DNA from: Candidatus Limnocylindria bacterium
GTDB taxonomy: Bacteria; Chloroflexota; Limnocylindria; P2-11E
DNA: 58,875 bases
Direction: 5' to 3'
NCBI GenBank assembly: GCA_036523395.1
Contig: DATDEH010000010.1
Coordinates: 1 to 58,875, forward strand
The position numbers and the translations under genes are program-made. The notes under the pieces are model-generated. The model saw only the letters and a list, made by a program, of their open reading frames with translations, was not told where the DNA came from and did not search any database. Of this stretch, positions 1-58,875 are shown in pieces (position 1 is the stretch's first letter; every line of letters begins with the position of its first letter).

Positions 1-72
1 CGCCGCAGTAACGAAGCCCGGGCCCAGGCAGTTTTGAGGGTTCGTTGACTGTCGGCGGCCGTCAGCGCCGGC

Positions 73-948
73 CTAGAAGGAAGCGTTCACCGTCGCGAGG
101 CTCTCCCGGATCCAGCCGGCCGTCGCGGCGACGTCATCCGGCCACCCGGAGAAGAAGAGGCGATCCGTCTCGTCCTCGATCCGCCGGCGCGCGTTCGCGC
201 CCTTTTCGGTCGTCCGCGGCGGATCGCCCGCCGCGACGAGGCCGTCGCGCCGGAGGCGCGTCAGCTCTGCCGCGACGTCGGCGGGTCGCTGGGAGGTCAG
301 CTTCGCGGCGAGATCAGCCTCGCTGGCGGCCTCGCCGCGCCAGATGCGGGTGAGGGCATCCAGCGTCGGGCCATCGAGGCCGGCCTGCCGCCAGGCCGCC
401 ATGTGGCAGTCGTCCCGTGCCTGCCAGAGACCAAAAACTGCGTTCTCGAGCGCGATCATCGGATGCGCCGTGGCGTCGCCGGCCATGCGCGCGGCCCTGG
501 GGATGTGTGAGTGCCAGCGCCCGTCGAGGCTCGCAGCCGTCGCCTCGAAAGCGCCGTGCAAGAGGGACGCGAGCCGCGCGAGATCCTCCTTCGCGAGTGG
601 CGACGGCAGCGTTCCGAGGTACGCATCGGCCTCGCGGCGGTAGCGTTTGAGGAGCTCGCGACCCTTCGGCGTGAGGTCCCAGCGCCCGTCCTTCTCGTCG
701 ACCAGGCCGGCGTCACGCGCCGCGGCGGAGGCGGCTTGCTGCTGGTCCCACTGGGTCGCGTAGGGGTTCCACATCTCGCTGAAGCGCCCGCCGCCTTGCG
801 GAGCGACCCCGCCGATGGCGAAGAACAACGCGGGTCGATCGATCCCGAGCTCCTCCAGGAGGCGCAGCGGGAATGTGAACTTCGTCCGCCGCTTGTTCAG
901 GAACTCGGGAAAGAGCGGCACGAGCTCCAGCGGATAGGGCGCTCTCAT
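73..948 (-). CDS. Double winged-helix (MarR-like) hypothetical protein
   Basis: A 291-residue protein with no signal peptide or membrane segment. Residues about 60-110 look like one winged helix (a run ending in DLTPKGRELLKRYRRE) and residues about 195-260 like a second (LTSQRPADVAAELTRLRRDGLV followed by a TEKG wing). The tail holds an E-D-E-T-D-R-L-F-F pattern seen in actinobacterial SCO6745-type proteins. I infer a DNA- or ligand-binding role, but no target can be named. Its ATG overlaps the TGA of the upstream CpaE-like gene (ATGA), so it is probably translationally coupled to it. No RBS is visible apart from that coupling. Confidence 0.8.
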   Translation of the reverse strand: MRAPYPLELVPLFPEFLNKRRTKFTFPLRLLEELGIDRPALFFAIGGVAPQGGGRFSEMWNPYATQWDQQQAASAAARDAGLVDEKDGRWDLTPKGRELLKRYRREADAYLGTLPSPLAKEDLARLASLLHGAFEATAASLDGRWHSHIPRAARMAGDATAHPMIALENAVFGLWQARDDCHMAAWRQAGLDGPTLDALTRIWRGEAASEADLAAKLTSQRPADVAAELTRLRRDGLVAAGDPPRTTEKGANARRRIEDETDRLFFSGWPDDVAATAGWIRESLATVNASF

Positions 949-2093
949 GCGGGCACCGCTTTGCGCGTCGCTAGTCGCAGCGCGAGCTGCTTCAGCGCGA
1001 TGGCGGTCTTGTCGTTCGGCTCCGCGAGGATGTAGGGCACGCCGAGGTCCGCGGCCGCATCTGCCTTCTCCGCGAACGGAACGATGTTGTCGGGCTTCCG
1101 CTTCAGGAACTTCGCGATGCCCTCGTCCTCGATGCCCTTCGCCGTGCTGCGAACGAGCGCGACGAGGATGCGCTCGTCGGCGATGCCGATACGCGTGAGC
1201 ATCGCAAGCGTGTCGGATGTACCCCGGAGCGATGCGAGATGTGGTGCGGTAACAACGCAGACGATGTCGGTGACATCGAGCGCCGCGAGCGTGATCTCGT
1301 CGAGCTTCGTCGCGAGATCGAGGACGACTGCGTCGCGTCCGCCACGAGCGAGATCGATCGCCTGCTGGACCGCGCCGACGCTCACCAGCTCGGCCTCCTC
1401 CGGTGACGCTGGCGCAGCGAGGACACGTACGCCGCTCTTGTGGTCGGCCAGGAACCGATTGAAATCGTCCTCGGTCACACGGCCGATGTCACCGCGCGCG
1501 AACTCCACGATCGTCGTCCGGGGACGTAGGTCGAAGAACATCGCGGCGTTACCGAACTGAAGGTTCAGGTCGAGCAACACGACGGACTTACCGTCTGTTG
1601 CGAGAGCCGCTGCGACGTTGGCCGCGAGTGTGGTCGCGCCCACGCCGCCCTTCCCGTGCGCGAAAGCGATGACCATGCCCAGCTTGCGTGGCGTCGCGAC
1701 CACTTCAGCAACGGTTCGGGTGTGTCGCAGGATCGTTTCGATCTTCGCAGCCAGGACGGCGAGGTCGATCGGCTTGCCGATGTAGTCGTCCGCGCCGTGC
1801 GCGTAGCCGGCCAGGATGTCCGTCTCCTGCTTCGCTGCGGAGAGAACGATGATCGGTGTGCGCGCCGTACGCCGGTCCTCGCGCAGGCGTTTCACCAACT
1901 CGAGGCCGTTCATCAGGGGCATGTTCACGTCGGTCACGACGAGGTCGGGCGCGCCCTTGCTTTCGATGAGCTTTAGGGCATCGACACCGTTCGCGACCGC
2001 CTCGACCCGGTAACCGCGCTTCGCGAGATAGACCGTACAGAGCTTCCGGATCGGGTCCTCGTCGTCGACGCAGAGGATCTTCTCGCCCGCCAT
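945..2093 (-). CDS. cpaE: Response-regulator/CpaE-like ATPase fusion (Tad pilus)
   Basis: About 382 residues. Residues 1-125 form a full receiver domain: the acidic pocket is in VDDED, the phospho-acceptor Asp in VVTDVNMP and the conserved Lys in IGKPID. After a short linker comes a ParA/MinD-type ATPase with the deviant Walker A HGKGGVGATT. CpaE proteins usually carry a degenerate receiver, whereas this one keeps the residues needed for phosphorylation. Known CpaE proteins place and assemble Flp/Tad pili. I chose the ATG at 2093 because AAAGGAAGG lies just upstream; a GTG at 2114 in the same frame is the alternative. It is divergent from cpaB and coupled to the winged-helix gene downstream. 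CpaF, TadB/C and the pilin are not in the window. Confidence 0.85.
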   Translation of the reverse strand: MAGEKILCVDDEDPIRKLCTVYLAKRGYRVEAVANGVDALKLIESKGAPDLVVTDVNMPLMNGLELVKRLREDRRTARTPIIVLSAAKQETDILAGYAHGADDYIGKPIDLAVLAAKIETILRHTRTVAEVVATPRKLGMVIAFAHGKGGVGATTLAANVAAALATDGKSVVLLDLNLQFGNAAMFFDLRPRTTIVEFARGDIGRVTEDDFNRFLADHKSGVRVLAAPASPEEAELVSVGAVQQAIDLARGGRDAVVLDLATKLDEITLAALDVTDIVCVVTAPHLASLRGTSDTLAMLTRIGIADERILVALVRSTAKGIEDEGIAKFLKRKPDNIVPFAEKADAAADLGVPYILAEPNDKTAIALKQLALRLATRKAVPA

Positions 2094-2134
2094 GCCTTCC
2101 TTTCGGCCTTCCACCCGCCGCTAGACTCGCCGCA

Positions 2135-2167
2135 GTGCGCGACCGCGAAACGATAGTGCTTCCTTGA
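2135..2167 (+). CDS. Possible 10-codon upstream ORF of cpaB
   Basis: A GTG follows a TAGACT hexamer (2122-2127) at leaderless spacing and opens a 10-codon frame (MRDRETIVLP). Its TGA overlaps the TTG start of cpaB (TTGA). If transcription starts near 2134, this short ORF would be read first and cpaB would be reached by coupling. A second -10-like hexamer at 2152 would skip it. This is inference from spacing only. Confidence 0.3.
   Translation: MRDRETIVLP
2152..2157 (+). promoter_or_regulatory. -10 hexamer GATAGT for leaderless cpaB
   Basis: The last T is exactly 7 bases before the TTG at 2164, so a transcript starting at +1 would begin with the start codon. No Shine-Dalgarno sequence precedes that TTG. 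Confidence 0.4.
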
Positions 2168-2922
2168 GCACGGGAATCAATCTCGGAGACCCGTACAGCA
2201 GTCCGCGACGCTCGCGCCTGGCAGCCCGCATCCTTCTTGCGCTCGGAGTGATCATCGCCGTCATAGCGGGCGCGGGCACCTACTTCTACGCGGTCGCGGC
2301 GCGCACGGCTCCCCCGTCGGAGACCGCGATGGTCGACGTCCTTGTGGCCGCACGAGACATCGAGGCGCGATCCGCCCTCGGATCAACTGACGTCAAGGTC
2401 GTTCAGCTGCCACGCGACGCGGCGCCAGCCAACGCGCTTCACGATGCGACCGGCATGACCGGTCTGGTCACGACCGTCCGTCTTTCGGCGAACGAGCCGG
2501 TACTCCCGACGAAGATCGCGCTGCCGGGCAGTGAAGGTCACATCGCGGTCCTGCCACCCGGCCAGACCGTCGCGACCTCGGCCGCGTTCCGCGCGATGTC
2601 CGTGAACGTCCCGGATGCGAACGCGGCAGGTGGACTGATCGAGGCCGGGGATCACATCGACATCCTGTACACGCTCGCGATCATCGATCCGACGAAGCCG
2701 GACTTTGTCGGTCGCATCGTGCTCCAGGACATTCCCGTGCTCGCGAAGACGATCACGGTGTACACGCTTCGAGTCGACGCCACCACCGCGGAGCGCATCG
2801 CCGCACTCCAGGCGTCGGGCGGGAGCCTCCAGCTACTGCTTCGCGCGCCCGGTGATGCGCGACCCGCAGGCACCGCCGGCGCGAGCTTCTCCAATGAGGC
2901 GCAGCGAGTCTTGAGGCCCTAA
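2164..2922 (+). CDS. cpaB: Flp pilus assembly protein CpaB/RcpC family
   Basis: 252 residues. A short basic N-terminus is followed by one membrane segment (about residues 22-45, LLALGVIIAVIAGAGTYFY). Then comes a SAF-type domain with the typical VLVAARDIEARSAL start and a C-terminal RcpC half (SVNVPDANAAGGLIEAGDHIDIL). CpaB proteins are anchored periplasmic or cell-surface factors of Tad pilus assembly. The TTG start rests on the upstream -10 and on where the membrane segment begins. It converges on the TadG-like gene, with 11 bases between the stops. The orientation split (cpaB on plus, cpaE and tadE/G on minus) is unlike a compact tad operon. Confidence 0.85.
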   Translation: MSTGINLGDPYSSPRRSRLAARILLALGVIIAVIAGAGTYFYAVAARTAPPSETAMVDVLVAARDIEARSALGSTDVKVVQLPRDAAPANALHDATGMTGLVTTVRLSANEPVLPTKIALPGSEGHIAVLPPGQTVATSAAFRAMSVNVPDANAAGGLIEAGDHIDILYTLAIIDPTKPDFVGRIVLQDIPVLAKTITVYTLRVDATTAERIAALQASGGSLQLLLRAPGDARPAGTAGASFSNEAQRVLRP

Positions 2923-2933
2923 CTTCGCGCGAG

Positions 2934-4184
2934 CTATTCCACGAGTGATGGCACGCGCGTGCCCGCGACCGATCCCGCGGTGAAGCTCATCGTGAGCAGG
3001 TTGCCGCCCGCTATCCCGAGCTCGTACGCCACGATCTGCGACGCGATCGTCACGTTGTTCGCGGCGGTGATGGTGAGCGTCGCCGCGGGCACGTAGAGCG
3101 TTCCGCTGAGCGACGTTCCGGTCCGCACCGTGATCGCGACGGCGCCGGCGCAGCTGCGGTCTTGGAAGACGAGCATGCCAGCGTAGGAGCCGGTCGCGCC
3201 TGCTGATAGCGTCATCGTCCCCGAGCCGGCGAGCGACAGACTCCCGCAGACTCCGCCCACCGCCGGATAGTTCGCGTTGGCGTTGTACAGGAGAACACCG
3301 CCAGCGCCGGCGAGGATCAGCGAACCCGTGCCGGTCGTCGTGAGGCCGGCGCGAAAGATGTACCTCCCCGCGTTGAGCCTCGCGATACCGAGATTGCCGA
3401 CGGTGACCAGTCCGGTGTACAGGCCGGGGCTCAGCGTCACCGTGGCGTTGGTGATGTTCTGCCCCGCGTAGCTCGGCACACCCGATGTCGTCGGACCAGC
3501 CAGCGATGAGAACGGATCGGCGACCGCCGCCGCACCCGTCGTCGGCGCCGGGCTCATGCGTCCCGCATCAGCCGCCCGCACGCCGCCGGTGAACTTGTGA
3601 AAGGTCGCGGTCAGGAAAGCACCGCCGCCCGCGATCTGTATCGCGTTGGCACTGGTCGTATTCGTGTTCGTGCCGCCGCCGGTGACCGTGAAACGCGTGC
3701 CAGTCGAAAGCCGGAACGTGGTGTTGCCACTTGGGCGCGTGACGATCACCGCCTGGCCCGAGCCGGACCGCGCGAGACCAGCGACGGCCCGGACCGTGAT
3801 CGGGGTGCGACCTCCGCTTGCGCCGAAGAGGAATCTCGTGAGCACCTGCTCGGTGATCGTGACTTCGATATAGCCGGGATCTCCGATGAACGCCCCGGTC
3901 GTCGGTGGCGCCGCGGTGGTGAGGGTGATGAAACCGCCGTCCGTGTAGCCGTTGCGGGTCGCATCGGTCGCTGCGGCCGTGCGCGCCTGGGCAGCGCTGC
4001 CGCCCGCATAGAGCACAGCCGCGCCGGCCCACGCTCCCGCGTCCGCCGCCGTCTGCGCCGCCCGGCGCGCCACGAACAGCTGTCCGGTGTCGAGTGCGAG
4101 GCCGATACCGAGCAGCAGTCCGCCGAGCGCTAAGGCGATGAGGACGAGCGCCTGACCGCGCTCGTCGCGCGACCAGCGTCTCAC
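2934..4184 (-). CDS. TadG-like pilus-assembly/pseudopilin-type protein
   Basis: 416 residues. The N-terminus RRWSRDERGQALVLIALALGG is the classic TadE/TadG leader: a short basic stretch, RGQA, then a hydrophobic helix to about residue 32. It is followed by an AAQTAADAGAWAGA helix typical of the Tad family. The rest is Gly/Thr/Ala-rich and beta-repetitive (residues about 150-400), suggesting an exported surface structure. GTG start; GTGA overlap with the upstream TadE-like gene, so it is the last gene of a coupled tadE-tadE-tadG operon. Known TadG proteins are membrane-anchored minor components of Tad systems. Confidence 0.8.
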   Translation of the reverse strand: MRRWSRDERGQALVLIALALGGLLLGIGLALDTGQLFVARRAAQTAADAGAWAGAAVLYAGGSAAQARTAAATDATRNGYTDGGFITLTTAAPPTTGAFIGDPGYIEVTITEQVLTRFLFGASGGRTPITVRAVAGLARSGSGQAVIVTRPSGNTTFRLSTGTRFTVTGGGTNTNTTSANAIQIAGGGAFLTATFHKFTGGVRAADAGRMSPAPTTGAAAVADPFSSLAGPTTSGVPSYAGQNITNATVTLSPGLYTGLVTVGNLGIARLNAGRYIFRAGLTTTGTGSLILAGAGGVLLYNANANYPAVGGVCGSLSLAGSGTMTLSAGATGSYAGMLVFQDRSCAGAVAITVRTGTSLSGTLYVPAATLTITAANNVTIASQIVAYELGIAGGNLLTMSFTAGSVAGTRVPSLVE

Positions 4185-4678
4185 TGCTCGATCACCAGCG
4201 TCGAACTGGATCGCAGGGTGATGCCGAGCCCGCTCCCGAGGAACACTTGCGAAAGGATCGGCGTGAACGGGAACGTCGCGGTCACAACGATGCGGCTTCC
4301 GCGGTTCGCGTTGCCGTCGGGCCAGGTCGACAGGACCGTCAGGTTGTTCGGCACGCCGGACGCATAGCCCCGGACCTGTGCGGTGATCGCGGTGTCCGTG
4401 TCCGGCGCCGTGTACGACGCCGCACCGGGGCCGGTCGGCGACGCGCTGAGAGCTCCGTGCACGATGCCGTAGCGCGTCCCCTCACGCACAGCCGTCGCCA
4501 GCGTGTTGCTGAGCCAGACCGCTCGGCCAGCATCAAAGAGGCCGACGATGAGAAGTAACAGGAGCGGTAGAACGAGCGCAGTTTCGACGAGAGCCTGTCC
4601 GCGCGAGTTGAGTGCGGACCCGAGAGACGGGCCGAGACGATCGACGCGGCGACGAGCGCCGCGCACGAACAGGGTCAC
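4181..4678 (-). CDS. TadE-like pseudopilin
   Basis: 165 residues. After a 26-residue basic leader comes SRGQALVETALVLPLLLLLIVGLFDAGRA, a TadE motif: the Glu after RGQALV is the fifth-position Glu typical of prepilin-like proteins, and it is followed by a hydrophobic helix. The remainder is a small beta-rich domain. GTG start. Both ends overlap neighbours by 4 bases (GTGA), so three minor-pilin-like genes are translated as one unit. It probably has the same cellular role as its upstream TadE neighbour. Confidence 0.85.
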   Translation of the reverse strand: MTLFVRGARRRVDRLGPSLGSALNSRGQALVETALVLPLLLLLIVGLFDAGRAVWLSNTLATAVREGTRYGIVHGALSASPTGPGAASYTAPDTDTAITAQVRGYASGVPNNLTVLSTWPDGNANRGSRIVVTATFPFTPILSQVFLGSGLGITLRSSSTLVIEQ

Positions 4679-5091
4679 GGGTAGTTCCTAAATGTCGCGG
4701 TCCGATCGAGCGAGAGCGAGTTCGGGACGAACGGCCAGGGCGCGAGCGTTCGATACGTGTACTGCACTCGCACGTTCACGAGCGACTCTCCACCCGCACC
4801 TGTCGTGTGAGTCACCGTGATCGTTGCCGCCGCGGGATCGACTCCCGCGATCCGGCCAAGCTCGTCGGTTGCGTAGGCGATGGCTTGAGCGTCGGTCGTG
4901 GCGGCGCGCGTCGCCCACGCTTCGGCGCCGGCGCGAGCGGAGTTCTGCACTCCCATCTGGGCCGCGAACGCCCGCGCCATGTCGGCGCCGCCGAGGATCG
5001 TGAACACAAGGAGGGACAGCGAGAGCGCGGTCTCGACCAGCGCCTGTCCGCTCTCGCCTCCGTGATGACCGTCTCGGGTCGCGCGACGCAT
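4675..5091 (-). CDS. TadE-like pseudopilin, first gene of operon
   Basis: 138 residues from the ATG at 5091. The open frame runs further upstream, but that part is antisense to the rhodanese gene. This start gives the expected short leader MRRATRDGHHGGE before SGQALVETALSLSLLVFTILGGADMA. GAAGG lies 7 bases upstream as an RBS, and a CACAAT -10-like hexamer lies just before it. A conserved QMGVQNSARAGAEAWA helix follows the membrane segment. It is divergent from the rhodanese gene, with 48 bases between starts. Confidence 0.85.
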   Translation of the reverse strand: MRRATRDGHHGGESGQALVETALSLSLLVFTILGGADMARAFAAQMGVQNSARAGAEAWATRAATTDAQAIAYATDELGRIAGVDPAAATITVTHTTGAGGESLVNVRVQYTYRTLAPWPFVPNSLSLDRTATFRNYP

Positions 5092-5127
5092 GACTGCGCC
5101 TTCATTGTGCGGGTGGGTGTTTCCTCG

Positions 5128-5133
5128 CAGAAT
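5128..5133 (+). promoter_or_regulatory. -10 hexamer CAGAAT for leaderless rhodanese gene
   Basis: The last base is 7 bases before the ATG at 5140 and there is no Shine-Dalgarno sequence. The divergent tadE has its own CACAAT hexamer in the same 48-base gap. Confidence 0.4.
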
Positions 5134-5139
5134 CGCCAC

Positions 5140-5457
5140 ATGCAACCCGACGAGCTCAGCAAACGGCGGGCGGAGTTCCATCTGCTCGACGTCCGCGAGG
5201 ACGACGAGTGGGCGGCCGGCCATATCGAGGGAGCGCAACACATCCCGTTGGGGCAGCTGTCCGGCCGTCTCGGCGAGCTCCCGAAGGAGCGGACGATCGT
5301 CGCGGTCTGCCGGAGCGGCGGCCGGAGCGAAGCCGCGGTCCGCGGGCTGCGAAAGCTCGGCTACGAAGCGGAGAACCTCGAGGGCGGCGTGAACGCATGG
5401 GATCGTGCGAAGCTGCCGCTCGTCGACAACAGCGGCGGGCGCGGCCGGGTCATCTGA
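5140..5457 (+). CDS. Single-domain rhodanese (sulfurtransferase)
   Basis: 105 residues, the usual size of a GlpE/PspE-type single rhodanese domain. The signature LLDVREDDEWAAGHIEGAQHIPLGQL is followed by the active-site loop VCRSGGRSEAA with its catalytic Cys and by GYEAENLEGGVNAW. Rhodaneses carry sulfane sulfur as a Cys persulfide. The start at 5140 gives a compact domain and matches the leaderless promoter spacing. Fourteen bases separate it from the VIT1/CCC1 gene. A second rhodanese domain occurs in the enzyme two genes on, suggesting a sulfur-handling context. Confidence 0.9.
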   Translation: MQPDELSKRRAEFHLLDVREDDEWAAGHIEGAQHIPLGQLSGRLGELPKERTIVAVCRSGGRSEAAVRGLRKLGYEAENLEGGVNAWDRAKLPLVDNSGGRGRVI

Positions 5458-5471
5458 GTACGCTACGCGGG

Positions 5472-6248
5472 ATGGCACAGCCCACCGCGAACGACGCGAG
5501 GCACCTCGACCGTGCTTGGCTCAAGCAGCATCTCGCCGACGAGCGCAAGGAAGCCGAGTGGCTCGGCGAGATCCGGGAAGCGCTCTTCGGAATGCAGGAC
5601 GGGCTCGTCAGCACGCTCGCCGTCGTCAGCACCGTTGGCGCTGCGAGCGGCGATCGCTTCGCGGTCCTCGTAGCGGGGATCGCCTCCGCGCTCGCTGGGG
5701 TGTTCTCGATGGCAGCGGGCGAATACATGTCTTCGAAGAGCCAGCGCGAGATCTACCTTGCGCAGATCGAGAACGAACGCGAGGAGGTACGCGACCGCCC
5801 GGCAGAAGCGGAAGCGGAGGTCGCATACATGCTCGAGGCCGAGGGTCTCTCTGAGGCAGCGGCGCGACGGGTCGCGGCCGAGCTCGCGCGCGAGCCCACG
5901 GTGCTTCTGAAGACGATGGTCGAGAAGGAGCTCGGTCTCCTGATCGAGGAAGGTCCTGGCGCGCTACAGGGCGCGATCGTCATGGGCGGTGCTTTCGGGC
6001 TTGCTTCGCTCGTGCCCATCCTTCCATACCTGTTCGTCCCGATCGCCAGCGCGCCGGTCGCGTCCATCGTGCTGTGTGGCGTGGTCGTCTTCGGCATCGG
6101 CGTCGTGAAGAGCAGGTGGACAAGGGTAAGTCCGGTCCGATCCGGCCTCGAGGTCGTTGCGCTGACCGCGTTCGCCGGTATCGCCGGGTACCTATTCGGC
6201 TCGGTGTTGCCAAGCGTGCTCGGCTTCGCGGGACTCGGCGCGCCGTAG
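5472..6248 (+). CDS. VIT1/CCC1-family metal transporter
   Basis: 258 residues. The N-terminal helix (AEWLGEIREALFGMQDGLVSTLAVV) is the VIT1/CCC1 signature in which Glu/Asp and Met line the metal path. GVFSMAAGEYMSSKSQRE is the second conserved stretch. A charged central segment (about residues 85-150) corresponds to the metal-binding loop. Three hydrophobic segments follow (about residues 170-258). Family members move Fe2+ or Mn2+ out of the cytoplasm in exchange for protons. A TACGCT hexamer at 5459-5464 lies 8 bases before the ATG. Downstream it is separated by only 10 bases from the persulfide-dioxygenase-like gene. Confidence 0.85.
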   Translation: MAQPTANDARHLDRAWLKQHLADERKEAEWLGEIREALFGMQDGLVSTLAVVSTVGAASGDRFAVLVAGIASALAGVFSMAAGEYMSSKSQREIYLAQIENEREEVRDRPAEAEAEVAYMLEAEGLSEAAARRVAAELAREPTVLLKTMVEKELGLLIEEGPGALQGAIVMGGAFGLASLVPILPYLFVPIASAPVASIVLCGVVVFGIGVVKSRWTRVSPVRSGLEVVALTAFAGIAGYLFGSVLPSVLGFAGLGAP

Positions 6249-6258
6249 AGGATCGGCC

Positions 6259-7614
6259 GTGCTGCTCCAGCAATTCTTCGACGCCGGGTTGGGGCACGCG
6301 AGCTACCTCGTGGCCGATACGGACGCAGGCGTGGCGTTCCTCGTGGACCCTGACCGCGCCGTCGACGTCTATCTCGCGGCGGCGTCGAAGCTGGACGTCC
6401 TCATCACGCACTCGTTCGAGACGCACATACACAACGACTACCTGTCGGGCTCGCGCGCACTCGCCGAGCTGCGACCCATCGCGGTGGTCACGGGACAGCG
6501 TGCCCGGGTCGATTATCCACATCTCACGCTGAACGACGGGGCGAGTCTTGACGTCGGCGCGCTCCGCGTGCGGTGTGTCGCAACGCCCGGCCACACACCC
6601 GAGCACGTCTCGTTCCTCGTCAGCGACATGCGTCGTGCCGACGATCCGCAGTACCTGTTCAGTGGCGGCGCACTGCTCGTCGGACATATCGCGCGTGTCG
6701 ACCTCCTCGGGCCTGAGCTCGAAGAGCCGCTCGCGCACGATGCGTACGCGACACTCCGCGACAAGGTGCTCAGCCTCTCCGATTACGTGGCCGTGTTCCC
6801 AACGCACGGCGGTGGCAGCGCATGCACCGCCACGGTGGAGACGTCGCGCTGGACGACACTTGGCTTCGAGCGCCGCCACAACGAGGTCGCGCTCGCGGCG
6901 GGCGGCGACTTCGGCCATTTCCGCGAAACGATCGCGCGCGGTCTGCCCGTCGCTCCGGCGTATTACCCGCACGTGCGCGCGCTCAACCATCGCGGCGCGA
7001 CCCTCGCGGATCGCCGACCACTGCCGCTGCTGAGCGATCCCCTGCCGCCGAGCGCGGCGCTTCTCGATCCTCGGCCGCCGCACCTGTACGGCGCTGGTCA
7101 CCGCCGCGGGGCGCTCAACATCGTGGGGAACGATGGCTTCGCGGTCCGCTGTGGCGCGGTCGTCCCGTTCGGTACATCCCTCGTCCTCCTCACGCGCGAT
7201 GAGGAGCAGGCGGAGCGCTTGCGCACCCAGCTCGCGATGATCGGATTCGATGACGTCCGCGGCTACGCCGAGCCGATCGGGCCGACGGACGAGATGACGG
7301 CGACGACGCAGCAGGTCGACGCGCGCACCGCCGGACAGCTCGCAGGTGACGGTGCGCGTGTCGTCGACGTGCGCGAGCGATCGGAATACGACGATGGTCA
7401 CGTGCCCGGCGCCCAACACATTCCGTACGAGCAACTCGAGCAGCGGATCGGCGAAGTGCCGCTCGATCGAACGCTCGTGGTGTATTGCGCGAGCGGCGTG
7501 CGCTCGAGCCTTGCCGCCGGCATCTTTGAGCGTCACGGCATCGCGGCCGCGAATCTCCGTGGTGGATTCAACGCTTGGCGGAACGCAGGGCTGCCTATCG
7601 AGGGCTCCGGCTAG
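6259..7614 (+). CDS. MBL-fold/rhodanese fusion, persulfide dioxygenase-like
   Basis: 451 residues. Residues 1-240 form a metallo-beta-lactamase domain with the ETHIHNDYLSGS motif (the ETHE1-type variant of HxHxDH) and a downstream TPGHTPEH. Residues about 255-345 are a degenerate rhodanese domain without an active-site Cys. Residues about 355-451 are an intact rhodanese (RVVDVRERSEYDDGHVPGAQ; active loop YCASGVRSS). Proteins of this architecture oxidise glutathione or other persulfides to sulfite or bind sulfane sulfur; the actual substrate is not visible here. GTG start, with AGAGGA overlapping the upstream stop as RBS. The sulfite product would be relevant to the sulfite-oxidase-type genes 4 kb away, but that link is inference. 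Confidence 0.85.
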   Translation: MLLQQFFDAGLGHASYLVADTDAGVAFLVDPDRAVDVYLAAASKLDVLITHSFETHIHNDYLSGSRALAELRPIAVVTGQRARVDYPHLTLNDGASLDVGALRVRCVATPGHTPEHVSFLVSDMRRADDPQYLFSGGALLVGHIARVDLLGPELEEPLAHDAYATLRDKVLSLSDYVAVFPTHGGGSACTATVETSRWTTLGFERRHNEVALAAGGDFGHFRETIARGLPVAPAYYPHVRALNHRGATLADRRPLPLLSDPLPPSAALLDPRPPHLYGAGHRRGALNIVGNDGFAVRCGAVVPFGTSLVLLTRDEEQAERLRTQLAMIGFDDVRGYAEPIGPTDEMTATTQQVDARTAGQLAGDGARVVDVRERSEYDDGHVPGAQHIPYEQLEQRIGEVPLDRTLVVYCASGVRSSLAAGIFERHGIAAANLRGGFNAWRNAGLPIEGSG

Positions 7615-7721
7615 CCTTACACTGACTACGGGCACTCCCCACGACCACCGATCTACTAAGGCGCCCACTACGGGTGGCCAGCGATCCCACCAAGACGAGC
7701 GCCCAGTCGGGAAATGGTGCT

Positions 7722-8936
7722 ATGCGTATCGCCTTCGTCGCGTCCTCAGTCCCTCGCCGCTGTGGCATCGCCACGTTCACCGCGGACCTCTCCGCGGCCG
7801 TGAGATCGGCCGATCCGACCGTGCGGATCTACGCGGCGGCCATCGACGAGCCCGGCGCCGCACGTGCCTACGGGCCGGACGTCCGCTGGCGCATCCGTCA
7901 GGAGGAGCCGACCACATACCGCGACGCGGCGATCGCCATCAGCGCATCGAACGTTGACATCGTCAATGTGCAACACGAGTTCGGTCTCTACGGCGTGTGG
8001 CATGACGGAACCTACGACGATCACCTGCGCGTGTTCCTGGAGAACTGCACGAAGCCCGTGATCACGACGCTTCACACGGTCGCGCCGAAGCCGGAGCCTT
8101 GGGCGCTCGAGACCGTTCGCTACATCTCGGAGCACAGCGATCAGGTCGTTGTGATGGGCACGACCGCGGCGCGCCTGCTGGGCGAGGTCTATGGCGTAAG
8201 GCGTCCGGCGGTCGTGATCGAGCACGGCATGCCGGCCATCGAGCCGCGCGGCCGACATCGCCTGAAGCGTCAGCTCGGCGTCGAGGCGCGGCCGATCGTC
8301 TCGACCTTCGGTCTGGTCGACCCGCGCAAGGGACTCGAGTACGTCATCGAGGCGATGCCTCAGGTCGTCGCGCGGCATCCCACTGCGCTCTATCTTGTCG
8401 TCGGTCAGACGCACCCCGAGCTGCAGAAGCGGGAAGGCGAGGCGTATCGCAATTCGCTCATCGCGTCGGCGGCTCGTGTCGGGATGCGTGACCACGTCAA
8501 ATTCGTCAACCAGTACCTGACCCAGCGGGAGGTCGTCGACTACCTGCTCGCGACCGATGTCTACGTCACGCCGTACCTCGACCCGAACCAGATCACGAGC
8601 GGCACCCTCGCGTACGCGCTCGGCGCCGGGAAGGCGATCGTCTCGACGCCATATCTGCACGCAAGAGAGGTGCTGGAGAGCGGCCGCGGGCTCCTCGTTC
8701 CGTTCCGTGATGCCGCGGCGGTCGCGACGGCCGTGAATTCGGTACTCGGCGACCCGGAGCGGAAGCGCGTGCTCGAGGCCCGCGCCTACGAGTACGGCAA
8801 AGAGATGTCCTGGCCTGCTATCGGCCGCCGAGTGCTCGCGGCCATGCGCGACATCCTCGACCATCGCATCGCAGTACCCGCGCTGGCGCCGGAGCCAGAG
8901 GAGCAGCCTGAAGACGAGGCGAGACCGATCGCATGA
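7722..8936 (+). CDS. GT4-family glycosyltransferase
   Basis: About 404 residues. RIAFVASSVPRRCGIATFT is the donor-site loop of a GT-B enzyme, and VNVQHEFGLYG and TLHTVAP follow in the N-terminal Rossmann half. The C-terminal half has VVGQTHPE and the nucleotide-sugar binding region SGTLAYALGAGKAIVSTPY. I chose ATG 7722 because the fold starts immediately after it; GTG 7674 would add 16 residues without known similarity. The acceptor is unknown. It overlaps the GH130 gene by 4 bases (ATGA), forming a three-gene glycan operon with it and the toroid protein. Confidence 0.85.
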   Translation: MRIAFVASSVPRRCGIATFTADLSAAVRSADPTVRIYAAAIDEPGAARAYGPDVRWRIRQEEPTTYRDAAIAISASNVDIVNVQHEFGLYGVWHDGTYDDHLRVFLENCTKPVITTLHTVAPKPEPWALETVRYISEHSDQVVVMGTTAARLLGEVYGVRRPAVVIEHGMPAIEPRGRHRLKRQLGVEARPIVSTFGLVDPRKGLEYVIEAMPQVVARHPTALYLVVGQTHPELQKREGEAYRNSLIASAARVGMRDHVKFVNQYLTQREVVDYLLATDVYVTPYLDPNQITSGTLAYALGAGKAIVSTPYLHAREVLESGRGLLVPFRDAAAVATAVNSVLGDPERKRVLEARAYEYGKEMSWPAIGRRVLAAMRDILDHRIAVPALAPEPEEQPEDEARPIA

Positions 8937-10144
8937 ATCTCGGCGCTCGACTTCCGCAGAACCCACTCATCACCGCGCGCGACGTAAGACCGTCGCAGCC
9001 GTCGCTCGAGGTCGTGTCGGTCTTCAACGCCGCAGCGGCGCGCGTCGGCGACGAGACCATCCTGCTGCTCCGTGTCGCGGAGCGCCCCAGGACCGATCTC
9101 GCGCCAGGCCCCGACGCGCTGACGCTCGATCTTGCCGCGCCACATCCGATGCTCGTGCCCCTGCCCGCGCACTATCGCAAAGAGCAGCTCGTGGGGATGG
9201 CTTTTCTGGACACGCGCCACGGCGCTCCGCATGTCGTCGTGGCGTACCTACCAACGAACCTCCCGGGCCTTGACCTTCGCGACCCGCGGTCGATCCGCTA
9301 CCGGAACGCGGCAGGCAATCTGCGCATGGCCAACGAGGGGTACATCGACTTCCTCGCGCAGATCTCGCATCTCCGCGTCGCGCGTAGCACCGATGGCGTC
9401 CGCTTCACGATCGACGAGACGCCGGCGATCGCGCCGCAGAACGACATGGAGGAGTACGGCGTCGAGGATCCGCGTGCGACGTTCATCGACGGGAAGTGGC
9501 ACATCACGTATGTCTCCGTCTCTCGGTGGGGCATCACCACCAGCCTCGCGACGACGACCGACTTCCGGACCTTTGAGCGCCAGGGCGTGATCTTCCTGCC
9601 CGATCACAAGGACGTCGTGCTCTTCCCGAAGAGGGTCGGCGGCCGGTACGTCGCGCTCACGCGGCCGATGCCGGCGTCATTCAGCCGTATCTGCGGCATC
9701 TGGATCGCGTTCAGCGACGATCTCCGTTCGTGGGGCGGTCACGAAACGCTGTGCCTTCCACGCCCCGACCACTGGGATGAGCTCCGCACTGGCGGATCCG
9801 CGGTGCCGTTCCGCGTGGAGGACGGCTGGCTCGAGCTGTACCACGGCGTGGACCGCAACACCCGCTACGCGATGGGTGCGCTCCTTCTTGACGCGGACGA
9901 CCCGCGCAAGGTCCTCGCGCGCTCGGCGCAGCCGATCCTGGAGCCATTCGAGGAATTCGAGCGCACAGGCCTCTTCAACGAGACGATCTTCTCGTGTGGG
10001 CATGTCGACCTTGGGGATGGCCGCATTCGCATGTACTACGGCGCTGCCGACTCGGTCGTGGCCGCCGCGGACTTCGACGTCCGCGACATCGTGAACAGCC
10101 TCGAGCCCTGGCCCGGCGCGGCAAAACGGCTCGTGCGGGTGTAG
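8933..10144 (+). CDS. GH130-family beta-mannoside phosphorylase-like enzyme
   Basis: 403 residues, a five-bladed beta-propeller by family. Diagnostic stretches are SVFNAAAARVGDETILLLRVAERP near the N-terminus, EEYGVEDPRATFIDGKWHITY, the Arg/Lys-rich phosphate region around ALTRPMP, LYHGVDRNTRYAMGA and a terminal YYGAADS. GH130 enzymes phosphorolyse beta-1,2- or beta-1,4-mannosides to mannose-1-phosphate. The Asp in VEDPR is the family's general-acid position. Position in an operon with a GT4 transferase suggests building and recycling of one mannose-containing glycan or compatible solute (inference). Confidence 0.85.
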   Translation: MNLGARLPQNPLITARDVRPSQPSLEVVSVFNAAAARVGDETILLLRVAERPRTDLAPGPDALTLDLAAPHPMLVPLPAHYRKEQLVGMAFLDTRHGAPHVVVAYLPTNLPGLDLRDPRSIRYRNAAGNLRMANEGYIDFLAQISHLRVARSTDGVRFTIDETPAIAPQNDMEEYGVEDPRATFIDGKWHITYVSVSRWGITTSLATTTDFRTFERQGVIFLPDHKDVVLFPKRVGGRYVALTRPMPASFSRICGIWIAFSDDLRSWGGHETLCLPRPDHWDELRTGGSAVPFRVEDGWLELYHGVDRNTRYAMGALLLDADDPRKVLARSAQPILEPFEEFERTGLFNETIFSCGHVDLGDGRIRMYYGAADSVVAAADFDVRDIVNSLEPWPGAAKRLVRV

Positions 10145-10146
10145 TC

Positions 10147-11262
10147 GTGTTGCGCCAGCTCGCTCGACTCACCGTCCCGGTCGAGTCCGCGGGAGAGCGC
10201 GCCTGCGCGATCGCCGTCTACGCCGATGCGGCCGATCGCACGATCCCGGCCGCCGAGCGCGGATACGAAGGGGTCGCATGCGTCGACGATGCATCGCGCG
10301 CGCTCATCCTCCTCAGCGACGTCTGGTCCGCGACCGCACTGCCGCGCATGCGCGAGTGGGCGGTCGGCCTGCTCGACTTCCTCCTGTACATGCAGCTGGA
10401 TGACGGTCGCTTCGTGAACTTCATCGCCGATTGGTCGGGGCAGCGCAACGAGGCCGGCGTCACGTCGTTCCCGGGCGGGAATTTCTGGCACGCGCGCGGC
10501 GTGCGCGCCCTTGCACGTGCGACCGTCACGCTGAGCCCGGTCACCCTCAGCGGGGAGCGCGTGCGCGTCGGGCTGGAGCGCGGACTCGATCACATCCGTG
10601 TTGCGCGCGATGTACCGCCGGATGTCCGCTCGATCCACGTGCTCACGGCGCTGGAGCTTCTGCGTGCCGGCGCGTTCCCCGAACTGCGGGCGGAGCTTCC
10701 GACGTGGTGCGACGAGATCGCGGCGTGCCGGCGCGACGGCGTCTTGTTCGATAACCCTGATGAGACTGTTCCTCACCTGTGGGGCCATCAGCAGGAGGGT
10801 GTGCTCGCCGAGGCCGGCAGGTTCCTCGGACGCGACGATCTCATCGCGGTCGCACGCGAGAGTGCGCTTGCGTATCTCGCGTCGAAGATCGACTCGGGCT
10901 TCGACGAACCGACGGTCCAGCCATACGGCGTCGCCTCCGCGATCTACTCGGTCGAGCGCCTTCGCGAGATCACCGACGCTCCGCGCTTCGACGAGCTGTG
11001 GCGCTTGGCTCGCGCCTGGTTCGACGGTCGCAACCCCGCCCGAAGCGCGGTGTACGACCGCGAGGACGGACGCGTCTACGACGGGATCGACGACGGCGTA
11101 CTGAACGTCCACTCCGGAGCGGAATCGAACGTGGTCGGCGCGCAGGCTCTCATCGGCCAGGTGATCCGCACCGCCGCGATGCTCGCTCCGCTCGTCGAGA
11201 CCTGCTTCGCGCCCGAGATGCGCGAGCGTCTGGGCGGCGTACAGGAAGTCGGTCTCCGCTAG
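10147..11262 (+). CDS. Probable (alpha/alpha)6-toroid glycosidase-like protein
   Basis: 371 residues from GTG 10147, two bases after the GH130 stop; upstream sequence in the frame is a shadow of GH130. The repeating helix pairs, the Trp/Asp-rich stretches (GYEGVACVDDASRALIL, MQLDDGRFVNFIADWSG, DETVPHLWGHQQEGVLAEAG) and the WxxAR-type GNFWHARGVRALARA suggest a six-hairpin toroid as in GH88/GH105/GH127-like families. I do not recognise a specific family or catalytic residues. Its last stop shares a CTAG with the stop of the converging molybdoprotein. Role is inferred from the GT4-GH130 operon. Confidence 0.75.
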   Translation: MLRQLARLTVPVESAGERACAIAVYADAADRTIPAAERGYEGVACVDDASRALILLSDVWSATALPRMREWAVGLLDFLLYMQLDDGRFVNFIADWSGQRNEAGVTSFPGGNFWHARGVRALARATVTLSPVTLSGERVRVGLERGLDHIRVARDVPPDVRSIHVLTALELLRAGAFPELRAELPTWCDEIAACRRDGVLFDNPDETVPHLWGHQQEGVLAEAGRFLGRDDLIAVARESALAYLASKIDSGFDEPTVQPYGVASAIYSVERLREITDAPRFDELWRLARAWFDGRNPARSAVYDREDGRVYDGIDDGVLNVHSGAESNVVGAQALIGQVIRTAAMLAPLVETCFAPEMRERLGGVQEVGLR

Positions 11263-12272
11263 CCGATCGCGATCCGCACCGGTCGCACCGCGTTGTTCGC
11301 GTAGCCAAGAGCACCTCGTATCTCCTCGAGTGGCTGCCTCGTGCCGTCCGCGGTCACCGCACGTGCCTGCAGCACGAGCTGGCCGCTCTCATGCGGCGCG
11401 ACCGCGGCGTGCCACGGCCGCCAGGCATAGGGGGAGAGCGCGTCGCCCAGCGTCGCGTCGCGCCAGGTGCGGCCGCCGTCGACGGAGAGGGCGACCCGCG
11501 CGAGATCGCCGCGCCCGCTCCACGCATAGCCGCGCGCAACGAAGGGGCGCGCAGCGAGGCGATCGCCGTCGCGCGGCCACGCGACGAGCGCGCGCGCCGC
11601 GATCTCACGCAGCGGCTTGTCCCCGACAACGTATCGCTTCGTCTGGAAGAAACCGTCGAACGCGCGCTCGAGGAGCCGCAGCCTCGTGAGCCACTTCACC
11701 GAGGCCATGCCATACCAGCCCGGGACGATGACGCGAAGCGGCGCGCCGTGCTGTGGCGGCAGATCTTCGCCGTTCATCGCATACGCGAGCAGGACGTCGT
11801 CGCGCATCGCGTCGGCGATCGGGAGCGATCTCTCGAACGCGATCCGCGTCCCGACGTCCGCGGGGGTTCCCGCGTCGGCGCCGATGCATAGGACTTCCAC
11901 CGCCGTCGCCAGCGGCTGGGCCATCTCGAGCACGGCGCGCAGCGACGCGCCGGTCCACTCCGCCGTGCTGACCGCACCGGTGCGCCACTGCTCGCCGGCC
12001 ACCGGCGGATCGACGAAGGCGCGGCCGTTGCCGGCGCACTCGAGCGTCACCACGAGCGACCGCGGTGGCAGGGAACGGATGTCATCGAGGTCGAGCTGCA
12101 GCTGCGCCCGCACCGCGCCTTCGATCGCGAGGCGTGCCGGCGCTTCCGGTCTGGGGAAATGATCGCGGACGTAGTGGCGCGATGCGGGCGTGATCACTCC
12201 GGTCTGTCGTTCGAGCCGAGTCTCCGCGTTCAGCGGGTCGCGGCTCAGGTAGATCAGGTCGTCGGCGCTCAT
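11259..12272 (-). CDS. Sulfite-oxidase-type molybdopterin oxidoreductase
   Basis: About 337 residues. The oxidoreductase molybdopterin domain shows RHYVRDHFPRP, then TLECAGNGR, whose Cys is the molybdenum ligand in this family, and APLRVIVPGWYGMASVKWL. The C-terminal third (about residues 235-337) is the Mo-co dimerisation domain with a VALSVDGGRTW signature. No signal peptide or Tat motif is seen, so the protein looks cytoplasmic. The ATG at 12272 (MSADDLIYLS) is preferred to the TTG at 12281. It is divergent from the membrane-bound molybdoprotein, so two versions of the same Mo domain face apart. Confidence 0.85.
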   Translation of the reverse strand: MSADDLIYLSRDPLNAETRLERQTGVITPASRHYVRDHFPRPEAPARLAIEGAVRAQLQLDLDDIRSLPPRSLVVTLECAGNGRAFVDPPVAGEQWRTGAVSTAEWTGASLRAVLEMAQPLATAVEVLCIGADAGTPADVGTRIAFERSLPIADAMRDDVLLAYAMNGEDLPPQHGAPLRVIVPGWYGMASVKWLTRLRLLERAFDGFFQTKRYVVGDKPLREIAARALVAWPRDGDRLAARPFVARGYAWSGRGDLARVALSVDGGRTWRDATLGDALSPYAWRPWHAAVAPHESGQLVLQARAVTADGTRQPLEEIRGALGYANNAVRPVRIAIG

Positions 12273-12303
12273 GAAGGCCAAGTTTCCGGCATCGCCGCCG
12301 GGC

Positions 12304-12309
12304 TAGCAT
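12304..12309 (+). promoter_or_regulatory. -10 hexamer TAGCAT, leaderless start at 12316
   Basis: The last base is exactly 7 bases before the GTG of the membrane molybdoprotein. No RBS is present. This is one of the cleanest leaderless arrangements in the window. Confidence 0.45.
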
Positions 12310-12315
12310 CCGGGG

Positions 12316-13305
12316 GTGCCACGGCGCCTCGTGAACCTCGCGTTTCTCGTCGTCGTGCCGCTCCTCGTCGCGACGGGCCTGCTCGCCTGGATCACGTCCA
12401 GCGCGATCGCGAACGCACTGCTCGTGACGCATCGGGTCGCCGGTGTCGGGCTCGTGATCGTGCTCGCGTGGAAGTACGGGATCGCCCGGCGCTCGGTCCG
12501 TCGCCGGTCGCGTGTGGGCGACCGTCTGGGCCTGGTCGTGGGCGGCCTCGCCTCCGTCGTGCTCCTTCTCGTGCTGGGCCTTGGCCTCGCATGGTCGCTC
12601 GGGATCGTGTCCTTCGACCGCCCTCTGGAGTACTCGCTTCTGAACGTGCACGTGTTCGTCGGTGTCGCGCTGGTCCCGCTGATGGTCGCCCACGCCGCGC
12701 GGCGCTGGGAATCGCGGCCGGCCGTCGCCGATCTCGGCAGCCGCCGGGTCGCACTGCGCGCACTTGCCGTCGGGTTAGGGGCGGTCGTCACCACTGTCGC
12801 GCTCGATCGCATCGGCCTCGTTCGCCGACCGACAGGATCGCGAGCGGCCGCCGCGCCCAGCGGAAATGACTTTCCGCTGACGATCTGGGCATTCGATGTC
12901 CCGCCAACGATCGATGTTGCGATCTGGCGCATTCAGGTCGACGGAGATGTGGCTTCGTCTGGCGCGATCGCCTATGACGATCTGCTCGCGATGCCCTTCA
13001 CGGAGCGCGATGCCGTCCTCGACTGCACCGGAGGTTGGTGGACGGAGCAGCGCTGGCGTGGCGTGACCGTGGCCGACCTGCTCGCCCGGCACGGTGTGCG
13101 ACCGTCAGCTGAGCGTGTCGATGTCGTGTCCCAGACGGGGCACGCTTGGTCCTTTCCCATCGACGAGGCGCAGCGGCTTCTTATCGCGACGCATGTTGGA
13201 GGCGAAACCCTGAGCACTGGTCATGGGTATCCCGCGCGGCTCGTTGCGCCCGACCATCGCGGATTCCAGTGGATAAAGTGGGTCACTCACGTGCATGTCG
13301 CTTAG
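12316..13305 (+). CDS. Membrane cytochrome-like domain fused to molybdopterin domain
   Basis: 329 residues. Four hydrophobic segments (about residues 5-28, 35-56, 74-96, 107-128) resemble a b561-type cytochrome, with candidate haem His residues in LLVTHRVAG, LNVHVFVG and VAHAARR. A fifth hydrophobic stretch (about 146-160) and linker lead to a C-terminal molybdopterin-binding domain with AVLDCTGGWWTEQRW, where the Cys sits at the Mo-ligand position, and a terminal APDHRGFQWIKWV. Such fusions are thought to pass electrons between Mo and the quinone pool. Start GTG fits the leaderless promoter. Substrate is unknown. Confidence 0.8.
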   Translation: MPRRLVNLAFLVVVPLLVATGLLAWITSSAIANALLVTHRVAGVGLVIVLAWKYGIARRSVRRRSRVGDRLGLVVGGLASVVLLLVLGLGLAWSLGIVSFDRPLEYSLLNVHVFVGVALVPLMVAHAARRWESRPAVADLGSRRVALRALAVGLGAVVTTVALDRIGLVRRPTGSRAAAAPSGNDFPLTIWAFDVPPTIDVAIWRIQVDGDVASSGAIAYDDLLAMPFTERDAVLDCTGGWWTEQRWRGVTVADLLARHGVRPSAERVDVVSQTGHAWSFPIDEAQRLLIATHVGGETLSTGHGYPARLVAPDHRGFQWIKWVTHVHVA

Positions 13306-13308
13306 CCT
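13303..13308 (+). promoter_or_regulatory. -10 hexamer TAGCCT formed by the upstream TAG stop
   Basis: The first three bases are the stop codon of the preceding gene, and the last base lies 7 bases before ATG 13315. It decides the start of the amidase gene (13315 rather than the ATG at 13309). Confidence 0.45.
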
Positions 13309-13314
13309 ATGAAC

Positions 13315-14268
13315 ATGCGCCGACTGTTCGTCCTCGCCGTTGCAGGTCTCGCGGTCGTCGCGGCGACGGTCGTTGGATGCGGCGTGCTGTCTCCCGGCAC
13401 CGTCCCCGGGATACCGGGTGGGCTTGGGGCGCAGCCCGCGGGTGGCGTTGCGGTCAAAGCGGGCGCACCGCTTCCAATGCTGCAAGACATCGATCCCGAG
13501 GATCTCGATCCGGCTCGGGACGTACCCGGCGTTCCCCCCGTCGCGTTGGCACCACCCGGCGGGGCGATCGTTCAGGGGAACGGCGTTCGCATCCCGAAGC
13601 CCGTGATGCCGAATGGACCGCGGCGCATCGGGATCCAGGTCGGCCACTGGATGACCGAACTGGTCCCGGCCGAGCTTGGAACGCGCATCACGTTCCAGAC
13701 CGGAACGAGCTGGGCCGGCGTCGACGAGGTCGACGTGAACATGGACATCGCAGAGCGCACCAAGGCGCAGCTCACCGCGCGCGGATATCTGGTCGACATC
13801 CTCCCGACGACGGTTCCGCCGGGCTACCTCGCCGACGTCTTCCTTGCGTTACACGCGGACGGTGACGGGACAGGAGCGAACAGCGGATTCAAGCTTGCGC
13901 ATGGATCCCGGCGTGGACCGTATGAGGACAAGCTCGTCTCCCTGCTGCGCGACGAATACGCGAAGGTGACGGGGCTCGATTACGACTCAGAGCACATCAC
14001 CAGAAACATGTCCGCTTACTTTGCTTTCAACTGGGGCCGCTATCAGCACGCTGCCGCAGCCCACACACCCGCTGCGATCCTGGAGATGGGCTATCTATCA
14101 AACGGTCACGACCGTGACGTGATGGTGAATCACGCCGATGGCGTAGCCACCGCGATCGTCAACGGCATCCAGCGTTTCCTCGACGAGGTCCCGCGCTCGA
14201 AGATCTTCGGCGAAGACCTCATCGTTCCGCCGCAGCGTGGCTTCCCGAGTCCGTCCCCTCGAACTTAG
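13315..14268 (+). CDS. N-acetylmuramoyl-L-alanine amidase, exported
   Basis: 317 residues. Residues 1-24 are a signal sequence ending in VVGC, so it may be a lipoprotein, followed by a Pro/Gly-rich linker to about residue 95. The Amidase_3 domain has the zinc ligands His in IGIQVGH, Glu in GVDEVDVN and His in FLALHADGD, plus the catalytic Glu in AILEMGYLSN. It cleaves the amide bond between MurNAc and the stem peptide in the cell wall. The motif GHWMT replaces the usual GHGG, so the substrate loop may differ. The 3' end overlaps an antisense HNH-like fragment by about 50 bases. Confidence 0.85.
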   Translation: MRRLFVLAVAGLAVVAATVVGCGVLSPGTVPGIPGGLGAQPAGGVAVKAGAPLPMLQDIDPEDLDPARDVPGVPPVALAPPGGAIVQGNGVRIPKPVMPNGPRRIGIQVGHWMTELVPAELGTRITFQTGTSWAGVDEVDVNMDIAERTKAQLTARGYLVDILPTTVPPGYLADVFLALHADGDGTGANSGFKLAHGSRRGPYEDKLVSLLRDEYAKVTGLDYDSEHITRNMSAYFAFNWGRYQHAAAAHTPAAILEMGYLSNGHDRDVMVNHADGVATAIVNGIQRFLDEVPRSKIFGEDLIVPPQRGFPSPSPRT

Positions 14269-14395
14269 GGAGCGCGGCCGCACGCTCCGCTTGCAGCAAG
14301 GCCCGGAACTCCTCTTCGGTCCTGCGGTGCTTTCTGCGGTCGCAGTGCCTGCACACAGGAAGAATGTTGCTGATTTCGTTTGACTTCGCGCTCCT
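14219..14395 (-). pseudogene. HNH/zinc-finger nuclease C-terminal fragment (remnant)
   Basis: In this frame a short stretch reads SNEISNILPVCRHCDRRKHR followed by RTEEEFRALLQAERAA. It matches the end of many HNH domains (NL-PVC-xx-C-xx-KH). A TAG at 14396-14398 closes the frame upstream, there is no usable start codon before the motif, and no N-terminal HNH half was found in any frame, so this is read as decayed. The last 50 bases run antisense to the amidase 3' end. Recognition is by motif only. Confidence 0.3.
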
Positions 14396-14468
14396 CTAGG
14401 CAGGAGCGATGCCAGCGCGTACGATTCCCCGGCGCCCGTCGGGGCGACGAAACCAAGGGAGGCCGGAC

Positions 14469-14531
14469 ATGAGCGTTCGCACCGTACGCGCCCACTGCGC
14501 CGGCTCCCTCACCGCGGTGCTCGCCGCCTAG
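14469..14531 (+). CDS. 20-residue candidate leader peptide upstream of RIO kinase
   Basis: MSVRTVRAHCAGSLTAVLAA, ending TAG. It has the strongest SD in the region (AAGGGAGG) at ideal 6-base spacing. It is too short to be a domain. The position 64 bases before the kinase start, together with the SD-covering palindrome between them, is what a leader peptide or translational attenuator looks like. No run of one rare codon is present that would name an effector. Confidence 0.4.
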   Translation: MSVRTVRAHCAGSLTAVLAA

Positions 14532-14578
14532 GGGCGCCTCGCAGATCCGCGCGTGCGGCGCTTTCTCTCATGGCCTGT

Positions 14579-14592
14579 TCCTCCGCGGAGGA
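14579..14592 (+). promoter_or_regulatory. Perfect 14-base palindrome covering the RIO kinase SD
   Basis: TCCTCCGCGGAGGA is its own reverse complement. In RNA it would fold as a 5-bp stem with a CGCG loop and would pair the SD (GGAGG, 14587-14591) 4 bases before ATG 14596. This could keep translation low unless opened, for example by ribosomes on the upstream leader ORF. Confidence 0.4.
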
Positions 14593-14595
14593 CGC

Positions 14596-15381
14596 ATGCC
14601 GTCACGCGACCTGTTTCCCAGCGACTGGCTCGTCACCGGGGCATACCGGGATACGCGCCTGGGCGTCATCAAGACCGGCAAAGAGAGCGAGGTCCATCTC
14701 GTCGCTCGCACGGGGAGCGACCGGACGACCCTGCTCGCCGAAAAGCGGTTCAAGGCGCGCGAGCGCCGGTCCTTTCAGAACAATTACGTGTACCGCGGCG
14801 TTTGGGGTGAGGGGACCTTCCGCGAGAACCGAGCGATGAAGAAGAACACGCGGTTCGGCCACGAGGCGGCCCACGCGCGCTGGATCGGACAGGAGTGGGA
14901 CAGTCTCGTGCTCTTCCACGGCGCCGGAATCACGGTCCCGCCGCCGGTCGAGCGGGTCGACGACGGCTACCTCATGGCGTTCGTCGGCGACGGCGAGCGC
15001 GCGGCCCCGCGTCTGTCGGAGGTCGACCTCGCGCCGGCGGTCGCCCAGCGCGTCTGGAACGAGTTACTCGACGAGCTCTCGCTGCTCGTCTCGGTCGACC
15101 GCGTCCACGGCGACCTCTCCGCGTTCAACGTGCTGTGGTGGCGCGAGCGTGCGGTGCTCATCGACTTCTCGCAGACGGTCGAGATCGTCACGCATCCCGC
15201 AGCGCACGATCTGCTCACGCGCGACATCGCGTCACTCGGGCGGTATTTCGAGCGGCGCGGCGTCGTGGTCGACATGGATCGGGTCCTCCGGCGTATCGGG
15301 GCGGACGTCCATCGCTTCACGCGGCAGCTCGGCGACGTCAACGTCGCCGGCCGAAGAGCGCCGCACCGCTGGCGCGACTAA
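14596..15381 (+). CDS. RIO-type serine/threonine protein kinase
   Basis: 261 residues. GVIKTGKESEVHLVAR is the RIO nucleotide loop and the Lys in LAEKRFK is the ATP-binding Lys. VDRVHGDLSAFNVLWW is the catalytic loop (HGDLSxxNxL) and VLIDFSQTVEI gives the metal-binding Asp (IDFSQ). The activation segment is short, as in RIO kinases. RIO1 and RIO2 act in ribosome maturation in eukaryotes and archaea; bacterial roles are poorly known. The ATG has GGAGG 4 bases upstream inside a palindrome. The ParB-like gene begins 11 bases after the stop. Confidence 0.85.
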   Translation: MPSRDLFPSDWLVTGAYRDTRLGVIKTGKESEVHLVARTGSDRTTLLAEKRFKARERRSFQNNYVYRGVWGEGTFRENRAMKKNTRFGHEAAHARWIGQEWDSLVLFHGAGITVPPPVERVDDGYLMAFVGDGERAAPRLSEVDLAPAVAQRVWNELLDELSLLVSVDRVHGDLSAFNVLWWRERAVLIDFSQTVEIVTHPAAHDLLTRDIASLGRYFERRGVVVDMDRVLRRIGADVHRFTRQLGDVNVAGRRAPHRWRD

Positions 15382-15392
15382 AGTGAGGCCCA

Positions 15393-16406
15393 ATGCCAGC
15401 GAAGAAGGCGACGGCCAAGAAGTCCACCGTCAAGACCACGCGAAAGACCACGCGCAAACGCAGGGGTCCGGCCGAGGCGCGCGGTCCCGAGCCGACGCAG
15501 AGCCCGATCGCGACCGACGACGCCGAGATCGGCGAGCTCGTCGCGCACATCCGGTCGTCGCGCGGCGCCGTCATCGGCGCGTATCGGGATCCGTACGGTG
15601 GCACGCCACTCGTGTTCGCGACACTGCCCGTCGGCGCCGTGGAGGCGACGGCGTTCCAGCGCGATCTCTCGCGCACCCACGCGGAGCGGCTGGCAACGGC
15701 GATCGGCGACACGGGCGCCTTCCTCGATCCGGTCATCGCGATCCCCGCGAAGGACGGATTCCTCTCACCCAACGGGCGCCACCGTATCGCCGCGGCGCGA
15801 GCGCTCGGTCAGCGCTCGATCACCGTGCTCGCGACGGGGGACCAGGCACTCGCGTATCGGATCCTCGCGATGAACACCGAGAAGGCGCACAACCTGCGCG
15901 ACCGCAGTCTCGAGGTGATCCGCATGGCGCGTTCGCTCGCGAAAGAGCAGCCGCGCTCCAAGGAGAAGGACCACGCGACGTCGTTCGAGTCCCCGGCGTT
16001 CCTCACACTGGGCTGCGCGTATGAGAAGCGCGACCGATTCTCGGGCTCGTCATACAACTCGATGCTGCGACGGGTCGAGCTGTTCCTCGATCAAACGGTG
16101 CCCGCGGCGCTGCGCCAGCGCGAGCAATGGGCCGTGCGTCTCCTCGATATCGACGACCGAGTGAGCGCGCATGTTAAGGAGCTGCAGGAGATGGGGATGA
16201 AGAGCCCATACCTGCGCGCGGTGGTGGTCGCACGCTGCAATCCGGTCCGGTGGATCCCGTCGAAGAAGGGTGCCGGCCCACCGATGTCGGTCGCGGAAGC
16301 GCTCACTCGCATGACGAAGAGCGTGCGCGCCTTCGAGCCGAAGAAGATCCGTCCGCAGGATCTGGCGATCGCCGCTGCTGTTGGCGGTGGGGACGAAGGC
16401 TCCTAG
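15393..16406 (+). CDS. ParB-like nuclease-domain protein with basic tail
   Basis: 337 residues. Residues 1-27 are a Lys/Thr/Arg-rich tail (MPAKKATAKKSTVKTTRK) like histone-H1-type DNA-binding tails. Residues about 65-165 form a ParB N-terminal domain with FLSPNGRHRIAAARALG (the GxxR motif) and ITVLATGDQALAYRILAMNTEKAHN. The C-terminal half is helical and has no domain I recognise. It is not in a parABS setting, so chromosome partitioning is unlikely. The ATG follows TAAAGT (15379-15384), whose TAA is the kinase stop, so it may have its own leaderless transcript as well as operon readthrough. Confidence 0.75.
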   Translation: MPAKKATAKKSTVKTTRKTTRKRRGPAEARGPEPTQSPIATDDAEIGELVAHIRSSRGAVIGAYRDPYGGTPLVFATLPVGAVEATAFQRDLSRTHAERLATAIGDTGAFLDPVIAIPAKDGFLSPNGRHRIAAARALGQRSITVLATGDQALAYRILAMNTEKAHNLRDRSLEVIRMARSLAKEQPRSKEKDHATSFESPAFLTLGCAYEKRDRFSGSSYNSMLRRVELFLDQTVPAALRQREQWAVRLLDIDDRVSAHVKELQEMGMKSPYLRAVVVARCNPVRWIPSKKGAGPPMSVAEALTRMTKSVRAFEPKKIRPQDLAIAAAVGGGDEGS

Positions 16407-16421
16407 GCGCGAGCGGAGCGT

Positions 16422-16880
16422 CTAGTTCGCGCTTTCCCCGGGTCCGCGAAACCGCCCCACGGCGGCGAGCAGCTCATCCAGGCCAAAGGGCTTCGCGAGA
16501 TAACCCTCGGCGCCGACCTCATCGGCCCATCGCCTCGCGCTCTCGGCCGCCGTCATCACGACGATCGGCACGTTGATGCCCTGGGCGTGGAGCGCGCGCG
16601 CGACTGCCCATCCGTCCATCACCGGCATGCGCATGTCGAGGAGGATCACCGCAGGCTGTTTGCGAGCGACCGACTCGAGCGCCTCTTGGCCGCTCGTCAC
16701 GCTGACGACGTCGTAGCCCTCGCCCGAAAGGATGGCGCTCACCGTGTCCAGGATGGAGGCGTCGTCGTCAACGACGAGCACGGTGTCACTTTGTCCGTCG
16801 CCTCGCGCATGTGGTCGTACCGCGCTGGATGGCCGCGCAGCCTTGCCTTCTGGGGCACCTGCGGTCCACTGGATCACCAC
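16422..16880 (-). CDS. Single-domain response regulator
   Basis: 152 residues. A 32-residue linker-like N-terminus precedes a receiver domain: acidic pair in VVDDDAS, phospho-acceptor Asp in VILLDMRMPVMDG, Thr in VVMTAAE and Lys in YLAKPFG. There is no output domain, so it likely signals through another protein or a phosphorelay. GTG start directly abuts the TAG stop of the histidine kinase, so the two are one operon and probably partners. Confidence 0.85.
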   Translation of the reverse strand: MVIQWTAGAPEGKAARPSSAVRPHARGDGQSDTVLVVDDDASILDTVSAILSGEGYDVVSVTSGQEALESVARKQPAVILLDMRMPVMDGWAVARALHAQGINVPIVVMTAAESARRWADEVGAEGYLAKPFGLDELLAAVGRFRGPGESAN

Positions 16881-18737
16881 CTAGTCAAGTCTCCTTCCAT
16901 CAGCGATCGGCAACGCGACGTGGAACGTCGAACCCTTGCCGACCTCGCTTTCCACCCATATCCGGCCACCATGTTCCTCGACGATCCCGCGACAGATGAA
17001 CAGACCCAGCCCCATGCCGTGGAAGCGCCGGTCATCGACATTCGACGCGCGCGAGAAACGCTCGAAGATCCGCGGAAGGTCCGCGGCCGGGATCCCGATC
17101 CCAGAGTCCTCGACCGTGATGCGCGCCTCTCCGTCCTCCTGCCAGACCTTGATCTTGATCGGTTTGCGCTCCGGACTGTACTTCTTCGCGTTCTCGATGA
17201 GGTTCTGGAAGAGCTGCTCGACGCGACGACGGTCGTAGTCTCCGACGACCGGACCGCCCGCCTCGACCCGACAGATGCTCGGGTCGAGCGAGTCGTGCGA
17301 ACAGATGTCTTGTGCGAGCGTCGCGAGATCGACAGGCTCGCGTTCGCCCACGAGGCGTCCCTGCTCGAGGCGCGCCGCGTCGAGCAGGTCGCCGACGAGC
17401 CCCGCGAGTCGCTTGCTCTCGCGCACGACCCGTCGGATGCCCGCGAGGTCCGCGGGGACGGACGGTTCCCGCATCGCGCGGCGCTCGAGGAACTCGGCTT
17501 GGGCCACGACGGTCGTCAGCGGGGTCTTGAGATCGTGCGCCGCGGCCGAGAGGAAGTCCTCTTTGAGCCGCGTCGCCTCCTCACGCGCACGCACGCGTGT
17601 CGCGTGATCGATGAGCGCACGGCTCTCGAGCATGACCGCCGCTTGGTCGGCGAGCAGGCCCGCGAGCTCGATGTCGCTGAGCGCGAAGATAGGCGGGCGC
17701 TGAGCACTGAGGGTGAGGACACCAAGACGACGCTCACCCGCAGTGATCGGGGCCGCAAGGACCGCACCGACGTGACGCGAGCGATAGTCCACCGCACCAT
17801 CTGGGTTGTCGCGGATCGGATTCGTGCTGAAGATCGGACGCTGCAGCTCGAATGCGCGCCCAGTGAAATGTTTGCCCGGCTCGACGTCGACGGTCGTCCC
17901 GTCGTCTTCCCAGAAGCGCAGCTTCGAGGTGGCTTCCTCCCACAATCCGATGCGCGCCGACGTGCCGGTGCTGTTCGAGGCGCCGCGCTCGAGCTCGCGC
18001 ACGATGTCGAGCGTCGTGGGCAGCCGCGGCAGGCTGGCGGCGCGAGCAAGGAACGAACGGAGCTCCGGCTCCTGCCACGCTCTGCGGAGAATCGGCGGCG
18101 GCGCGAAACCGAGGTAGTACGCGACCGCCGAGCCAAGGCCGAGCAGCTGCGCGAGCGCCTGGAACACAGCGCGATCATCCGATGGCGTCAGCGGCGTCAG
18201 CCCTGCGATAAGGAGGTCGGTGCCCAGGAGGATGGAGCCGACCGATATCGCCTCCATCCGTCGCCGCGTGACCCCCTTGGCTCGGCGCGCCGCTCGGATG
18301 AACGCGATCGCGCAGTAGAAGGACACGACGAAGAAGTACCCGACGATGTAGAGCGTCACGGAGGTCGGCAGCGTCGCGACAGCCGTCGTCTGCGTCGCAA
18401 CGGTCGCGTAGGTCGCGACAATGCCCGCCACGAACCCGAGTTCCGCCGCGCGCATGACGGGAGCGCGTACCTGCGTGAAGTCGTCGACGAGCCGGAGCAG
18501 GACGTACGGCATGGCGATGAGTACCGCTACCTCGAGCGCTATCAGCCACGGCGTTGCCGTCGTTCCGGTCAGCGTTGCGATACGCGACGCCAGGATGACG
18601 AACGCGAGCGCACCGAAGAAGAGCGTCATGTCGATGTGTGCGCGCGTGGGGTGCCGTAGCGCGCGCAGCGCGACGCTGATGAAGATCAGCACGTAGATGA
18701 CCTGCGTGACCGCAGAGATGAGGTCGAGCGCGTTCAG
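16881..18737 (-). CDS. Membrane histidine kinase with GAF domain, probable CTG start
   Basis: About 618 residues from CTG 18737. About six to seven hydrophobic segments fill residues 1-210, then a GAF domain (about 235-395), then HisKA with the phospho-acceptor His in AAAHDLKTPLTT, then HATPase with N box (LIENAKKYS), G1 (VEDSGIGIP) and G2 (HGMGLGLFICRG). The first canonical start is GTG 18692, which would cut the first membrane helix. Fifteen in-frame codons upstream (NALDLISAVTQVIY after the CTG) complete it, and a TAGAAT -10 sits one base off perfect leaderless spacing from the CTG. It is followed by its response regulator and preceded by the chromate transporter genes. Confidence 0.85.
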   Translation of the reverse strand: MNALDLISAVTQVIYVLIFISVALRALRHPTRAHIDMTLFFGALAFVILASRIATLTGTTATPWLIALEVAVLIAMPYVLLRLVDDFTQVRAPVMRAAELGFVAGIVATYATVATQTTAVATLPTSVTLYIVGYFFVVSFYCAIAFIRAARRAKGVTRRRMEAISVGSILLGTDLLIAGLTPLTPSDDRAVFQALAQLLGLGSAVAYYLGFAPPPILRRAWQEPELRSFLARAASLPRLPTTLDIVRELERGASNSTGTSARIGLWEEATSKLRFWEDDGTTVDVEPGKHFTGRAFELQRPIFSTNPIRDNPDGAVDYRSRHVGAVLAAPITAGERRLGVLTLSAQRPPIFALSDIELAGLLADQAAVMLESRALIDHATRVRAREEATRLKEDFLSAAAHDLKTPLTTVVAQAEFLERRAMREPSVPADLAGIRRVVRESKRLAGLVGDLLDAARLEQGRLVGEREPVDLATLAQDICSHDSLDPSICRVEAGGPVVGDYDRRRVEQLFQNLIENAKKYSPERKPIKIKVWQEDGEARITVEDSGIGIPAADLPRIFERFSRASNVDDRRFHGMGLGLFICRGIVEEHGGRIWVESEVGKGSTFHVALPIADGRRLD

Positions 18738-18744
18738 GCCGGTG

Positions 18745-18750
18745 ATTCTA
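18745..18750 (-). promoter_or_regulatory. -10 hexamer TAGAAT before the CTG-start kinase
   Basis: Read on the minus strand, the predicted +1 is 18738, one base before the CTG. It lies in the 18-base gap after the chromate transporter stop. Confidence 0.4.
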
Positions 18751-18755
18751 GGAAC

Positions 18756-19268
18756 TCAGCGAGCGAGCAATAGACCGAGCAGAGCACCGCCGATGACCAC
18801 AACGGCTGGATGCAGACGGCCTTGATACGTGAATACCGCGGCCGCGATCCCAATGACCACCTGCCACCATGACGGCACGTCGCCGGGCACGATCAGCGAG
18901 AACCCTGTCGCGCATAGCAGACCCGCAGTCGCAAGCGCCGCGCCACGCACGAGACCGGCGAACGGCACCGATAACAGCCAACGCCGCGCGACCGCGGTCG
19001 CTGGAAGGATCACGAGCGGAGGGAGGCTCGATGCGACAAGCGCCATCGCTGCCCCGAGAAGCCCGGCCATCTGGTAACCGAGACTCACGATCCACAGCCC
19101 ATTCGGTCCGGTCGAAAGGCGGCCGATCGCGAGCGCCTCCACCAGCTGGCTGTCCGTCACGACCCCGGTCGCGACGAGATCCTGCCGCAGCAGTGGCAGC
19201 GATCCAAGACCACCGAGGGCGAGTGCGGAGTCTTTAAGGAGTACGGCAAAGAGTGTGAGCGGATCCAC
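18756..19268 (-). CDS. chrA: Chromate-transporter family half-protein (second)
   Basis: 170 residues, about five hydrophobic segments. The start DPLTLFAVLLKDSALALGGLGSLPLLRQDL is the conserved CHR-domain N-terminus, and LSTGPNGLWIVSLGYQMAG matches the GPxG signature (Pro-Asn variant). ChrA proteins of the short form work as pairs of half-proteins with opposite topology. GTG start, 3 bases after the stop of the first half, so the two are coupled. Substrates other than chromate are possible, as many homologues lack a chromate phenotype. Confidence 0.85.
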   Translation of the reverse strand: MDPLTLFAVLLKDSALALGGLGSLPLLRQDLVATGVVTDSQLVEALAIGRLSTGPNGLWIVSLGYQMAGLLGAAMALVASSLPPLVILPATAVARRWLLSVPFAGLVRGAALATAGLLCATGFSLIVPGDVPSWWQVVIGIAAAVFTYQGRLHPAVVVIGGALLGLLLAR

Positions 19269-19271
19269 GTC

Positions 19272-19835
19272 CTATTCGACCGCACCTTCGGGCGACGTCG
19301 GGCGCTCGCGCCCAAGGAACAGCGCGCCGCAGAGTGCCGCGGCGGCAATGACGGCGATGCTGGAGACCGTCGTGAGGAGCAGCACGGCGAACGCAGCGAC
19401 GACCACCGCGATATCGACGACCGTCCGAAGGCCATGTCGACGCGCGTCGCGGACGAGAACGATCGCAAGCCCGAGCGTCATGCCGCCGGTGGCCGGCGCC
19501 ATGCCCTGAAGCGCCGATCGTGCGAGTGGCTGATCCGCGATCAATCCGTACGCCGCGGTCATCGCCACCGTGATGACCGCGGCGGGGACCATCATCCCCG
19601 AGACGGCGACGATCACACCTCGCCAGCCAGCGATCCGCTGACCGAGCAGACCGGCGAGCGCCACGAGGTGGATGCCGGGGCTCAGCTGACAGAGCGCCCA
19701 GGCTTCGGTGAACTCTCGCCCACCGATGCGCCCCTCGCGCTCGACCAGAAAACGGCGAAGAAGGAAGAGCGTACTGGTCCCACCGCCCACGGACTGCGTG
19801 CCGACCGCGATGAAGATCCTCGCGAGCTCACGCAT
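19272..19835 (-). CDS. chrA: Chromate-transporter family half-protein (first)
   Basis: 187 residues, about five to six hydrophobic segments. FIAVGTQSVGGGTSTLFLLRRFLVER is the CHR N-terminal motif and ALCQLSPGIHLVALAGLLGQRIAGW is the conserved PGxxxxxxA region. It forms the partner of the next half-protein. A TAGCCT hexamer (minus strand, 19849-19844) lies just ahead of the ATG, predicting a 2-base leader. It begins a likely four-gene operon chrA-chrA-kinase-regulator. Confidence 0.85.
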   Translation of the reverse strand: MRELARIFIAVGTQSVGGGTSTLFLLRRFLVEREGRIGGREFTEAWALCQLSPGIHLVALAGLLGQRIAGWRGVIVAVSGMMVPAAVITVAMTAAYGLIADQPLARSALQGMAPATGGMTLGLAIVLVRDARRHGLRTVVDIAVVVAAFAVLLLTTVSSIAVIAAAALCGALFLGRERPTSPEGAVE

Positions 19836-19914
19836 CGCCGCCTAGGCTATGTGGGCGGCCGGCGAGGTGCGCCACCGCTAGCAGGCTGGCACGCGCTGTG
19901 CTTCTTCCTGAGCT

Positions 19915-20190
19915 ATGGACTGGTCGCTCGTCGATACCGAACGCCTCGCGAAGCTCGCGTGCATGAGTTGCCAGCACGGCCTCGCCGGTGGCGTCATGCG
20001 TCAGGTCGAGTGGACGACCCGTCGCTGCATTGTCGTGGTCGCGTGCCCGACTTGCAGCGCGGAGTCGATGGTGGTCCTTGAAACGAGCGGCCTGCGGCGC
20101 GCGGCGCCACCCATCGATGTCGATGACGTGCTTCGCGCGCACGTTGCGCTCGCGCACGTAGACCGGGTGAGTGACCTCTTCACGTCCTAG
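19915..20190 (+). CDS. Small zinc-ribbon-like hypothetical protein
   Basis: 91 residues. Two CxxC pairs, ACMSCQHG (about residue 16) and ACPTCSAE (about residue 44), are spaced as in a zinc ribbon with an intervening Arg/Val-rich hairpin (QVEWTTRRCIVVVACP). I do not recognise the family and no partner gene is adjacent. The ATG at 19915 is the first start that keeps both Cys pairs. No RBS is evident. Confidence 0.6.
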   Translation: MDWSLVDTERLAKLACMSCQHGLAGGVMRQVEWTTRRCIVVVACPTCSAESMVVLETSGLRRAAPPIDVDDVLRAHVALAHVDRVSDLFTS

Positions 20191-20204
20191 ACCGCGCACC
20201 GGAG

Positions 20205-21089
20205 CTAGATCGCGAGGCGCAGCTGCGACGGCGCGACGGGCTCGGGCTTTCGGAACGGACGCTCTTCGAATTGGTATCGCAAGCGCACGCGACGCGCGCG
20301 CTCCTCGACCACATCGGTGTAGCTGCGCGCGGGGTTGACCCGCTCCGCGAACTGCGCCTCGGTCGCCGGGACGAGGGCGGGGGAGTGCTCCGAGAGGAAC
20401 GCGAAGTAGTGTGGCTTCACCGCCGGATCGAGCTTCAGCGGACGCGTCGAGAAGAATGTCGCACCGCTCCTCGCCGCCGCGGCTGCCACCGCGTCGAGCG
20501 ACTCCTCAGAATCGCTGAGGCCTGGCAGGATCGGCGCGGCGAGGACACCCGCGTCGATCCCGGCGGAGACCAGGCGTCGTACCGCCTCGAGTCGCGCTTT
20601 CGGCGGAGACGCGTGCGGTTCCGAGATCCGCGCGATCTCCTCAGAAACCGTGCCGACGCTGACGCAGACCTTGACGTCGAGTCGTGACAGCAGATCGACA
20701 TCGCGGACCACCATCGAGCCCTTCGTGATCACGACAAGCGGCAGGGGCGACGCGACGAGCGCTTCGAGCGTTCGCCGAGTGATGCGGTAGCGGCCCTCGC
20801 ACTGCTGATAGGGATCTGTGGCGGTCCCGAGTGCGACGGTCTCGCGCTTGCGCAACCGACGCAGCTCTTGCGTGAGCAGCTCGGAGAAGTTGATCTTCAC
20901 GTCGATCTCGCGGTCGAAGCCGGCGCCGGTGTCGCGGCCGCGACGCGCGTGGTAGTCGCGCGCGTAGCAATAGACGCAGGCCCGCTCACACCCCATGTAA
21001 GGGTTGAGGCTCCACGCGAAAGGCATTCCCTGAACGCGCGTCAGCGCGCTCTTCACCGTGACCTCTCGATACAGGACGCCGCTCCCCAT
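20205..21089 (-). CDS. Radical SAM protein, SPL/Rv2578c-like
   Basis: 294 residues. The iron-sulfur/SAM motif is CERACVYCYAR (Cx3Cx2C), followed by a domain with TATDPYQQCEGRYRITRRTLEAL, TKGSMVVRDVDLL, and VSVGTVSEEIARISEP. This is the radical SAM group annotated as Rv2578c-like, related to spore photoproduct lyase. SPL repairs a UV thymine lesion; here that function is inferred, not shown. A LexA-type box lies directly upstream and overlaps the -10 by one base (TATCAT, minus strand, 21105-21100). Divergent from the LigD modules. Confidence 0.85.
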   Translation of the reverse strand: MGSGVLYREVTVKSALTRVQGMPFAWSLNPYMGCERACVYCYARDYHARRGRDTGAGFDREIDVKINFSELLTQELRRLRKRETVALGTATDPYQQCEGRYRITRRTLEALVASPLPLVVITKGSMVVRDVDLLSRLDVKVCVSVGTVSEEIARISEPHASPPKARLEAVRRLVSAGIDAGVLAAPILPGLSDSEESLDAVAAAAARSGATFFSTRPLKLDPAVKPHYFAFLSEHSPALVPATEAQFAERVNPARSYTDVVEERARRVRLRYQFEERPFRKPEPVAPSQLRLAI

Positions 21090-21104
21090 GGTCGTGGCGA
21101 TGAT

Positions 21105-21118
21105 AGAACATGCGTTCT
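21105..21118. promoter_or_regulatory. LexA-type (SOS) operator AGAAC-ATGC-GTTCT
   Basis: The core GAACATGCGTTC (21106-21117) matches the Gram-positive/actinobacterial LexA pattern GAAC-N4-GTTC, with symmetric flanking A and T. It lies between the divergent radical SAM gene (start 21089) and LigD phosphoesterase (start 21138), touching the -10 of the first and about 20 bases before the second start. Both flanking units are DNA-repair genes, which supports the reading. No lexA gene is in the window. Confidence 0.6.
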
Positions 21119-21137
21119 AACAACAGAAAGGCTCAGA

Positions 21138-21821
21138 TTGGGGACCACCCGCGCCTCAAGGAGACGAACGATCGCGCCCACGAAGAAGCCCGCGGCACGC
21201 GCCGGACTGGCCGAGTACAAGCGCAAGCGTGACTTCTCGCGCACGCCCGAGCCCGCGCCGCGCCCTGCGCGCTCGGCGACCCGTCGCAGCTTCGTCATCC
21301 AGAAGCATCGCGCGACGGCCCTCCACTACGACTTCAGGCTCGAGATCGGCGACGCGATGCCGTCGTGGGCAGTGCCAAAGGGTCCTTCGCTCGATCCAAG
21401 CCAGAAACGACTCGCGATGCAGGTCGAGGATCACCCGCTCGAGTACGCGGGCTTCGAAGGCGTCATCCCCGCGGGCGAGTACGGCGGCGGCACGGTGATG
21501 ATCTGGGACGAGGGGACGTACGAGATGCTCGACGACGTCGATCCCGCCGTCGCGCTCAAGAAGGGCGAACTGCGATTCACGCTGAACGGCCGCAAGCTCA
21601 AGGGACGCTGGACCCTCGTTCGCACCGGGCCGCGGAAGTGGCTGCTGATCAAAGGGCGCGACGCGGAGGCGGACACGACCGACGTCACGGTCGCACAGCC
21701 GCGCTCGGTACGAACGAATCGCCTCCTTGCCGAGATCGCTCGCGATGAGGGAGGCGACGTCGATAAGGCGGCGACCGGCGACCCCGCCGTGAGTAAGACG
21801 TCCGGATCCGCGAAGCGTTGA
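21138..21821 (+). CDS. ligD: LigD-type 3'-phosphoesterase (DNA repair)
   Basis: 227 residues as a free-standing PE domain. After a 35-residue basic tail comes RRSFVIQKHRATALHYDFRLEIGDAMPSW, with the His and Asp/Arg active-site set of LigD phosphoesterases, then SQKRLAMQVEDHPLEYAGFEGVIPAGEYG and RWTLVR. PE removes 3'-phosphates or ribonucleotides at breaks during non-homologous end joining. The TTG start is chosen because AGAAAGG lies 7 bases upstream. First gene of a PE-ligase-polymerase operon, with a LexA-type box in its promoter region. Confidence 0.85.
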   Translation: MGTTRASRRRTIAPTKKPAARAGLAEYKRKRDFSRTPEPAPRPARSATRRSFVIQKHRATALHYDFRLEIGDAMPSWAVPKGPSLDPSQKRLAMQVEDHPLEYAGFEGVIPAGEYGGGTVMIWDEGTYEMLDDVDPAVALKKGELRFTLNGRKLKGRWTLVRTGPRKWLLIKGRDAEADTTDVTVAQPRSVRTNRLLAEIARDEGGDVDKAATGDPAVSKTSGSAKR

Positions 21822-22744
21822 GGGCACCGATCGCGCCGATGCTCGCCTCGCTCTCGAAGGAGGTGGTGAGCGGCCCGGACTGGGTCTACGAGGAGAAGTA
21901 CGACGGGATCCGGGCCGTCGCGTACCGCGATGGCGATCGCGTGCGTCTTCTGTCGCGCACCGGTCAGGACCTGACCGCGGGTTTCCCGGCGATCGTCGAC
22001 GCCATTCGCGATCTGCCGGATCCTGACACTGTGCTCGACGGCGAGCTCGTCGTCTTCGATCCGAGCGGCGTCTCGCGGTTCCAGCTGCTTCAGCGTCGCG
22101 GCATCGAGCGTGGCACGCGGACGGTCTACGCGGTCTTCGACTGCCTCCGTTCAGAAGGACACGATCTCCTCCGCCGGCCGCTTGATGAGCGACGCGCGCG
22201 ACTCCTCAAGCTGATCCCGCGACGGTCGGGCGCGCTCATGCCGTCGCGGCGGCTGCCGCGTGACGGCGAGCGAGCGCTGGCGACCGCGCGCGAGAAAGGG
22301 TGGGAGGGCGTGATCGCGAAGATCGCGTCGTCGCCCTACGAGCCGGGGGTGCGCTCGCGGGCGTGGCTCAAGATCAAGGTGCGCGGTGAATCGGAGTTCG
22401 TCATCGGCGGATACACGCCGCCGCAGGGATCGCGCACGGAGTTCGGCGCGCTGCTCGTCGGCCTCTATGACGGCGGCAGGCTGCGCTACACCGGGAAGGT
22501 GGGGACCGGGTACACGCAGGACACGCTTCGCGACCTCGGGGCGAAGCTCATGGATCTGCGGACAGACGCGCCAGCGTTCGAGCCGACACCGCGCGTCTCC
22601 GGTGCGATCTGGGTGAAGCCGCGACTCGTCGCGCAGCTCGCATACGCGGAGTGGACGGCCGACGGAAGGCTGCGGCAGCCGGCGTTCCTGGGACTCCGCA
22701 CCGACAAGAAACCAGAGGAGTGCACGTGGGCACGACGCGAGTGA
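21818..22744 (+). CDS. ligD: ATP-dependent DNA ligase, LigD-type
   Basis: 308 residues, the size of a LigD ligase core (nucleotidyltransferase plus OB domain). The catalytic Lys is in EEKYDGIRAV; motif III is VLDGELVVFD, motif IV GWEGVIAKI and motif V WLKIKVR. The OB domain (about residues 205-300) ends in RLRQPAFLGLRTDK, typical of LigD. TTG start overlaps the previous stop (TTGA), so it is translationally coupled. It seals nicks at repaired ends; Ku, its usual partner, is not in the window. Confidence 0.88.
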   Translation: MRAPIAPMLASLSKEVVSGPDWVYEEKYDGIRAVAYRDGDRVRLLSRTGQDLTAGFPAIVDAIRDLPDPDTVLDGELVVFDPSGVSRFQLLQRRGIERGTRTVYAVFDCLRSEGHDLLRRPLDERRARLLKLIPRRSGALMPSRRLPRDGERALATAREKGWEGVIAKIASSPYEPGVRSRAWLKIKVRGESEFVIGGYTPPQGSRTEFGALLVGLYDGGRLRYTGKVGTGYTQDTLRDLGAKLMDLRTDAPAFEPTPRVSGAIWVKPRLVAQLAYAEWTADGRLRQPAFLGLRTDKKPEECTWARRE

Positions 22745-23616
22745 ACGACGGCGAGACGATCGGCGGGGTGGTGATCTCGAACGTCAACAAGGTGTGGTGG
22801 CCCGATGAGGGCATCACCAAGGGCGACATCGCGCGTTTCTACCACGCGATCTCGCCCCTGCTGCTTCCATGGATGCAGGGTCGCCCCCTCACGGCGGAAC
22901 GCTGCCCCGACGGGATGCTCGGTGGCTGCTTTTACCGGAAGAACTTCCCCGAGGGCAACATCCCTGTCGGTGCGCCGCGGCTCCGGCTGCGTGCCGAGAG
23001 CACCGGCAAGGACGTGAACTACGTTGTCGGAGGCAACCTCGAGGCGCTCCTCGGCCTCGTCAGGGTGGGATGTATCGCCATGCACATCATGAACTCGCGC
23101 GTCGGCTCGATGCGTGATGCGGATTGGCTCGCGTTCGACCTCGATCCCAGCAGTGGCGAGTTCGCCGACACCATCCGCCCGGGCAGGGCATTGAAGGCGA
23201 TCCTCGATGAGCATGGCCTGGTGTCGTTCCCGAAGACGTCGGGCAGCCGAGGGCTGCACGTGTTCGTACCGCTCCGCGCGGGGCATTCACAGGAGAACGT
23301 GACGGCCTTCGCGGTCCGCGTAGGCGAAGAGCTCGCGCGCCGCGAGCCTGAGCTCGTCACGATGGAGTTCAGCAAGAAGGCGCGGGGCACGCGCGTGTAC
23401 GCCGATCCCTTCCGCAACGCGTACCTGCAGACCATCGTCACGCCGTATTCGGTGCGGCGTCGCCCGGGCGCCACGGTCTCGATGCCACTCGCGTGGGACG
23501 AAGTCACGGCGCGGCTCGATCCGCGCCGCTTCGCCATCCGAACGCTCGAGAAGCACATGGCGCGCGACGATCCCTGGGCCGACTTCAAGAAGAAGGCGCA
23601 GCGGCTGCCCAGCTAG
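22726..23616 (+). CDS. ligD: LigD-type primase-polymerase (AEP) domain protein
   Basis: 296 residues from GTG 22726, which has AGGAG 5 bases upstream. It overlaps the ligase 3' end by 19 bases. It begins in VVISNVNKVWWPDEGITKGD, the standard LigD POL start. The two metal-binding Asp residues are in DWLAFDLDPS, with the conserved KTSGSRGLHVFVPL following. LigD POL fills gaps with a preference for ribonucleotides. Separate POL, PE and LIG genes are known outside mycobacteria; the order PE-LIG-POL here is different from the fused POL-PE-LIG order. Confidence 0.88.
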   Translation: MGTTRVNDGETIGGVVISNVNKVWWPDEGITKGDIARFYHAISPLLLPWMQGRPLTAERCPDGMLGGCFYRKNFPEGNIPVGAPRLRLRAESTGKDVNYVVGGNLEALLGLVRVGCIAMHIMNSRVGSMRDADWLAFDLDPSSGEFADTIRPGRALKAILDEHGLVSFPKTSGSRGLHVFVPLRAGHSQENVTAFAVRVGEELARREPELVTMEFSKKARGTRVYADPFRNAYLQTIVTPYSVRRRPGATVSMPLAWDEVTARLDPRRFAIRTLEKHMARDDPWADFKKKAQRLPS

Positions 23617-23652
23617 CGAGCGAGTGGCACGGCGTATGCCCCTCACCGAGGT

Positions 23653-24105
23653 ATGGACAACCGAGAACGTAGCGATCATCGCGTCGCCGTCGGACAGAAA
23701 TTGCCACAGCGCGGCTTCAGCCACTGGTTCTCGCGCGTCGCGTCAAAGATCGCAGCGTTCACGGGTCGGCCGCGGGCGTTCCTGACCGCGATGCTGGTGA
23801 TCGTGGTGTGGGCCATCACCGGACCCATCTTTGGCTTCTCAGACACCTGGCAGCTCGTGATAAACACCGGGACGACCGTCGTGACCTTCCTCATGGTCTT
23901 CCTTATCCAGAACACGCAGAACCGCGATGCGCGCGCGATCCACCTCAAGCTCGACGAGCTTCTGCGCGCTGTTCCAGGCGCGCGCAAGGAATTCATGGAG
24001 GCTGAGGAAGAGGATCTCGACGAGATCGAGCGCGAGAAGGCGATCGTGGACGAGGACGACCCCGCGCCGCCGGAAGGCCGCGCGCACGGTCACGCCATTC
24101 GCTAG
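23653..24105 (+). CDS. Low-affinity iron permease family protein
   Basis: 150 residues. WFSRVASKIAAFTGRPRAF leads into two hydrophobic segments (about residues 43-62 and 70-92), with FLIQNTQNRDARAIHLKLDELLRA after them, the family signature. The tail is acidic (EAEEEDLDEIEREK). The family is named for yeast Fet4-like permeases, but bacterial members have no proven iron role. It stands alone downstream of the LigD operon, possibly transcribed from a TATGCC hexamer about 13 bases before the ATG. Confidence 0.8.
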   Translation: MDNRERSDHRVAVGQKLPQRGFSHWFSRVASKIAAFTGRPRAFLTAMLVIVVWAITGPIFGFSDTWQLVINTGTTVVTFLMVFLIQNTQNRDARAIHLKLDELLRAVPGARKEFMEAEEEDLDEIEREKAIVDEDDPAPPEGRAHGHAIR

Positions 24106-24149
24106 CGCCAGGGCGGCAGCGGCAGGGCCCAGCCGCGGATGATGACCGC

Positions 24150-24410
24150 TCAGCGTGCGAGCTGTGAGTGGTCGGCGCTCCCGATCGGGTGCGGGACGAA
24201 GCGAGCGTCATCGCGCTCGTCGATGTGGTCTCTGATCAGCTGCTCGAGGAACACACCGCCTGTCGGGATCCAGTGATGGTCGGCGTCGGATGCGAACCCA
24301 TCGCAGTAGCCGAAGGTGCCGTGATGCATGACGATCCCACCGACCCCGTCACGTGACCTTGTTGCGAGGTGAGTGGCGTTGCAGCACTCGAAGTGAATCA
24401 CCGTCGACAT
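24150..24410 (-). CDS. Small hypothetical protein with His/Cys-rich start
   Basis: 86 residues. I chose ATG 24410 because GGGGAGG lies 6 bases upstream; a longer frame to 24443 lacks an RBS. It contains IHFECCNATHLATR, GGIVMHHGTFGYCDG and WIPTGGVFLEQLIRD. The pattern of His, Cys and the GYCDG motif suggests a small metal-binding fold. I do not recognise the family. It has no close operon partner: the next minus-strand gene upstream starts at 25432. Confidence 0.55.
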   Translation of the reverse strand: MSTVIHFECCNATHLATRSRDGVGGIVMHHGTFGYCDGFASDADHHWIPTGGVFLEQLIRDHIDERDDARFVPHPIGSADHSQLAR

Positions 24411-24547
24411 GACGCGCCTCCCCACTGACGACGCCTGCGACACCGTGGTGTCGTTCCCCTGAGCTCAGGATACGAACGCATCACGACAGTTCAAGAGGAA
24501 AGTGAGGCGCTCGCGTGTGTACCGCGCGACCAAGCGAGCAGACCCGG

Positions 24548-25432
24548 CTAGGCGAACACCGAAAGCGCCGCCCTTCGGCACACGAACTCCGCGGGCAGGC
24601 CGCCCGCGAGGACCCCATCCGCGTGCACGGCGACGGGGTCGTCCGAGGCGATCGCGATGCGCGTTCCCCGGTACTGAACGGGCCGTACGGGGAGCTTGCC
24701 GCCGCGCCACACGGCGAAGAGCGATGCCATGAGCGCCCAACGACCGATGCGCGGGAAGACCGCGACATCGAGCAGGCCGTCGGTCATCGAGACTCGCGGC
24801 AAGAGCTCGAGCGACCAGCCGTAGTAGGGACTGTTCATCACGAACACCTGCAGCGCGCGCTGGCGGTCCTCGCGTCCGTCGACGGTGATCGCGACCCGAT
24901 ACGAGCGATGGGTCACCCAACGCACCGCGCGCCGGAGAGCTCTCCGCCAGTTGCCCCGCTCCGCGTGGCGCGCCGCGCCGAACATCTCCGCGTCGAGACC
25001 GATCCCGGCCGTCTCGAAGAAGACCTTTCCGTTGACCTCGGCGGCGTCCGCGCGTTTCACGCGGCGCCGAGTGATCACTTCGGCCGCTCTGACGGGCTCG
25101 AGCGGGATCCCCAGACCACGCGCGATGTTCATCACGCTGCCGAACGGGAGGATCCCAAGCACGACGGGACTGTCGAGGAGCGCCGCGGCCGCCGGCGCGA
25201 CCGTTCCGTCCCCTCCGGCGACGATGCATACCGGGAAGCCTTGGTCGATCGCGCGCCGCGCGAGATCGGCCGAGCTCGGCGACTCCGCGCCCGTCCTCAC
25301 GACCTCTAACTCGAAGCCCGCATCACGCAGAATATCCTGGCAGCGCTCGAGATCACCTTCCTCCGCGTGGCGCCCGCCCGCGGCCGGATTGGTGATCAAC
25401 ATTGCGCGCGACCGCAAGGTTCGTTCAGGCAC
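24548..25432 (-). CDS. Diacylglycerol/lipid kinase family protein
   Basis: 294 residues. AMLITNPAAGG is the N-terminal beta-strand motif and CIVAGGDGTVAPAAAAL holds the GGDGT catalytic motif. GILPFGSVMNIARGLGIP and FETAGIGLDAEMF follow as in YegS/DgkB. The family phosphorylates diacylglycerol or other lipids with ATP. The serine in FGSVMN stands where GTxN is usual, a small change in the substrate loop. GTG 25432 is the longest start; ATG 25402 is also possible. It is divergent from the 79-residue gene at 25507. Confidence 0.85.
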   Translation of the reverse strand: MPERTLRSRAMLITNPAAGGRHAEEGDLERCQDILRDAGFELEVVRTGAESPSSADLARRAIDQGFPVCIVAGGDGTVAPAAAALLDSPVVLGILPFGSVMNIARGLGIPLEPVRAAEVITRRRVKRADAAEVNGKVFFETAGIGLDAEMFGAARHAERGNWRRALRRAVRWVTHRSYRVAITVDGREDRQRALQVFVMNSPYYGWSLELLPRVSMTDGLLDVAVFPRIGRWALMASLFAVWRGGKLPVRPVQYRGTRIAIASDDPVAVHADGVLAGGLPAEFVCRRAALSVFA

Positions 25433-25506
25433 TCTTCACGTGCTACGGTGGGGTTGGCACGCTGAGGGCGTGGCGACCCAGTGTCGCGATAGCGGGGAGG
25501 GGAACC

Positions 25507-25746
25507 ATGGCAAAGGGTGGATTGGTCCACTTCATATGCATTGCCGATGCCCACGCGACGCGCGAGACCAGGTCGTCATCCGACACGCTGACCGTCGTCT
25601 CCAACCAGTGGGCGTACTGCGCGTTCGATGCCCGCGCCGAAGGCCACGAGTGGCAGGAGACCGAGGGCGTGACGTTCGAAGAGCTGCGATCGGGCCTTAC
25701 GCGCAGCCGACTCTCCAAGCTTCCGGCCGAGGATCGCAGCCGCTAG
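25507..25746 (+). CDS. Small hypothetical protein (79 aa)
   Basis: The ATG has a strong RBS (GGGGAGGGG) 4 bases upstream, which decides this start; the longer frame from 25402 is a shadow of the lipid kinase. Sequence MAKGGLVHFICIADAHATRE, then LTVVSNQWAYCAFDARAEGH, and a Leu/Arg-rich tail. No membrane segment or known motif apart from one Cys-containing WAYC. A TACGGT hexamer lies about 60 bases upstream. Function unknown. Stop abuts that of the converging HTH-PAS gene. Confidence 0.6.
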   Translation: MAKGGLVHFICIADAHATRETRSSSDTLTVVSNQWAYCAFDARAEGHEWQETEGVTFEELRSGLTRSRLSKLPAEDRSR

Positions 25747-26301
25747 TCAGCTGCCCGGCCCGCGGACCCGGTGGAAGACGACCAGCGCTCCACCTCCTGG
25801 GCCCTCGAACTCGACCATCTCCGCCGTCGCGTGCCACCAGCTGCCTTTGCGCGGCCCGCTCGCCAGCTTGAACCGGATCGACGCCGGCTTGCCGCGGGCG
25901 GCACGCGCGAGCGGTGTCGCGTCCGCGGGCAGCTTGACACCACGCTCGTCCTGATAGAGCGCGGCCGCGAACGTCCGCTGGAACGCCGGATTCGCGAGAA
26001 GCACCCGGCCGTCGCGGTCGACGACCACGGCGGGATCCTTCCCGACGAGCGACCCAAGCAGCTTCGCGCGGGTCCGCAGGGCATCGCGCCGTTCCTGCTG
26101 CGCGAGACGCTCGAGCTCGCGCACCGCTGTGGAGCGTTCGTCGATCTCCTGGTTCAGTGCCGCTACCGCGAGACCCGCTCGGCTCTCGACGCGGAACTTG
26201 AGGAACAACCGCGAGATGTGCGCTTTGACAGCCTGCTCGCCGATCCCCATCTCCTCGGCGATCGCCTTGTTCGCCATACCCGCGACGACGCGTTGAAGCA
26301 C
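25747..26301 (-). CDS. LuxR-type HTH fused to C-terminal PAS domain; start unclear
   Basis: 184 residues from GTG 26301. Residues 1-45 are a LuxR HTH (GMANKAIAEEMGIGEQAVKAHISRLFLKFRV), followed by a helix linker and a PAS-like domain (PAVVVDRDGRVLLANPAFQRT). The HTH-first order is the reverse of most PAS-LuxR proteins. The conserved opening ITPREREV lies in frame just upstream of the GTG, but no ATG, GTG, TTG or CTG precedes it before a TAA. So either a rare start (such as ATC) is used or the gene has lost its 5' end. Divergent from the pseudo-receiver regulator. Confidence 0.7.
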   Translation of the reverse strand: MLQRVVAGMANKAIAEEMGIGEQAVKAHISRLFLKFRVESRAGLAVAALNQEIDERSTAVRELERLAQQERRDALRTRAKLLGSLVGKDPAVVVDRDGRVLLANPAFQRTFAAALYQDERGVKLPADATPLARAARGKPASIRFKLASGPRKGSWWHATAEMVEFEGPGGGALVVFHRVRGPGS

Positions 26302-26418
26302 CTCGCGTTCACGTGGGGTGATGTCGGGTAAAGAGCTTCGTGACGCTACGTTCGTATACGGACCTTTTGTGGCCTTTCGTTACGGACCATCAAGCGAGTC
26401 TAGTAAGGGCAACCAATC

Positions 26419-27108
26419 ATGACTGTTATTCAGAATCGCACGCCCTTCCAGGTTGCCCTGGTGGTGCGGCCACCCCTGACGGGCGTGGTCACGCTGGCGC
26501 TGACGCATATCCGCGCCGTTCCGCTCGAGACGCAGATCTCTGAGGTCGGCAAGGCAGGCTGCGATTTCGCTGTCCTGGACGAGGCCGCCGCCGACGGTGG
26601 GCTCAAGGACGCGATCGCTGAGATGAACAAATCGAACAAGCCGGTCCTGGTCCTTGTACGCAACCACGGCATGCAGGGAGCGCTGAACGCGATCGGCCTG
26701 GGTGCCACCGAGATCCTGCGCGTGCCATTCGATCCCGCTGAGCTGGTGATCCGCGCGAGCCAGGCGATCCACCGCACGACCGGCCACCTTCCCGATCTCG
26801 ATAACGACGTGAAGATCGGAAAGCTGCACGTCGACGTGACCAACGGCCACATCGCCATGAACGGCAGCGCCCCGCATCTCACCCCGCTCGAGCGCGGGCT
26901 GCTCTACGTGCTCATCGCGAACGCCGGCCGCGTCGTGTCCCGTGAGGACATCATCGACGTCGTCTGGGGCGCCGACGCTGAGCCGAACAGCAACTTGGTG
27001 GACCGCCACATCCGGGACCTGCGCCGCAAGCTTCAGGACGACTGGCGCCGGCCGAACGTCCTCGCCACGATGCGCGGCCAGGGCTACATGGTGCCGATCA
27101 CCGACTGA
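26419..27108 (+). CDS. OmpR/PhoB-type regulator with degenerate receiver
   Basis: 229 residues. Residues about 10-115 have the length and fold pattern of a receiver, but the acidic pair is absent (VALVVRPPL) and the switch Lys is replaced (LRVPFD), so phosphorylation is unlikely. Residues about 130-228 form a PhoB-type winged helix (LTPLERGLLYVLIANAGRVVSREDIIDVVWG and VDRHIRDLRRKL, then GQGYMVP). No histidine kinase is adjacent. It faces away from the HTH-PAS gene across 117 bases, and each may regulate the other (inference). Confidence 0.85.
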   Translation: MTVIQNRTPFQVALVVRPPLTGVVTLALTHIRAVPLETQISEVGKAGCDFAVLDEAAADGGLKDAIAEMNKSNKPVLVLVRNHGMQGALNAIGLGATEILRVPFDPAELVIRASQAIHRTTGHLPDLDNDVKIGKLHVDVTNGHIAMNGSAPHLTPLERGLLYVLIANAGRVVSREDIIDVVWGADAEPNSNLVDRHIRDLRRKLQDDWRRPNVLATMRGQGYMVPITD

Positions 27109-27182
27109 CGGCAGTAGCACCGCCGTCCTTGACCAACTCATAGATTGAGCGCCGAGACCCGGGCCTAGACTGGGTCGACCGT

Positions 27183-28034
27183 ATGACGCTGTCGAGGTCC
27201 GATCGACCCTACGGTCAGTTCCCGCGAGGGGCCGAGCCGGAGCCCGCTCCGGCGCCCGAGACCCCGCGGCACATCCCGTTGCGCGAGCGCATCATCGCGC
27301 GGCTCCGCGCGCCGCTCGCTCTTTTGTCACTGCTCCTGCTCAGCTGGTTCCTTGTTTCCGCCGTCCACACCGGCGGACTCGCCGCGCTACGCGCGCAGCA
27401 GGAGCAGCCGACTCCAGCGCCGACACCGCAGCTCGCGGCGGCCATCTATCAGCATGTCGCGCCGTCGGTCGTGCAGGTCACGGCGAACGGCGCGAGCGGG
27501 GAGCCCAGCAGCGGCGCCGGCGTGATCGTTGATGACATGGCCGAGATCCTCACCAGCCTGCACATCATTGATGGGGCCACCGGGATCACGGTGAAGTTCA
27601 ACGATGGCACGAGCTCCGCCGCTCAGGTCGTCGCGCGTCTTCCCGATCGCGACATCGCGGTGCTGCGGGCGCTCGCGCCTCCGGCCCGGTTCCAACCGGC
27701 GACGATGGGGAATCCAGGCCGGCTCTCCGTCGGAGATCCCGCTTTCGTCATCGGCCATCCCTTCGGACTGACCAGCTCGCTCTCGACCGGCGTCATCTCC
27801 GGTCTGGATCGCGCGATGAACGCGCCGGGGCTGTCGCAGCCCATCACTGGTCTCATCCAGTTCGACGCGGCGGTGAATCCTGGGAACTCGGGCGGGCCGC
27901 TGGTGGATCTACATGGCGATGTTGTGGGTATCGTCACAGGGCTGGTGAACCCAGCGGGTAAGGTGTTCAGCGGGGTGGGCTTCGCGGTCACCATTGACTC
28001 GGCGGCGGCCGGGCTCGGCATCCCACCGGATTAG
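27183..28034 (+). CDS. Membrane-anchored HtrA/DegP-like serine protease without PDZ
   Basis: 283 residues. One membrane segment (about residues 42-62, LALLSLLLLSWFLVSAVH) follows a basic cytoplasmic tail. The trypsin-like domain has the catalytic His in ILTSLHIID, Asp in LPDRDIAVL and Ser in NPGNSGGPLVDL. The usual AHVV is SLHI here. The protein ends after the protease domain, so there is no PDZ. It stands 13 bases ahead of the MoxR gene and may be cotranscribed. A TAGACT hexamer (27166-27171) predicts a 5-base leader before ATG 27183. Confidence 0.85.
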   Translation: MTLSRSDRPYGQFPRGAEPEPAPAPETPRHIPLRERIIARLRAPLALLSLLLLSWFLVSAVHTGGLAALRAQQEQPTPAPTPQLAAAIYQHVAPSVVQVTANGASGEPSSGAGVIVDDMAEILTSLHIIDGATGITVKFNDGTSSAAQVVARLPDRDIAVLRALAPPARFQPATMGNPGRLSVGDPAFVIGHPFGLTSSLSTGVISGLDRAMNAPGLSQPITGLIQFDAAVNPGNSGGPLVDLHGDVVGIVTGLVNPAGKVFSGVGFAVTIDSAAAGLGIPPD

Positions 28035-28047
28035 AGGAAGGAAGGCC

Positions 28048-29043
28048 ATGACGACCAGTGTTCGTCCCGGCAGTCAGATGGAGCGCCTGCTCTTCGAGAT
28101 CAAGAAGGTGATCGTTGGGCAGGACCATCTGCTCGAGCGCATCGTCGTCGCCCTGCTCGCGCGTGGCCACCTTCTCGTCGAGGGCGTGCCCGGTCTTGCG
28201 AAGACCCTCGCCGTGAAGACCGTCGCCCAATCGATCAGTGGCGAGTTCAAGCGGATCCAGTTCACCCCGGACCTCGTGCCCGCCGACCTCGTCGGCACTC
28301 GCATCTACAACCAGAAGAACGGCGAGTTCCAGACCTCGCTCGGTCCGGTCTTCACCAACCTGCTCCTCGCGGACGAGATCAACCGTGCGCCGGCGAAAGT
28401 GCAGAGCGCGCTCCTCGAGGTGATGCAGGAGCGGCAGGTCACGATCGGGCGCGAGACGCACAAGGTGCCGGATCCGTTCCTCGTCATGGCGACGCAGAAC
28501 CCGATCGAGACCGAGGGCACGTACGCGCTGCCCGAGGCGCAGGTCGACCGCTTCATGATGAAAGTCCTCATCACATATCCGAGCGAGATGGACGAATTCG
28601 TCGTCGTCGAGCGCATGACAGGCCCGCTCGCCACGGTGCAGCCGGTCCTCACCACGGAGCAGCTCATCGGGCTGCAGCGCGAGGCCGATAAGGTCTTTGT
28701 CGACCCGGTGCTGATGGAGTACGTCGTCCGCCTCGTGACCGCGACGCGGTCTCCGAAGGAGTACGGCGTCCAGGACATCGCGAAATACATCACGTACGGC
28801 GCGAGCCCACGTGCTTCGATCAACATCGTTCTCACCGCGCGCGCTCTCGCCTTCATGCGCGGGCGCAACTACGTTCTCGCGCAGGACGTCTCGGACATGG
28901 CGGTCGACGTGCTTCGGCACCGCATCGTTCTCTCGTACGAAGCGCTCTCCGACGACGTGACATCCGACACGCTCATCGGAAAGGTCATGGAGCGCATCCC
29001 GGTGCCGACCGCGCCGATGCAGGGTCATGCTCTCGTCCGTTAG
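28048..29043 (+). CDS. MoxR-family AAA+ ATPase
   Basis: 331 residues. Walker A is GVPGLAKT, Walker B LLLADEINRAP, sensor 1 VMATQNPIE and a sensor 2 region YGASPRASI. The MoxR group remodels or matures partner complexes together with VWA proteins. ATG 28048 has GAGGAAGGAAGG directly upstream; the longer frame to 27994 overlaps the protease end. It overlaps the DUF58 gene by 17 bases, giving a tight MoxR-DUF58-VWA operon. Confidence 0.9.
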   Translation: MTTSVRPGSQMERLLFEIKKVIVGQDHLLERIVVALLARGHLLVEGVPGLAKTLAVKTVAQSISGEFKRIQFTPDLVPADLVGTRIYNQKNGEFQTSLGPVFTNLLLADEINRAPAKVQSALLEVMQERQVTIGRETHKVPDPFLVMATQNPIETEGTYALPEAQVDRFMMKVLITYPSEMDEFVVVERMTGPLATVQPVLTTEQLIGLQREADKVFVDPVLMEYVVRLVTATRSPKEYGVQDIAKYITYGASPRASINIVLTARALAFMRGRNYVLAQDVSDMAVDVLRHRIVLSYEALSDDVTSDTLIGKVMERIPVPTAPMQGHALVR

Positions 29044-29947
29044 CACGCCGGAGCGCACGCTCCGCCGTCTCGACTGGACGGTCGTCCGACGCTTGGACGG
29101 TCTGCTGCAGGGCAACTACCGGACGTTGTTCCGCGGCCAGGGCCTCGACCTCGCGGACATCCGCGAGTACGTACCCGGTGACGATGTGCGCAATATCGAT
29201 TGGAACGTCACCGCGCGGCTCGACCTCCCGCATGTCCGTGAGTACCTCGAAGACCGCGAGATCACCGCGCACTTCCTCCTCGATCTGTCGCCCTCGGTCG
29301 ACTTCGGCACGCAGGCCGCGCTGAAACGCGACCTGCTCGTCGACTTCGTCGGTCTCATCGCGCGCCTGCTCACGCGACATGGCAACCGCGTGGGCGCGAT
29401 CCTGTACGGGAAGCACGTGGAGAAGATGGTCCCCGCGCGTGGCGGTCGGATGCAGGTCCTGCGGCTGATCGACGAGCTCCAGCGGCGACCGCGTCTCGAG
29501 AGCTCGCCGGCGACATCTCTCGCCGAGCTCATCGAGACGGCCCTCCGCTCGATCAAGCGGCGATCGCTCGTGTTCATCGTCTCCGACTTCTTCACCATGC
29601 CGGGCTGGGAGAAGCCGCTCGGTCTGCTCGCGCAGCGTCACGAGACGCTCGCGATCCGCCTCACCGACCCGCGCGAGCGCGAGCTCCCGGACATCGGATT
29701 CGTGATCATGACGGACTCCGAGACCGGCGAGGCGCTCCACGTCGACACGCACGACGCGCGCTTCCGCAAACGCTTTGCCGAGGTCGTGGAAAAACGCGAG
29801 CGAGAGCTGGGCGCAACGTTCCGGCGGGCCGGCGTGGACACGCTCGAGCTTTCGACGGAAGAGGACCTCGTACGTACGGTCGTGCGCTTCGCGGCGACGC
29901 GCAAGCTGCGCCGCGCGCGCCACCGCGCGATGGGGCGAGCGTCGTGA
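29027..29947 (+). CDS. DUF58 domain protein (MoxR partner)
   Basis: 306 residues. The DUF58 signature GQGLDLADIREYVPGDDVRNIDWNVTARL is intact, followed by a VWA-like stretch with LLDLSPSVDFG (a degenerate MIDAS) and VFIVSDFF. There is no membrane segment, whereas many DUF58 proteins have two. It ends in an Arg-rich tail. Known genomic partner of MoxR; molecular role not established. It overlaps the VWA gene by 4 bases (GTGA). Confidence 0.88.
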   Translation: MLSSVSTPERTLRRLDWTVVRRLDGLLQGNYRTLFRGQGLDLADIREYVPGDDVRNIDWNVTARLDLPHVREYLEDREITAHFLLDLSPSVDFGTQAALKRDLLVDFVGLIARLLTRHGNRVGAILYGKHVEKMVPARGGRMQVLRLIDELQRRPRLESSPATSLAELIETALRSIKRRSLVFIVSDFFTMPGWEKPLGLLAQRHETLAIRLTDPRERELPDIGFVIMTDSETGEALHVDTHDARFRKRFAEVVEKRERELGATFRRAGVDTLELSTEEDLVRTVVRFAATRKLRRARHRAMGRAS

Positions 29948-30972
29948 CCTTCCTCTTCCCGGTCGGCCTCTGGCTCACGCTCATCGTGCCGATCCTCATC
30001 GCCCTCTACGTCTGGGCGCAGCGCCGCCGCCAGAAGTACGCGCTGCGGTACGCGAGCCTCTCGCTTGTGAAGGAGGCGATGGGCCGCGGCCCGGGCATCC
30101 GCCGCCATATCCCACCCGCACTCTTCATCGCCGCGATGTTCTTCATGACCGCCGCGCTCGCCCGTCCGGTGATGGTCGTCGTCGCGCCTGCGCAGGAGGG
30201 CACGGTGATCCTCGCGATCGACGTGTCCGGAAGCATGCAGGCGGAGGACCTCAAGCCCAATCGCATGGAGGCCGCGAAGGAAGCCGCGAAAGCGTTCGTC
30301 GCGCGCCAGGGCGAGGACGTCTCGGTCGGCATCGTGTCGTTCTCGGGCGACGCGTCGCTCGTGCAGTCACCCACGACCGACAAGGACCTCGTGATGAAGG
30401 CGATCGACCGTCTGCGGCCGCAGCGCGCGACCGCGATCGGCCGCGGCATCCTGACCTCGCTCGACGCGATCTTCGAGAACGACGAGGAGATCCCGCCGAG
30501 CGTCCAGGCGTTGAAGGCGCTCGAGCAGAGCGGCGGTCAGGCGCGTCCGGCGGCCACGCCGCCGCCCGGTGGCACGCTCAACGCGCCCGCGACGATCATC
30601 CTTCTGTCGGACGGACAGAACAATCAGTTCCCCGCGCCGCTGCAGATCATCGATGCGGCGATCAGCCGCGGCATTCGCGTGTACACGGTCGGCGTCGGCA
30701 GCGCAGAAGGAACGATCCTCCGCCTGCAGGGTCGTCAGATCCGCACGCGCCTTGATGAGGCGACGCTGAAGCAGATCGCTGCGATGACCGACGCCGAGTA
30801 CTTCAACGCCTCGAACGCCGCCGACCTGCGCTCCGTGTACGAGAAGCTCTCGACCCAGCTTGTGCTGCGTCAGCAGAAGACGGAAGTGACGGCATACCTC
30901 ACCGCACTCGCCGCGGTGCTCTCGATCGTCGCGGGGGGGTTGTCGTTGCTCTGGTTCAACCGCCTGCCGTAG
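29944..30972 (+). CDS. BatA-like VWA-domain membrane protein
   Basis: 342 residues. The N-terminal membrane segment (about residues 4-22) is followed by a second one (about 56-75), then a VWA domain with a full MIDAS: DVSGSMQ, the Thr in RATAIGRG and the Asp in LLSDGQN. A C-terminal membrane helix spans about residues 318-338. The layout is that of BatA/BatB. The family is linked to stress tolerance and chaperone-like assembly with MoxR. An insertion with QARPAATPPPGGTLNAP (about residues 198-215) is unusual. A long inverted repeat lies just downstream of the stop. Confidence 0.88.
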   Translation: MTFLFPVGLWLTLIVPILIALYVWAQRRRQKYALRYASLSLVKEAMGRGPGIRRHIPPALFIAAMFFMTAALARPVMVVVAPAQEGTVILAIDVSGSMQAEDLKPNRMEAAKEAAKAFVARQGEDVSVGIVSFSGDASLVQSPTTDKDLVMKAIDRLRPQRATAIGRGILTSLDAIFENDEEIPPSVQALKALEQSGGQARPAATPPPGGTLNAPATIILLSDGQNNQFPAPLQIIDAAISRGIRVYTVGVGSAEGTILRLQGRQIRTRLDEATLKQIAAMTDAEYFNASNAADLRSVYEKLSTQLVLRQQKTEVTAYLTALAAVLSIVAGGLSLLWFNRLP

Positions 30973-30984
30973 CTGTCCACCTGA

Positions 30985-31112
30985 GCAACGAGTCAGCGGA
31001 CGCGCACCCTCGCTCGCTGCTGGCTACGCCGGCCCGCTGGTCGCGGAGCGCGCCCGTTCGGGCCGGCTGGGCGCAGACGCTCGCTCGGATGGCGCGCCCG
31101 CTGGCTCGTTGC
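30985..31112. repeat. 128-base imperfect inverted repeat
   Basis: The outer arms (30985-31005 and 31092-31112) match at 19 of 21 positions as reverse complements. An inner pair (31028-31036 and 31059-31067, GCCGGCCCG/CGGGCCGGC) is perfect. The rest of the gap is also partly complementary. No T-run follows, so a classical terminator is uncertain. It may be a long RNA hairpin, a REP-like element or a MITE remnant. Gap between VWA and M20 genes is otherwise empty. Confidence 0.6.
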
Positions 31113-31141
31113 CAATCAGTCCTCTAAGTCCGTTCCTGGTC

Positions 31142-31147
31142 AATAAT
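31142..31147 (+). promoter_or_regulatory. -10 hexamer AATAAT, leaderless start at 31154
   Basis: The last base is exactly 7 bases before GTG 31154. There is no RBS. This sets the M20 start at 31154 rather than the TTG at 31109. Confidence 0.45.
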
Positions 31148-31153
31148 CCCCGC

Positions 31154-32497
31154 GTGACGACTATTCCCGCCGCTGATCTCCGCTCGCGAGTGCATGAGCT
31201 CATGCCGCAGGTGAGAGCGGATCTCGAGCGACTCGTTCGCATCCCTTCGGTGAGTGCGGATGGGCACGATCCGGCTCCACTCGTGAGATCGGCGGAGCTT
31301 GTCGCCGAATTGCTGCGTGCGGTCGGCGCCGACACGAAGGTGCTGCGCGCCGCTGGCGGACACCCTGCGGTCGTCGGGTACTTCAAGGCACCGCCCGGGA
31401 AACCCACGGTCCTCCTCTATGCGCATCACGACGTTCAGCCACCGGGTCCCGATTCGGAATGGAAGACGCCGCCGTTCGCTCCGACGGAGCGCGACGGTCG
31501 CCTTTACGGACGCGGCGCCGCCGACGACAAGGCCGGCGTGCTCGCGCACATTGCAGCGCTGCGTGCATACGACGGCAAGCCGCCGGTGGGCGTCGCCGTG
31601 TTCATCGAAGGCGAGGAAGAGGCCGGGTCGGAGCGGCTACGCGGATATCTCGAGGGTGAGGCCGATCGGCTCCGCTGCGACGCGGTCGTCGTCGCCGACG
31701 GTGGCAACTGGCGCATCGGCGCGCCGGCGATCACGACGACGCTGCGCGGAGTCGTCGCGTGCGTCGTCGAGGTGCGCGTGCTCGACAAGGCTGTCCACAG
31801 CGGCGGCTTCGGTGGGCCACTTCCTGACGCGCTCACGACGCTCGCCCGCCTTCTCGCAACGCTTCACGACGCCAAGGGCAATGTCGCCGTCGAAGGGCTC
31901 GTCCGTGGGAAGGCGCCGCCACTCGACCTCACCGAGGCGGAGCTTCGCGAGCAGGCTGGCGCGCGAAAGAGCGTGAAGCTCATCGGCGACGGTGGGCTTA
32001 CCGACCGCATGTGGACGATGCCCGCGATCTCGGTGCTCGCGCTCGACGCGCCGGCGGTGCATGACGCCGTGAATCAGCTCGTGCCCGTCGCGCGCGCGAA
32101 GGTGAGCATGCGGATCCCGCCGGGACAGGACGCGACAAAGGCGCTCGACGCGCTCGTGAAGCACCTCGAGAAGAACGTTCCGTGGGGCGCCGAGCTGAAC
32201 ATCGAGCGTCATCCGGTCGGCGAGCCGTTCGCGACGAAGACGGGCGGCCCCGCATACCGCGCGATGCATGCGGCGCTGTCCGAGGCGTGGGGTGCGAAGG
32301 CCGTCGACGTCGGCTCGGGCGGGAGCATTCCGTTCCTATTCGACTTCGCTGAGCTGTTCCCCAAGGCGGAGATCCTGGTGACGGGCGTCGACGATCCGCA
32401 GTCGGGCCCACATGGACCGGACGAGGGCCTCCATCTCGCGGAGTTCGAGCGCGTCTGCCTGGCGGAGACGTTGTTCCTATCTAAGCTCGCGGGCTAG
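31154..32497 (+). CDS. M20-family dipeptidase/carboxypeptidase
   Basis: 447 residues from GTG 31154. Metal ligands are His in LLYAHHDVQ, Asp in GRGAADDK, Glu-Glu in FIEGEEEAGS, the Asp in VVADGG, and His in QSGPHGPDEGLH near the C-terminus. A dimerisation domain lies about residues 195-350. The family hydrolyses dipeptides or acyl-amino acids with two zinc ions in the cytoplasm. The next gene (DUF421) starts 10 bases after its stop; that TAG forms a weak hexamer (TAGCCG). Confidence 0.9.
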   Translation: MTTIPAADLRSRVHELMPQVRADLERLVRIPSVSADGHDPAPLVRSAELVAELLRAVGADTKVLRAAGGHPAVVGYFKAPPGKPTVLLYAHHDVQPPGPDSEWKTPPFAPTERDGRLYGRGAADDKAGVLAHIAALRAYDGKPPVGVAVFIEGEEEAGSERLRGYLEGEADRLRCDAVVVADGGNWRIGAPAITTTLRGVVACVVEVRVLDKAVHSGGFGGPLPDALTTLARLLATLHDAKGNVAVEGLVRGKAPPLDLTEAELREQAGARKSVKLIGDGGLTDRMWTMPAISVLALDAPAVHDAVNQLVPVARAKVSMRIPPGQDATKALDALVKHLEKNVPWGAELNIERHPVGEPFATKTGGPAYRAMHAALSEAWGAKAVDVGSGGSIPFLFDFAELFPKAEILVTGVDDPQSGPHGPDEGLHLAEFERVCLAETLFLSKLAG

Positions 32498-32507
32498 CCG
32501 TCGCCGG

Positions 32508-33026
32508 ATGTTCGACTTGAGCGTCCCGCTCTGGGAGATCGTCCTTCGGACGATGGTCGTGTATGCGACGGTGCTCGCTCTGCTGCGCCTCGGCGGGAAG
32601 CGCGAGCTCGGTACGATGAGCCCGGCGGACCTCGTCGTGATCCTCATCATCGCGAACGCGGTGCAGAACGCGATGAACGGTGGGGACGTATCACTCATCG
32701 GTGGTCTCGTGTCGGCGGCAACACTGGTCGGCGGGAATCTCTTGCTCGGTCGCTTCGGCCGAAACATCCCGATCCTCGGGCGGCTGGTCTACGAAGAGCC
32801 GACGCTACTCTTACAGGACGGTGAGCCCATCACGGAGAACCTGAAACACGAGCATGTCGATGTTGCCGAGGTGGAGATGGCCGCCCGCGAGCACGGCATC
32901 TCGGACCTCAACGAGGTCGCTGCAGCCATCCTTGAGATCGACGGATCGATCAGCATCATCCCCAAGAAGGGCGGCGGCTACCACAGGTCGCATCGCCGAT
33001 TCAAGCAGGTGCGCGAGAAGACCTAG
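32508..33026 (+). CDS. DUF421 membrane protein (YetF-like)
   Basis: 172 residues. Three hydrophobic segments (about residues 5-24, 38-55, 60-78) contain the family stretch LLRLGGKRELGTMSPADLVVILIIANAVQNAM. A cytoplasmic DUF421 domain follows with EPTLLLQDGEPITENLKHEH and SISIIPKKG. YetF-type proteins form membrane dimers; their substrate is not known. The ATG is 10 bases after the M20 stop. The 3' end faces the metalloprotease gene, which reads in the opposite direction. Confidence 0.88.
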   Translation: MFDLSVPLWEIVLRTMVVYATVLALLRLGGKRELGTMSPADLVVILIIANAVQNAMNGGDVSLIGGLVSAATLVGGNLLLGRFGRNIPILGRLVYEEPTLLLQDGEPITENLKHEHVDVAEVEMAAREHGISDLNEVAAAILEIDGSISIIPKKGGGYHRSHRRFKQVREKT

Positions 33027-33040
33027 CGGCGATGGGACTT

Positions 33041-34345
33041 CTACCGCACGTACGCGGCGCGGAAATCCTCGAAGCTTGCGTAGAACGCATCCGGGCTCTG
33101 ACCGAACGCTCCCGTGAACGCCGACTGCCACGCTTCGCCGCGGCCGACGCGCGCGCAGAACGTGCGCAGCGCGAGTGGGGCGTTCGCAGCGAGCATCCGA
33201 TCGACCGCGAGGTAGCCGACCGCGAATGGGTTCGAGTCCGCGGGCCAGGCGGTCTCCAGCGACCGCAGCGTCACATACCGAGCGTTCCGGAGCTGACGTT
33301 TGATGAACAGGTCCATGTTCGCGGCGGGGATGAGGCCCGCGTCGACGAGCGACCGGTACGCGAGCGACTCCGCCATGCCTTCCGAGAGCCAGCGCGGGCC
33401 GAGCATGCAGGCCCGGCCGCCCAGTGCGTATTGCCAGGTGTGCACGTACTCGTGCGCCGCGAGCTCCTTGCGCTCCGTCGACGCGGTCCAGGTGTCGGAC
33501 GCCGCGGCCGAAGGCGTCGCCCAGGCGCTGTTGCTCGTAAGGATGTCGAACGACGGCCCGGCGGTGATACAGCAGAACTGCTCGCTGCCGTTCCCGACGC
33601 TGACGTTGACGGTGATCGCATTCGTGCGATCGCCACCAACGCTCGCCGCGAGATACGCGCCGGCGCGCGCGACGCCTTCGTGCACCTCGGCGATGGCGGA
33701 TGCATCGACGCTGTCGCCGATCGTGTACGTGACACCCGCCGGTGATGGTGGCGTGGGTCGTGGTGCCGAGCCGTCGGGGTTCAGCACGGTGACGAGCCAG
33801 AAGACGCCGTAGTCCTCCATCCACGTCGCGCCTTCGATGAGCGGGCGGATCCCGAGCCGGTAGGTACCGGGCAGGGACGGCGCCTGCACGCTGAACTGGA
33901 ACCACGCGATCTGACCGGGGCCGACGTACGCCGCTGGCTGCACGGCGAGGCGGTTGTAACGTGGCCAGCCCGTCGCCGGCGAGCCGCGCGCGCCGTCGCC
34001 GCCGACGATGCTCGGCTGGTCCTGTCCCGGTTCCTGGTCCCATGTTCCGAGGTAGGCGACCTGACCGAGGCGGCCGGACACCCAGCCCGCCGAGCCGGAG
34101 TTGAAATACGCGACGACCGCGGTCGCGCGCGCGCCGGCGCAGAGGCTCATGTATCCGGACTGCCCGTACCAGGACGCGTGGAAACCCGGGATGCCACTGG
34201 CGACACGCGCCGGCGGTGCGATGCCGGGGCCGACCGAGCCGGCACACGTCAAGCCTGCCGGCGCGAGACCAGTCACGGCCCCAGGCGCGGGGCCCGCGGC
34301 CGCAAGTGACGCCATGAGCGTGACCACGGCAACAGCTAGTCCCAT
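33041..34345 (-). CDS. Secreted zinc metalloprotease with N-terminal beta-sandwich
   Basis: About 434 residues. A signal peptide (GLAVAVVTLMASLAAAGPAPG) is followed by a beta-sandwich with WYGQSGYMSLCAGARATAVVAYFNSG, a module I associate with secreted Chloroflexota proteins. The C-terminal part has the gluzincin motif HEYVHTWQ (HExxH) and a downstream WLSEGMAES, where the Glu is the third zinc ligand. So both zinc-binding parts are present. I chose ATG 34345 as start; TTG 34351 in frame is possible. Longer frames run antisense to the malic-enzyme gene. Target unknown. Confidence 0.75.
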   Translation of the reverse strand: MGLAVAVVTLMASLAAAGPAPGAVTGLAPAGLTCAGSVGPGIAPPARVASGIPGFHASWYGQSGYMSLCAGARATAVVAYFNSGSAGWVSGRLGQVAYLGTWDQEPGQDQPSIVGGDGARGSPATGWPRYNRLAVQPAAYVGPGQIAWFQFSVQAPSLPGTYRLGIRPLIEGATWMEDYGVFWLVTVLNPDGSAPRPTPPSPAGVTYTIGDSVDASAIAEVHEGVARAGAYLAASVGGDRTNAITVNVSVGNGSEQFCCITAGPSFDILTSNSAWATPSAAASDTWTASTERKELAAHEYVHTWQYALGGRACMLGPRWLSEGMAESLAYRSLVDAGLIPAANMDLFIKRQLRNARYVTLRSLETAWPADSNPFAVGYLAVDRMLAANAPLALRTFCARVGRGEAWQSAFTGAFGQSPDAFYASFEDFRAAYVR

Positions 34346-34404
34346 CACCAATGCAACTCTGCGCCTCGAGTGCCGTGATGGGAACGCCGCGTGCGTGAGG
34401 CCGC

Positions 34405-34410
34405 TACGCT
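34405..34410 (+). promoter_or_regulatory. -10 hexamer TACGCT, near-leaderless malic enzyme
   Basis: The predicted +1 is 34417, one base before GTG 34418. No RBS. Confidence 0.4.
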
Positions 34411-34417
34411 GACAGGC

Positions 34418-35851
34418 GTGCCCGATTCGCCGCCGCGCGCCGTGTTGAGCCCCGCGTTCCGGCTCGTATTCCGCCTCGAGATCGCGAATCGACCGGGTAT
34501 GTTCGCGAACGTCGCGATGGTCATTGGCGAGCGGGGCTGCAGTCTCGGAGCGATCGATCTCGTGGAGGCAACGCCCGCCGTCCACGTCCGGGACGTCACA
34601 GTCGACTGTCCGGACGAGCCGACCGGTGCGCAGCTGCAGGAGGACCTCCGCCGCATCGAGGGGGTCCGAGTGCGCAACGTCTCCGACCGCGCCTTCCTCA
34701 TGCATCTCGGCGGGAAGATCGAGACGAAGGGACGCGTGAGCGTGCGCACACGCGACGACCTGTCGCTCGTGTACACGCCCGGCGTCGCGCGGATCTGCCG
34801 CGCGATCGCCGACGACCCCGACAAGGTCTGGCGCCTGACGATCCGGCAGAACTGCGTCGCGATCGTGAGCGATGGCTCGGCCGTCCTGGGCCTCGGCAAC
34901 ATCGGACCGGAGGCCGCGCTGCCCGTGATGGAGGGCAAGTCACTCCTGTTCGCGGATCTCGCCGGCATCACCGCGTTCCCGCTTTGTCTCGCGACGCAGG
35001 ATCCCGACGAGATCGTGCGGACCGTGGTGAACGTGGCGCCGGTATTCGGCGGCATCAACCTTGAGGACATCGCGGCTCCCGCCTGCTTCGTGGTCGAGCG
35101 CAAGCTTCGAGAACGGCTCGACATCCCTGTCTTTCACGACGACCAGCACGGAACCGCCATCGTCGTGCTCGCGGGACTCCAGAACGCCGCGGCCGTTGTG
35201 CGTCGTCCTCTGGCGGAGCTGCGCGTCGTCATCGCGGGCGCGGGCGCCGCTGGGATAGCGACAGCGCGCTTGCTGCGTCTCGCGGGAGTCAGCGACATCA
35301 CCCTGTGCGACCGGCACGGCATCGTTCACGCGAAGCGCGATGATCTGAACGAGGAGAAACGCGACGTGGTGACGATGCTCGCGACGACGCGTCGGGGGTC
35401 GCTGGAAGACGCTCTCGCCGGCGCGAACGTGTTCATCGGGCTGTCCGGCCCGCGGATCGTCTCGCTCGCCGCTCTGCGCACGATGGGACGGCCGCGCATC
35501 GTCTTCGCGCTCGCGAATCCGGATCCGGAGATCGACCCGCTCGACGCCGCCCCGGAGGTCGACGTGCTCGCTACAGGGCGCAGCGATTACCCAAATCAGG
35601 TGAACAACGTGCTCGCGTTCCCCGGCGTCTTCCGCGGTCTGCTCGATGCCCGCGCGCGAGGTGTCTCGGCCGAGGTCGAGCTCGCCGCGGCGGAAGCGCT
35701 CGCCGGCACGGTCCCGCCGCAGGTGCGATCGGCCGAATACATCCTGCCCTCGGTGTTCGATCGTGACGTCGTGCCCGCCGTCGCGAAAGCCGTCGCGGCC
35801 GCCACGCGTGACGCCGGTCTCTCGCGAAAGAGCGCGACGCCGGACTCGTAG
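34418..35851 (+). CDS. NAD-type malic enzyme with N-terminal ACT domain
   Basis: 477 residues. Residues about 12-85 form an ACT-like domain (FRLEIANRPGMFANVAMVIGERGCSLGAIDLV). The malic-enzyme part follows: SLVYTPGVARICRAIADDP, AIVSDGSAVLGLGNIGPEAALPVMEGK, the metal-binding FHDDQHGTA, and the NAD-binding VVIAGAGAAGIATARLL. It converts malate to pyruvate and CO2. ACT fusion suggests allosteric control by a small effector, probably an amino acid (inference from the domain). GTG start fits the promoter spacing. Stop overlaps the start of the PaiB gene by one base. Confidence 0.9.
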   Translation: MPDSPPRAVLSPAFRLVFRLEIANRPGMFANVAMVIGERGCSLGAIDLVEATPAVHVRDVTVDCPDEPTGAQLQEDLRRIEGVRVRNVSDRAFLMHLGGKIETKGRVSVRTRDDLSLVYTPGVARICRAIADDPDKVWRLTIRQNCVAIVSDGSAVLGLGNIGPEAALPVMEGKSLLFADLAGITAFPLCLATQDPDEIVRTVVNVAPVFGGINLEDIAAPACFVVERKLRERLDIPVFHDDQHGTAIVVLAGLQNAAAVVRRPLAELRVVIAGAGAAGIATARLLRLAGVSDITLCDRHGIVHAKRDDLNEEKRDVVTMLATTRRGSLEDALAGANVFIGLSGPRIVSLAALRTMGRPRIVFALANPDPEIDPLDAAPEVDVLATGRSDYPNQVNNVLAFPGVFRGLLDARARGVSAEVELAAAEALAGTVPPQVRSAEYILPSVFDRDVVPAVAKAVAAATRDAGLSRKSATPDS

Positions 35852-36468
35852 TGCTCATCCATCGCCACGACGCCGCGCTGAGCGACGCCGAGTGGCGTGC
35901 GTTCCTCGCCGACCATGACTTCGGCGAGCTCGTCGTGCCGGGCGTCGGTCGCGATCTGCCGATCGTCGTGCCGACCCACTTCGTGTATGACGGCGACAAG
36001 ACGGTCTGGCTCCACCTCGCGCAGCCGAATCCGGTGTGGGAGGCGCTGGCGGAGCGCCCGCGCGCTCTTCTTTCGGTCTTCGGCGCATACACCTACATCC
36101 CGGGCCATTGGAACCAGGATGAGTACGGGGTGCCGACGTCCTACTACGCGGCGGTGCAGCTCGCGTGCGACGTCGAGGTGCTCGATGATCCCGCGCAGAT
36201 CGCCGCGATCCTCGAGCGCCAGCTCGCGCACTTCCAGCCAGAGGGCAAGCACGCGCCGGTCGAGCCAGGCGACAACCGGTATGGAAAGCTGCTCGGATCG
36301 ATCCGCGGCATCCGGCTCTCGGTGACCGACGTGCGCGCCAAGTTCAAGTTCGGGGCGAACCGCACCGTCGAGCATCGGCTGGCGGTGGCCGCGAAGCTCG
36401 CGGAGCGCGGGCGACCGCTCGACCTCGAGGCGCGCGGGAACGTCATGCGTCGGATCGAGGGCCGCTGA
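35851..36468 (+). CDS. PaiB-family FMN-binding protein
   Basis: 205 residues. Signature stretches are LVVPGVGRDLPIVVPTHFVYDGDKTVWLHLAQPNPVW, SVFGAYTYIPGHWNQ and VPTSYYAAVQL, followed by KLLGSIRGIRLSVTDVRAKFKF near the C-terminus. This is the split-barrel flavin-binding fold. Bacillus PaiB is described as a repressor of sporulation and degradative genes, though the biochemical role in other bacteria is unclear. GTG start overlaps the malic-enzyme stop and its own stop overlaps the CTG start of the LysE gene, so all three are coupled. Confidence 0.88.
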   Translation: MLIHRHDAALSDAEWRAFLADHDFGELVVPGVGRDLPIVVPTHFVYDGDKTVWLHLAQPNPVWEALAERPRALLSVFGAYTYIPGHWNQDEYGVPTSYYAAVQLACDVEVLDDPAQIAAILERQLAHFQPEGKHAPVEPGDNRYGKLLGSIRGIRLSVTDVRAKFKFGANRTVEHRLAVAAKLAERGRPLDLEARGNVMRRIEGR

Positions 36469-37085
36469 CGCTCGACCCGCTCTTCCTCGCCGGGCTCGCG
36501 GTCCTGGCGCTGCTGACGGTCTCTCCCGGAGCGGACATGGCGCTCGTCGCGAAGATCACGCTCGAGCGCGGCCGCCGCGCCGCGTTGGTCGCGTCGATCG
36601 GGATCTGTTCGGGCCTGCTCGTCCATGCGACCGCTTCGGCGCTGGGGCTGTCCGTGATCCTCGCGACCTCTGCGGAGGCGTTCACGACCGTGAAGCTCGT
36701 GGGCGCGGCATACCTGGCGTATCTCGGAGTGCAGGCGCTTCGCAGCTCCTTCCGTCATGACGAGGCTGATGTGCCGCCGGCGCGCCGCGGTGCCAATCCG
36801 TTTCTGCAGGGCGTGTTCAGCAACGTGCTCAACCCGAAGGTCGCGGTCTTCTACCTGACCTTCCTGCCGCAATTCATGTCGCCGGGGGATGACGTGCTCC
36901 TTCGCTCGCTCGCGTTCGCGCTCGCGCACAGCGTCATGGGCATCATCTGGCTCTCGGCCTACGCGTATGTGCTCTCACGCATCAGCGCTGTGCTCGGAGG
37001 CGCGGGCGTGCGACGCTGGCTCGAACGCGTTACCGGCGGCGTGTTGATCGCGCTTGGCGCGCGCCTCGCGCTGGAGCGGCGCTAG
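36465..37085 (+). CDS. LysE/RhtB-family exporter, probable CTG start
   Basis: 206 residues from CTG 36465. The first canonical start is ATG 36537, but the 24 codons before it read LTLDPLFLAGLAVLALLTVSPGAD, which is the first membrane helix and the PGxD signature every LysE/RhtB protein carries. No ATG, GTG or TTG occurs in that stretch. CTG overlaps the PaiB TGA (CTGA), like the other coupled junctions here. About six hydrophobic segments in all; the family exports amino acids or similar solutes. NPFLQGVFSNVLNPKVAVFYLTFLPQF is the second conserved region. Confidence 0.8.
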   Translation: MTLDPLFLAGLAVLALLTVSPGADMALVAKITLERGRRAALVASIGICSGLLVHATASALGLSVILATSAEAFTTVKLVGAAYLAYLGVQALRSSFRHDEADVPPARRGANPFLQGVFSNVLNPKVAVFYLTFLPQFMSPGDDVLLRSLAFALAHSVMGIIWLSAYAYVLSRISAVLGGAGVRRWLERVTGGVLIALGARLALERR

Positions 37086-37109
37086 GTGGCGGCGAGGGCG
37101 AGAAATAGT

Positions 37110-37313
37110 TGATCAGCGATCACGCCTTATTCGGCGTGACAAAGGGGCGATGATTACGGCCAACTCCTGAGAGGAGCGCCACGGTCCGAAGGGCCCCCCG
37201 CTGCGGGTCCTTCGGCGGGGACACCGTGCCAAAGGAGAGTGGGCGCGGGATCCGACCGCGCGGAGCATCCGTCCGGATCCGTCCGCGACCGCGGACAGAA
37301 GGAAGGAAGCCAA
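37110..37313 (+). promoter_or_regulatory. Strongly folded 5' leader, candidate cis-regulatory RNA
   Basis: The 228-base gap before the membrane pair holds ordered stems: TGATC/GATCA (37110-37122), CACGCC/GGCGTG (37121-37138), CTCCT/AGGAG near 37163-37175, an outer CACGGT/ACCGTG (37180-37185/37223-37228) enclosing CCGAAGG/CCTTCGG (37186-37192/37209-37215), GGATCCG/CGGATCC (37249-37255/37274-37280) and GTCCGC/GCGGAC (37281-37296). A GGAAGGAAG RBS follows. I tried to match known riboswitch cores by eye and found none. The last stem sits just before the RBS, where it could mask or expose it. Confidence 0.45.
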
Positions 37314-37826
37314 ATGGAACTGACCTCACGCGAACTGTGGACGGTCATCCACGGCATGGTGCTGGGCACGACGTTCCTGCTCGCGTTCGCCGGTGGCCTG
37401 GCCGGCCTGTACAGCCTGCGGCCTGAGCTCGTGACGATCACAGGCATCCGCGAGCGCCTCCCACGTCTCAACATCGGGACCGCCGTCATGGCCCTCGTGG
37501 CCTGGCTCACGGTCTTCACCGGAACGTGGCTCGTCTACCCCTGGTACCGGAGCGCTGATCCCAGCAGTCCACGATCTCTGCTTCTAGCCGACCCCACGAA
37601 GGCCGAATGGCACACGTTCGGTATGGAGTGGAAGGAGCACGTCGCCTGGTTCGCACCGATCATCGCCACGGTCGTCGCCTACGCCGTCTTCTACTACGGA
37701 CCACGTCTGGCAAGAGAGCCAGGAATGCGTAGGGTCCTCATGGCGCTGTTCATCATCGCCTTCGCAGCAGCCGGGGTGGCGGGTCTCTTCGGCGCCTTCA
37801 TCAACAAGGCCGCCCCGATCACGTGA
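37314..37826 (+). CDS. Membrane protein of unknown function, possible haem site
   Basis: 170 residues. ATG 37314 has GGAAGGAAG just upstream; the longer frame lies in the folded leader. Four hydrophobic segments (about residues 12-32, 55-75, 105-125, 140-160). Two His-containing stretches, TVIHGMVLGTTF and WHTFGMEWKEHVAW, are placed near membrane borders, which could suggest b-type haem or quinone binding, but this is a guess. I do not recognise the family. It is followed 14 bases later by a second membrane protein, and the two likely work together. Confidence 0.6.
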   Translation: MELTSRELWTVIHGMVLGTTFLLAFAGGLAGLYSLRPELVTITGIRERLPRLNIGTAVMALVAWLTVFTGTWLVYPWYRSADPSSPRSLLLADPTKAEWHTFGMEWKEHVAWFAPIIATVVAYAVFYYGPRLAREPGMRRVLMALFIIAFAAAGVAGLFGAFINKAAPIT

Positions 37827-37840
37827 GGAGGGAAGAAGAG

Positions 37841-38254
37841 ATGACCACGATCACAAAGACACCGTCCGTCGGCAACGAGCAATACAGTAGGTCCGTCGAC
37901 GCGATGGAGATCGCCAAGCCCAACGGACCGGTGCTCGGCGCCCTTCTGGGAGCCGGCGTCGGCTCGTTCGTTCTCGGCGTGTTTACGACGCTGGCGCAAG
38001 CGCACTCGGGCTTCAAAGCGCTCATGGACATCGACAAGAACCTGGGGTGGGCCGTCGGCGTCGGACCGCTCTCCGGTAAGTCGATCTACGCGGTGGCCGC
38101 ATTCCTGTTGACTTGGGCCATCGCGGCGTTCGTCATGCGCGGCAAGAACTACGACTCCCGGCGGTTCTACATCGCGACGTTCGTCCTGATCGGGCTCGGT
38201 TTCATCGGGACGTTCCCCCTGTTTTTCGAGAACTTCCCGGTCCTACTGAAGTAG
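37841..38254 (+). CDS. Membrane protein, partner of preceding gene
   Basis: 137 residues. ATG 37841 follows GAGGAGGGAAGAAGAG. Three hydrophobic segments (about residues 30-52, 70-92, 107-128). NLGWAVGVGPLSGKSIYAVAAFLLTWAIAAFVMRGKNYDSRRFY is the most distinctive region, with a basic cytoplasmic loop. No known family recognised. It forms a two-gene operon with the preceding gene and is followed by a strong hairpin. Confidence 0.6.
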   Translation: MTTITKTPSVGNEQYSRSVDAMEIAKPNGPVLGALLGAGVGSFVLGVFTTLAQAHSGFKALMDIDKNLGWAVGVGPLSGKSIYAVAAFLLTWAIAAFVMRGKNYDSRRFYIATFVLIGLGFIGTFPLFFENFPVLLK

Positions 38255-38269
38255 CCCGATCTCTGAGAT

Positions 38270-38302
38270 GCCGGGTGTGTCCCAGCAAGGGTCACACCCG
38301 GC
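38270..38302. terminator. 10-bp hairpin between converging genes
   Basis: GCCGGGTGTG (38270-38279) pairs with CACACCCGGC (38293-38302) with a 13-base loop. There is no T-run, only a pyrimidine-rich stretch. The XRE regulator stop lies inside it at 38292-38294, so one structure may end both transcripts. Confidence 0.5.
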
Positions 38303-38720
38303 CCTTCACTCTCCTAGGTCGCTTGGAAGTACTTCGTGCCGCCGAGCCCCGAAGGATCAAGAGATCGCGCAGCTCGAGTAGTCGCGAGCGCAGCCACTCG
38401 CGCTCGTTACCGGCGAGCTGCGCGAGCGACACCGCGAGGAGCGCGATCTCATCCGCCTCGAGACCCATGACGACCTCGCCTTCGGCGGGATAGCCCGCCG
38501 CCGCGAGCAGCGCCGCGGCCGGGAGACCGAGAGCTTTGCCCAGACGTGCGAACACCGCGGCGCGCGGCTGTTCGATGCGACCGGCCTCGAGCTCGGAGAT
38601 CGCGCTGCGCGAGACGCCGACTTGCTCGGCAAGTTCGCCCTGCGTGAGACGAAGACGCTCGCGGTTAGCGCGCACCAGCCGAGCGAGCGGGGGAGCGGGT
38701 GCGAGCGCGCGCGTCGGCAT
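38292..38720 (-). CDS. XRE-family transcriptional regulator
   Basis: 142 residues from ATG 38720. The HTH is LRLTQGELAEQVGVSRSAISELEAGRIEQPRAAVFARLGKALGL, a textbook XRE domain at about residues 20-65. The C-terminal part is helical with a basic tail (ARSTSKRPRRVKGRV). A TAAGTT hexamer (minus strand, 38733-38728) predicts a start one base before this ATG. The longer frame to 38786 reads through the palindromic operator and is unlikely. It probably controls the divergent small-membrane-protein/TerC operon and itself. Confidence 0.85.
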   Translation of the reverse strand: MPTRALAPAPPLARLVRANRERLRLTQGELAEQVGVSRSAISELEAGRIEQPRAAVFARLGKALGLPAAALLAAAGYPAEGEVVMGLEADEIALLAVSLAQLAGNEREWLRSRLLELRDLLILRGSAARSTSKRPRRVKGRV

Positions 38721-38770
38721 GTCAGAAAACTTACCGCATGTCGCCACAGCGACAGACGCGCTCACCTCGC

Positions 38771-38784
38771 GACAGTATACTGTC
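38771..38784. promoter_or_regulatory. Perfect 14-bp palindrome GACAGTATACTGTC, likely XRE operator
   Basis: It contains TATACT (38776-38781), the -10 of the plus-strand operon, so a protein bound here would block it. It sits about 51 bases upstream of the divergent XRE start. A perfect 14-base palindrome at a regulator-target junction is a typical XRE binding site; which protein binds is inference. Confidence 0.55.
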
Positions 38785-38787
38785 ATG

Positions 38788-38931
38788 GTGGTCCACCCGA
38801 TCGAGGCACGCCTTGTCGATCACGTGGAGCTCGCGACGCCGCTCGAGGCCGCTGGGTACGTCGCCGCGATGCTCCTCTGGCTCGCCGGCGTCACCTTCGT
38901 CGTCATCCGCAAGCTCCGCATGTCGCGCTAG
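38788..38931 (+). CDS. Small single-pass membrane protein
   Basis: About 47 residues from GTG 38788, which is exactly at the leaderless distance from TATACT; ATG 38785 in the same frame is the alternative. One hydrophobic helix (about residues 22-40, YVAAMLLWLAGVTFVVI) with an amphipathic N-terminus and a basic end (RKLRMSR). Its TAG is directly followed by the ATG of the TerC gene, so it is a coupled operon with it. Confidence 0.6.
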   Translation: MVHPIEARLVDHVELATPLEAAGYVAAMLLWLAGVTFVVIRKLRMSR

Positions 38932-39618
38932 ATGCTCGAGACGCTGCAGGCGATCCTCGCGATCGCACTGATCGACCTCGCCCTCTCCGGCGACAACGCG
39001 CTGGTCATCGGGATGGCCGCGCGCGGACTTCCCAAGCGTCAGCGCCGGCGCGCGATCATCTTCGGCGGACTGGGGGCGGTCGTCCTGCGGATCGCCGCGG
39101 CCTCGGTCGTGACCCTGCTCCTCGCGGTCCCCTATCTGCAGTTCATCGCTTCGATCGCGCTTCTGGTGATCGCCTACCGGCTCGTGCGGCCGTCGACCGC
39201 ACGCCACGGGCCATCGGTGCGCGAGGCCACGAGCCTACCGGAGGCGATCACGACGATCCTCATCGCCGACGCGGCGATGAGCCTGGAGAACGTTCTGGGA
39301 GTCGGAGCGGCCGCGCACGGGAGCATTCCACTCCTCGTCTTCGGCCTCGCGCTCTCGATCCCGATCGTGCTCTTCGGCAGCGGCCTGGTCGTGAATCTCC
39401 TCGACCGATTCCCACAGGGCATCTGGCTCGGGGCATTCGCGCTGATCTGGACCGCTGCGGAGATGATGGTCGACGAGCCGGCGCTGAATATCCGTGAGGC
39501 CCTCCCCTTCTCGGCCGAGGCCGTGCTCGCCGTCGTGTTCCTGCTGGTCATCGTCGCGGCGCATGGTGCGCTGCACCCGCGTAGCCGCCGCCACCCGGTC
39601 GCCGATCCCGGCGAATAG
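38932..39618 (+). CDS. TerC/YjbE-family membrane protein
   Basis: 228 residues, about seven hydrophobic segments. IALIDLALSGDNALVIGMAARGLP is the conserved N-terminal TerC motif with Asp-Asn in the helix, and ILIADAAMSLENVLGVGAAA is the inverted second copy. These motifs bind or move metal ions in the family, with Mn2+ export shown for some members. No Mn-sensing leader RNA is seen upstream. It is the second gene of an operon headed by a palindromic promoter. Confidence 0.88.
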   Translation: MLETLQAILAIALIDLALSGDNALVIGMAARGLPKRQRRRAIIFGGLGAVVLRIAAASVVTLLLAVPYLQFIASIALLVIAYRLVRPSTARHGPSVREATSLPEAITTILIADAAMSLENVLGVGAAAHGSIPLLVFGLALSIPIVLFGSGLVVNLLDRFPQGIWLGAFALIWTAAEMMVDEPALNIREALPFSAEAVLAVVFLLVIVAAHGALHPRSRRHPVADPGE

Positions 39619-40578
39619 CTACCTTCCCGCGGAAGTGGGCGGGATGACTCCCATGCGGCCGGCGCGGTAGTCCGCGATGGCCTGGATGATCTCCTCGCGA
39701 GTGTTCATCACGAACGGTCCATAGAACGCGATCGTCTCGCGGATGGGCCGCCCACCAAGCACCAGGATCTCGAGGCGCGGCGCGCGGCTGGTCTGCTGTT
39801 CGTCGGCCGCCATCGCGACTGCATCGCCCGGCCCGAAGATGGCCAGCTGACCTTCGCGCACGGCGACCTCCCCGATGCCTGCAGTGCCTCGTCCGGACAT
39901 GACGTATGCCAGCGCGTTGAAGTCACGCGGCCACGGCAGCTCGAGGCGCGCGCCCGCGGCGATGCTCGCATGCGCGTACACGATCGGCGTGTGCGTGAGG
40001 CCCGGGCCGGCATGACCCCCGAGATCGCCGGCGATCAGACGCACCAGGGACGCGCCGTCGTGCGAAGAGAGCAGGCGCACGTCGCCGGCGCGGATGTCCT
40101 GATAGCGCGGCGGGCTCCATTTCTTGTCGGCCGGAAGGTTCACCCACAGCTGTGTGCCGTGGAAGAGACCGCCCTTGACTAGCAGTTGGTGCGTCGGCAT
40201 CTCGGAGTGGACGATGCCGGCGCCCGCGGTCATCCACTGCGTCGCTCCGTCGGTGATGACGCCACCGCCGCCGGTCGAGTCCTTGTGCTCGATCGCGCCG
40301 TCCATGATGTACGTCACGGTCTCGAAGCCCCGATGCGGATGATCGGGCGCGCCTTTCGCCTCACCCGGCGAGTACTCGACCGCGCCGAGATGGTCGAAAA
40401 GAAGGAATGGATCGGTCAGGTTCGGGTCGATCCCTGGGAAGGGGCGGCGCACCTGGAAGCCCTCGCCCTCTAGGGTGACGACCGCATCGACCACGCCGAG
40501 CACGGGCCGCACCGCGGCGGCGAGATCGGGCCGCTCGATGCGGGGCAGCGCGAGAGTGTCAGCTTCGACCGCAGGCAT
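39619..40578 (-). CDS. Pirin-family protein
   Basis: 319 residues, bicupin. FLLFDHLGAVEYSPGEAKGAPDHPHRGFETVTYIMDG has the metal-binding His pair, and MTAGAGIVHSEMPTH supplies the third His and the Glu. The C-terminal cupin is degenerate (GIGEVAVREGQLAIFGPGDAV). Some bacterial pirins oxidise quercetin; others are redox-linked regulators. A C-terminal KxxF-type tail is absent, but YGPFVMNTREEIIQAIADYRAGRMG is the conserved end. No operon partner: the neighbouring genes read away or are separated. Confidence 0.9.
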   Translation of the reverse strand: MPAVEADTLALPRIERPDLAAAVRPVLGVVDAVVTLEGEGFQVRRPFPGIDPNLTDPFLLFDHLGAVEYSPGEAKGAPDHPHRGFETVTYIMDGAIEHKDSTGGGGVITDGATQWMTAGAGIVHSEMPTHQLLVKGGLFHGTQLWVNLPADKKWSPPRYQDIRAGDVRLLSSHDGASLVRLIAGDLGGHAGPGLTHTPIVYAHASIAAGARLELPWPRDFNALAYVMSGRGTAGIGEVAVREGQLAIFGPGDAVAMAADEQQTSRAPRLEILVLGGRPIRETIAFYGPFVMNTREEIIQAIADYRAGRMGVIPPTSAGR

Positions 40579-40618
40579 CGCTCACTGCAACTGCCCGCGG
40601 ACCAGCCTCATTCCCGAC

Positions 40619-40810
40619 TCACGAGGACGCCGGCCGGTATGCGGCCCACAGCAGCACGCCCGATGCGAACAGCAGCACCGCGCCGATGGCTGCCCACACG
40701 ATCTGCCCGGTCATGAACGAGCCGGGGAGCACGCCGATGCCCTGAAGTATCCAAACGATGCCAGTCAGGTCGCAGAAGATCGCGAGGGAGGTGAGAATGG
40801 CTCGGCGCAT
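40619..40810 (-). CDS. Small two-helix membrane protein
   Basis: 63 residues. Two hydrophobic helices (about residues 5-25 and 35-57) joined by a short loop LPGSFMTGQIVW. The start is directly behind a TATCGT -10 (minus strand) with a one-base leader. Family not recognised with certainty. It is divergent from typA, sharing overlapping -10 boxes with it. Confidence 0.65.
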   Translation of the reverse strand: MRRAILTSLAIFCDLTGIVWILQGIGVLPGSFMTGQIVWAAIGAVLLFASGVLLWAAYRPASS

Positions 40811-40817
40811 CTAACGC

Positions 40818-40827
40818 ACGATAGACT
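40818..40827. promoter_or_regulatory. Overlapping divergent -10 boxes (TATCGT and TAGACT)
   Basis: On the minus strand TATCGT (40823-40818) predicts +1 at 40811 for the small membrane gene. On the plus strand TAGACT (40822-40827) predicts +1 at 40834, an ATG. The two hexamers share two bases, so polymerase can only use one at a time. Confidence 0.4.
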
Positions 40828-40833
40828 CATTAC

Positions 40834-40860
40834 ATGTCCCCATGTCGAGGCCTCGCGTAG
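40834..40860 (+). CDS. Possible 8-codon upstream ORF of typA
   Basis: ATG exactly at the predicted +1 opens MSPCRGLA and ends in TAG two bases before ATG 40863 of typA. It runs out of frame with typA. If real, ribosomes reach typA by termination-reinitiation. Alternatively typA starts at ATG 40842 in its own frame. Confidence 0.35.
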
Positions 40861-40862
40861 CC

Positions 40863-42698
40863 ATGCGCAGGGCCGATATCCGCAACATCGCGATCATCGC
40901 GCACGTCGACCACGGGAAGACGACGCTGGTCGACGCCATGCTGCGCCAGAGCCACATCTTTCGTGACAACCAGCAGGTCGCCGAGCGTGTCATGGACTCG
41001 AACGACCTCGAGCGGGAGCGCGGCATCACGATCATGGCGAAGAACACCGCCGTCATGTACCGCGGGACGAAGATCAACATCGTCGACACACCCGGACACG
41101 CCGATTTCGGCGGCGAGGTCGAGCGGGTCATGAACATGGTCGACGGCGTCCTGCTCCTCGTGGACGCCGTTGACGGGCCGATGCCGCAGACGAAGTTCGT
41201 GCTGCGGCAGGCGCTGCGGCGCGGTCACCGCGCGATCGTCGTCATCAACAAGATCGACCGTCCGAACGCGCGTCCGGTGCACGTGCTGAACGAGACCTTC
41301 GATCTGTTCCTCGACCTCGGGGCGGCCAACGAGCAGGCGGAGTTCGCGACCGTCTACACCAACGCGATCACGGGCACCGCCAGCACCGACCACCGCCACG
41401 TCGGCACGACGCTTGAGCCATTGTTCGAGGCGATCCTCGAGACCATACCCGCACCTGATGTCGACGCCGACGCGCCGGCGCAGCTGCTCGTGACGACCAC
41501 CTCGTACGACGACTACAAGGGCAGGATCGCTGTCGGGAGACTGCAGAGCGGCGTGCTGCGGAAAGCCCAGCCGGTCATGCGCATCGACCACTCCGGCGCG
41601 CTCACGCCCGCGCGCGTCACGCAGCTCTTCACGTTCCAGGGTCTGGCGCGCGAGGAAGTCGATGAGGCGAGAGCCGGAGACATCGTCGCGGTCGCCGGCG
41701 TTCCCGACGTGGGCATCGGCGACACGATCGCCGACGCGATCGACCCTCGGCCCCTTCCACCGATCCGCGTGGAGGAGCCGACACTCCGGATGACGTTCGC
41801 GGTCAATACGAGTCCCTTCGCGGGGCGTGAGGGCACCCACGTCACGAGCCGAAAGCTGCGCGAGCGCCTCTACGCCGAGCTCGAGCGCGATGTCGCGCTC
41901 CGCGTCGCCGACACCGATAGCCCAGACACGCTCGTGGTGAGCGGCCGCGGCGAGCTGCACCTCGCCATCCTCATCGAGACGCTGCGGCGCGAGGGCTACG
42001 AGTTCCAGGTTTCGCGCCCAGAGGTCATCTACAAGGACGAAGGCGGCGAGCGCCTCGAGCCCTACGAGCAGCTCGAGGTCGAGGTGGCGCAGGACGTCCT
42101 CGGTCCGGTCGTCGAGCTCGCGGGCCGGCGTCGCGGAGCCCTCGTCGACATGAAGTACCGCGAGGACGGCAGCGCGCACTGCGTGTACAAGATCCCCACC
42201 CGCGGTCTGCTCGGCTTCCGTCAGGCGTTCCTCACGAACACGCGCGGCAAGGGCGTGATGAACACGCTCTTCGCGGGCTACGGCCCCTACGCCGGCGTCA
42301 TCGAGTCGCGCGACCTCGGTTCGCTGATCGCTTTCGAAGCAGGCACGACCACTACATTCGGCCTGAACCAGGCTCAGGAGCGCGGCCAGCTCTTCATCGG
42401 TCCCGGCATCGACGTGTACGAGGGCATGGTGGTCGGCGAGCACATCCGCGACCGCGATCTCGAGGTGAACGTGGTGCGCAAGAAGCACCTTACGAACATG
42501 CGAAGCAGCAACTCGGACATCGCCGCGAAGCTCGATGGCCTGCGCGAGCTCTCGCTCGACGACGCGGTCGAATTCCTGGCCGATGACGAGCTGCTCGAGG
42601 TCACGCCGGTCGCCTATCGGATCCGCAAGCGTCTGCTCGCGAAACAGGACCGCGACCGCCTCGCGGGGCAGCGAAAGAAACAAGCCGCCGCCGTCTGA
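40863..42698 (+). CDS. typA: TypA/BipA translational GTPase
   Basis: 611 residues. G1 is [13 protein letters not shown]2 ERERGITI, G3 [14 protein letters not shown]4 VINKIDRP. Domain II and domains III/V follow, including [29 protein letters not shown], and the TypA-specific C-terminal region with YDGYGP-type [11 protein letters not shown]. TypA binds ribosomes and supports growth under stress and at low temperature. ATG 40863 starts in [12 protein letters not shown], the usual TypA beginning; ATG 40842 would add 7 residues. Confidence 0.92.
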
Positions 42699-42713
42699 AC
42701 GCCATTCAGGCGT

Positions 42714-42719
42714 TACAGT
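42714..42719 (+). promoter_or_regulatory. -10 hexamer TACAGT before acyl-ACP desaturase
   Basis: Predicted +1 is 42726, one base before GTG 42727. No RBS. Confidence 0.35.
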
Positions 42720-42726
42720 CCCTCAG

Positions 42727-43653
42727 GTGATGAGCCGTCACGACGACGCCGCCCTCCTCGCGGAGGTCGAGCCCGCCGTCGCGAAGCTCCTCGATCGGCA
42801 TATCGGGGTCGCCAAGGAGTGGTTCCCGCACGATTACATCCCGTACAGCCTCGGTCGGGACTACGACAAGGAGCCCTGGACACCGGACCAGCCGCGCCTC
42901 TCCGGCGTGGCGCAGACCGCGTTCGAGGTGAACCTCCTCACCGAGGACAACCTGCCCTCGTATCACCGCCTCATCCACAAGATGTTCAGCAAGGGCGACG
43001 GCGCCTGGAAGAACTGGATCAACCGCTGGACCGCCGAAGAGGGCCGGCACGCGATCGTCATTCGCGACTATCTCGTCGTGACGCGGAACATCGACCCCAT
43101 CGCGCTCGAGCGTGGCCGCATGCAGAACGTCATCACCGGGTACGACCACGACGTGGATGTGCTGCAGGGCCTCGCGTACACGTCGTTCCAGGAGCTCGCG
43201 ACGCGCGTCTCGCACCAGAACACCGGCCGCTACTCGGAGGACCCAGTGGCCGACAAGATCATGACGCGCGTGGCGCTCGACGAGAACCTTCACATGATCT
43301 TCTACCGCGACGCGCTCGCCGCGATGCTCGAGATCGCGCCGTCAGAAGTGGTCAAGGCGATCACCCGCGAGGTCCTCACGTTCGAGATGCCGGGGAGCGG
43401 CATCGCCGGCTTCACGCGGAAAGCGGCGCGCATGGCGGACGCGGGGATCTACGACCTCCGCATCCATCACGACGACATCCTGTGGCCGCTGCTCCGGTTC
43501 TGGAGGATCTTCGAGCGCACCGGTCTCGACGCCGAGGCGGAGCACGACCGCGAGCGTCTTCGCAGATTCCTCGACAAGCTCGATGTCTCGGCGCGCAAGT
43601 ACGAGGAGCGACGCGCGGCGCGTCACGATCGCGAGAGCAGCGCCGCTAAATAG
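42727..43653 (+). CDS. Acyl-ACP desaturase (ferritin-like, di-iron)
   Basis: 308 residues from GTG 42727 (ATG 42730 follows at once). Di-iron ligands are the Glu of LLTEDNLPSYH, the Glu/His of WTAEEGRHA, and the Glu/His of DENLHM, with a further Glu in FQELATR. This is the soluble plant-type acyl-ACP desaturase fold, putting a double bond into ACP-bound fatty acids with O2. It reads YDKEPWTPDQPRLSG near the N-terminus. The enzyme needs ferredoxin or similar; no donor gene is adjacent. Confidence 0.9.
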   Translation: MMSRHDDAALLAEVEPAVAKLLDRHIGVAKEWFPHDYIPYSLGRDYDKEPWTPDQPRLSGVAQTAFEVNLLTEDNLPSYHRLIHKMFSKGDGAWKNWINRWTAEEGRHAIVIRDYLVVTRNIDPIALERGRMQNVITGYDHDVDVLQGLAYTSFQELATRVSHQNTGRYSEDPVADKIMTRVALDENLHMIFYRDALAAMLEIAPSEVVKAITREVLTFEMPGSGIAGFTRKAARMADAGIYDLRIHHDDILWPLLRFWRIFERTGLDAEAEHDRERLRRFLDKLDVSARKYEERRAARHDRESSAAK

Positions 43654-43675
43654 TCTCCGTTAGCCTCGCAGGTCC

Positions 43676-44905
43676 GTGACCGTTTCCACCGACGACGCGC
43701 CGAGCTACGGGCGCCTGTTCGCGATCGCCGGCTTCCCGCGTCTGGTCGCGAGCATGATGCTCGCCCGCGTCGCGGAGCAGATGGTCTCGCTCGTCCTCGT
43801 GCTCTTCGCGCTTCAGCACTACGGATCACCGGAGATCGCCGGTGCGGTCACCTTCCTCAGCGTCGCGCCGGGGCTGCTCGCGAGCCCGATCGGCGGCGCG
43901 CTGCTGGATCGTCATGGGCGCACGCGGCTCATCGTGATCGACTACGCGATCGCCGGCATGACCCTCGCGCTCATCGCGGCCCTCGCCGTCGCGGACCGCC
44001 TGCCCGTGCCCGCGCTCCTCGTGATCGTCACGATCTCGTCCTTCACGCAGCCACTCGGGAACACCGGCGTCCGTACGCTGTTCCCGCTCATCGTTCCGCG
44101 TCCGCTCTGGGAACGAGCGAACGCGATCGACAGCAACGGCTACGTCGTCGCGAGCATCGTCGGCCCCGCGCTCGCGGGGACCCTGGTCGCGGTCTTCGAC
44201 GCGCCAGCCGCGCTCGCGGTCACCGCATCGGTCTTCGCCATCGCGGCCCTGGTCGCCGTCGGCATCCGCGACCCCGGCGGTCGCACCGAGACCGGAAACC
44301 TCCTCTCCGACGCGTGGCGTGGCCTCGCATACGTCGCACGACACCCGACGCTGCGTCCGCTCGCGCTCTCGGTGACGACCGCGAACCTCGGCGGCGGCCT
44401 CTTCTTCCTCGCGCTGCCGGTGCTCGTGCTGGATCGCTTCGCGGCCGGGCCGCAGTTCGTCGGCCTCCTCTTCGCGCTCTCCGGGATCAGCGGATCGATC
44501 TCCGTGCTGCTCATGGGACGGATCTCGACGCTCGGCCGAGAGCGACAGCTGCTCGCGGGCGCCATGCTCGGCACGGCGGCCTGCTTCGCCTTCGTTCTGC
44601 TGTTCCCACAGCCTCTGCTCGTCGCGGTCGCCATGCTGCTGTGGGGCGTCGCCACGGGCCCATTCGACGTCGTCCTCTTCACCATCCGGCAGCGGCGGAC
44701 GGACCCGGCGTGGCTGGGCCGCGCCTTCGCTGTGTCGATGGCGCTCAACTTCGCCGGGTTTCCCATCGGTTCGGCGATCGCGGGAGCCGTCCTGCCTATC
44801 TCCATCGAGCTTGGCTTCGCACTCGCGATCGCAGCCACCGCCCTGGGTGCTGTGCTCGCTTACATCGGGATCCCGGAGCACGACACGCCGGCATCGGTAT
44901 CGTGA
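43676..44905 (+). CDS. MFS transporter
   Basis: 409 residues with about 12 hydrophobic segments in two sets of six. The loop between helices 2 and 3 reads [15 protein letters not shown], the MFS motif A. Start GTG with [28 protein letters not shown] hexamer (43661-43666) predicts a 3-base leader. Substrate not predictable; the sequence resembles enterobactin-exporter/multidrug-type members. It converges with nothing; the aldo/keto reductase gene follows at 4 bases. Confidence 0.85.
44898..44903 (+). promoter_or_regulatory. -10 hexamer TATCGT, leaderless start at 44910
   Basis: The hexamer lies in the last codons and stop of the MFS gene. Its last base is exactly 7 bases before GTG 44910, and no RBS is present. 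Confidence 0.4.
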
Positions 44906-44909
44906 GCGC

Positions 44910-45776
44910 GTGATCCCGCTCGCCCCGTTCGGCAGCACCGGCCATCGGAGCACCCGCACGCTCTTTGGCGCGGCGGCGCTTTCACGCGTGACGCAGGAGG
45001 TCGCGGACGGTGTGCTCGACCTGGTGGAACGTCACGGGATCAACCACATCGACACGGCTGCCAGCTACGGCGACGCCGAGCTGCGCATCGCTCCCTGGAT
45101 CGCGGGCGCAGGACGCGACCGCTTCTTCGTTGCGACGAAGACCGGTAAGAGGACCTACACCGAAGCGCGGGACGAGATCCGCCTCTCGCTCCGGCGGCTG
45201 GGGACCGACCACGTGGATCTCATCCAGCTCCACAACCTGGTCGACGAGACGGAGTGGCAGACCGCGTTCGCGACCGATGGCGCGCTCCGCGCCGCGGTCG
45301 AGGCGCGCGACGCAGGGCTTGTGCGCTTCATCGGTGTTACCGGCCACGGTCTGCAGGCGCCGGCGCAGCACCGCCGCAGCCTCGAGCGGTTCCCGTTCGA
45401 CTCGGTGCTCTTTCCCTACAACTACGTTCAGCTGCGCGATCCGAATTACACGCGCGACGTCAAGGCGCTCATGGCGTTGTGCGAGACGCGTGGTGTCGCG
45501 ATGCAGACCATCAAGGCGATCACGATCGGGCCCTGGCACGCCGAGCGCCCCGCCACACCGACGACCTGGTATGAGCCGCTGCACGACCAGCGCGACATCG
45601 ATCTCGCGGTGGGCTGGGTCCTCGGCGACCCGCGGGTGTTCCTCAACACCGTCGGCGACGTTGGGCTGCTGCCGCTCGTGCTCGACGCCGCCTCGCGCGG
45701 AGGCGGGCGGCCGTCGGATGGCGAGATGGATGAGCTCGCGCGGCGCCGCGAGATGACCCCGTTCTTCGTCGCCTAG
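44910..45776 (+). CDS. Aldo/keto reductase
   Basis: 288 residues. The catalytic tetrad is Asp in [12 protein letters not shown], Tyr in the same stretch, Lys in ATKTGKR and His in IQLHNL. NAD(P)H-dependent reduction of aldehydes or ketones is the family role. The C-terminal loop is short and the protein ends in a [17 protein letters not shown] segment typical of the group with unusual short TIM barrels. GTG start supported by the promoter at exact leaderless spacing. Confidence 0.88.
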
Positions 45777-45777
45777 C

Positions 45778-46011
45778 GTGCAACGCGCGCGCTTGATCGG
45801 CCTAGCTTTGATCTTCCTCGACGCCGTTGCCATCGCATGGTTCGCGTACGGAGCGCCACCGTTGGGAAACGACCTGTGGCGCACCGGGTCCGACTACAGC
45901 GTCAACCCGGGCATTCCGATCGTCCTGATGTCGGTCGCAGGGATCGTCGGTGTGCTGGGGGTGGTCTTGGCCATCGCTCCCGGACGCGGGCCAGATCCCT
46001 GGGACCGCTAG
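45778..46011 (+). CDS. Small two-helix membrane protein (77 aa)
   Basis: Residues 5-26 (ARLIGLALIFLDAVAIAWFAYG) and about 44-66 (PIVLMSVAGIVGVLGVVLAIAP) are hydrophobic. GTG start one base after the AKR stop, so it is part of that operon. No known motif. Its TAG shares a CTAG with the stop of the converging HAD gene. Confidence 0.6.
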   Translation: MQRARLIGLALIFLDAVAIAWFAYGAPPLGNDLWRTGSDYSVNPGIPIVLMSVAGIVGVLGVVLAIAPGRGPDPWDR

Positions 46012-46676
46012 GACCGATCGACCAGCTCCACGACTTGGTCGAGACCGCGCGGCTTCTCCGCTGCGCCGTCAGGCGGCAACAGCTGGAACTGCAGTCCCGC
46101 TTCCAGCGCGCCAGCGTCGGCGACGGGATGATCGCCGACCATGAGCGTCTCGGCCGGTCTCGTGCCGAGCGCTTCGCACGCATGGAGAAAGATCGCGGGG
46201 TCGGGCTTCTCGGCGCCGACCTCGAACGAGTGAGTGAAGGCATCGACCAGATCGGCCAGGTGGTGGGCCGCGAAGATCGGTCGCAGGTCCTGCGGCACGT
46301 TGCTCACGATCCCGATCCTCAAGCCGCGTGCGCGCAGCGCTCGAAGCGTCGGCTCGGTGTCCGGGTAGGGGATCCACGCGCGCGGGTCCATCACGCGCTC
46401 GTACAACGTCTTCGCAACGTTGGGCACCGCGGTGTTCGCGCGCTCGAAGAGCGCCGTCCAGACCTCGCGGTGCGCACCAGCCGACAGGTCGCGACCCTTC
46501 GCAAGCTCGTCCGGCGTCTTCCCGGCGTCCCACAGCTCGCTCCAGAGCGCGCGCGCCTCTTCGGGATCGATCCGGACGCCGCGCTCCGCGCCGGCCGCCA
46601 CGATGACCTTTCCGGCATCCGGTGGTGAGAACAGCGTGTCGCCCCAGTCGAACAGCACGCCGCGGATCTGCGTCAC
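46008..46676 (-). CDS. HAD-superfamily hydrolase
   Basis: 222 residues from GTG 46676. Motif I is VLFDWGDTLF; the second acid of DxD is Gly here, with an Asp one residue on, a known variant in this group. Motif II is IGIVSNVPQDL, motif III Lys in EVGAEKPDPAIF and motif IV MVGDHPVADA. Probably a small-molecule phosphatase. A CAGAAT -10 (minus strand) predicts a one-base leader. It is divergent from the Gfo/Idh/MocA gene. Confidence 0.85.
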   Translation of the reverse strand: MTQIRGVLFDWGDTLFSPPDAGKVIVAAGAERGVRIDPEEARALWSELWDAGKTPDELAKGRDLSAGAHREVWTALFERANTAVPNVAKTLYERVMDPRAWIPYPDTEPTLRALRARGLRIGIVSNVPQDLRPIFAAHHLADLVDAFTHSFEVGAEKPDPAIFLHACEALGTRPAETLMVGDHPVADAGALEAGLQFQLLPPDGAAEKPRGLDQVVELVDRS

Positions 46677-46683
46677 CCGCTCG

Positions 46684-46689
46684 ATTCTG
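46684..46689 (-). promoter_or_regulatory. -10 hexamer CAGAAT for HAD gene
   Basis: Read on the minus strand, the predicted +1 is 46677, one base before GTG 46676. No RBS. Confidence 0.35.
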
Positions 46690-46714
46690 ACGGAGGGGCG
46701 CGTTCCATCGCAGA

Positions 46715-47719
46715 ATGCGCGCTGTGCGTGTCGCCATCCTCGGTGTCGGACGTCTCGGCGCGTTCCACGCAAAGGTCCTGAGTGAAACGAAGGACGTGAA
46801 CGAGCTTCGCGTGTACGACTCGGACCCCGCCCGCGCGAAAGAGGTCGCCGGCTCGCTGAAAGCGCAGGCTGCCGCGAGCGTGGACGAGGCGCTGAAGGGT
46901 GTGGACACCGCGGTCATCGTGACGCCGACGGACACGCACGCCCCGCTCATCAAGAAGTGCCTCGACGCGCGCATCGCAACGTTCTGCGAGAAGCCGATCG
47001 CGATCGGCGTCCCCGAAACGCGCGACATCGTCGCGCACGTCGAGCGTGCGAAGGGTCGGCTCCAGATCGGTTTCCAGCGCCGCTTCGACGCCGGCTATCG
47101 GACGGCGCGCGATGCGATCCGCGCCGGGCACCTCGGCAACGTGTACTCGTTCCTCATGGTGAGCTGCGACAGGCTGCCACCGCCGGACGCATACATCGCG
47201 ACGTCGGGCGGGGAGTTCAAGGACCAGCTCATCCACGATCTCGACATCACGCGCTGGCTGTTCGGCCAGGAGGCGGTCGAGGTGACCGCGACCGGGTCGA
47301 CGCTCGGTGTCCCCCAGTACGAGGCGATGGGAGATGTCGGCACATCCGCGGTCCTGCTTCGTCTCTCCGGCGGCACGCTCGGTCTCATCACCGGGCTGCG
47401 CCACAACGAAGCGGGGTACGACATCCACGTCGAGATCCATGGCGCCAAAGACACGCTCGCTATCGGCATCGACCCGCGCACGCCCTGGCGGTCGGTCGAG
47501 CGGGATGCGCCTCCGCTCGCCGGGCCGCCGTACCCGTCGTTCTTCGTCCGCTTCGACGGCGCGTATCGCGCCGAGCTCGCGCACTTCCTGCGCTTCGCGC
47601 GCGGCGAGGCAGAGAACGCGTGCACGGCCGCGGATGCGCTGGAGGCGCTGCGTATCGCTGAGGCTGCGAGCCGCTCCTACCGCGAGCGGCGGACCGTAAA
47701 GCTCGCCGAGGTCAATTGA
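46715..47719 (+). CDS. Gfo/Idh/MocA-family oxidoreductase
   Basis: 334 residues. The Rossmann motif is VAILGVGRLGAFHA, followed by FCEKPIAIGVPETRD (the EKP motif of the family) and FQRRFDAGYRTARDAI. The catalytic His lies in DQLIHDLDITRWL. The closest well-known relatives act on inositol or related sugars (IolG/IolX), but the substrate cannot be fixed. It is 5.8 kb from the iol genes and not in their operon. It overlaps the next MBL gene by 4 bases. Confidence 0.85.
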   Translation: MRAVRVAILGVGRLGAFHAKVLSETKDVNELRVYDSDPARAKEVAGSLKAQAAASVDEALKGVDTAVIVTPTDTHAPLIKKCLDARIATFCEKPIAIGVPETRDIVAHVERAKGRLQIGFQRRFDAGYRTARDAIRAGHLGNVYSFLMVSCDRLPPPDAYIATSGGEFKDQLIHDLDITRWLFGQEAVEVTATGSTLGVPQYEAMGDVGTSAVLLRLSGGTLGLITGLRHNEAGYDIHVEIHGAKDTLAIGIDPRTPWRSVERDAPPLAGPPYPSFFVRFDGAYRAELAHFLRFARGEAENACTAADALEALRIAEAASRSYRERRTVKLAEVN

Positions 47720-48450
47720 CCCTTCGCGTCACGTTCATCGGTAGCGGCAATGCGTTCGCGGACGGCGGACGATCGCATGCCTGTATCCACGTCAGCGCTC
47801 CGGGCGTCTCGTTGCTGCTGGACTGCGGAGGCTCGTCACTGCCCGGGATCAAGCGCGAGGTCGATCCGGAGGCCATCGATGCGATCGCGATCAGCCATCT
47901 GCACGGCGATCACTTCGGCGGCATCCCCTACCTGGTGATCGAGCAGCATTTCGCGGGGCGGACCGCACCGCTCGCGGTCGGCGGTCCGCGCGCGCTCACG
48001 GACCGGCTGCGCGCCGCCGAGTTGGCGCTCTATCCCGACTTCTTCCGCAAGACCAAGGTCCGGTTCCCGATCCGCGAGATCGTGCTGGGCGCGAAGGAGA
48101 CGGAGTTCGGTGGCGCGCTCGTGAGCGCGCTACCCGTCAAGCATGTAGCGGAGTCGGATCCGCACGGCCTGCGCGTGCGGGTCGGTGACAAGGTCGTCGC
48201 CTATTCAGGAGACGCGATCTGGAGCGACGAGCTCGCCCGCGTCGCGAAGGGCGCGGATCTCTTCATCTGCGACGCGTCGTTCTTCGACACCGATGACCCA
48301 TCGCACATCTCGTATCGCACGTTGATGTCGCACCGCGACGCGCTCGACTGCAAACGGGTCGTCCTCACGCATCTCGGCGCGGAGACGCTGGCGCGCATCG
48401 GTGAGCTCGAGCTCGACCATGCGGTCGACGGCGCGAGTCTCGTGGTCTGA
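47716..48450 (+). CDS. MBL-fold metallohydrolase, RNase Z-like
   Basis: 244 residues. FIGSGNAFADGGRSHAC is the N-terminal strand pattern of RNase Z/ElaC-like MBL proteins; the metal motif is ISHLHGDHFGGIPY (HxHGDH), with His in LPVKHVAE and Asp in YSGDAIW, and a final His in VVLTHLG. It lacks the RNase Z exosite insert, so nuclease function is uncertain. TTG start overlaps the preceding stop, suggesting a coupled pair with the oxidoreductase. Confidence 0.85.
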   Translation: MTLRVTFIGSGNAFADGGRSHACIHVSAPGVSLLLDCGGSSLPGIKREVDPEAIDAIAISHLHGDHFGGIPYLVIEQHFAGRTAPLAVGGPRALTDRLRAAELALYPDFFRKTKVRFPIREIVLGAKETEFGGALVSALPVKHVAESDPHGLRVRVGDKVVAYSGDAIWSDELARVAKGADLFICDASFFDTDDPSHISYRTLMSHRDALDCKRVVLTHLGAETLARIGELELDHAVDGASLVV

Positions 48451-48452
48451 CG

Positions 48453-48581
48453 CTATCCGGCGGCGGGCTCGCGCGGCGCGGCCAGCCATAGAACGAGCGC
48501 GACGGCGGCGGCGAGCGCCGCGATGAACGCGACACCCCCGATAAATGCCCACCCCACGAGCTCGGTTGCTGATGCGTACAT
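48453..48581 (-). CDS. Small single-pass membrane protein (42 aa)
   Basis: MYASATELVGWAFIGGVAFI begins the protein, with one hydrophobic helix (about residues 10-34). ATG 48581 is preceded by GGAGG with 9 bases spacing; the longer frame to 48644 has no RBS. It is the last minus-strand gene after the ABC transporter and may be cotranscribed with it. Function unknown. Confidence 0.5.
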   Translation of the reverse strand: MYASATELVGWAFIGGVAFIAALAAAVALVLWLAAPREPAAG

Positions 48582-48683
48582 CACTTCGAACCTCCGCCAA
48601 CAAGCCTGCGAGCGGCGAGGATGGGCGCCCAGTGCCAAAGGCAAGTCCGAAACAGGGTCTGACGGCCTGTTCGCCGGGCTGCC

Positions 48684-49775
48684 CTACTGCTGGGCGATGA
48701 TGTGGATGCGCTCCGGCTTCACGGCAACGGTGACGGGACCATCGAAGTCAGCCGCCGCGCCCGGATCGGGCTGATCCACGATCCACTCGCGCCCGTCGAC
48801 GGTCACCCAGTACCGCATGAGATCGCCGAGGAAGGCGCGGCGCGCGACCGTGCCGGGGATACGCACGCCGTCGGGATCGGCGGACGGCGGACGGAGCGCG
48901 AGCGCCTCTGGTCGCACGCAGAGGTGGACCTCGCGTCCGGCGCTCAGCGCGAGCCCCGCGGGCATGCGCACGGTGACCGACCGCTCGCCGAAGGCGACCA
49001 CGACCTCATCGCCGCGCACCTCGCGGACCGTGCCCGGGATGATGTTCACCGCACCGACGAAATCCGCGAGGAAGGCCGTGCGCGGGTGGTAGTAGATCTC
49101 CCATGGGGTACCGGCCTGCTCGACCTTGCCGGCGTTCATCACGGCGATCCAGTCCGACAGGGAGAGCGCCTCGTCCTGGTCGTGCGTGACGTAGACGAAC
49201 GTCATGCCAAGTCTTTGCTGCAGCGAGCGAAGCTCCCACCGCAGCTGCACGCGCAGCTTGGCGTCGAGGTTCGAGAGCGGCTCGTCGAGCAGCAGGATCT
49301 GGGGCTGGAGCACGAGCGCACGACCCACCGCGACGCGCTGCTGCTGTCCGCCGGAGAGCTGGTTCGGCCAACGGTCTCCAAGGCCGGCGAGTCCGACGAA
49401 TTGCAGTGTGTCGTCGACGCGCTTCTCGCGCTCGGCGCCCGCGACGCCGGCGACGCGCAGTCCGTACGACACGTTGCCTTTGACCGTCATGTGCGGGAAG
49501 AGGGCGTAGTCCTGGAACACCATTGCGGTGCCGCGGCGATGTGCGGGGAGCTCGTTGATCCGCTTCCCGCCCAGGATGATGTCGCCTTTGTCGGGGTCGT
49601 AGAACCCCGCGATCATTCGCAGCGTCGTCGTCTTCCCGCAGCCGGATGGGCCGAGCAGCGTCGCGAACGACCCGCGCGGGACCTCGAACGAGATGTCGTC
49701 GACGGCGGTGACGCCCTCGAACGTCTTCGTGACGTGGTCGAGCCGCAAGTGGATCTCAGGCACGAGCTGCCCCAA
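48684..49775 (-). CDS. ABC transporter ATPase, Fbp/Pot type
   Basis: 363 residues. Walker A LLGPSGCGKTTTL, Q loop MVFQDYALFPHM, signature NQLSGGQQQRVAVGRAL, Walker B ILLLDEPLSNLD, H loop VTHDQDEA. A C-terminal TOBE-type domain (about residues 240-360) follows. Such ATPases drive importers for ferric iron, polyamines or sugar phosphates. It overlaps the permease gene by 20 bases. It is the third gene of a substrate-binding protein, permease, ATPase operon. Confidence 0.9.
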   Translation of the reverse strand: MGQLVPEIHLRLDHVTKTFEGVTAVDDISFEVPRGSFATLLGPSGCGKTTTLRMIAGFYDPDKGDIILGGKRINELPAHRRGTAMVFQDYALFPHMTVKGNVSYGLRVAGVAGAEREKRVDDTLQFVGLAGLGDRWPNQLSGGQQQRVAVGRALVLQPQILLLDEPLSNLDAKLRVQLRWELRSLQQRLGMTFVYVTHDQDEALSLSDWIAVMNAGKVEQAGTPWEIYYHPRTAFLADFVGAVNIIPGTVREVRGDEVVVAFGERSVTVRMPAGLALSAGREVHLCVRPEALALRPPSADPDGVRIPGTVARRAFLGDLMRYWVTVDGREWIVDQPDPGAAADFDGPVTVAVKPERIHIIAQQ

Positions 49776-51375
49776 GCGCGATCCGGCCGCGCGCGAGTAC
49801 CGCCAAGACGCTGAGCGCGACGATCGCCATACCGATGTCGATCACCGTGAACGCAGTCGCGCCTCCCCAGTCGAGATCGTTGACCAGCTGGAAGATGCGG
49901 ATCGTTGCCACCGTGGTGCCTGGCGTGAACAGGAAGATGACGACGGAGAGCGTCGTGACCGCGCGAACGAATGTCGTGACGAATCCGACCCGCAGCGACC
50001 CGCCGAGCATGGGTAGGAGCACGTCGCGGAAACCGCGCAGGCTCGATGCGCCGAGGCTCGTGGCCGCCTCGTCCATGGTGCGATCGATCTGCCGGAGACC
50101 GGCGACGGCGGCCTGGTATCCGACCGGGATGTTCCAGAAGATCATCGAGATGATGATGAGGACACCGCGGTTGAGCCAGTCGAGCCATGCCTCGTTGAAC
50201 GCCGTTGCGTAGCCGATGCCAAAGAACAGGCCGGGCACGGCGGCGGGCATGATCAAAAGGAAGTCGAGCACCCGGCGTCCCGACCATGCGCCCCGCTGGA
50301 CCAGCCAGGCCGCGAGGAGCGCGAACAGCGACGAGAACGCGGCCGCGGAGAGGCCGTAGACGAGCGTGTTGCGGAGTGCGACCCCGTTCACGCCCGAGAA
50401 GACGTACTCGAAGTGGCTCGTGGTGAAGGAGGTGTTGACGGGGAACGTGAGCGTGAAGGCGCTCACGACGAGCGACCCGTAGACCAGGAGGATCATCCCG
50501 CAGAGCGCGGCGCACAGCGCGAAGCATGCCCATGAGAGCCAGGCGGGTACCGGCGGGCGTGGCATCGATGACGCTCGCCCGCTTACGGTGACGAACGACT
50601 GCCCTCCGTCGAGACGGATCTTCGCGAGATAGAGGGCGAGTGCCAGGGAGAGCAGGATCGTGCTCACCGCCGCCGCGCTCGGTAGGTCGCCGAACCCGCT
50701 GATGAGCCCGTAGGCCTGTGTCGGTAGCACCGTGAACTGACCGCCGACCAGCGCCGGGTTCCCGAAGTCCTCTACGACGTAGATCGCGGTGGTGAGGATC
50801 GCGGCGCCGAGCCCGGGGCGAGAGAGCGGCAGCGTCACGGTCCGGAACACGGACCACGGGCCGGCACCGAGATTGCGCGCGGCCTGCTCCATGCGCGCAT
50901 CGCTGCGCGAAAGGACGTCCGCGATGAGCTGGTACGCGAACGGGAAGAACGCGATCGTCTGCACGCCCCAGATCCCGCCCAGTCCGAAGATGCTGATCGT
51001 CTGCCCGAAGACGCCATAGGTGATCACGCCGCGCGGCCCGAACAGCAGGATGTACGACGCGGCGACGACGAACGGCGGCGACAGGAGCGGCAGGATGCCG
51101 ATGAGCCTGAACAGCGGCTTCCAGCGCATGTCGGTGTAGACCATCGCGTACGCGAAGACGAAGCCGATGAGCACGGCCGTCGTGGTGGAGAGAGCCATCA
51201 CCTGGAGCGAGTTCAGGAAGGGCTTCACCCAGCTGCCGGCGGAGAGGAAGTCCACGTAGGCCGTGCCTGGTGTAACGACGACCCGAACCTGCGGATAGAC
51301 GATGAAGACGAGCACGAGCGCTATGACAGCAAGCAGCGCGAGCAGGACACCCGGCTCGCGCTGCAAGTTGCGCAT
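49756..51375 (-). CDS. ABC transporter permease, fused two-domain (FbpB/AfuB type)
   Basis: 539 residues with about 12 hydrophobic segments, two permease domains in one chain. The EAA loops are MEQAARNLGAGPWSVFRTVTLPL in the first half and DEAATSLGASSLRGFRDVLLPM in the second, where they contact the ATPase. This doubled architecture is typical of FbpB/AfuB, the family-1 binding-protein importers. It lies between the binding protein and the ATPase. Confidence 0.88.
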   Translation of the reverse strand: MRNLQREPGVLLALLAVIALVLVFIVYPQVRVVVTPGTAYVDFLSAGSWVKPFLNSLQVMALSTTTAVLIGFVFAYAMVYTDMRWKPLFRLIGILPLLSPPFVVAASYILLFGPRGVITYGVFGQTISIFGLGGIWGVQTIAFFPFAYQLIADVLSRSDARMEQAARNLGAGPWSVFRTVTLPLSRPGLGAAILTTAIYVVEDFGNPALVGGQFTVLPTQAYGLISGFGDLPSAAAVSTILLSLALALYLAKIRLDGGQSFVTVSGRASSMPRPPVPAWLSWACFALCAALCGMILLVYGSLVVSAFTLTFPVNTSFTTSHFEYVFSGVNGVALRNTLVYGLSAAAFSSLFALLAAWLVQRGAWSGRRVLDFLLIMPAAVPGLFFGIGYATAFNEAWLDWLNRGVLIIISMIFWNIPVGYQAAVAGLRQIDRTMDEAATSLGASSLRGFRDVLLPMLGGSLRVGFVTTFVRAVTTLSVVIFLFTPGTTVATIRIFQLVNDLDWGGATAFTVIDIGMAIVALSVLAVLARGRIALGAARA

Positions 51376-51400
51376 ATTCGCTACGAGATCGCGGTGATCG

Positions 51401-52486
51401 CTAGAGACCCACCGTTTGCTGCCATTTCTGGAGGAGGCGGGTCTTGTTGTCGGTCGCCCACTGGCGGTCGTAGTTCACAAGCTTCACGGACGTCAGGCCG
51501 GGTGAGCCCGGAGCCGCTGCCACGTCGGTGCGGGTCGAGCCGCGGTTGCTGAGCTTCACGTTGAGGTCGCCGGCCTCCTTCGTGATGGACCAGTCGACGA
51601 GGGCCTTGGCGGCGGCGAGGTTCTTCGTGCCCTTGATGATGCTGATCGCGCCGACCTCGAAGCCTGTGTCGGCCGGGACGGTCAGGTCGACCGGGTTGCC
51701 CTTGGTCTTCTCGGTCAGGATGTCGTGGCTCCAGTTCGGGCAGCCGACGAACTGACCCTGGTCGATGAGCGTCAACGCGCCCGGTGACGTCGGGATGTAC
51801 TGCGCGATGTTGGCGTGGAGGCTCTTCATGTACGCCATCGCCTTGTCTTCGTCCTTGTTGAATCGGAAGATCTGCGTGGCGATGAAGATGTAGCCGCCGC
51901 CGGTAAGGGTCGGGCTGGGCAGGATGAGCTTGCCCTTCCACGCCGGGTCGAGCAGATCGTCCCAGGTCGCCGGTTTCTTACCTGCGATCTCCTTGGTGAG
52001 ACGGTCGTTGTTCGAGATGAAGCCGAAGATGCCGGTGTACCAGCCGGTCCAGAGTCCGGTCGGCTCCTTGAACTGCGCTGCGATGTCCTTCGCGTTCGGC
52101 GAGATGTACGCCTCGAGCAGTCCTTGCTTTCCGAGCGGGTCGTGGAACTCGCTCGATCCGCCGATGAAGATGTCCGCCTTCGGGCTGGCCTTCTCAGCGG
52201 TGATCCGGGTCTGCAGCTCGCCGGCCGCCGCGAGAGGCAGCAGGTCGATGCTGACGCCTGGGTAGGCGGCCTTGAACGCGGCGAAGAACTGATCGTTCGT
52301 CGACTGGTTGAGTGCCGAGTACACCGAGATCGTGCCCGTAACGGGCGCTGCGGTCGGTGCCGCGGTCGCGGTCGCGACAGCGGTCGTCGCCGTCGGAGAC
52401 GGCGTCGCGGCGCCACCGCAGGCGGCCGCCACCGTGACGACTCCAAGTCCCTTGAGGAATGTGCGTCGGTCGAGCACTGGCGTCAT
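51401..52486 (-). CDS. ABC transporter substrate-binding lipoprotein, FbpA/AfuA-like
   Basis: 361 residues. RRTFLKGLGVVTVAAACGG is a Tat-like twin-Arg signal ending in a lipobox Cys, then a Pro/Thr-rich linker. The mature part begins GTISVYSALNQSTNDQFFAAF, which is the start of the FbpA/AfuA group. The Tyr-Tyr pair that binds iron in FbpA is not visible; GGGYIFI and GWYTGIFGF take that region. AfuA of this group binds sugar phosphates. ATG has GGGAGGGG before it and its own TAGACT hexamer 32 bases upstream. Next to iolB, so I infer inositol phosphate or a related organophosphate as ligand. Confidence 0.85.
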   Translation of the reverse strand: MTPVLDRRTFLKGLGVVTVAAACGGAATPSPTATTAVATATAAPTAAPVTGTISVYSALNQSTNDQFFAAFKAAYPGVSIDLLPLAAAGELQTRITAEKASPKADIFIGGSSEFHDPLGKQGLLEAYISPNAKDIAAQFKEPTGLWTGWYTGIFGFISNNDRLTKEIAGKKPATWDDLLDPAWKGKLILPSPTLTGGGYIFIATQIFRFNKDEDKAMAYMKSLHANIAQYIPTSPGALTLIDQGQFVGCPNWSHDILTEKTKGNPVDLTVPADTGFEVGAISIIKGTKNLAAAKALVDWSITKEAGDLNVKLSNRGSTRTDVAAAPGSPGLTSVKLVNYDRQWATDNKTRLLQKWQQTVGL

Positions 52487-52543
52487 TCGTTCCCCTCCCG
52501 TCAGGTCCGGTCGAAGTCTAGAGCTTGCGGCCCGCCGAGCGGC

Positions 52544-53344
52544 TCAGCCCAGAAGGCGACGATGATCGGGGTCGAAGGTCACGCTCCACTGGCGGAGCGG
52601 GCCCGCCATGACGTTGAGGTAGTACAGGTCGTACCCCGGGGGCGCCGAGACAGTGTGGAAGCCGCGGGGCACGAGAACACAGTCACCGCTACGCGGCGCG
52701 AGGCTCTGATCCAGCGAGCGGTCGGCGGTGTACACACGCTGCAGCGCGAAGCCGCGCTCCTCGCGCAGCCGGTGGTAGTACGTTTCCTCGAGCGCGGTCT
52801 CCCGCGGCGGGTCATTCGTGTCGTGCTTGTGCGGCGGGTAGCTGGACCAGTGTCCGCCCGGCGTCACGACCTCCGTCACGAGCAGCGACTCGGCAGACGC
52901 GTCTTCCATGAGGATGTGGTGGATCCGCCGCTCCATCGCCCCGCTCCCGCGGATCTCGAGACGAGCATCGCCCGGAGCGAGGACGCGCGCCGTCGCGCCA
53001 TGCTTCGCCGGCGCATGACCGAGCGCGACCTCGACTGGCCCGGAACGCGCGGCGATCTCGAACGCCGCGCCTGGAGGGAGATACGCACCGGCGGGTGGAC
53101 CGTCGAACGGTGTCGCGCGCGTCCCCACGCCCTTCCAATCGCCAGCCTCCGAGCGGATGTCGCAGCTGCCTCCGAGAACGACGACGCACGTTTCGCGCCG
53201 AGGTAGTTCACGCCGCAGACGCGACCCGGCCGCGATCCGGTAGACCTCGAAGCCAACGTATCGCCAGCCAGCGCTTTCCGGCGTGATCCGCATGACGCAG
53301 CCGTCGGCGTCAGGCTCCTGCGCGCTGACGAGCAGACTCGTCAC
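52544..53344 (-). CDS. iolB: 5-deoxy-glucuronate isomerase
   Basis: 266 residues, bicupin of IolB. The metal-binding motif is SYPPHKHDTND, followed by LEETYYHRLREERGFALQRVYT and LVPRGFHTVSAPPGYDLYYLNVMAG, all conserved. IolB converts 5-deoxy-glucuronate to 2-deoxy-5-keto-gluconate, the fourth step of myo-inositol breakdown. It overlaps the end of iolD by 4 bases, so the two are one operon. Confidence 0.92.
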   Translation of the reverse strand: MTSLLVSAQEPDADGCVMRITPESAGWRYVGFEVYRIAAGSRLRRELPRRETCVVVLGGSCDIRSEAGDWKGVGTRATPFDGPPAGAYLPPGAAFEIAARSGPVEVALGHAPAKHGATARVLAPGDARLEIRGSGAMERRIHHILMEDASAESLLVTEVVTPGGHWSSYPPHKHDTNDPPRETALEETYYHRLREERGFALQRVYTADRSLDQSLAPRSGDCVLVPRGFHTVSAPPGYDLYYLNVMAGPLRQWSVTFDPDHRRLLG

Positions 53345-55206
53345 TGGGGCGGGCGCAGGTGATGGCGCGCGGCCTTGCGCCCCTTTTCATAGCGCTCCCG
53401 CGACCCCCGCACCTCTGGAAGACCGGAGACCTCCGCGGGCGCGACGTCCCACCACGATCCGTACGCGGGCACGCTCTCGTAGCGATCGGTCTCGATCGTG
53501 ACGACATACGGGCGATCGACTCGCTTTGCCTCGGTCAGCGCGGCGCGTAGCTCGGTGATCGTGCGCACGCGCTTCGCGATCGCGCCGAGGCTCGCGGCGT
53601 TCGCCGCGAAGTCGATCGGAAGCGTGTCGCCCTGCGGGCCCTCGCGGTCGAGTCCGAGCGACCCCGACTTGCGATACCGGTACTGCGTGCCGAAGCCCTG
53701 AGATCCGAGCGAGCGCGATAGACCGCCGATCGATGCGTAGCCGTGGTTGTCGACGACGATGACGACGATCTTGATCCGCTCCTGAACCGCGGTCACGAGC
53801 TCCTGCGCCATCATCAGATAGCTCCCGTCGCCGACCAGCACGTACACCTCGCGATCTGGCGCGGCCATCTTCACCCCGAGGCCGCCCGCGATCTCGTATC
53901 CCATCGTCGAGAAGCCGTATTCGACGTGGTAACCCTTTGGATCGGGCGCGCGCCACAGTTTGTGGAGGTCGCCGGGCATCGAGCCCGCTGCGCACACGAC
54001 GACGTCGCGCAGACCAGCGACCTCGTTCACCGCGCCGATCACCTCACTCTGCGCGGGGAGGGGCGTGTGACCGAGCGAGCAGAGGCGGTCCACCTCCTTC
54101 GACCACTCACGTGCGAGCCGTTCCGCTTTCTCGCGGTACGGCGGTTCGACCGTATGGACCCGGCTCGCGAGCGCCTCGATCGTGGCGCGCGCATCACCGA
54201 CCAGCGCGAGCCCAGCATGCTTCTGCGCGTCGATCTCCGCGACGTTCACGTTGATGAAGCGCACCTTCCCGTCCTGGAACGCCGTCTTCGACGCGGTCGT
54301 GAAGTCCGTCCAGCGCGTGCCGATGCCGATGACGAGGTCTGCCTCGCGCGCGATCTCGTTCGCGGCGGACGTACCGGTGACGCCGATCGCGCCGAGAGCG
54401 AGTGCATGATCGAAGGGGAGCGCGCCCTTTCCCGCCTGCGTCTCAGCGACCGGTATCCCGGTCGCGTCGACCCACTTTCGCAGCGCCTCAGTCGCGCCGG
54501 AGTAGATGACGCCGCCGCCCGCCACGATGAGCGGGCGCTTCGCGGCGCCGATGAGGTCGGTCGCGCGCATGATGGCCGCAGCTTCAGGCAGGCGACGTTC
54601 GATGTGCCACGTCCGTTTTGCGAGGAACTCCTCAGGGACGTCGAAAGCCTCGGCCTGCACGTCCTGTGGGAGCGCGAGCGTGACCGCGCCGGTGTCGGCG
54701 GGGCTTACGAGCACGCGCATCGCCGCGAGCGCGGCCGGGATGATCTGCCCGGGACGCATGATGCGGTCGAAGTAGCGCGAGACCGGGCGGAACACGTCGT
54801 TCACCGAGATATCGCCGGCCCACGGCACCTCCAGTTGCTGGAGCACCGGGTCGGGCGCGCGCGACGAGAACACGTCGCCCGGCAGGAGCAGGACGGGGAG
54901 TCGGTTGATCGTCGCGAGGGCGGCGCCCGTGACCATGTTCGTCGCCCCGGGGCCGATCGATGTCGTGCATGCGAACGTCGCGAGCCGATCGCGCATCTTC
55001 GCGTAGCCACACGCAGCGTGCACCATCGCCTGCTCGTTGCGCGCCTGGTAGTAACGGAGATCGTCTGGCCGCTCCTGGAGCGCCTGTCCGACGCCGGCGA
55101 CGTTACCGTGACCGAAGATGCCCCAGCAGCCGGCGAAGAAGCGCTGCTCAACGCCATCGCGCTCGACGTACTGGCTCGCGAGGAATCGCACCAATGCCTG
55201 CGCCAT
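53341..55206 (-). CDS. iolD: 3D-(3,5/4)-trihydroxycyclohexane-1,2-dione hydrolase
   Basis: 621 residues from ATG 55206. TPP-dependent enzyme: the Glu-containing N-terminal domain (YYQARNEQAMVHAACGYA), a middle domain, and the TPP site VGDGSYLMMAQE with VVDNHGYASIGGLSRSLG. GCWGIFGHGNVAGVGQAL is the IolD signature. It opens the ring of the inosose-derived diketone. GTG 55218 in frame is the alternative start. It is divergent from iolE over a shared promoter; the much longer frame upstream is a shadow of iolE. Confidence 0.92.
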   Translation of the reverse strand: MAQALVRFLASQYVERDGVEQRFFAGCWGIFGHGNVAGVGQALQERPDDLRYYQARNEQAMVHAACGYAKMRDRLATFACTTSIGPGATNMVTGAALATINRLPVLLLPGDVFSSRAPDPVLQQLEVPWAGDISVNDVFRPVSRYFDRIMRPGQIIPAALAAMRVLVSPADTGAVTLALPQDVQAEAFDVPEEFLAKRTWHIERRLPEAAAIMRATDLIGAAKRPLIVAGGGVIYSGATEALRKWVDATGIPVAETQAGKGALPFDHALALGAIGVTGTSAANEIAREADLVIGIGTRWTDFTTASKTAFQDGKVRFINVNVAEIDAQKHAGLALVGDARATIEALASRVHTVEPPYREKAERLAREWSKEVDRLCSLGHTPLPAQSEVIGAVNEVAGLRDVVVCAAGSMPGDLHKLWRAPDPKGYHVEYGFSTMGYEIAGGLGVKMAAPDREVYVLVGDGSYLMMAQELVTAVQERIKIVVIVVDNHGYASIGGLSRSLGSQGFGTQYRYRKSGSLGLDREGPQGDTLPIDFAANAASLGAIAKRVRTITELRAALTEAKRVDRPYVVTIETDRYESVPAYGSWWDVAPAEVSGLPEVRGSRERYEKGRKAARHHLRPPQ

Positions 55207-55228
55207 CGTGAGCCTCACCCTGGAGTGC

Positions 55229-55237
55229 GTACAGTAC
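55229..55237. promoter_or_regulatory. Divergent iolD/iolE promoter core GTACAGTAC
   Basis: GTACAGTAC is symmetric apart from its centre. TACAGT (55230-55235) predicts +1 at 55242 for iolE. On the minus strand TACTGT (55236-55231) predicts +1 at 55224 for iolD. The two hexamers share five bases, so one regulator could control both arms. Confidence 0.45.
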
Positions 55238-55248
55238 AACCTCCGACG

Positions 55249-56163
55249 ATGAACACACCGCGCATTCGCATCGGCACCGCTCCGATCAGCTGGGGCGCAT
55301 GTGAGATCCCGAACTGGGGCGATCAGCTTCCGTACGGCCAGGTCCTCGACGAGATGGCCGCGAGCGGGTATGAAGGCACCGAGCTGGGCCCCTGGTCGTA
55401 TCTTCCATCTGACCCAACGACGCTCCGCCGCGAGCTCGACGCGCGCGACCTCACGCTCGCTGGAGCGTTCTGTCCGGTCACGCTCCACGATCGAGATCGG
55501 CTTGAGGCGTCGATGCGCGTCGCACGCAACACTGTCGATCTGCTCGCCGCGGCAGGCGCACCAGTCCTCGTGCTCGCCGAGGCCGGAGACGAGACGCGCA
55601 CAGCGATCGCCGGCCGTGTGCCCGCGGATGGCTCGGCGGGCTTCAGCCACGGCGAATGGCGCCGCTTCAGCGACGGCGTGAATCACGTCGCGCGCTACGC
55701 GCGTGAGCAGGGTCTCGTCACCGCGTTCCATCCGCATGTTGCGAGCTACGTCGAGCGGCCCGAAGAGATCGACCGTCTCATGCGCGACACCGACCCCACG
55801 CTCGTGGGGTTGTGCCTTGATACCGGCCACGTCGCGTACGGCGGAGGCGATCCGGCGGAGATCGCACGCACGCACGCGCAGCGTGTACGGCACGTGCACC
55901 TCAAAGACCTGCGACGTGAGGTCCGGGCCGACGCGCTCGCGCGACGCTTGGGTTTCCGCGACGCCGTCAGCCTTGGTGTGTTCGCGCCACTCGGTGACGG
56001 GTCGCTCGATCTGCGTGGGACGCTGAGCGCGCTCCGCAGGGTGGGTTACAGCGGCTGGCTGATCGTCGAGCAGGACGTTCGACTTGGCGTGAGCCCGATC
56101 GCGGCGCCGCTGCGCGACGCGAAGCGCAGTCGCGCGTTCCTGACCGAGGTGCTCGCGGGGTGA
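55249..56163 (+). CDS. iolE: Inosose dehydratase
   Basis: 304 residues, AP-endonuclease-2-type TIM barrel. IRIGTAPISWGACEIPNWGDQLPYGQVLDEMAASGYEGTELGP is the IolE start. Metal ligands are likely the Glu in VLAEAGD, the Asp of LCLDTGHVAYGG, the His of VRHVHLKDL and the Glu of LIVEQD. It dehydrates 2-keto-myo-inositol. It is followed by iolG with a 4-base overlap (GTGA). Confidence 0.92.
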   Translation: MNTPRIRIGTAPISWGACEIPNWGDQLPYGQVLDEMAASGYEGTELGPWSYLPSDPTTLRRELDARDLTLAGAFCPVTLHDRDRLEASMRVARNTVDLLAAAGAPVLVLAEAGDETRTAIAGRVPADGSAGFSHGEWRRFSDGVNHVARYAREQGLVTAFHPHVASYVERPEEIDRLMRDTDPTLVGLCLDTGHVAYGGGDPAEIARTHAQRVRHVHLKDLRREVRADALARRLGFRDAVSLGVFAPLGDGSLDLRGTLSALRRVGYSGWLIVEQDVRLGVSPIAAPLRDAKRSRAFLTEVLAG

Positions 56164-57152
56164 CGGGCGCCGGCGACATCGGCGTCGGCGTCATCGGGGT
56201 CGGTCTGATGGGGCGCCGGCATGCCGAGAACGTGGCGCGCGTCAGTGGCGCGAGGCTTCTCGCGGTCCACGACGCCAACGCCTCCCTGAGCGAGCGCGTC
56301 GCACGCGAGCTCGGCGCGACGAGCTGCGCGTCCGTCGACGCGCTCCTCTCGTACAGCGGCGTCGACGCGGTGGTCATCGCGTCGCCGGCGCACACGCACG
56401 AGAAGCACGCGCTCGCGGCGCTCGCGGCGCGAAAGGACCTGCTGCTTGAGAAGCCGATCGCGCCGACGCTCGATGCGGCCGACCGCATCCTGGCCGCCGC
56501 CAGTGTGTCCGCGGCGCGGCTGCAGATCGGATTCATGCGCCGCTATGACCCCGCGTACACCGAGGCGGCCTCGGTGGTGCACTCCGGTAGGGTCGGCGCG
56601 GTGCGCTTCTTCAAGGGGATGAACCGCGACCGCGACGCGCCGCGCGGCGCGCCGGGCTCGCTGCCGCGCGGCGACATATTCGCGGAGTCGGCGATCCACG
56701 ACTTCGACGTCGCGCGGTGGATGGTGGGCGACGAGGTCGCGGGAGTGCGGGCGAGCGCGTTGACGCTCGCGCCCGACGCGCCTTGCGCTGACCTCGCGCT
56801 CGCCGAGCTCCACTTCGCGGGGGGCGCTGCCGCGACGATCGAGACCTACCGCGGCGCGCGATACGCCTACGACATTCGCGCCGAGATCGTCTGCAGCGAG
56901 GGCATGGTCTGTGTCGGGGGCTTCGCGCGGCGCTCGGTGGAGGTACTCCTTCCCGACGGTGATCGTCGGGATCTCTTCCCAGGATTCCTCGAGCGCTTCG
57001 CCAACGCGTACCTGTTCGAGCTGCGCGACTTTCTCGCCGGTGTCCGCTCTCGCACTCCCCCGCGGGTGAGCGGAGAAGACGGTCGCCGCGCGCTCGCGAT
57101 CGCGCTCGCATGTGAGCGTGCCAGCGACGACGCCCGCGAGTTCGCACCATGA
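56160..57152 (+). CDS. iolG: Inositol 2-dehydrogenase
   Basis: 330 residues. Rossmann motif GVGVIGVGLMGRRHAENVA, the EKP motif LLEKPIAPTLDAAD and the catalytic region AESAIHDFDVARWM. It oxidises myo-inositol to 2-keto-myo-inositol with NAD. The position between iolE and iolC supports the assignment. GTG start overlaps iolE's stop. The residues MRRYDPAY are typical of inositol dehydrogenases. Confidence 0.88.
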   Translation: MTGAGDIGVGVIGVGLMGRRHAENVARVSGARLLAVHDANASLSERVARELGATSCASVDALLSYSGVDAVVIASPAHTHEKHALAALAARKDLLLEKPIAPTLDAADRILAAASVSAARLQIGFMRRYDPAYTEAASVVHSGRVGAVRFFKGMNRDRDAPRGAPGSLPRGDIFAESAIHDFDVARWMVGDEVAGVRASALTLAPDAPCADLALAELHFAGGAAATIETYRGARYAYDIRAEIVCSEGMVCVGGFARRSVEVLLPDGDRRDLFPGFLERFANAYLFELRDFLAGVRSRTPPRVSGEDGRRALAIALACERASDDAREFAP

Positions 57153-58090
57153 CCGTCGACGCGTACGTCCTCGGCCGCGTCGGCGCGGATCTGTACCCGC
57201 TGCAGCTCAACACACCGCTCGAGGAGGTCCGCACGTTCGAACGTTTCGTCGGTGGATTCGCGGGGAACGTGTCGACCGGTCTCGCGCGGCTCGGCGTTCG
57301 AACGGGCATCGTGTCAGCCGTCGGAGACGATGGCCACGGCCGGTTCATCCGCCGCTTCCTCGAGGCGGAAGGCATCGATTGCGCGTCGCTCCACGTGCAT
57401 CCCTCCCTGCGCACGGCACTCGCGTTCTGCGAGGCGTGGCCACCGGACGACTTCCCGATCACCTTCTATCGCACGCCGACATGCCCCGACTGGGAGCTGC
57501 GCGCCACGCAGCTTCCGGAAGATCTCGCGCGGGCGCGCCTGCTCTACGCGTCCGCGACCGGACTGGCGCGAGAGCCAAGCCGCGCGACGACGCTGGCGGC
57601 CCTCGAGCGCTGCCGCCAGCGCGCGATCTTCGATCTCGACTGGCGCGAGGTGCTCTGGGACGACGTGCGTGACTACCCGGAGCTCGCCTGGCGCGCCGCG
57701 GAGTTCGCTTCGGTCGTGGTCGGTGGCGCGCGCGAGTTCGTGGCCGCCGCGCTGGATCCGCGCGATCTGCTGAAGCGCGGCCCCACGTTCGTCGTCGTGA
57801 AGCGCGGCGCCGGTGGCGCGACGGTCGTCGATGCGCGCGGCTCGCGCGATATCCCGGGCGTCGCCGTCCCGGTCGTGAACGGGCTCGGCGCCGGCGATGC
57901 GTTCGGGGCGGCGCTCGGTGCGGCGCTGATCGCCGGCCGAGGCGCGGACGAGGCGGTCCGCCGTGCGAACGCCGCAGGCGCGATCGTGGCGTCGCGCCTT
58001 TCGTGCAGCACCGCGATGCCCCGGGCGTCGGAGATCGACGCGCTGCTGGGAGGCGCGACCGTGGTGGACGGCGCGGTCGTGGCCGGGTGA
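57149..58090 (+). CDS. iolC: 5-dehydro-2-deoxygluconokinase
   Basis: 313 residues, PfkB-type kinase. FVGGFAGNVSTGLARLGVRTGIVSAVGDDGHGRFI is the N-terminal substrate region and GLGAGDAFGAAL the catalytic GAGD motif with Asp. YVLGRVGADLYPLQLNTPLEEV is the IolC-type start. It phosphorylates 2-deoxy-5-keto-gluconate. IolC is often fused to the aldolase in other bacteria; here the aldolase follows as a separate gene overlapping by 4 bases. Confidence 0.9.
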   Translation: MTVDAYVLGRVGADLYPLQLNTPLEEVRTFERFVGGFAGNVSTGLARLGVRTGIVSAVGDDGHGRFIRRFLEAEGIDCASLHVHPSLRTALAFCEAWPPDDFPITFYRTPTCPDWELRATQLPEDLARARLLYASATGLAREPSRATTLAALERCRQRAIFDLDWREVLWDDVRDYPELAWRAAEFASVVVGGAREFVAAALDPRDLLKRGPTFVVVKRGAGGATVVDARGSRDIPGVAVPVVNGLGAGDAFGAALGAALIAGRGADEAVRRANAAGAIVASRLSCSTAMPRASEIDALLGGATVVDGAVVAG

Positions 58091-58875
58091 TCGACCGCAT
58101 CGCCTCACGGCGGGGAGTGGTGTGCGGCCTCGCGCTCGATCACCGCGACAGCCTTCGCGTCGCCGCGCGCCGCCACGGCTTCCCCGAGGACTCGACCTCG
58201 CTGCGCGCGCTGAAGGTCGAGCTCGTGCGCGGGCTCGCGCGACTCGCCAGCGTCGTCCTCCTCGACGTCGAGCTCGGCCTCGACGCCTTCACCGAGCTCG
58301 ACGGCGTGCCGCTCGTCGTGCCGCTCGAGGCGCAGGGCTACGAGTCCCTCGGCGAGGGCCGCATCACGACTCTCCTGGGCGATGTCGATCCCGCGCGCGC
58401 TGCCGCGCTCGGCGCGGTCGGATGCAAGCTTTTGCTTCCGTACCGCCCGGACCTCACGGACGTCGCGGCGATCCAGGACGAGATGGTCGCGCGCGTCGTC
58501 GCCGAGTGCCGCGCGGCTGGTGTCATCTCGATCGTCGAGCCGATCGTGTATGGCGAGGTGCCGGAGCTCGGCGCCGCCGTCGCCGAGACAGCGCGCCGTC
58601 TGTCGCGACTGGGTCCCGACGTGTTGAAGCTCCAGTACCCCGGAAGCCCGCGCCTGTGCGAGGTGCTCACCCGCGCGTGCGGCGCGGTGCCGTGGGTCCT
58701 GCTCGGAGGAGGAACGGATGAAGACACGTTCCTGAGCCAGCTGCGTGACGCGATGCATGGCGGCGCGCGAGGTTACATCGTCGGGCGGACCGCATGGGAC
58801 GCGGCGCTGGTGGAGGATGAGGGCGAGCAAAGACGAGCGGTCGCTCAGCGAGCGGCCTTCCTGGCGCGGGCAGTG
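58087..58875 (+). CDS. Class I LacD/FbaB-like aldolase (iolJ role), 3' end cut by window
   Basis: The first 263 codons are visible; the window ends inside the gene. It starts GVVCGLALDHRDSLRVAARR and has VVLLDVELGLDA, GCKLLLPYRPD, ISIVEPIVYG and VLKLQYPGS, with the Schiff-base Lys most likely in the KLQYPG stretch, then WVLLGGGTDEDTF. This is the DeoC/FbaB/LacD aldolase family, not the class II IolJ fold. By position it should split 2-deoxy-5-keto-gluconate 6-phosphate. GTG start overlaps the iolC stop (GTGA). Confidence 0.8.
   Translation, partial: MIDRIASRRGVVCGLALDHRDSLRVAARRHGFPEDSTSLRALKVELVRGLARLASVVLLDVELGLDAFTELDGVPLVVPLEAQGYESLGEGRITTLLGDVDPARAAALGAVGCKLLLPYRPDLTDVAAIQDEMVARVVAECRAAGVISIVEPIVYGEVPELGAAVAETARRLSRLGPDVLKLQYPGSPRLCEVLTRACGAVPWVLLGGGTDEDTFLSQLRDAMHGGARGYIVGRTAWDAALVEDEGEQRRAVAQRAAFLARAV

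Follow-up and report, generated by a model that had tools for sequence, protein, structure and literature searches.

SOS-controlled splB genes have been predicted in alpha- and beta-Proteobacteria (PMC3323433) and in Bacteroidetes (PMC8565304), and there are also published descriptions of SOS gene neighborhoods which include Ku/ligase or SplB-like genes (PMC3765255). The motif GAAC-N4-GTTC is known as the LexA motif of Gram-positive bacteria (PMC3323433). In mitomycin-treated Mycobacterium tuberculosis, Ku and LigD are down-regulated and no regulatory element is found at their promoters (PMC8151990), in keeping with the remark in a preliminary description of the present locus that genes of non-homologous end joining (NHEJ) are not usually under SOS control. 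For the soil class of Chloroflexota considered here, a literature search found no published LexA regulon.

In the window (the whole stretch of DNA that was analyzed, 58,875 nucleotides from a Candidatus Limnocylindria bacterium), a LexA-type palindrome lies between a radical SAM (rSAM) gene, read on the minus strand from 21089, and a divergent, split LigD operon on the plus strand. From comparison with related genomes, we consider it highly likely that this palindrome serves the rSAM gene as its LexA operator, and that any SOS control of the adjoining LigD genes would be incidental. The arrangement resembles the LexA-regulated splB genes (COG1533) of alpha- and beta-Proteobacteria and Bacteroidetes, in that an SplB-like radical SAM gene carries a LexA box in its promoter throughout a lineage; it differs in the phylum and in the GAAC-N4-GTTC type of the box, and the likeness is drawn at the SplB-like level, subfamily aside. 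The features are as follows.

20205–21089, minus strand: radical SAM gene, Rv2578c/PA0069-like, spore photoproduct lyase (SPL)-like fold, 294 aa (NCBIfam NF038135, 7e-74; PDB fold matches)
21100–21105, minus strand: -10 of the rSAM promoter, TATCAT (TA-N3-T invariant in 29 aligned rSAM promoters)
21104–21119, no strand assigned: predicted LexA operator, TAGAAC-ATGC-GTTCTA (exact match; best matrix score in the window; box kept in relatives)
21123–21128, minus strand: weak candidate -35, TTCTGT, 17 bp from the -10 (by position only)
21138–21821, plus strand: LigD 3'-phosphoesterase (PE) gene, start TTG 21138 or ATC 21171 (TIGR02777 1e-63, PF13298 4e-44, on 21171–21821)
21818–22744, plus strand: LigD ATP-dependent ligase gene (TIGR02779 9e-90, PF01068 2e-35)
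22726–23616, plus strand: LigD primase-polymerase gene (TIGR02778 7e-66, PF21686 3e-76)

The palindrome and the LexA box of the lineage

The sequence AGAACATGCGTTCT occurs at exactly 21105–21118 and, as first described, fits GAAC-N4-GTTC by exact pattern match; its perfect arms reach one base further on each side (TAGAAC/GTTCTA, 21104–21119). Core and spacing are identical to those of the LexA box of Bacillus subtilis and M. tuberculosis (PMC3323433), from which the rSAM boxes differ in favoring A/T flanks (AGAAC..GTTCTA), the outer TA being part of the -10. The palindrome AGAAC-N4-GTTCT exceeds chance: about 0.7 occurrences per 3.0 Mb are expected at the G+C content of the genome, corresponding to about 2e-5 per 81-bp gap, and the genome contains four, with none for the reversed control. 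Besides the site in the window, these lie ahead of an imuA-like gene (contig C116), a ligase-like gene (C13) and a CxxC-motif gene (C109).

The genome encodes one clear LexA (LexA_DNA_bind plus peptidase S24), and the promoter of its gene contains GAACAGATGTTC. Among the family genomes with a lexA match, this one included, 26 of 26 lexA promoters carry GAAC-N4-GTTC, the box sitting just behind TTGAC and ahead of GGT. A lexA box of different sequence, which the preliminary description had named as an argument against a LexA operator, is thus not what the genome holds; the two boxes are identical in pattern, and the original identification of the palindrome is supported. Further boxes in this genome precede uvrB, dnaB and the imuA-like gene. 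The proposed comparison with lexA, dinB and recA gave a divided answer: lexA carries the box; dinB, which shares the strand of lexA and lies about 2.3 kb downstream, lacks an exact one; and recA, a usual SOS gene, failed as a positive control, with no box near it.

When the window was scanned with a matrix built from family promoters of the lexA and ligase-like genes only, with the rSAM boxes left out, site 21104–21119 ranked first with 21.7 bits, the runner-up reaching 7.2 bits. An equally high-scoring site turned up in 1 of 200 resampled windows, a result which is overridden by the conservation of the box across relatives. Taken from these sequence comparisons, the palindrome is very probably a genuine DNA-damage (SOS) switch.

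The radical SAM promoter and its product

Orthologs of the rSAM gene were located in 15 family genomes, including this one, and in 39 of 177 genomes of the class. Of 30 ortholog loci that were read, across the class and down to about 42% protein identity, 29 carry the box upstream of rSAM, with diverged flanks. Named metagenome-assembled genomes show the same arrangement (L059 and L060, Chloroflexi; L062, labeled Bacillota; L064, Thermomicrobiales), L059 and L060 coinciding with the loci of genomes G014 and G012 and hence not being independent of them. In the one exception, G013, the box is followed by a gene for a serine recombinase, which overlaps rSAM. This gene is inserted between LexA box and rSAM (L142, 7321–8611), so that a mobile-type gene appears to have captured an SOS promoter.

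Aligned on the box, the 29 promoters are asymmetric. On the rSAM side, GTTC is followed by T-A-t-n-n-T, in which the outer T, the A and the last T are invariant; the side away from rSAM shows only a preference for A and no conserved promoter element. Since the invariant -10 is confined to the rSAM side, the conserved promoter reads towards rSAM. In the window, TATCAT (minus strand, 21105–21100) shares two bases with the end of the box, which bears out the earlier observation that box and rSAM -10 touch. Over the 29 rSAM promoters, the mean -35 match is highest, at 2.41 of 6, with a spacer of 17; the -35 is weak in this genome, where a consensus promoter scan found no promoter at this position. 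The box, which matches the organism's own LexA box, is therefore placed to block a conserved promoter, its identity and placement being established by sequence comparison. From established LexA biology we infer that LexA on the box would cover the -10 and the spacer of the rSAM promoter and keep RNA polymerase off, and that upon DNA damage, with RecA on single-stranded DNA, LexA would cleave itself and the rSAM enzyme would be made.

By sequence, the nearest families of the rSAM protein are Rv2578c and PA0069 (NCBIfam), both below the curated cut-offs; its NF038135 score is 248.7 bits, where the cut-off is 430, which by that rule makes it a relative of the Rv2578c family and not a member. Rv2578c may belong to the LexA-regulated genes of M. 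tuberculosis, a point given no weight here; a literature search for Rv2578c together with LexA found nothing. The six best PDB matches of the AlphaFold model (pLDDT 73, pTM 0.78) are all spore photoproduct lyase, including 4fhg and 4fhc (E 6e-8, TM 0.62, 18% identity), and a profile search of the protein also finds this enzyme (E 8e-4). The protein shares with it the fold and the CX3CX2C cluster motif (C34/C38/C41), but Ala90 aligns with the hydrogen donor Cys140 of SPL, in a weak alignment to C140A structures. The initial label of the protein as photoproduct-lyase-like can therefore be called fair for its modeled fold and does not extend to the catalytic cysteine, nor to the nearest sequence families.

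An association of SOS with splB is already known from other phyla, and the Chloroflexota case adds to it, since on the reading preferred here the SOS regulon in a soil class of this phylum includes an SplB-like radical SAM enzyme. With a further phylum added, a general role of this little-studied enzyme family in damage repair becomes more likely.

The adjoining LigD operon and alternative readings

As in bacterial NHEJ LigD, phosphoesterase, ligase and polymerase activities are found side by side, differing here in that the operon is split into three genes and lies away from Ku. The 48 bases first given between the two start codons hold only with TTG 21138 as the PE start; ATC 21171, which has a Shine-Dalgarno-like AAGGAG ahead of it at 21158–21163, makes 81 bp the alternative intergenic length. 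In many relatives (L141, L144–L151; compare 21138–21175 of the window), PE has no ATG, GTG or TTG near its conserved N-terminus and begins at ATC or ACC after an in-frame TGA; in several relatives it overlaps there with the end of a PHP-domain ORF read in a different frame. Translation may begin at a non-standard codon, or a frameshift may be involved.

The most durable alternative is that the operator is shared, with LexA at the box repressing both rSAM and the LigD operon and with end joining and photoproduct-type repair being co-induced, as the preliminary description had proposed in placing both under one damage signal. The box lies 19 bp (TTG 21138) or 52 bp (ATC 21171) upstream of PE, near enough to hinder a ligD promoter, and the split operon neighbors rSAM in 13 relatives possessing both, at varying distance and strand. 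Against this, none of the 16 relatives checked has a separate box for ligD, the best matrix score upstream of PE being 1.1 bits versus about 21 in this genome, and in G015 ligD is kept while rSAM and box are both gone. On the ligD side of the box the bases read TAACAA in place of a -10, and a consensus scan of this genome recognized no ligD promoter overlapping the box. Neither the full-length LigD beside Ku (contig C104) nor a second Ku (C46) carries a box. A shared operator is therefore unlikely, and the single damage signal finds no support as an evolved arrangement. Two broader versions were rejected: an ancestral operator shared with ligD, by the absence of a box upstream of PE in the 16 relatives, and SOS control of the main Ku/LigD locus, by the unboxed C104. 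The box tracks rSAM and not ligD among relatives and hence belongs to the rSAM gene.

In the two closest relatives, G012 and G014 (88% rSAM identity), a small membrane-protein-like gene on the rSAM strand, absent from this genome, stands between box and ligD. Together with the boxless ligD of G015 and of the other relatives, this spacer gene indicates that the adjacency of rSAM box and ligD is local to the present genome. LigD apparently came to lie beside the box in this genome only, after a small local gene loss, as read from one assembled contig. SOS control could reach ligD here through adjacency alone, and LexA at 21104–21119 might hinder a ligD promoter. It is a doubtful but conceivable reading of the sequence that the loss of about 0.4 kb placed the split operon beside a ready-made LexA operator and newly wired part of end joining to SOS; if true, this would be a natural promoter-capture event, visible against the two nearest relatives that keep the spacer gene. 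More generally, the reading of a single genome can suggest a regulatory link, here of NHEJ to SOS, which relatives do not support.

Considerably less probable is SOS run-through, in which rSAM and ligD would form one damage-induced transcript from the rSAM box in related genera. Several genomes of genus g2 (L147, L152) do have rSAM, two small genes, a PHP gene and PE-lig-pol on one strand, but gaps of about 85–290 bp separate the genes, opposite-strand genes intervene in G008, the orientation differs in G001, and rSAM and ligD are divergent in this genome. A single SOS operon spanning rSAM and ligD does not hold as a general rule, gene order and strand being variable. That the palindrome arose by chance and has no regulatory role is hardly credible: the core GAAC-N4-GTTC by itself shows only mild enrichment (39 in the genome versus 23 in the control), with a majority of sites inside long ORFs, so that the core alone would be no proof, yet the box is kept at the same promoter in nearly all orthologs despite diverged flanks and recurs in every family lexA promoter.

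Other genes with LexA boxes

Several further genes of this genome carry LexA boxes. An AGAAC-N4-GTTCT site at C109:29151 (L050, 2953–3880) immediately precedes an ORF that contains CxxC pairs and HNH-like repeats, has no Pfam or NCBIfam match and is a candidate SOS-induced nuclease. A strong box of 24.6 bits at C42:15502 (L031, 2003) lies 34 bp upstream of dnaB, which encodes the replicative helicase and is an unusual SOS target.

On contig C13 (L029/L110, approximately 223–884), the boxed gene encodes a protein of about 200 aa that resembles a ligase domain standing alone (PF01068, 8e-8). One or two LexA boxes precede it in all 25 family genomes read (orthologs L111–L134 and G154, the latter being L216), and the catalytic lysine of motif I is missing in 25 of 25 (EP-E/A/D-W-x-G versus EEKYDG). 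The protein looks like an SOS-controlled inactive ligase homolog, possibly a greater novelty than the rSAM operator. Upstream of it, on the opposite strand (L111, L113, L118), the same two boxes lie within a strong TTGACA/TA-rich promoter, which faces a short ORF in which a WRVPPRVYSP-like motif recurs; this ORF may encode a small protein induced by SOS.
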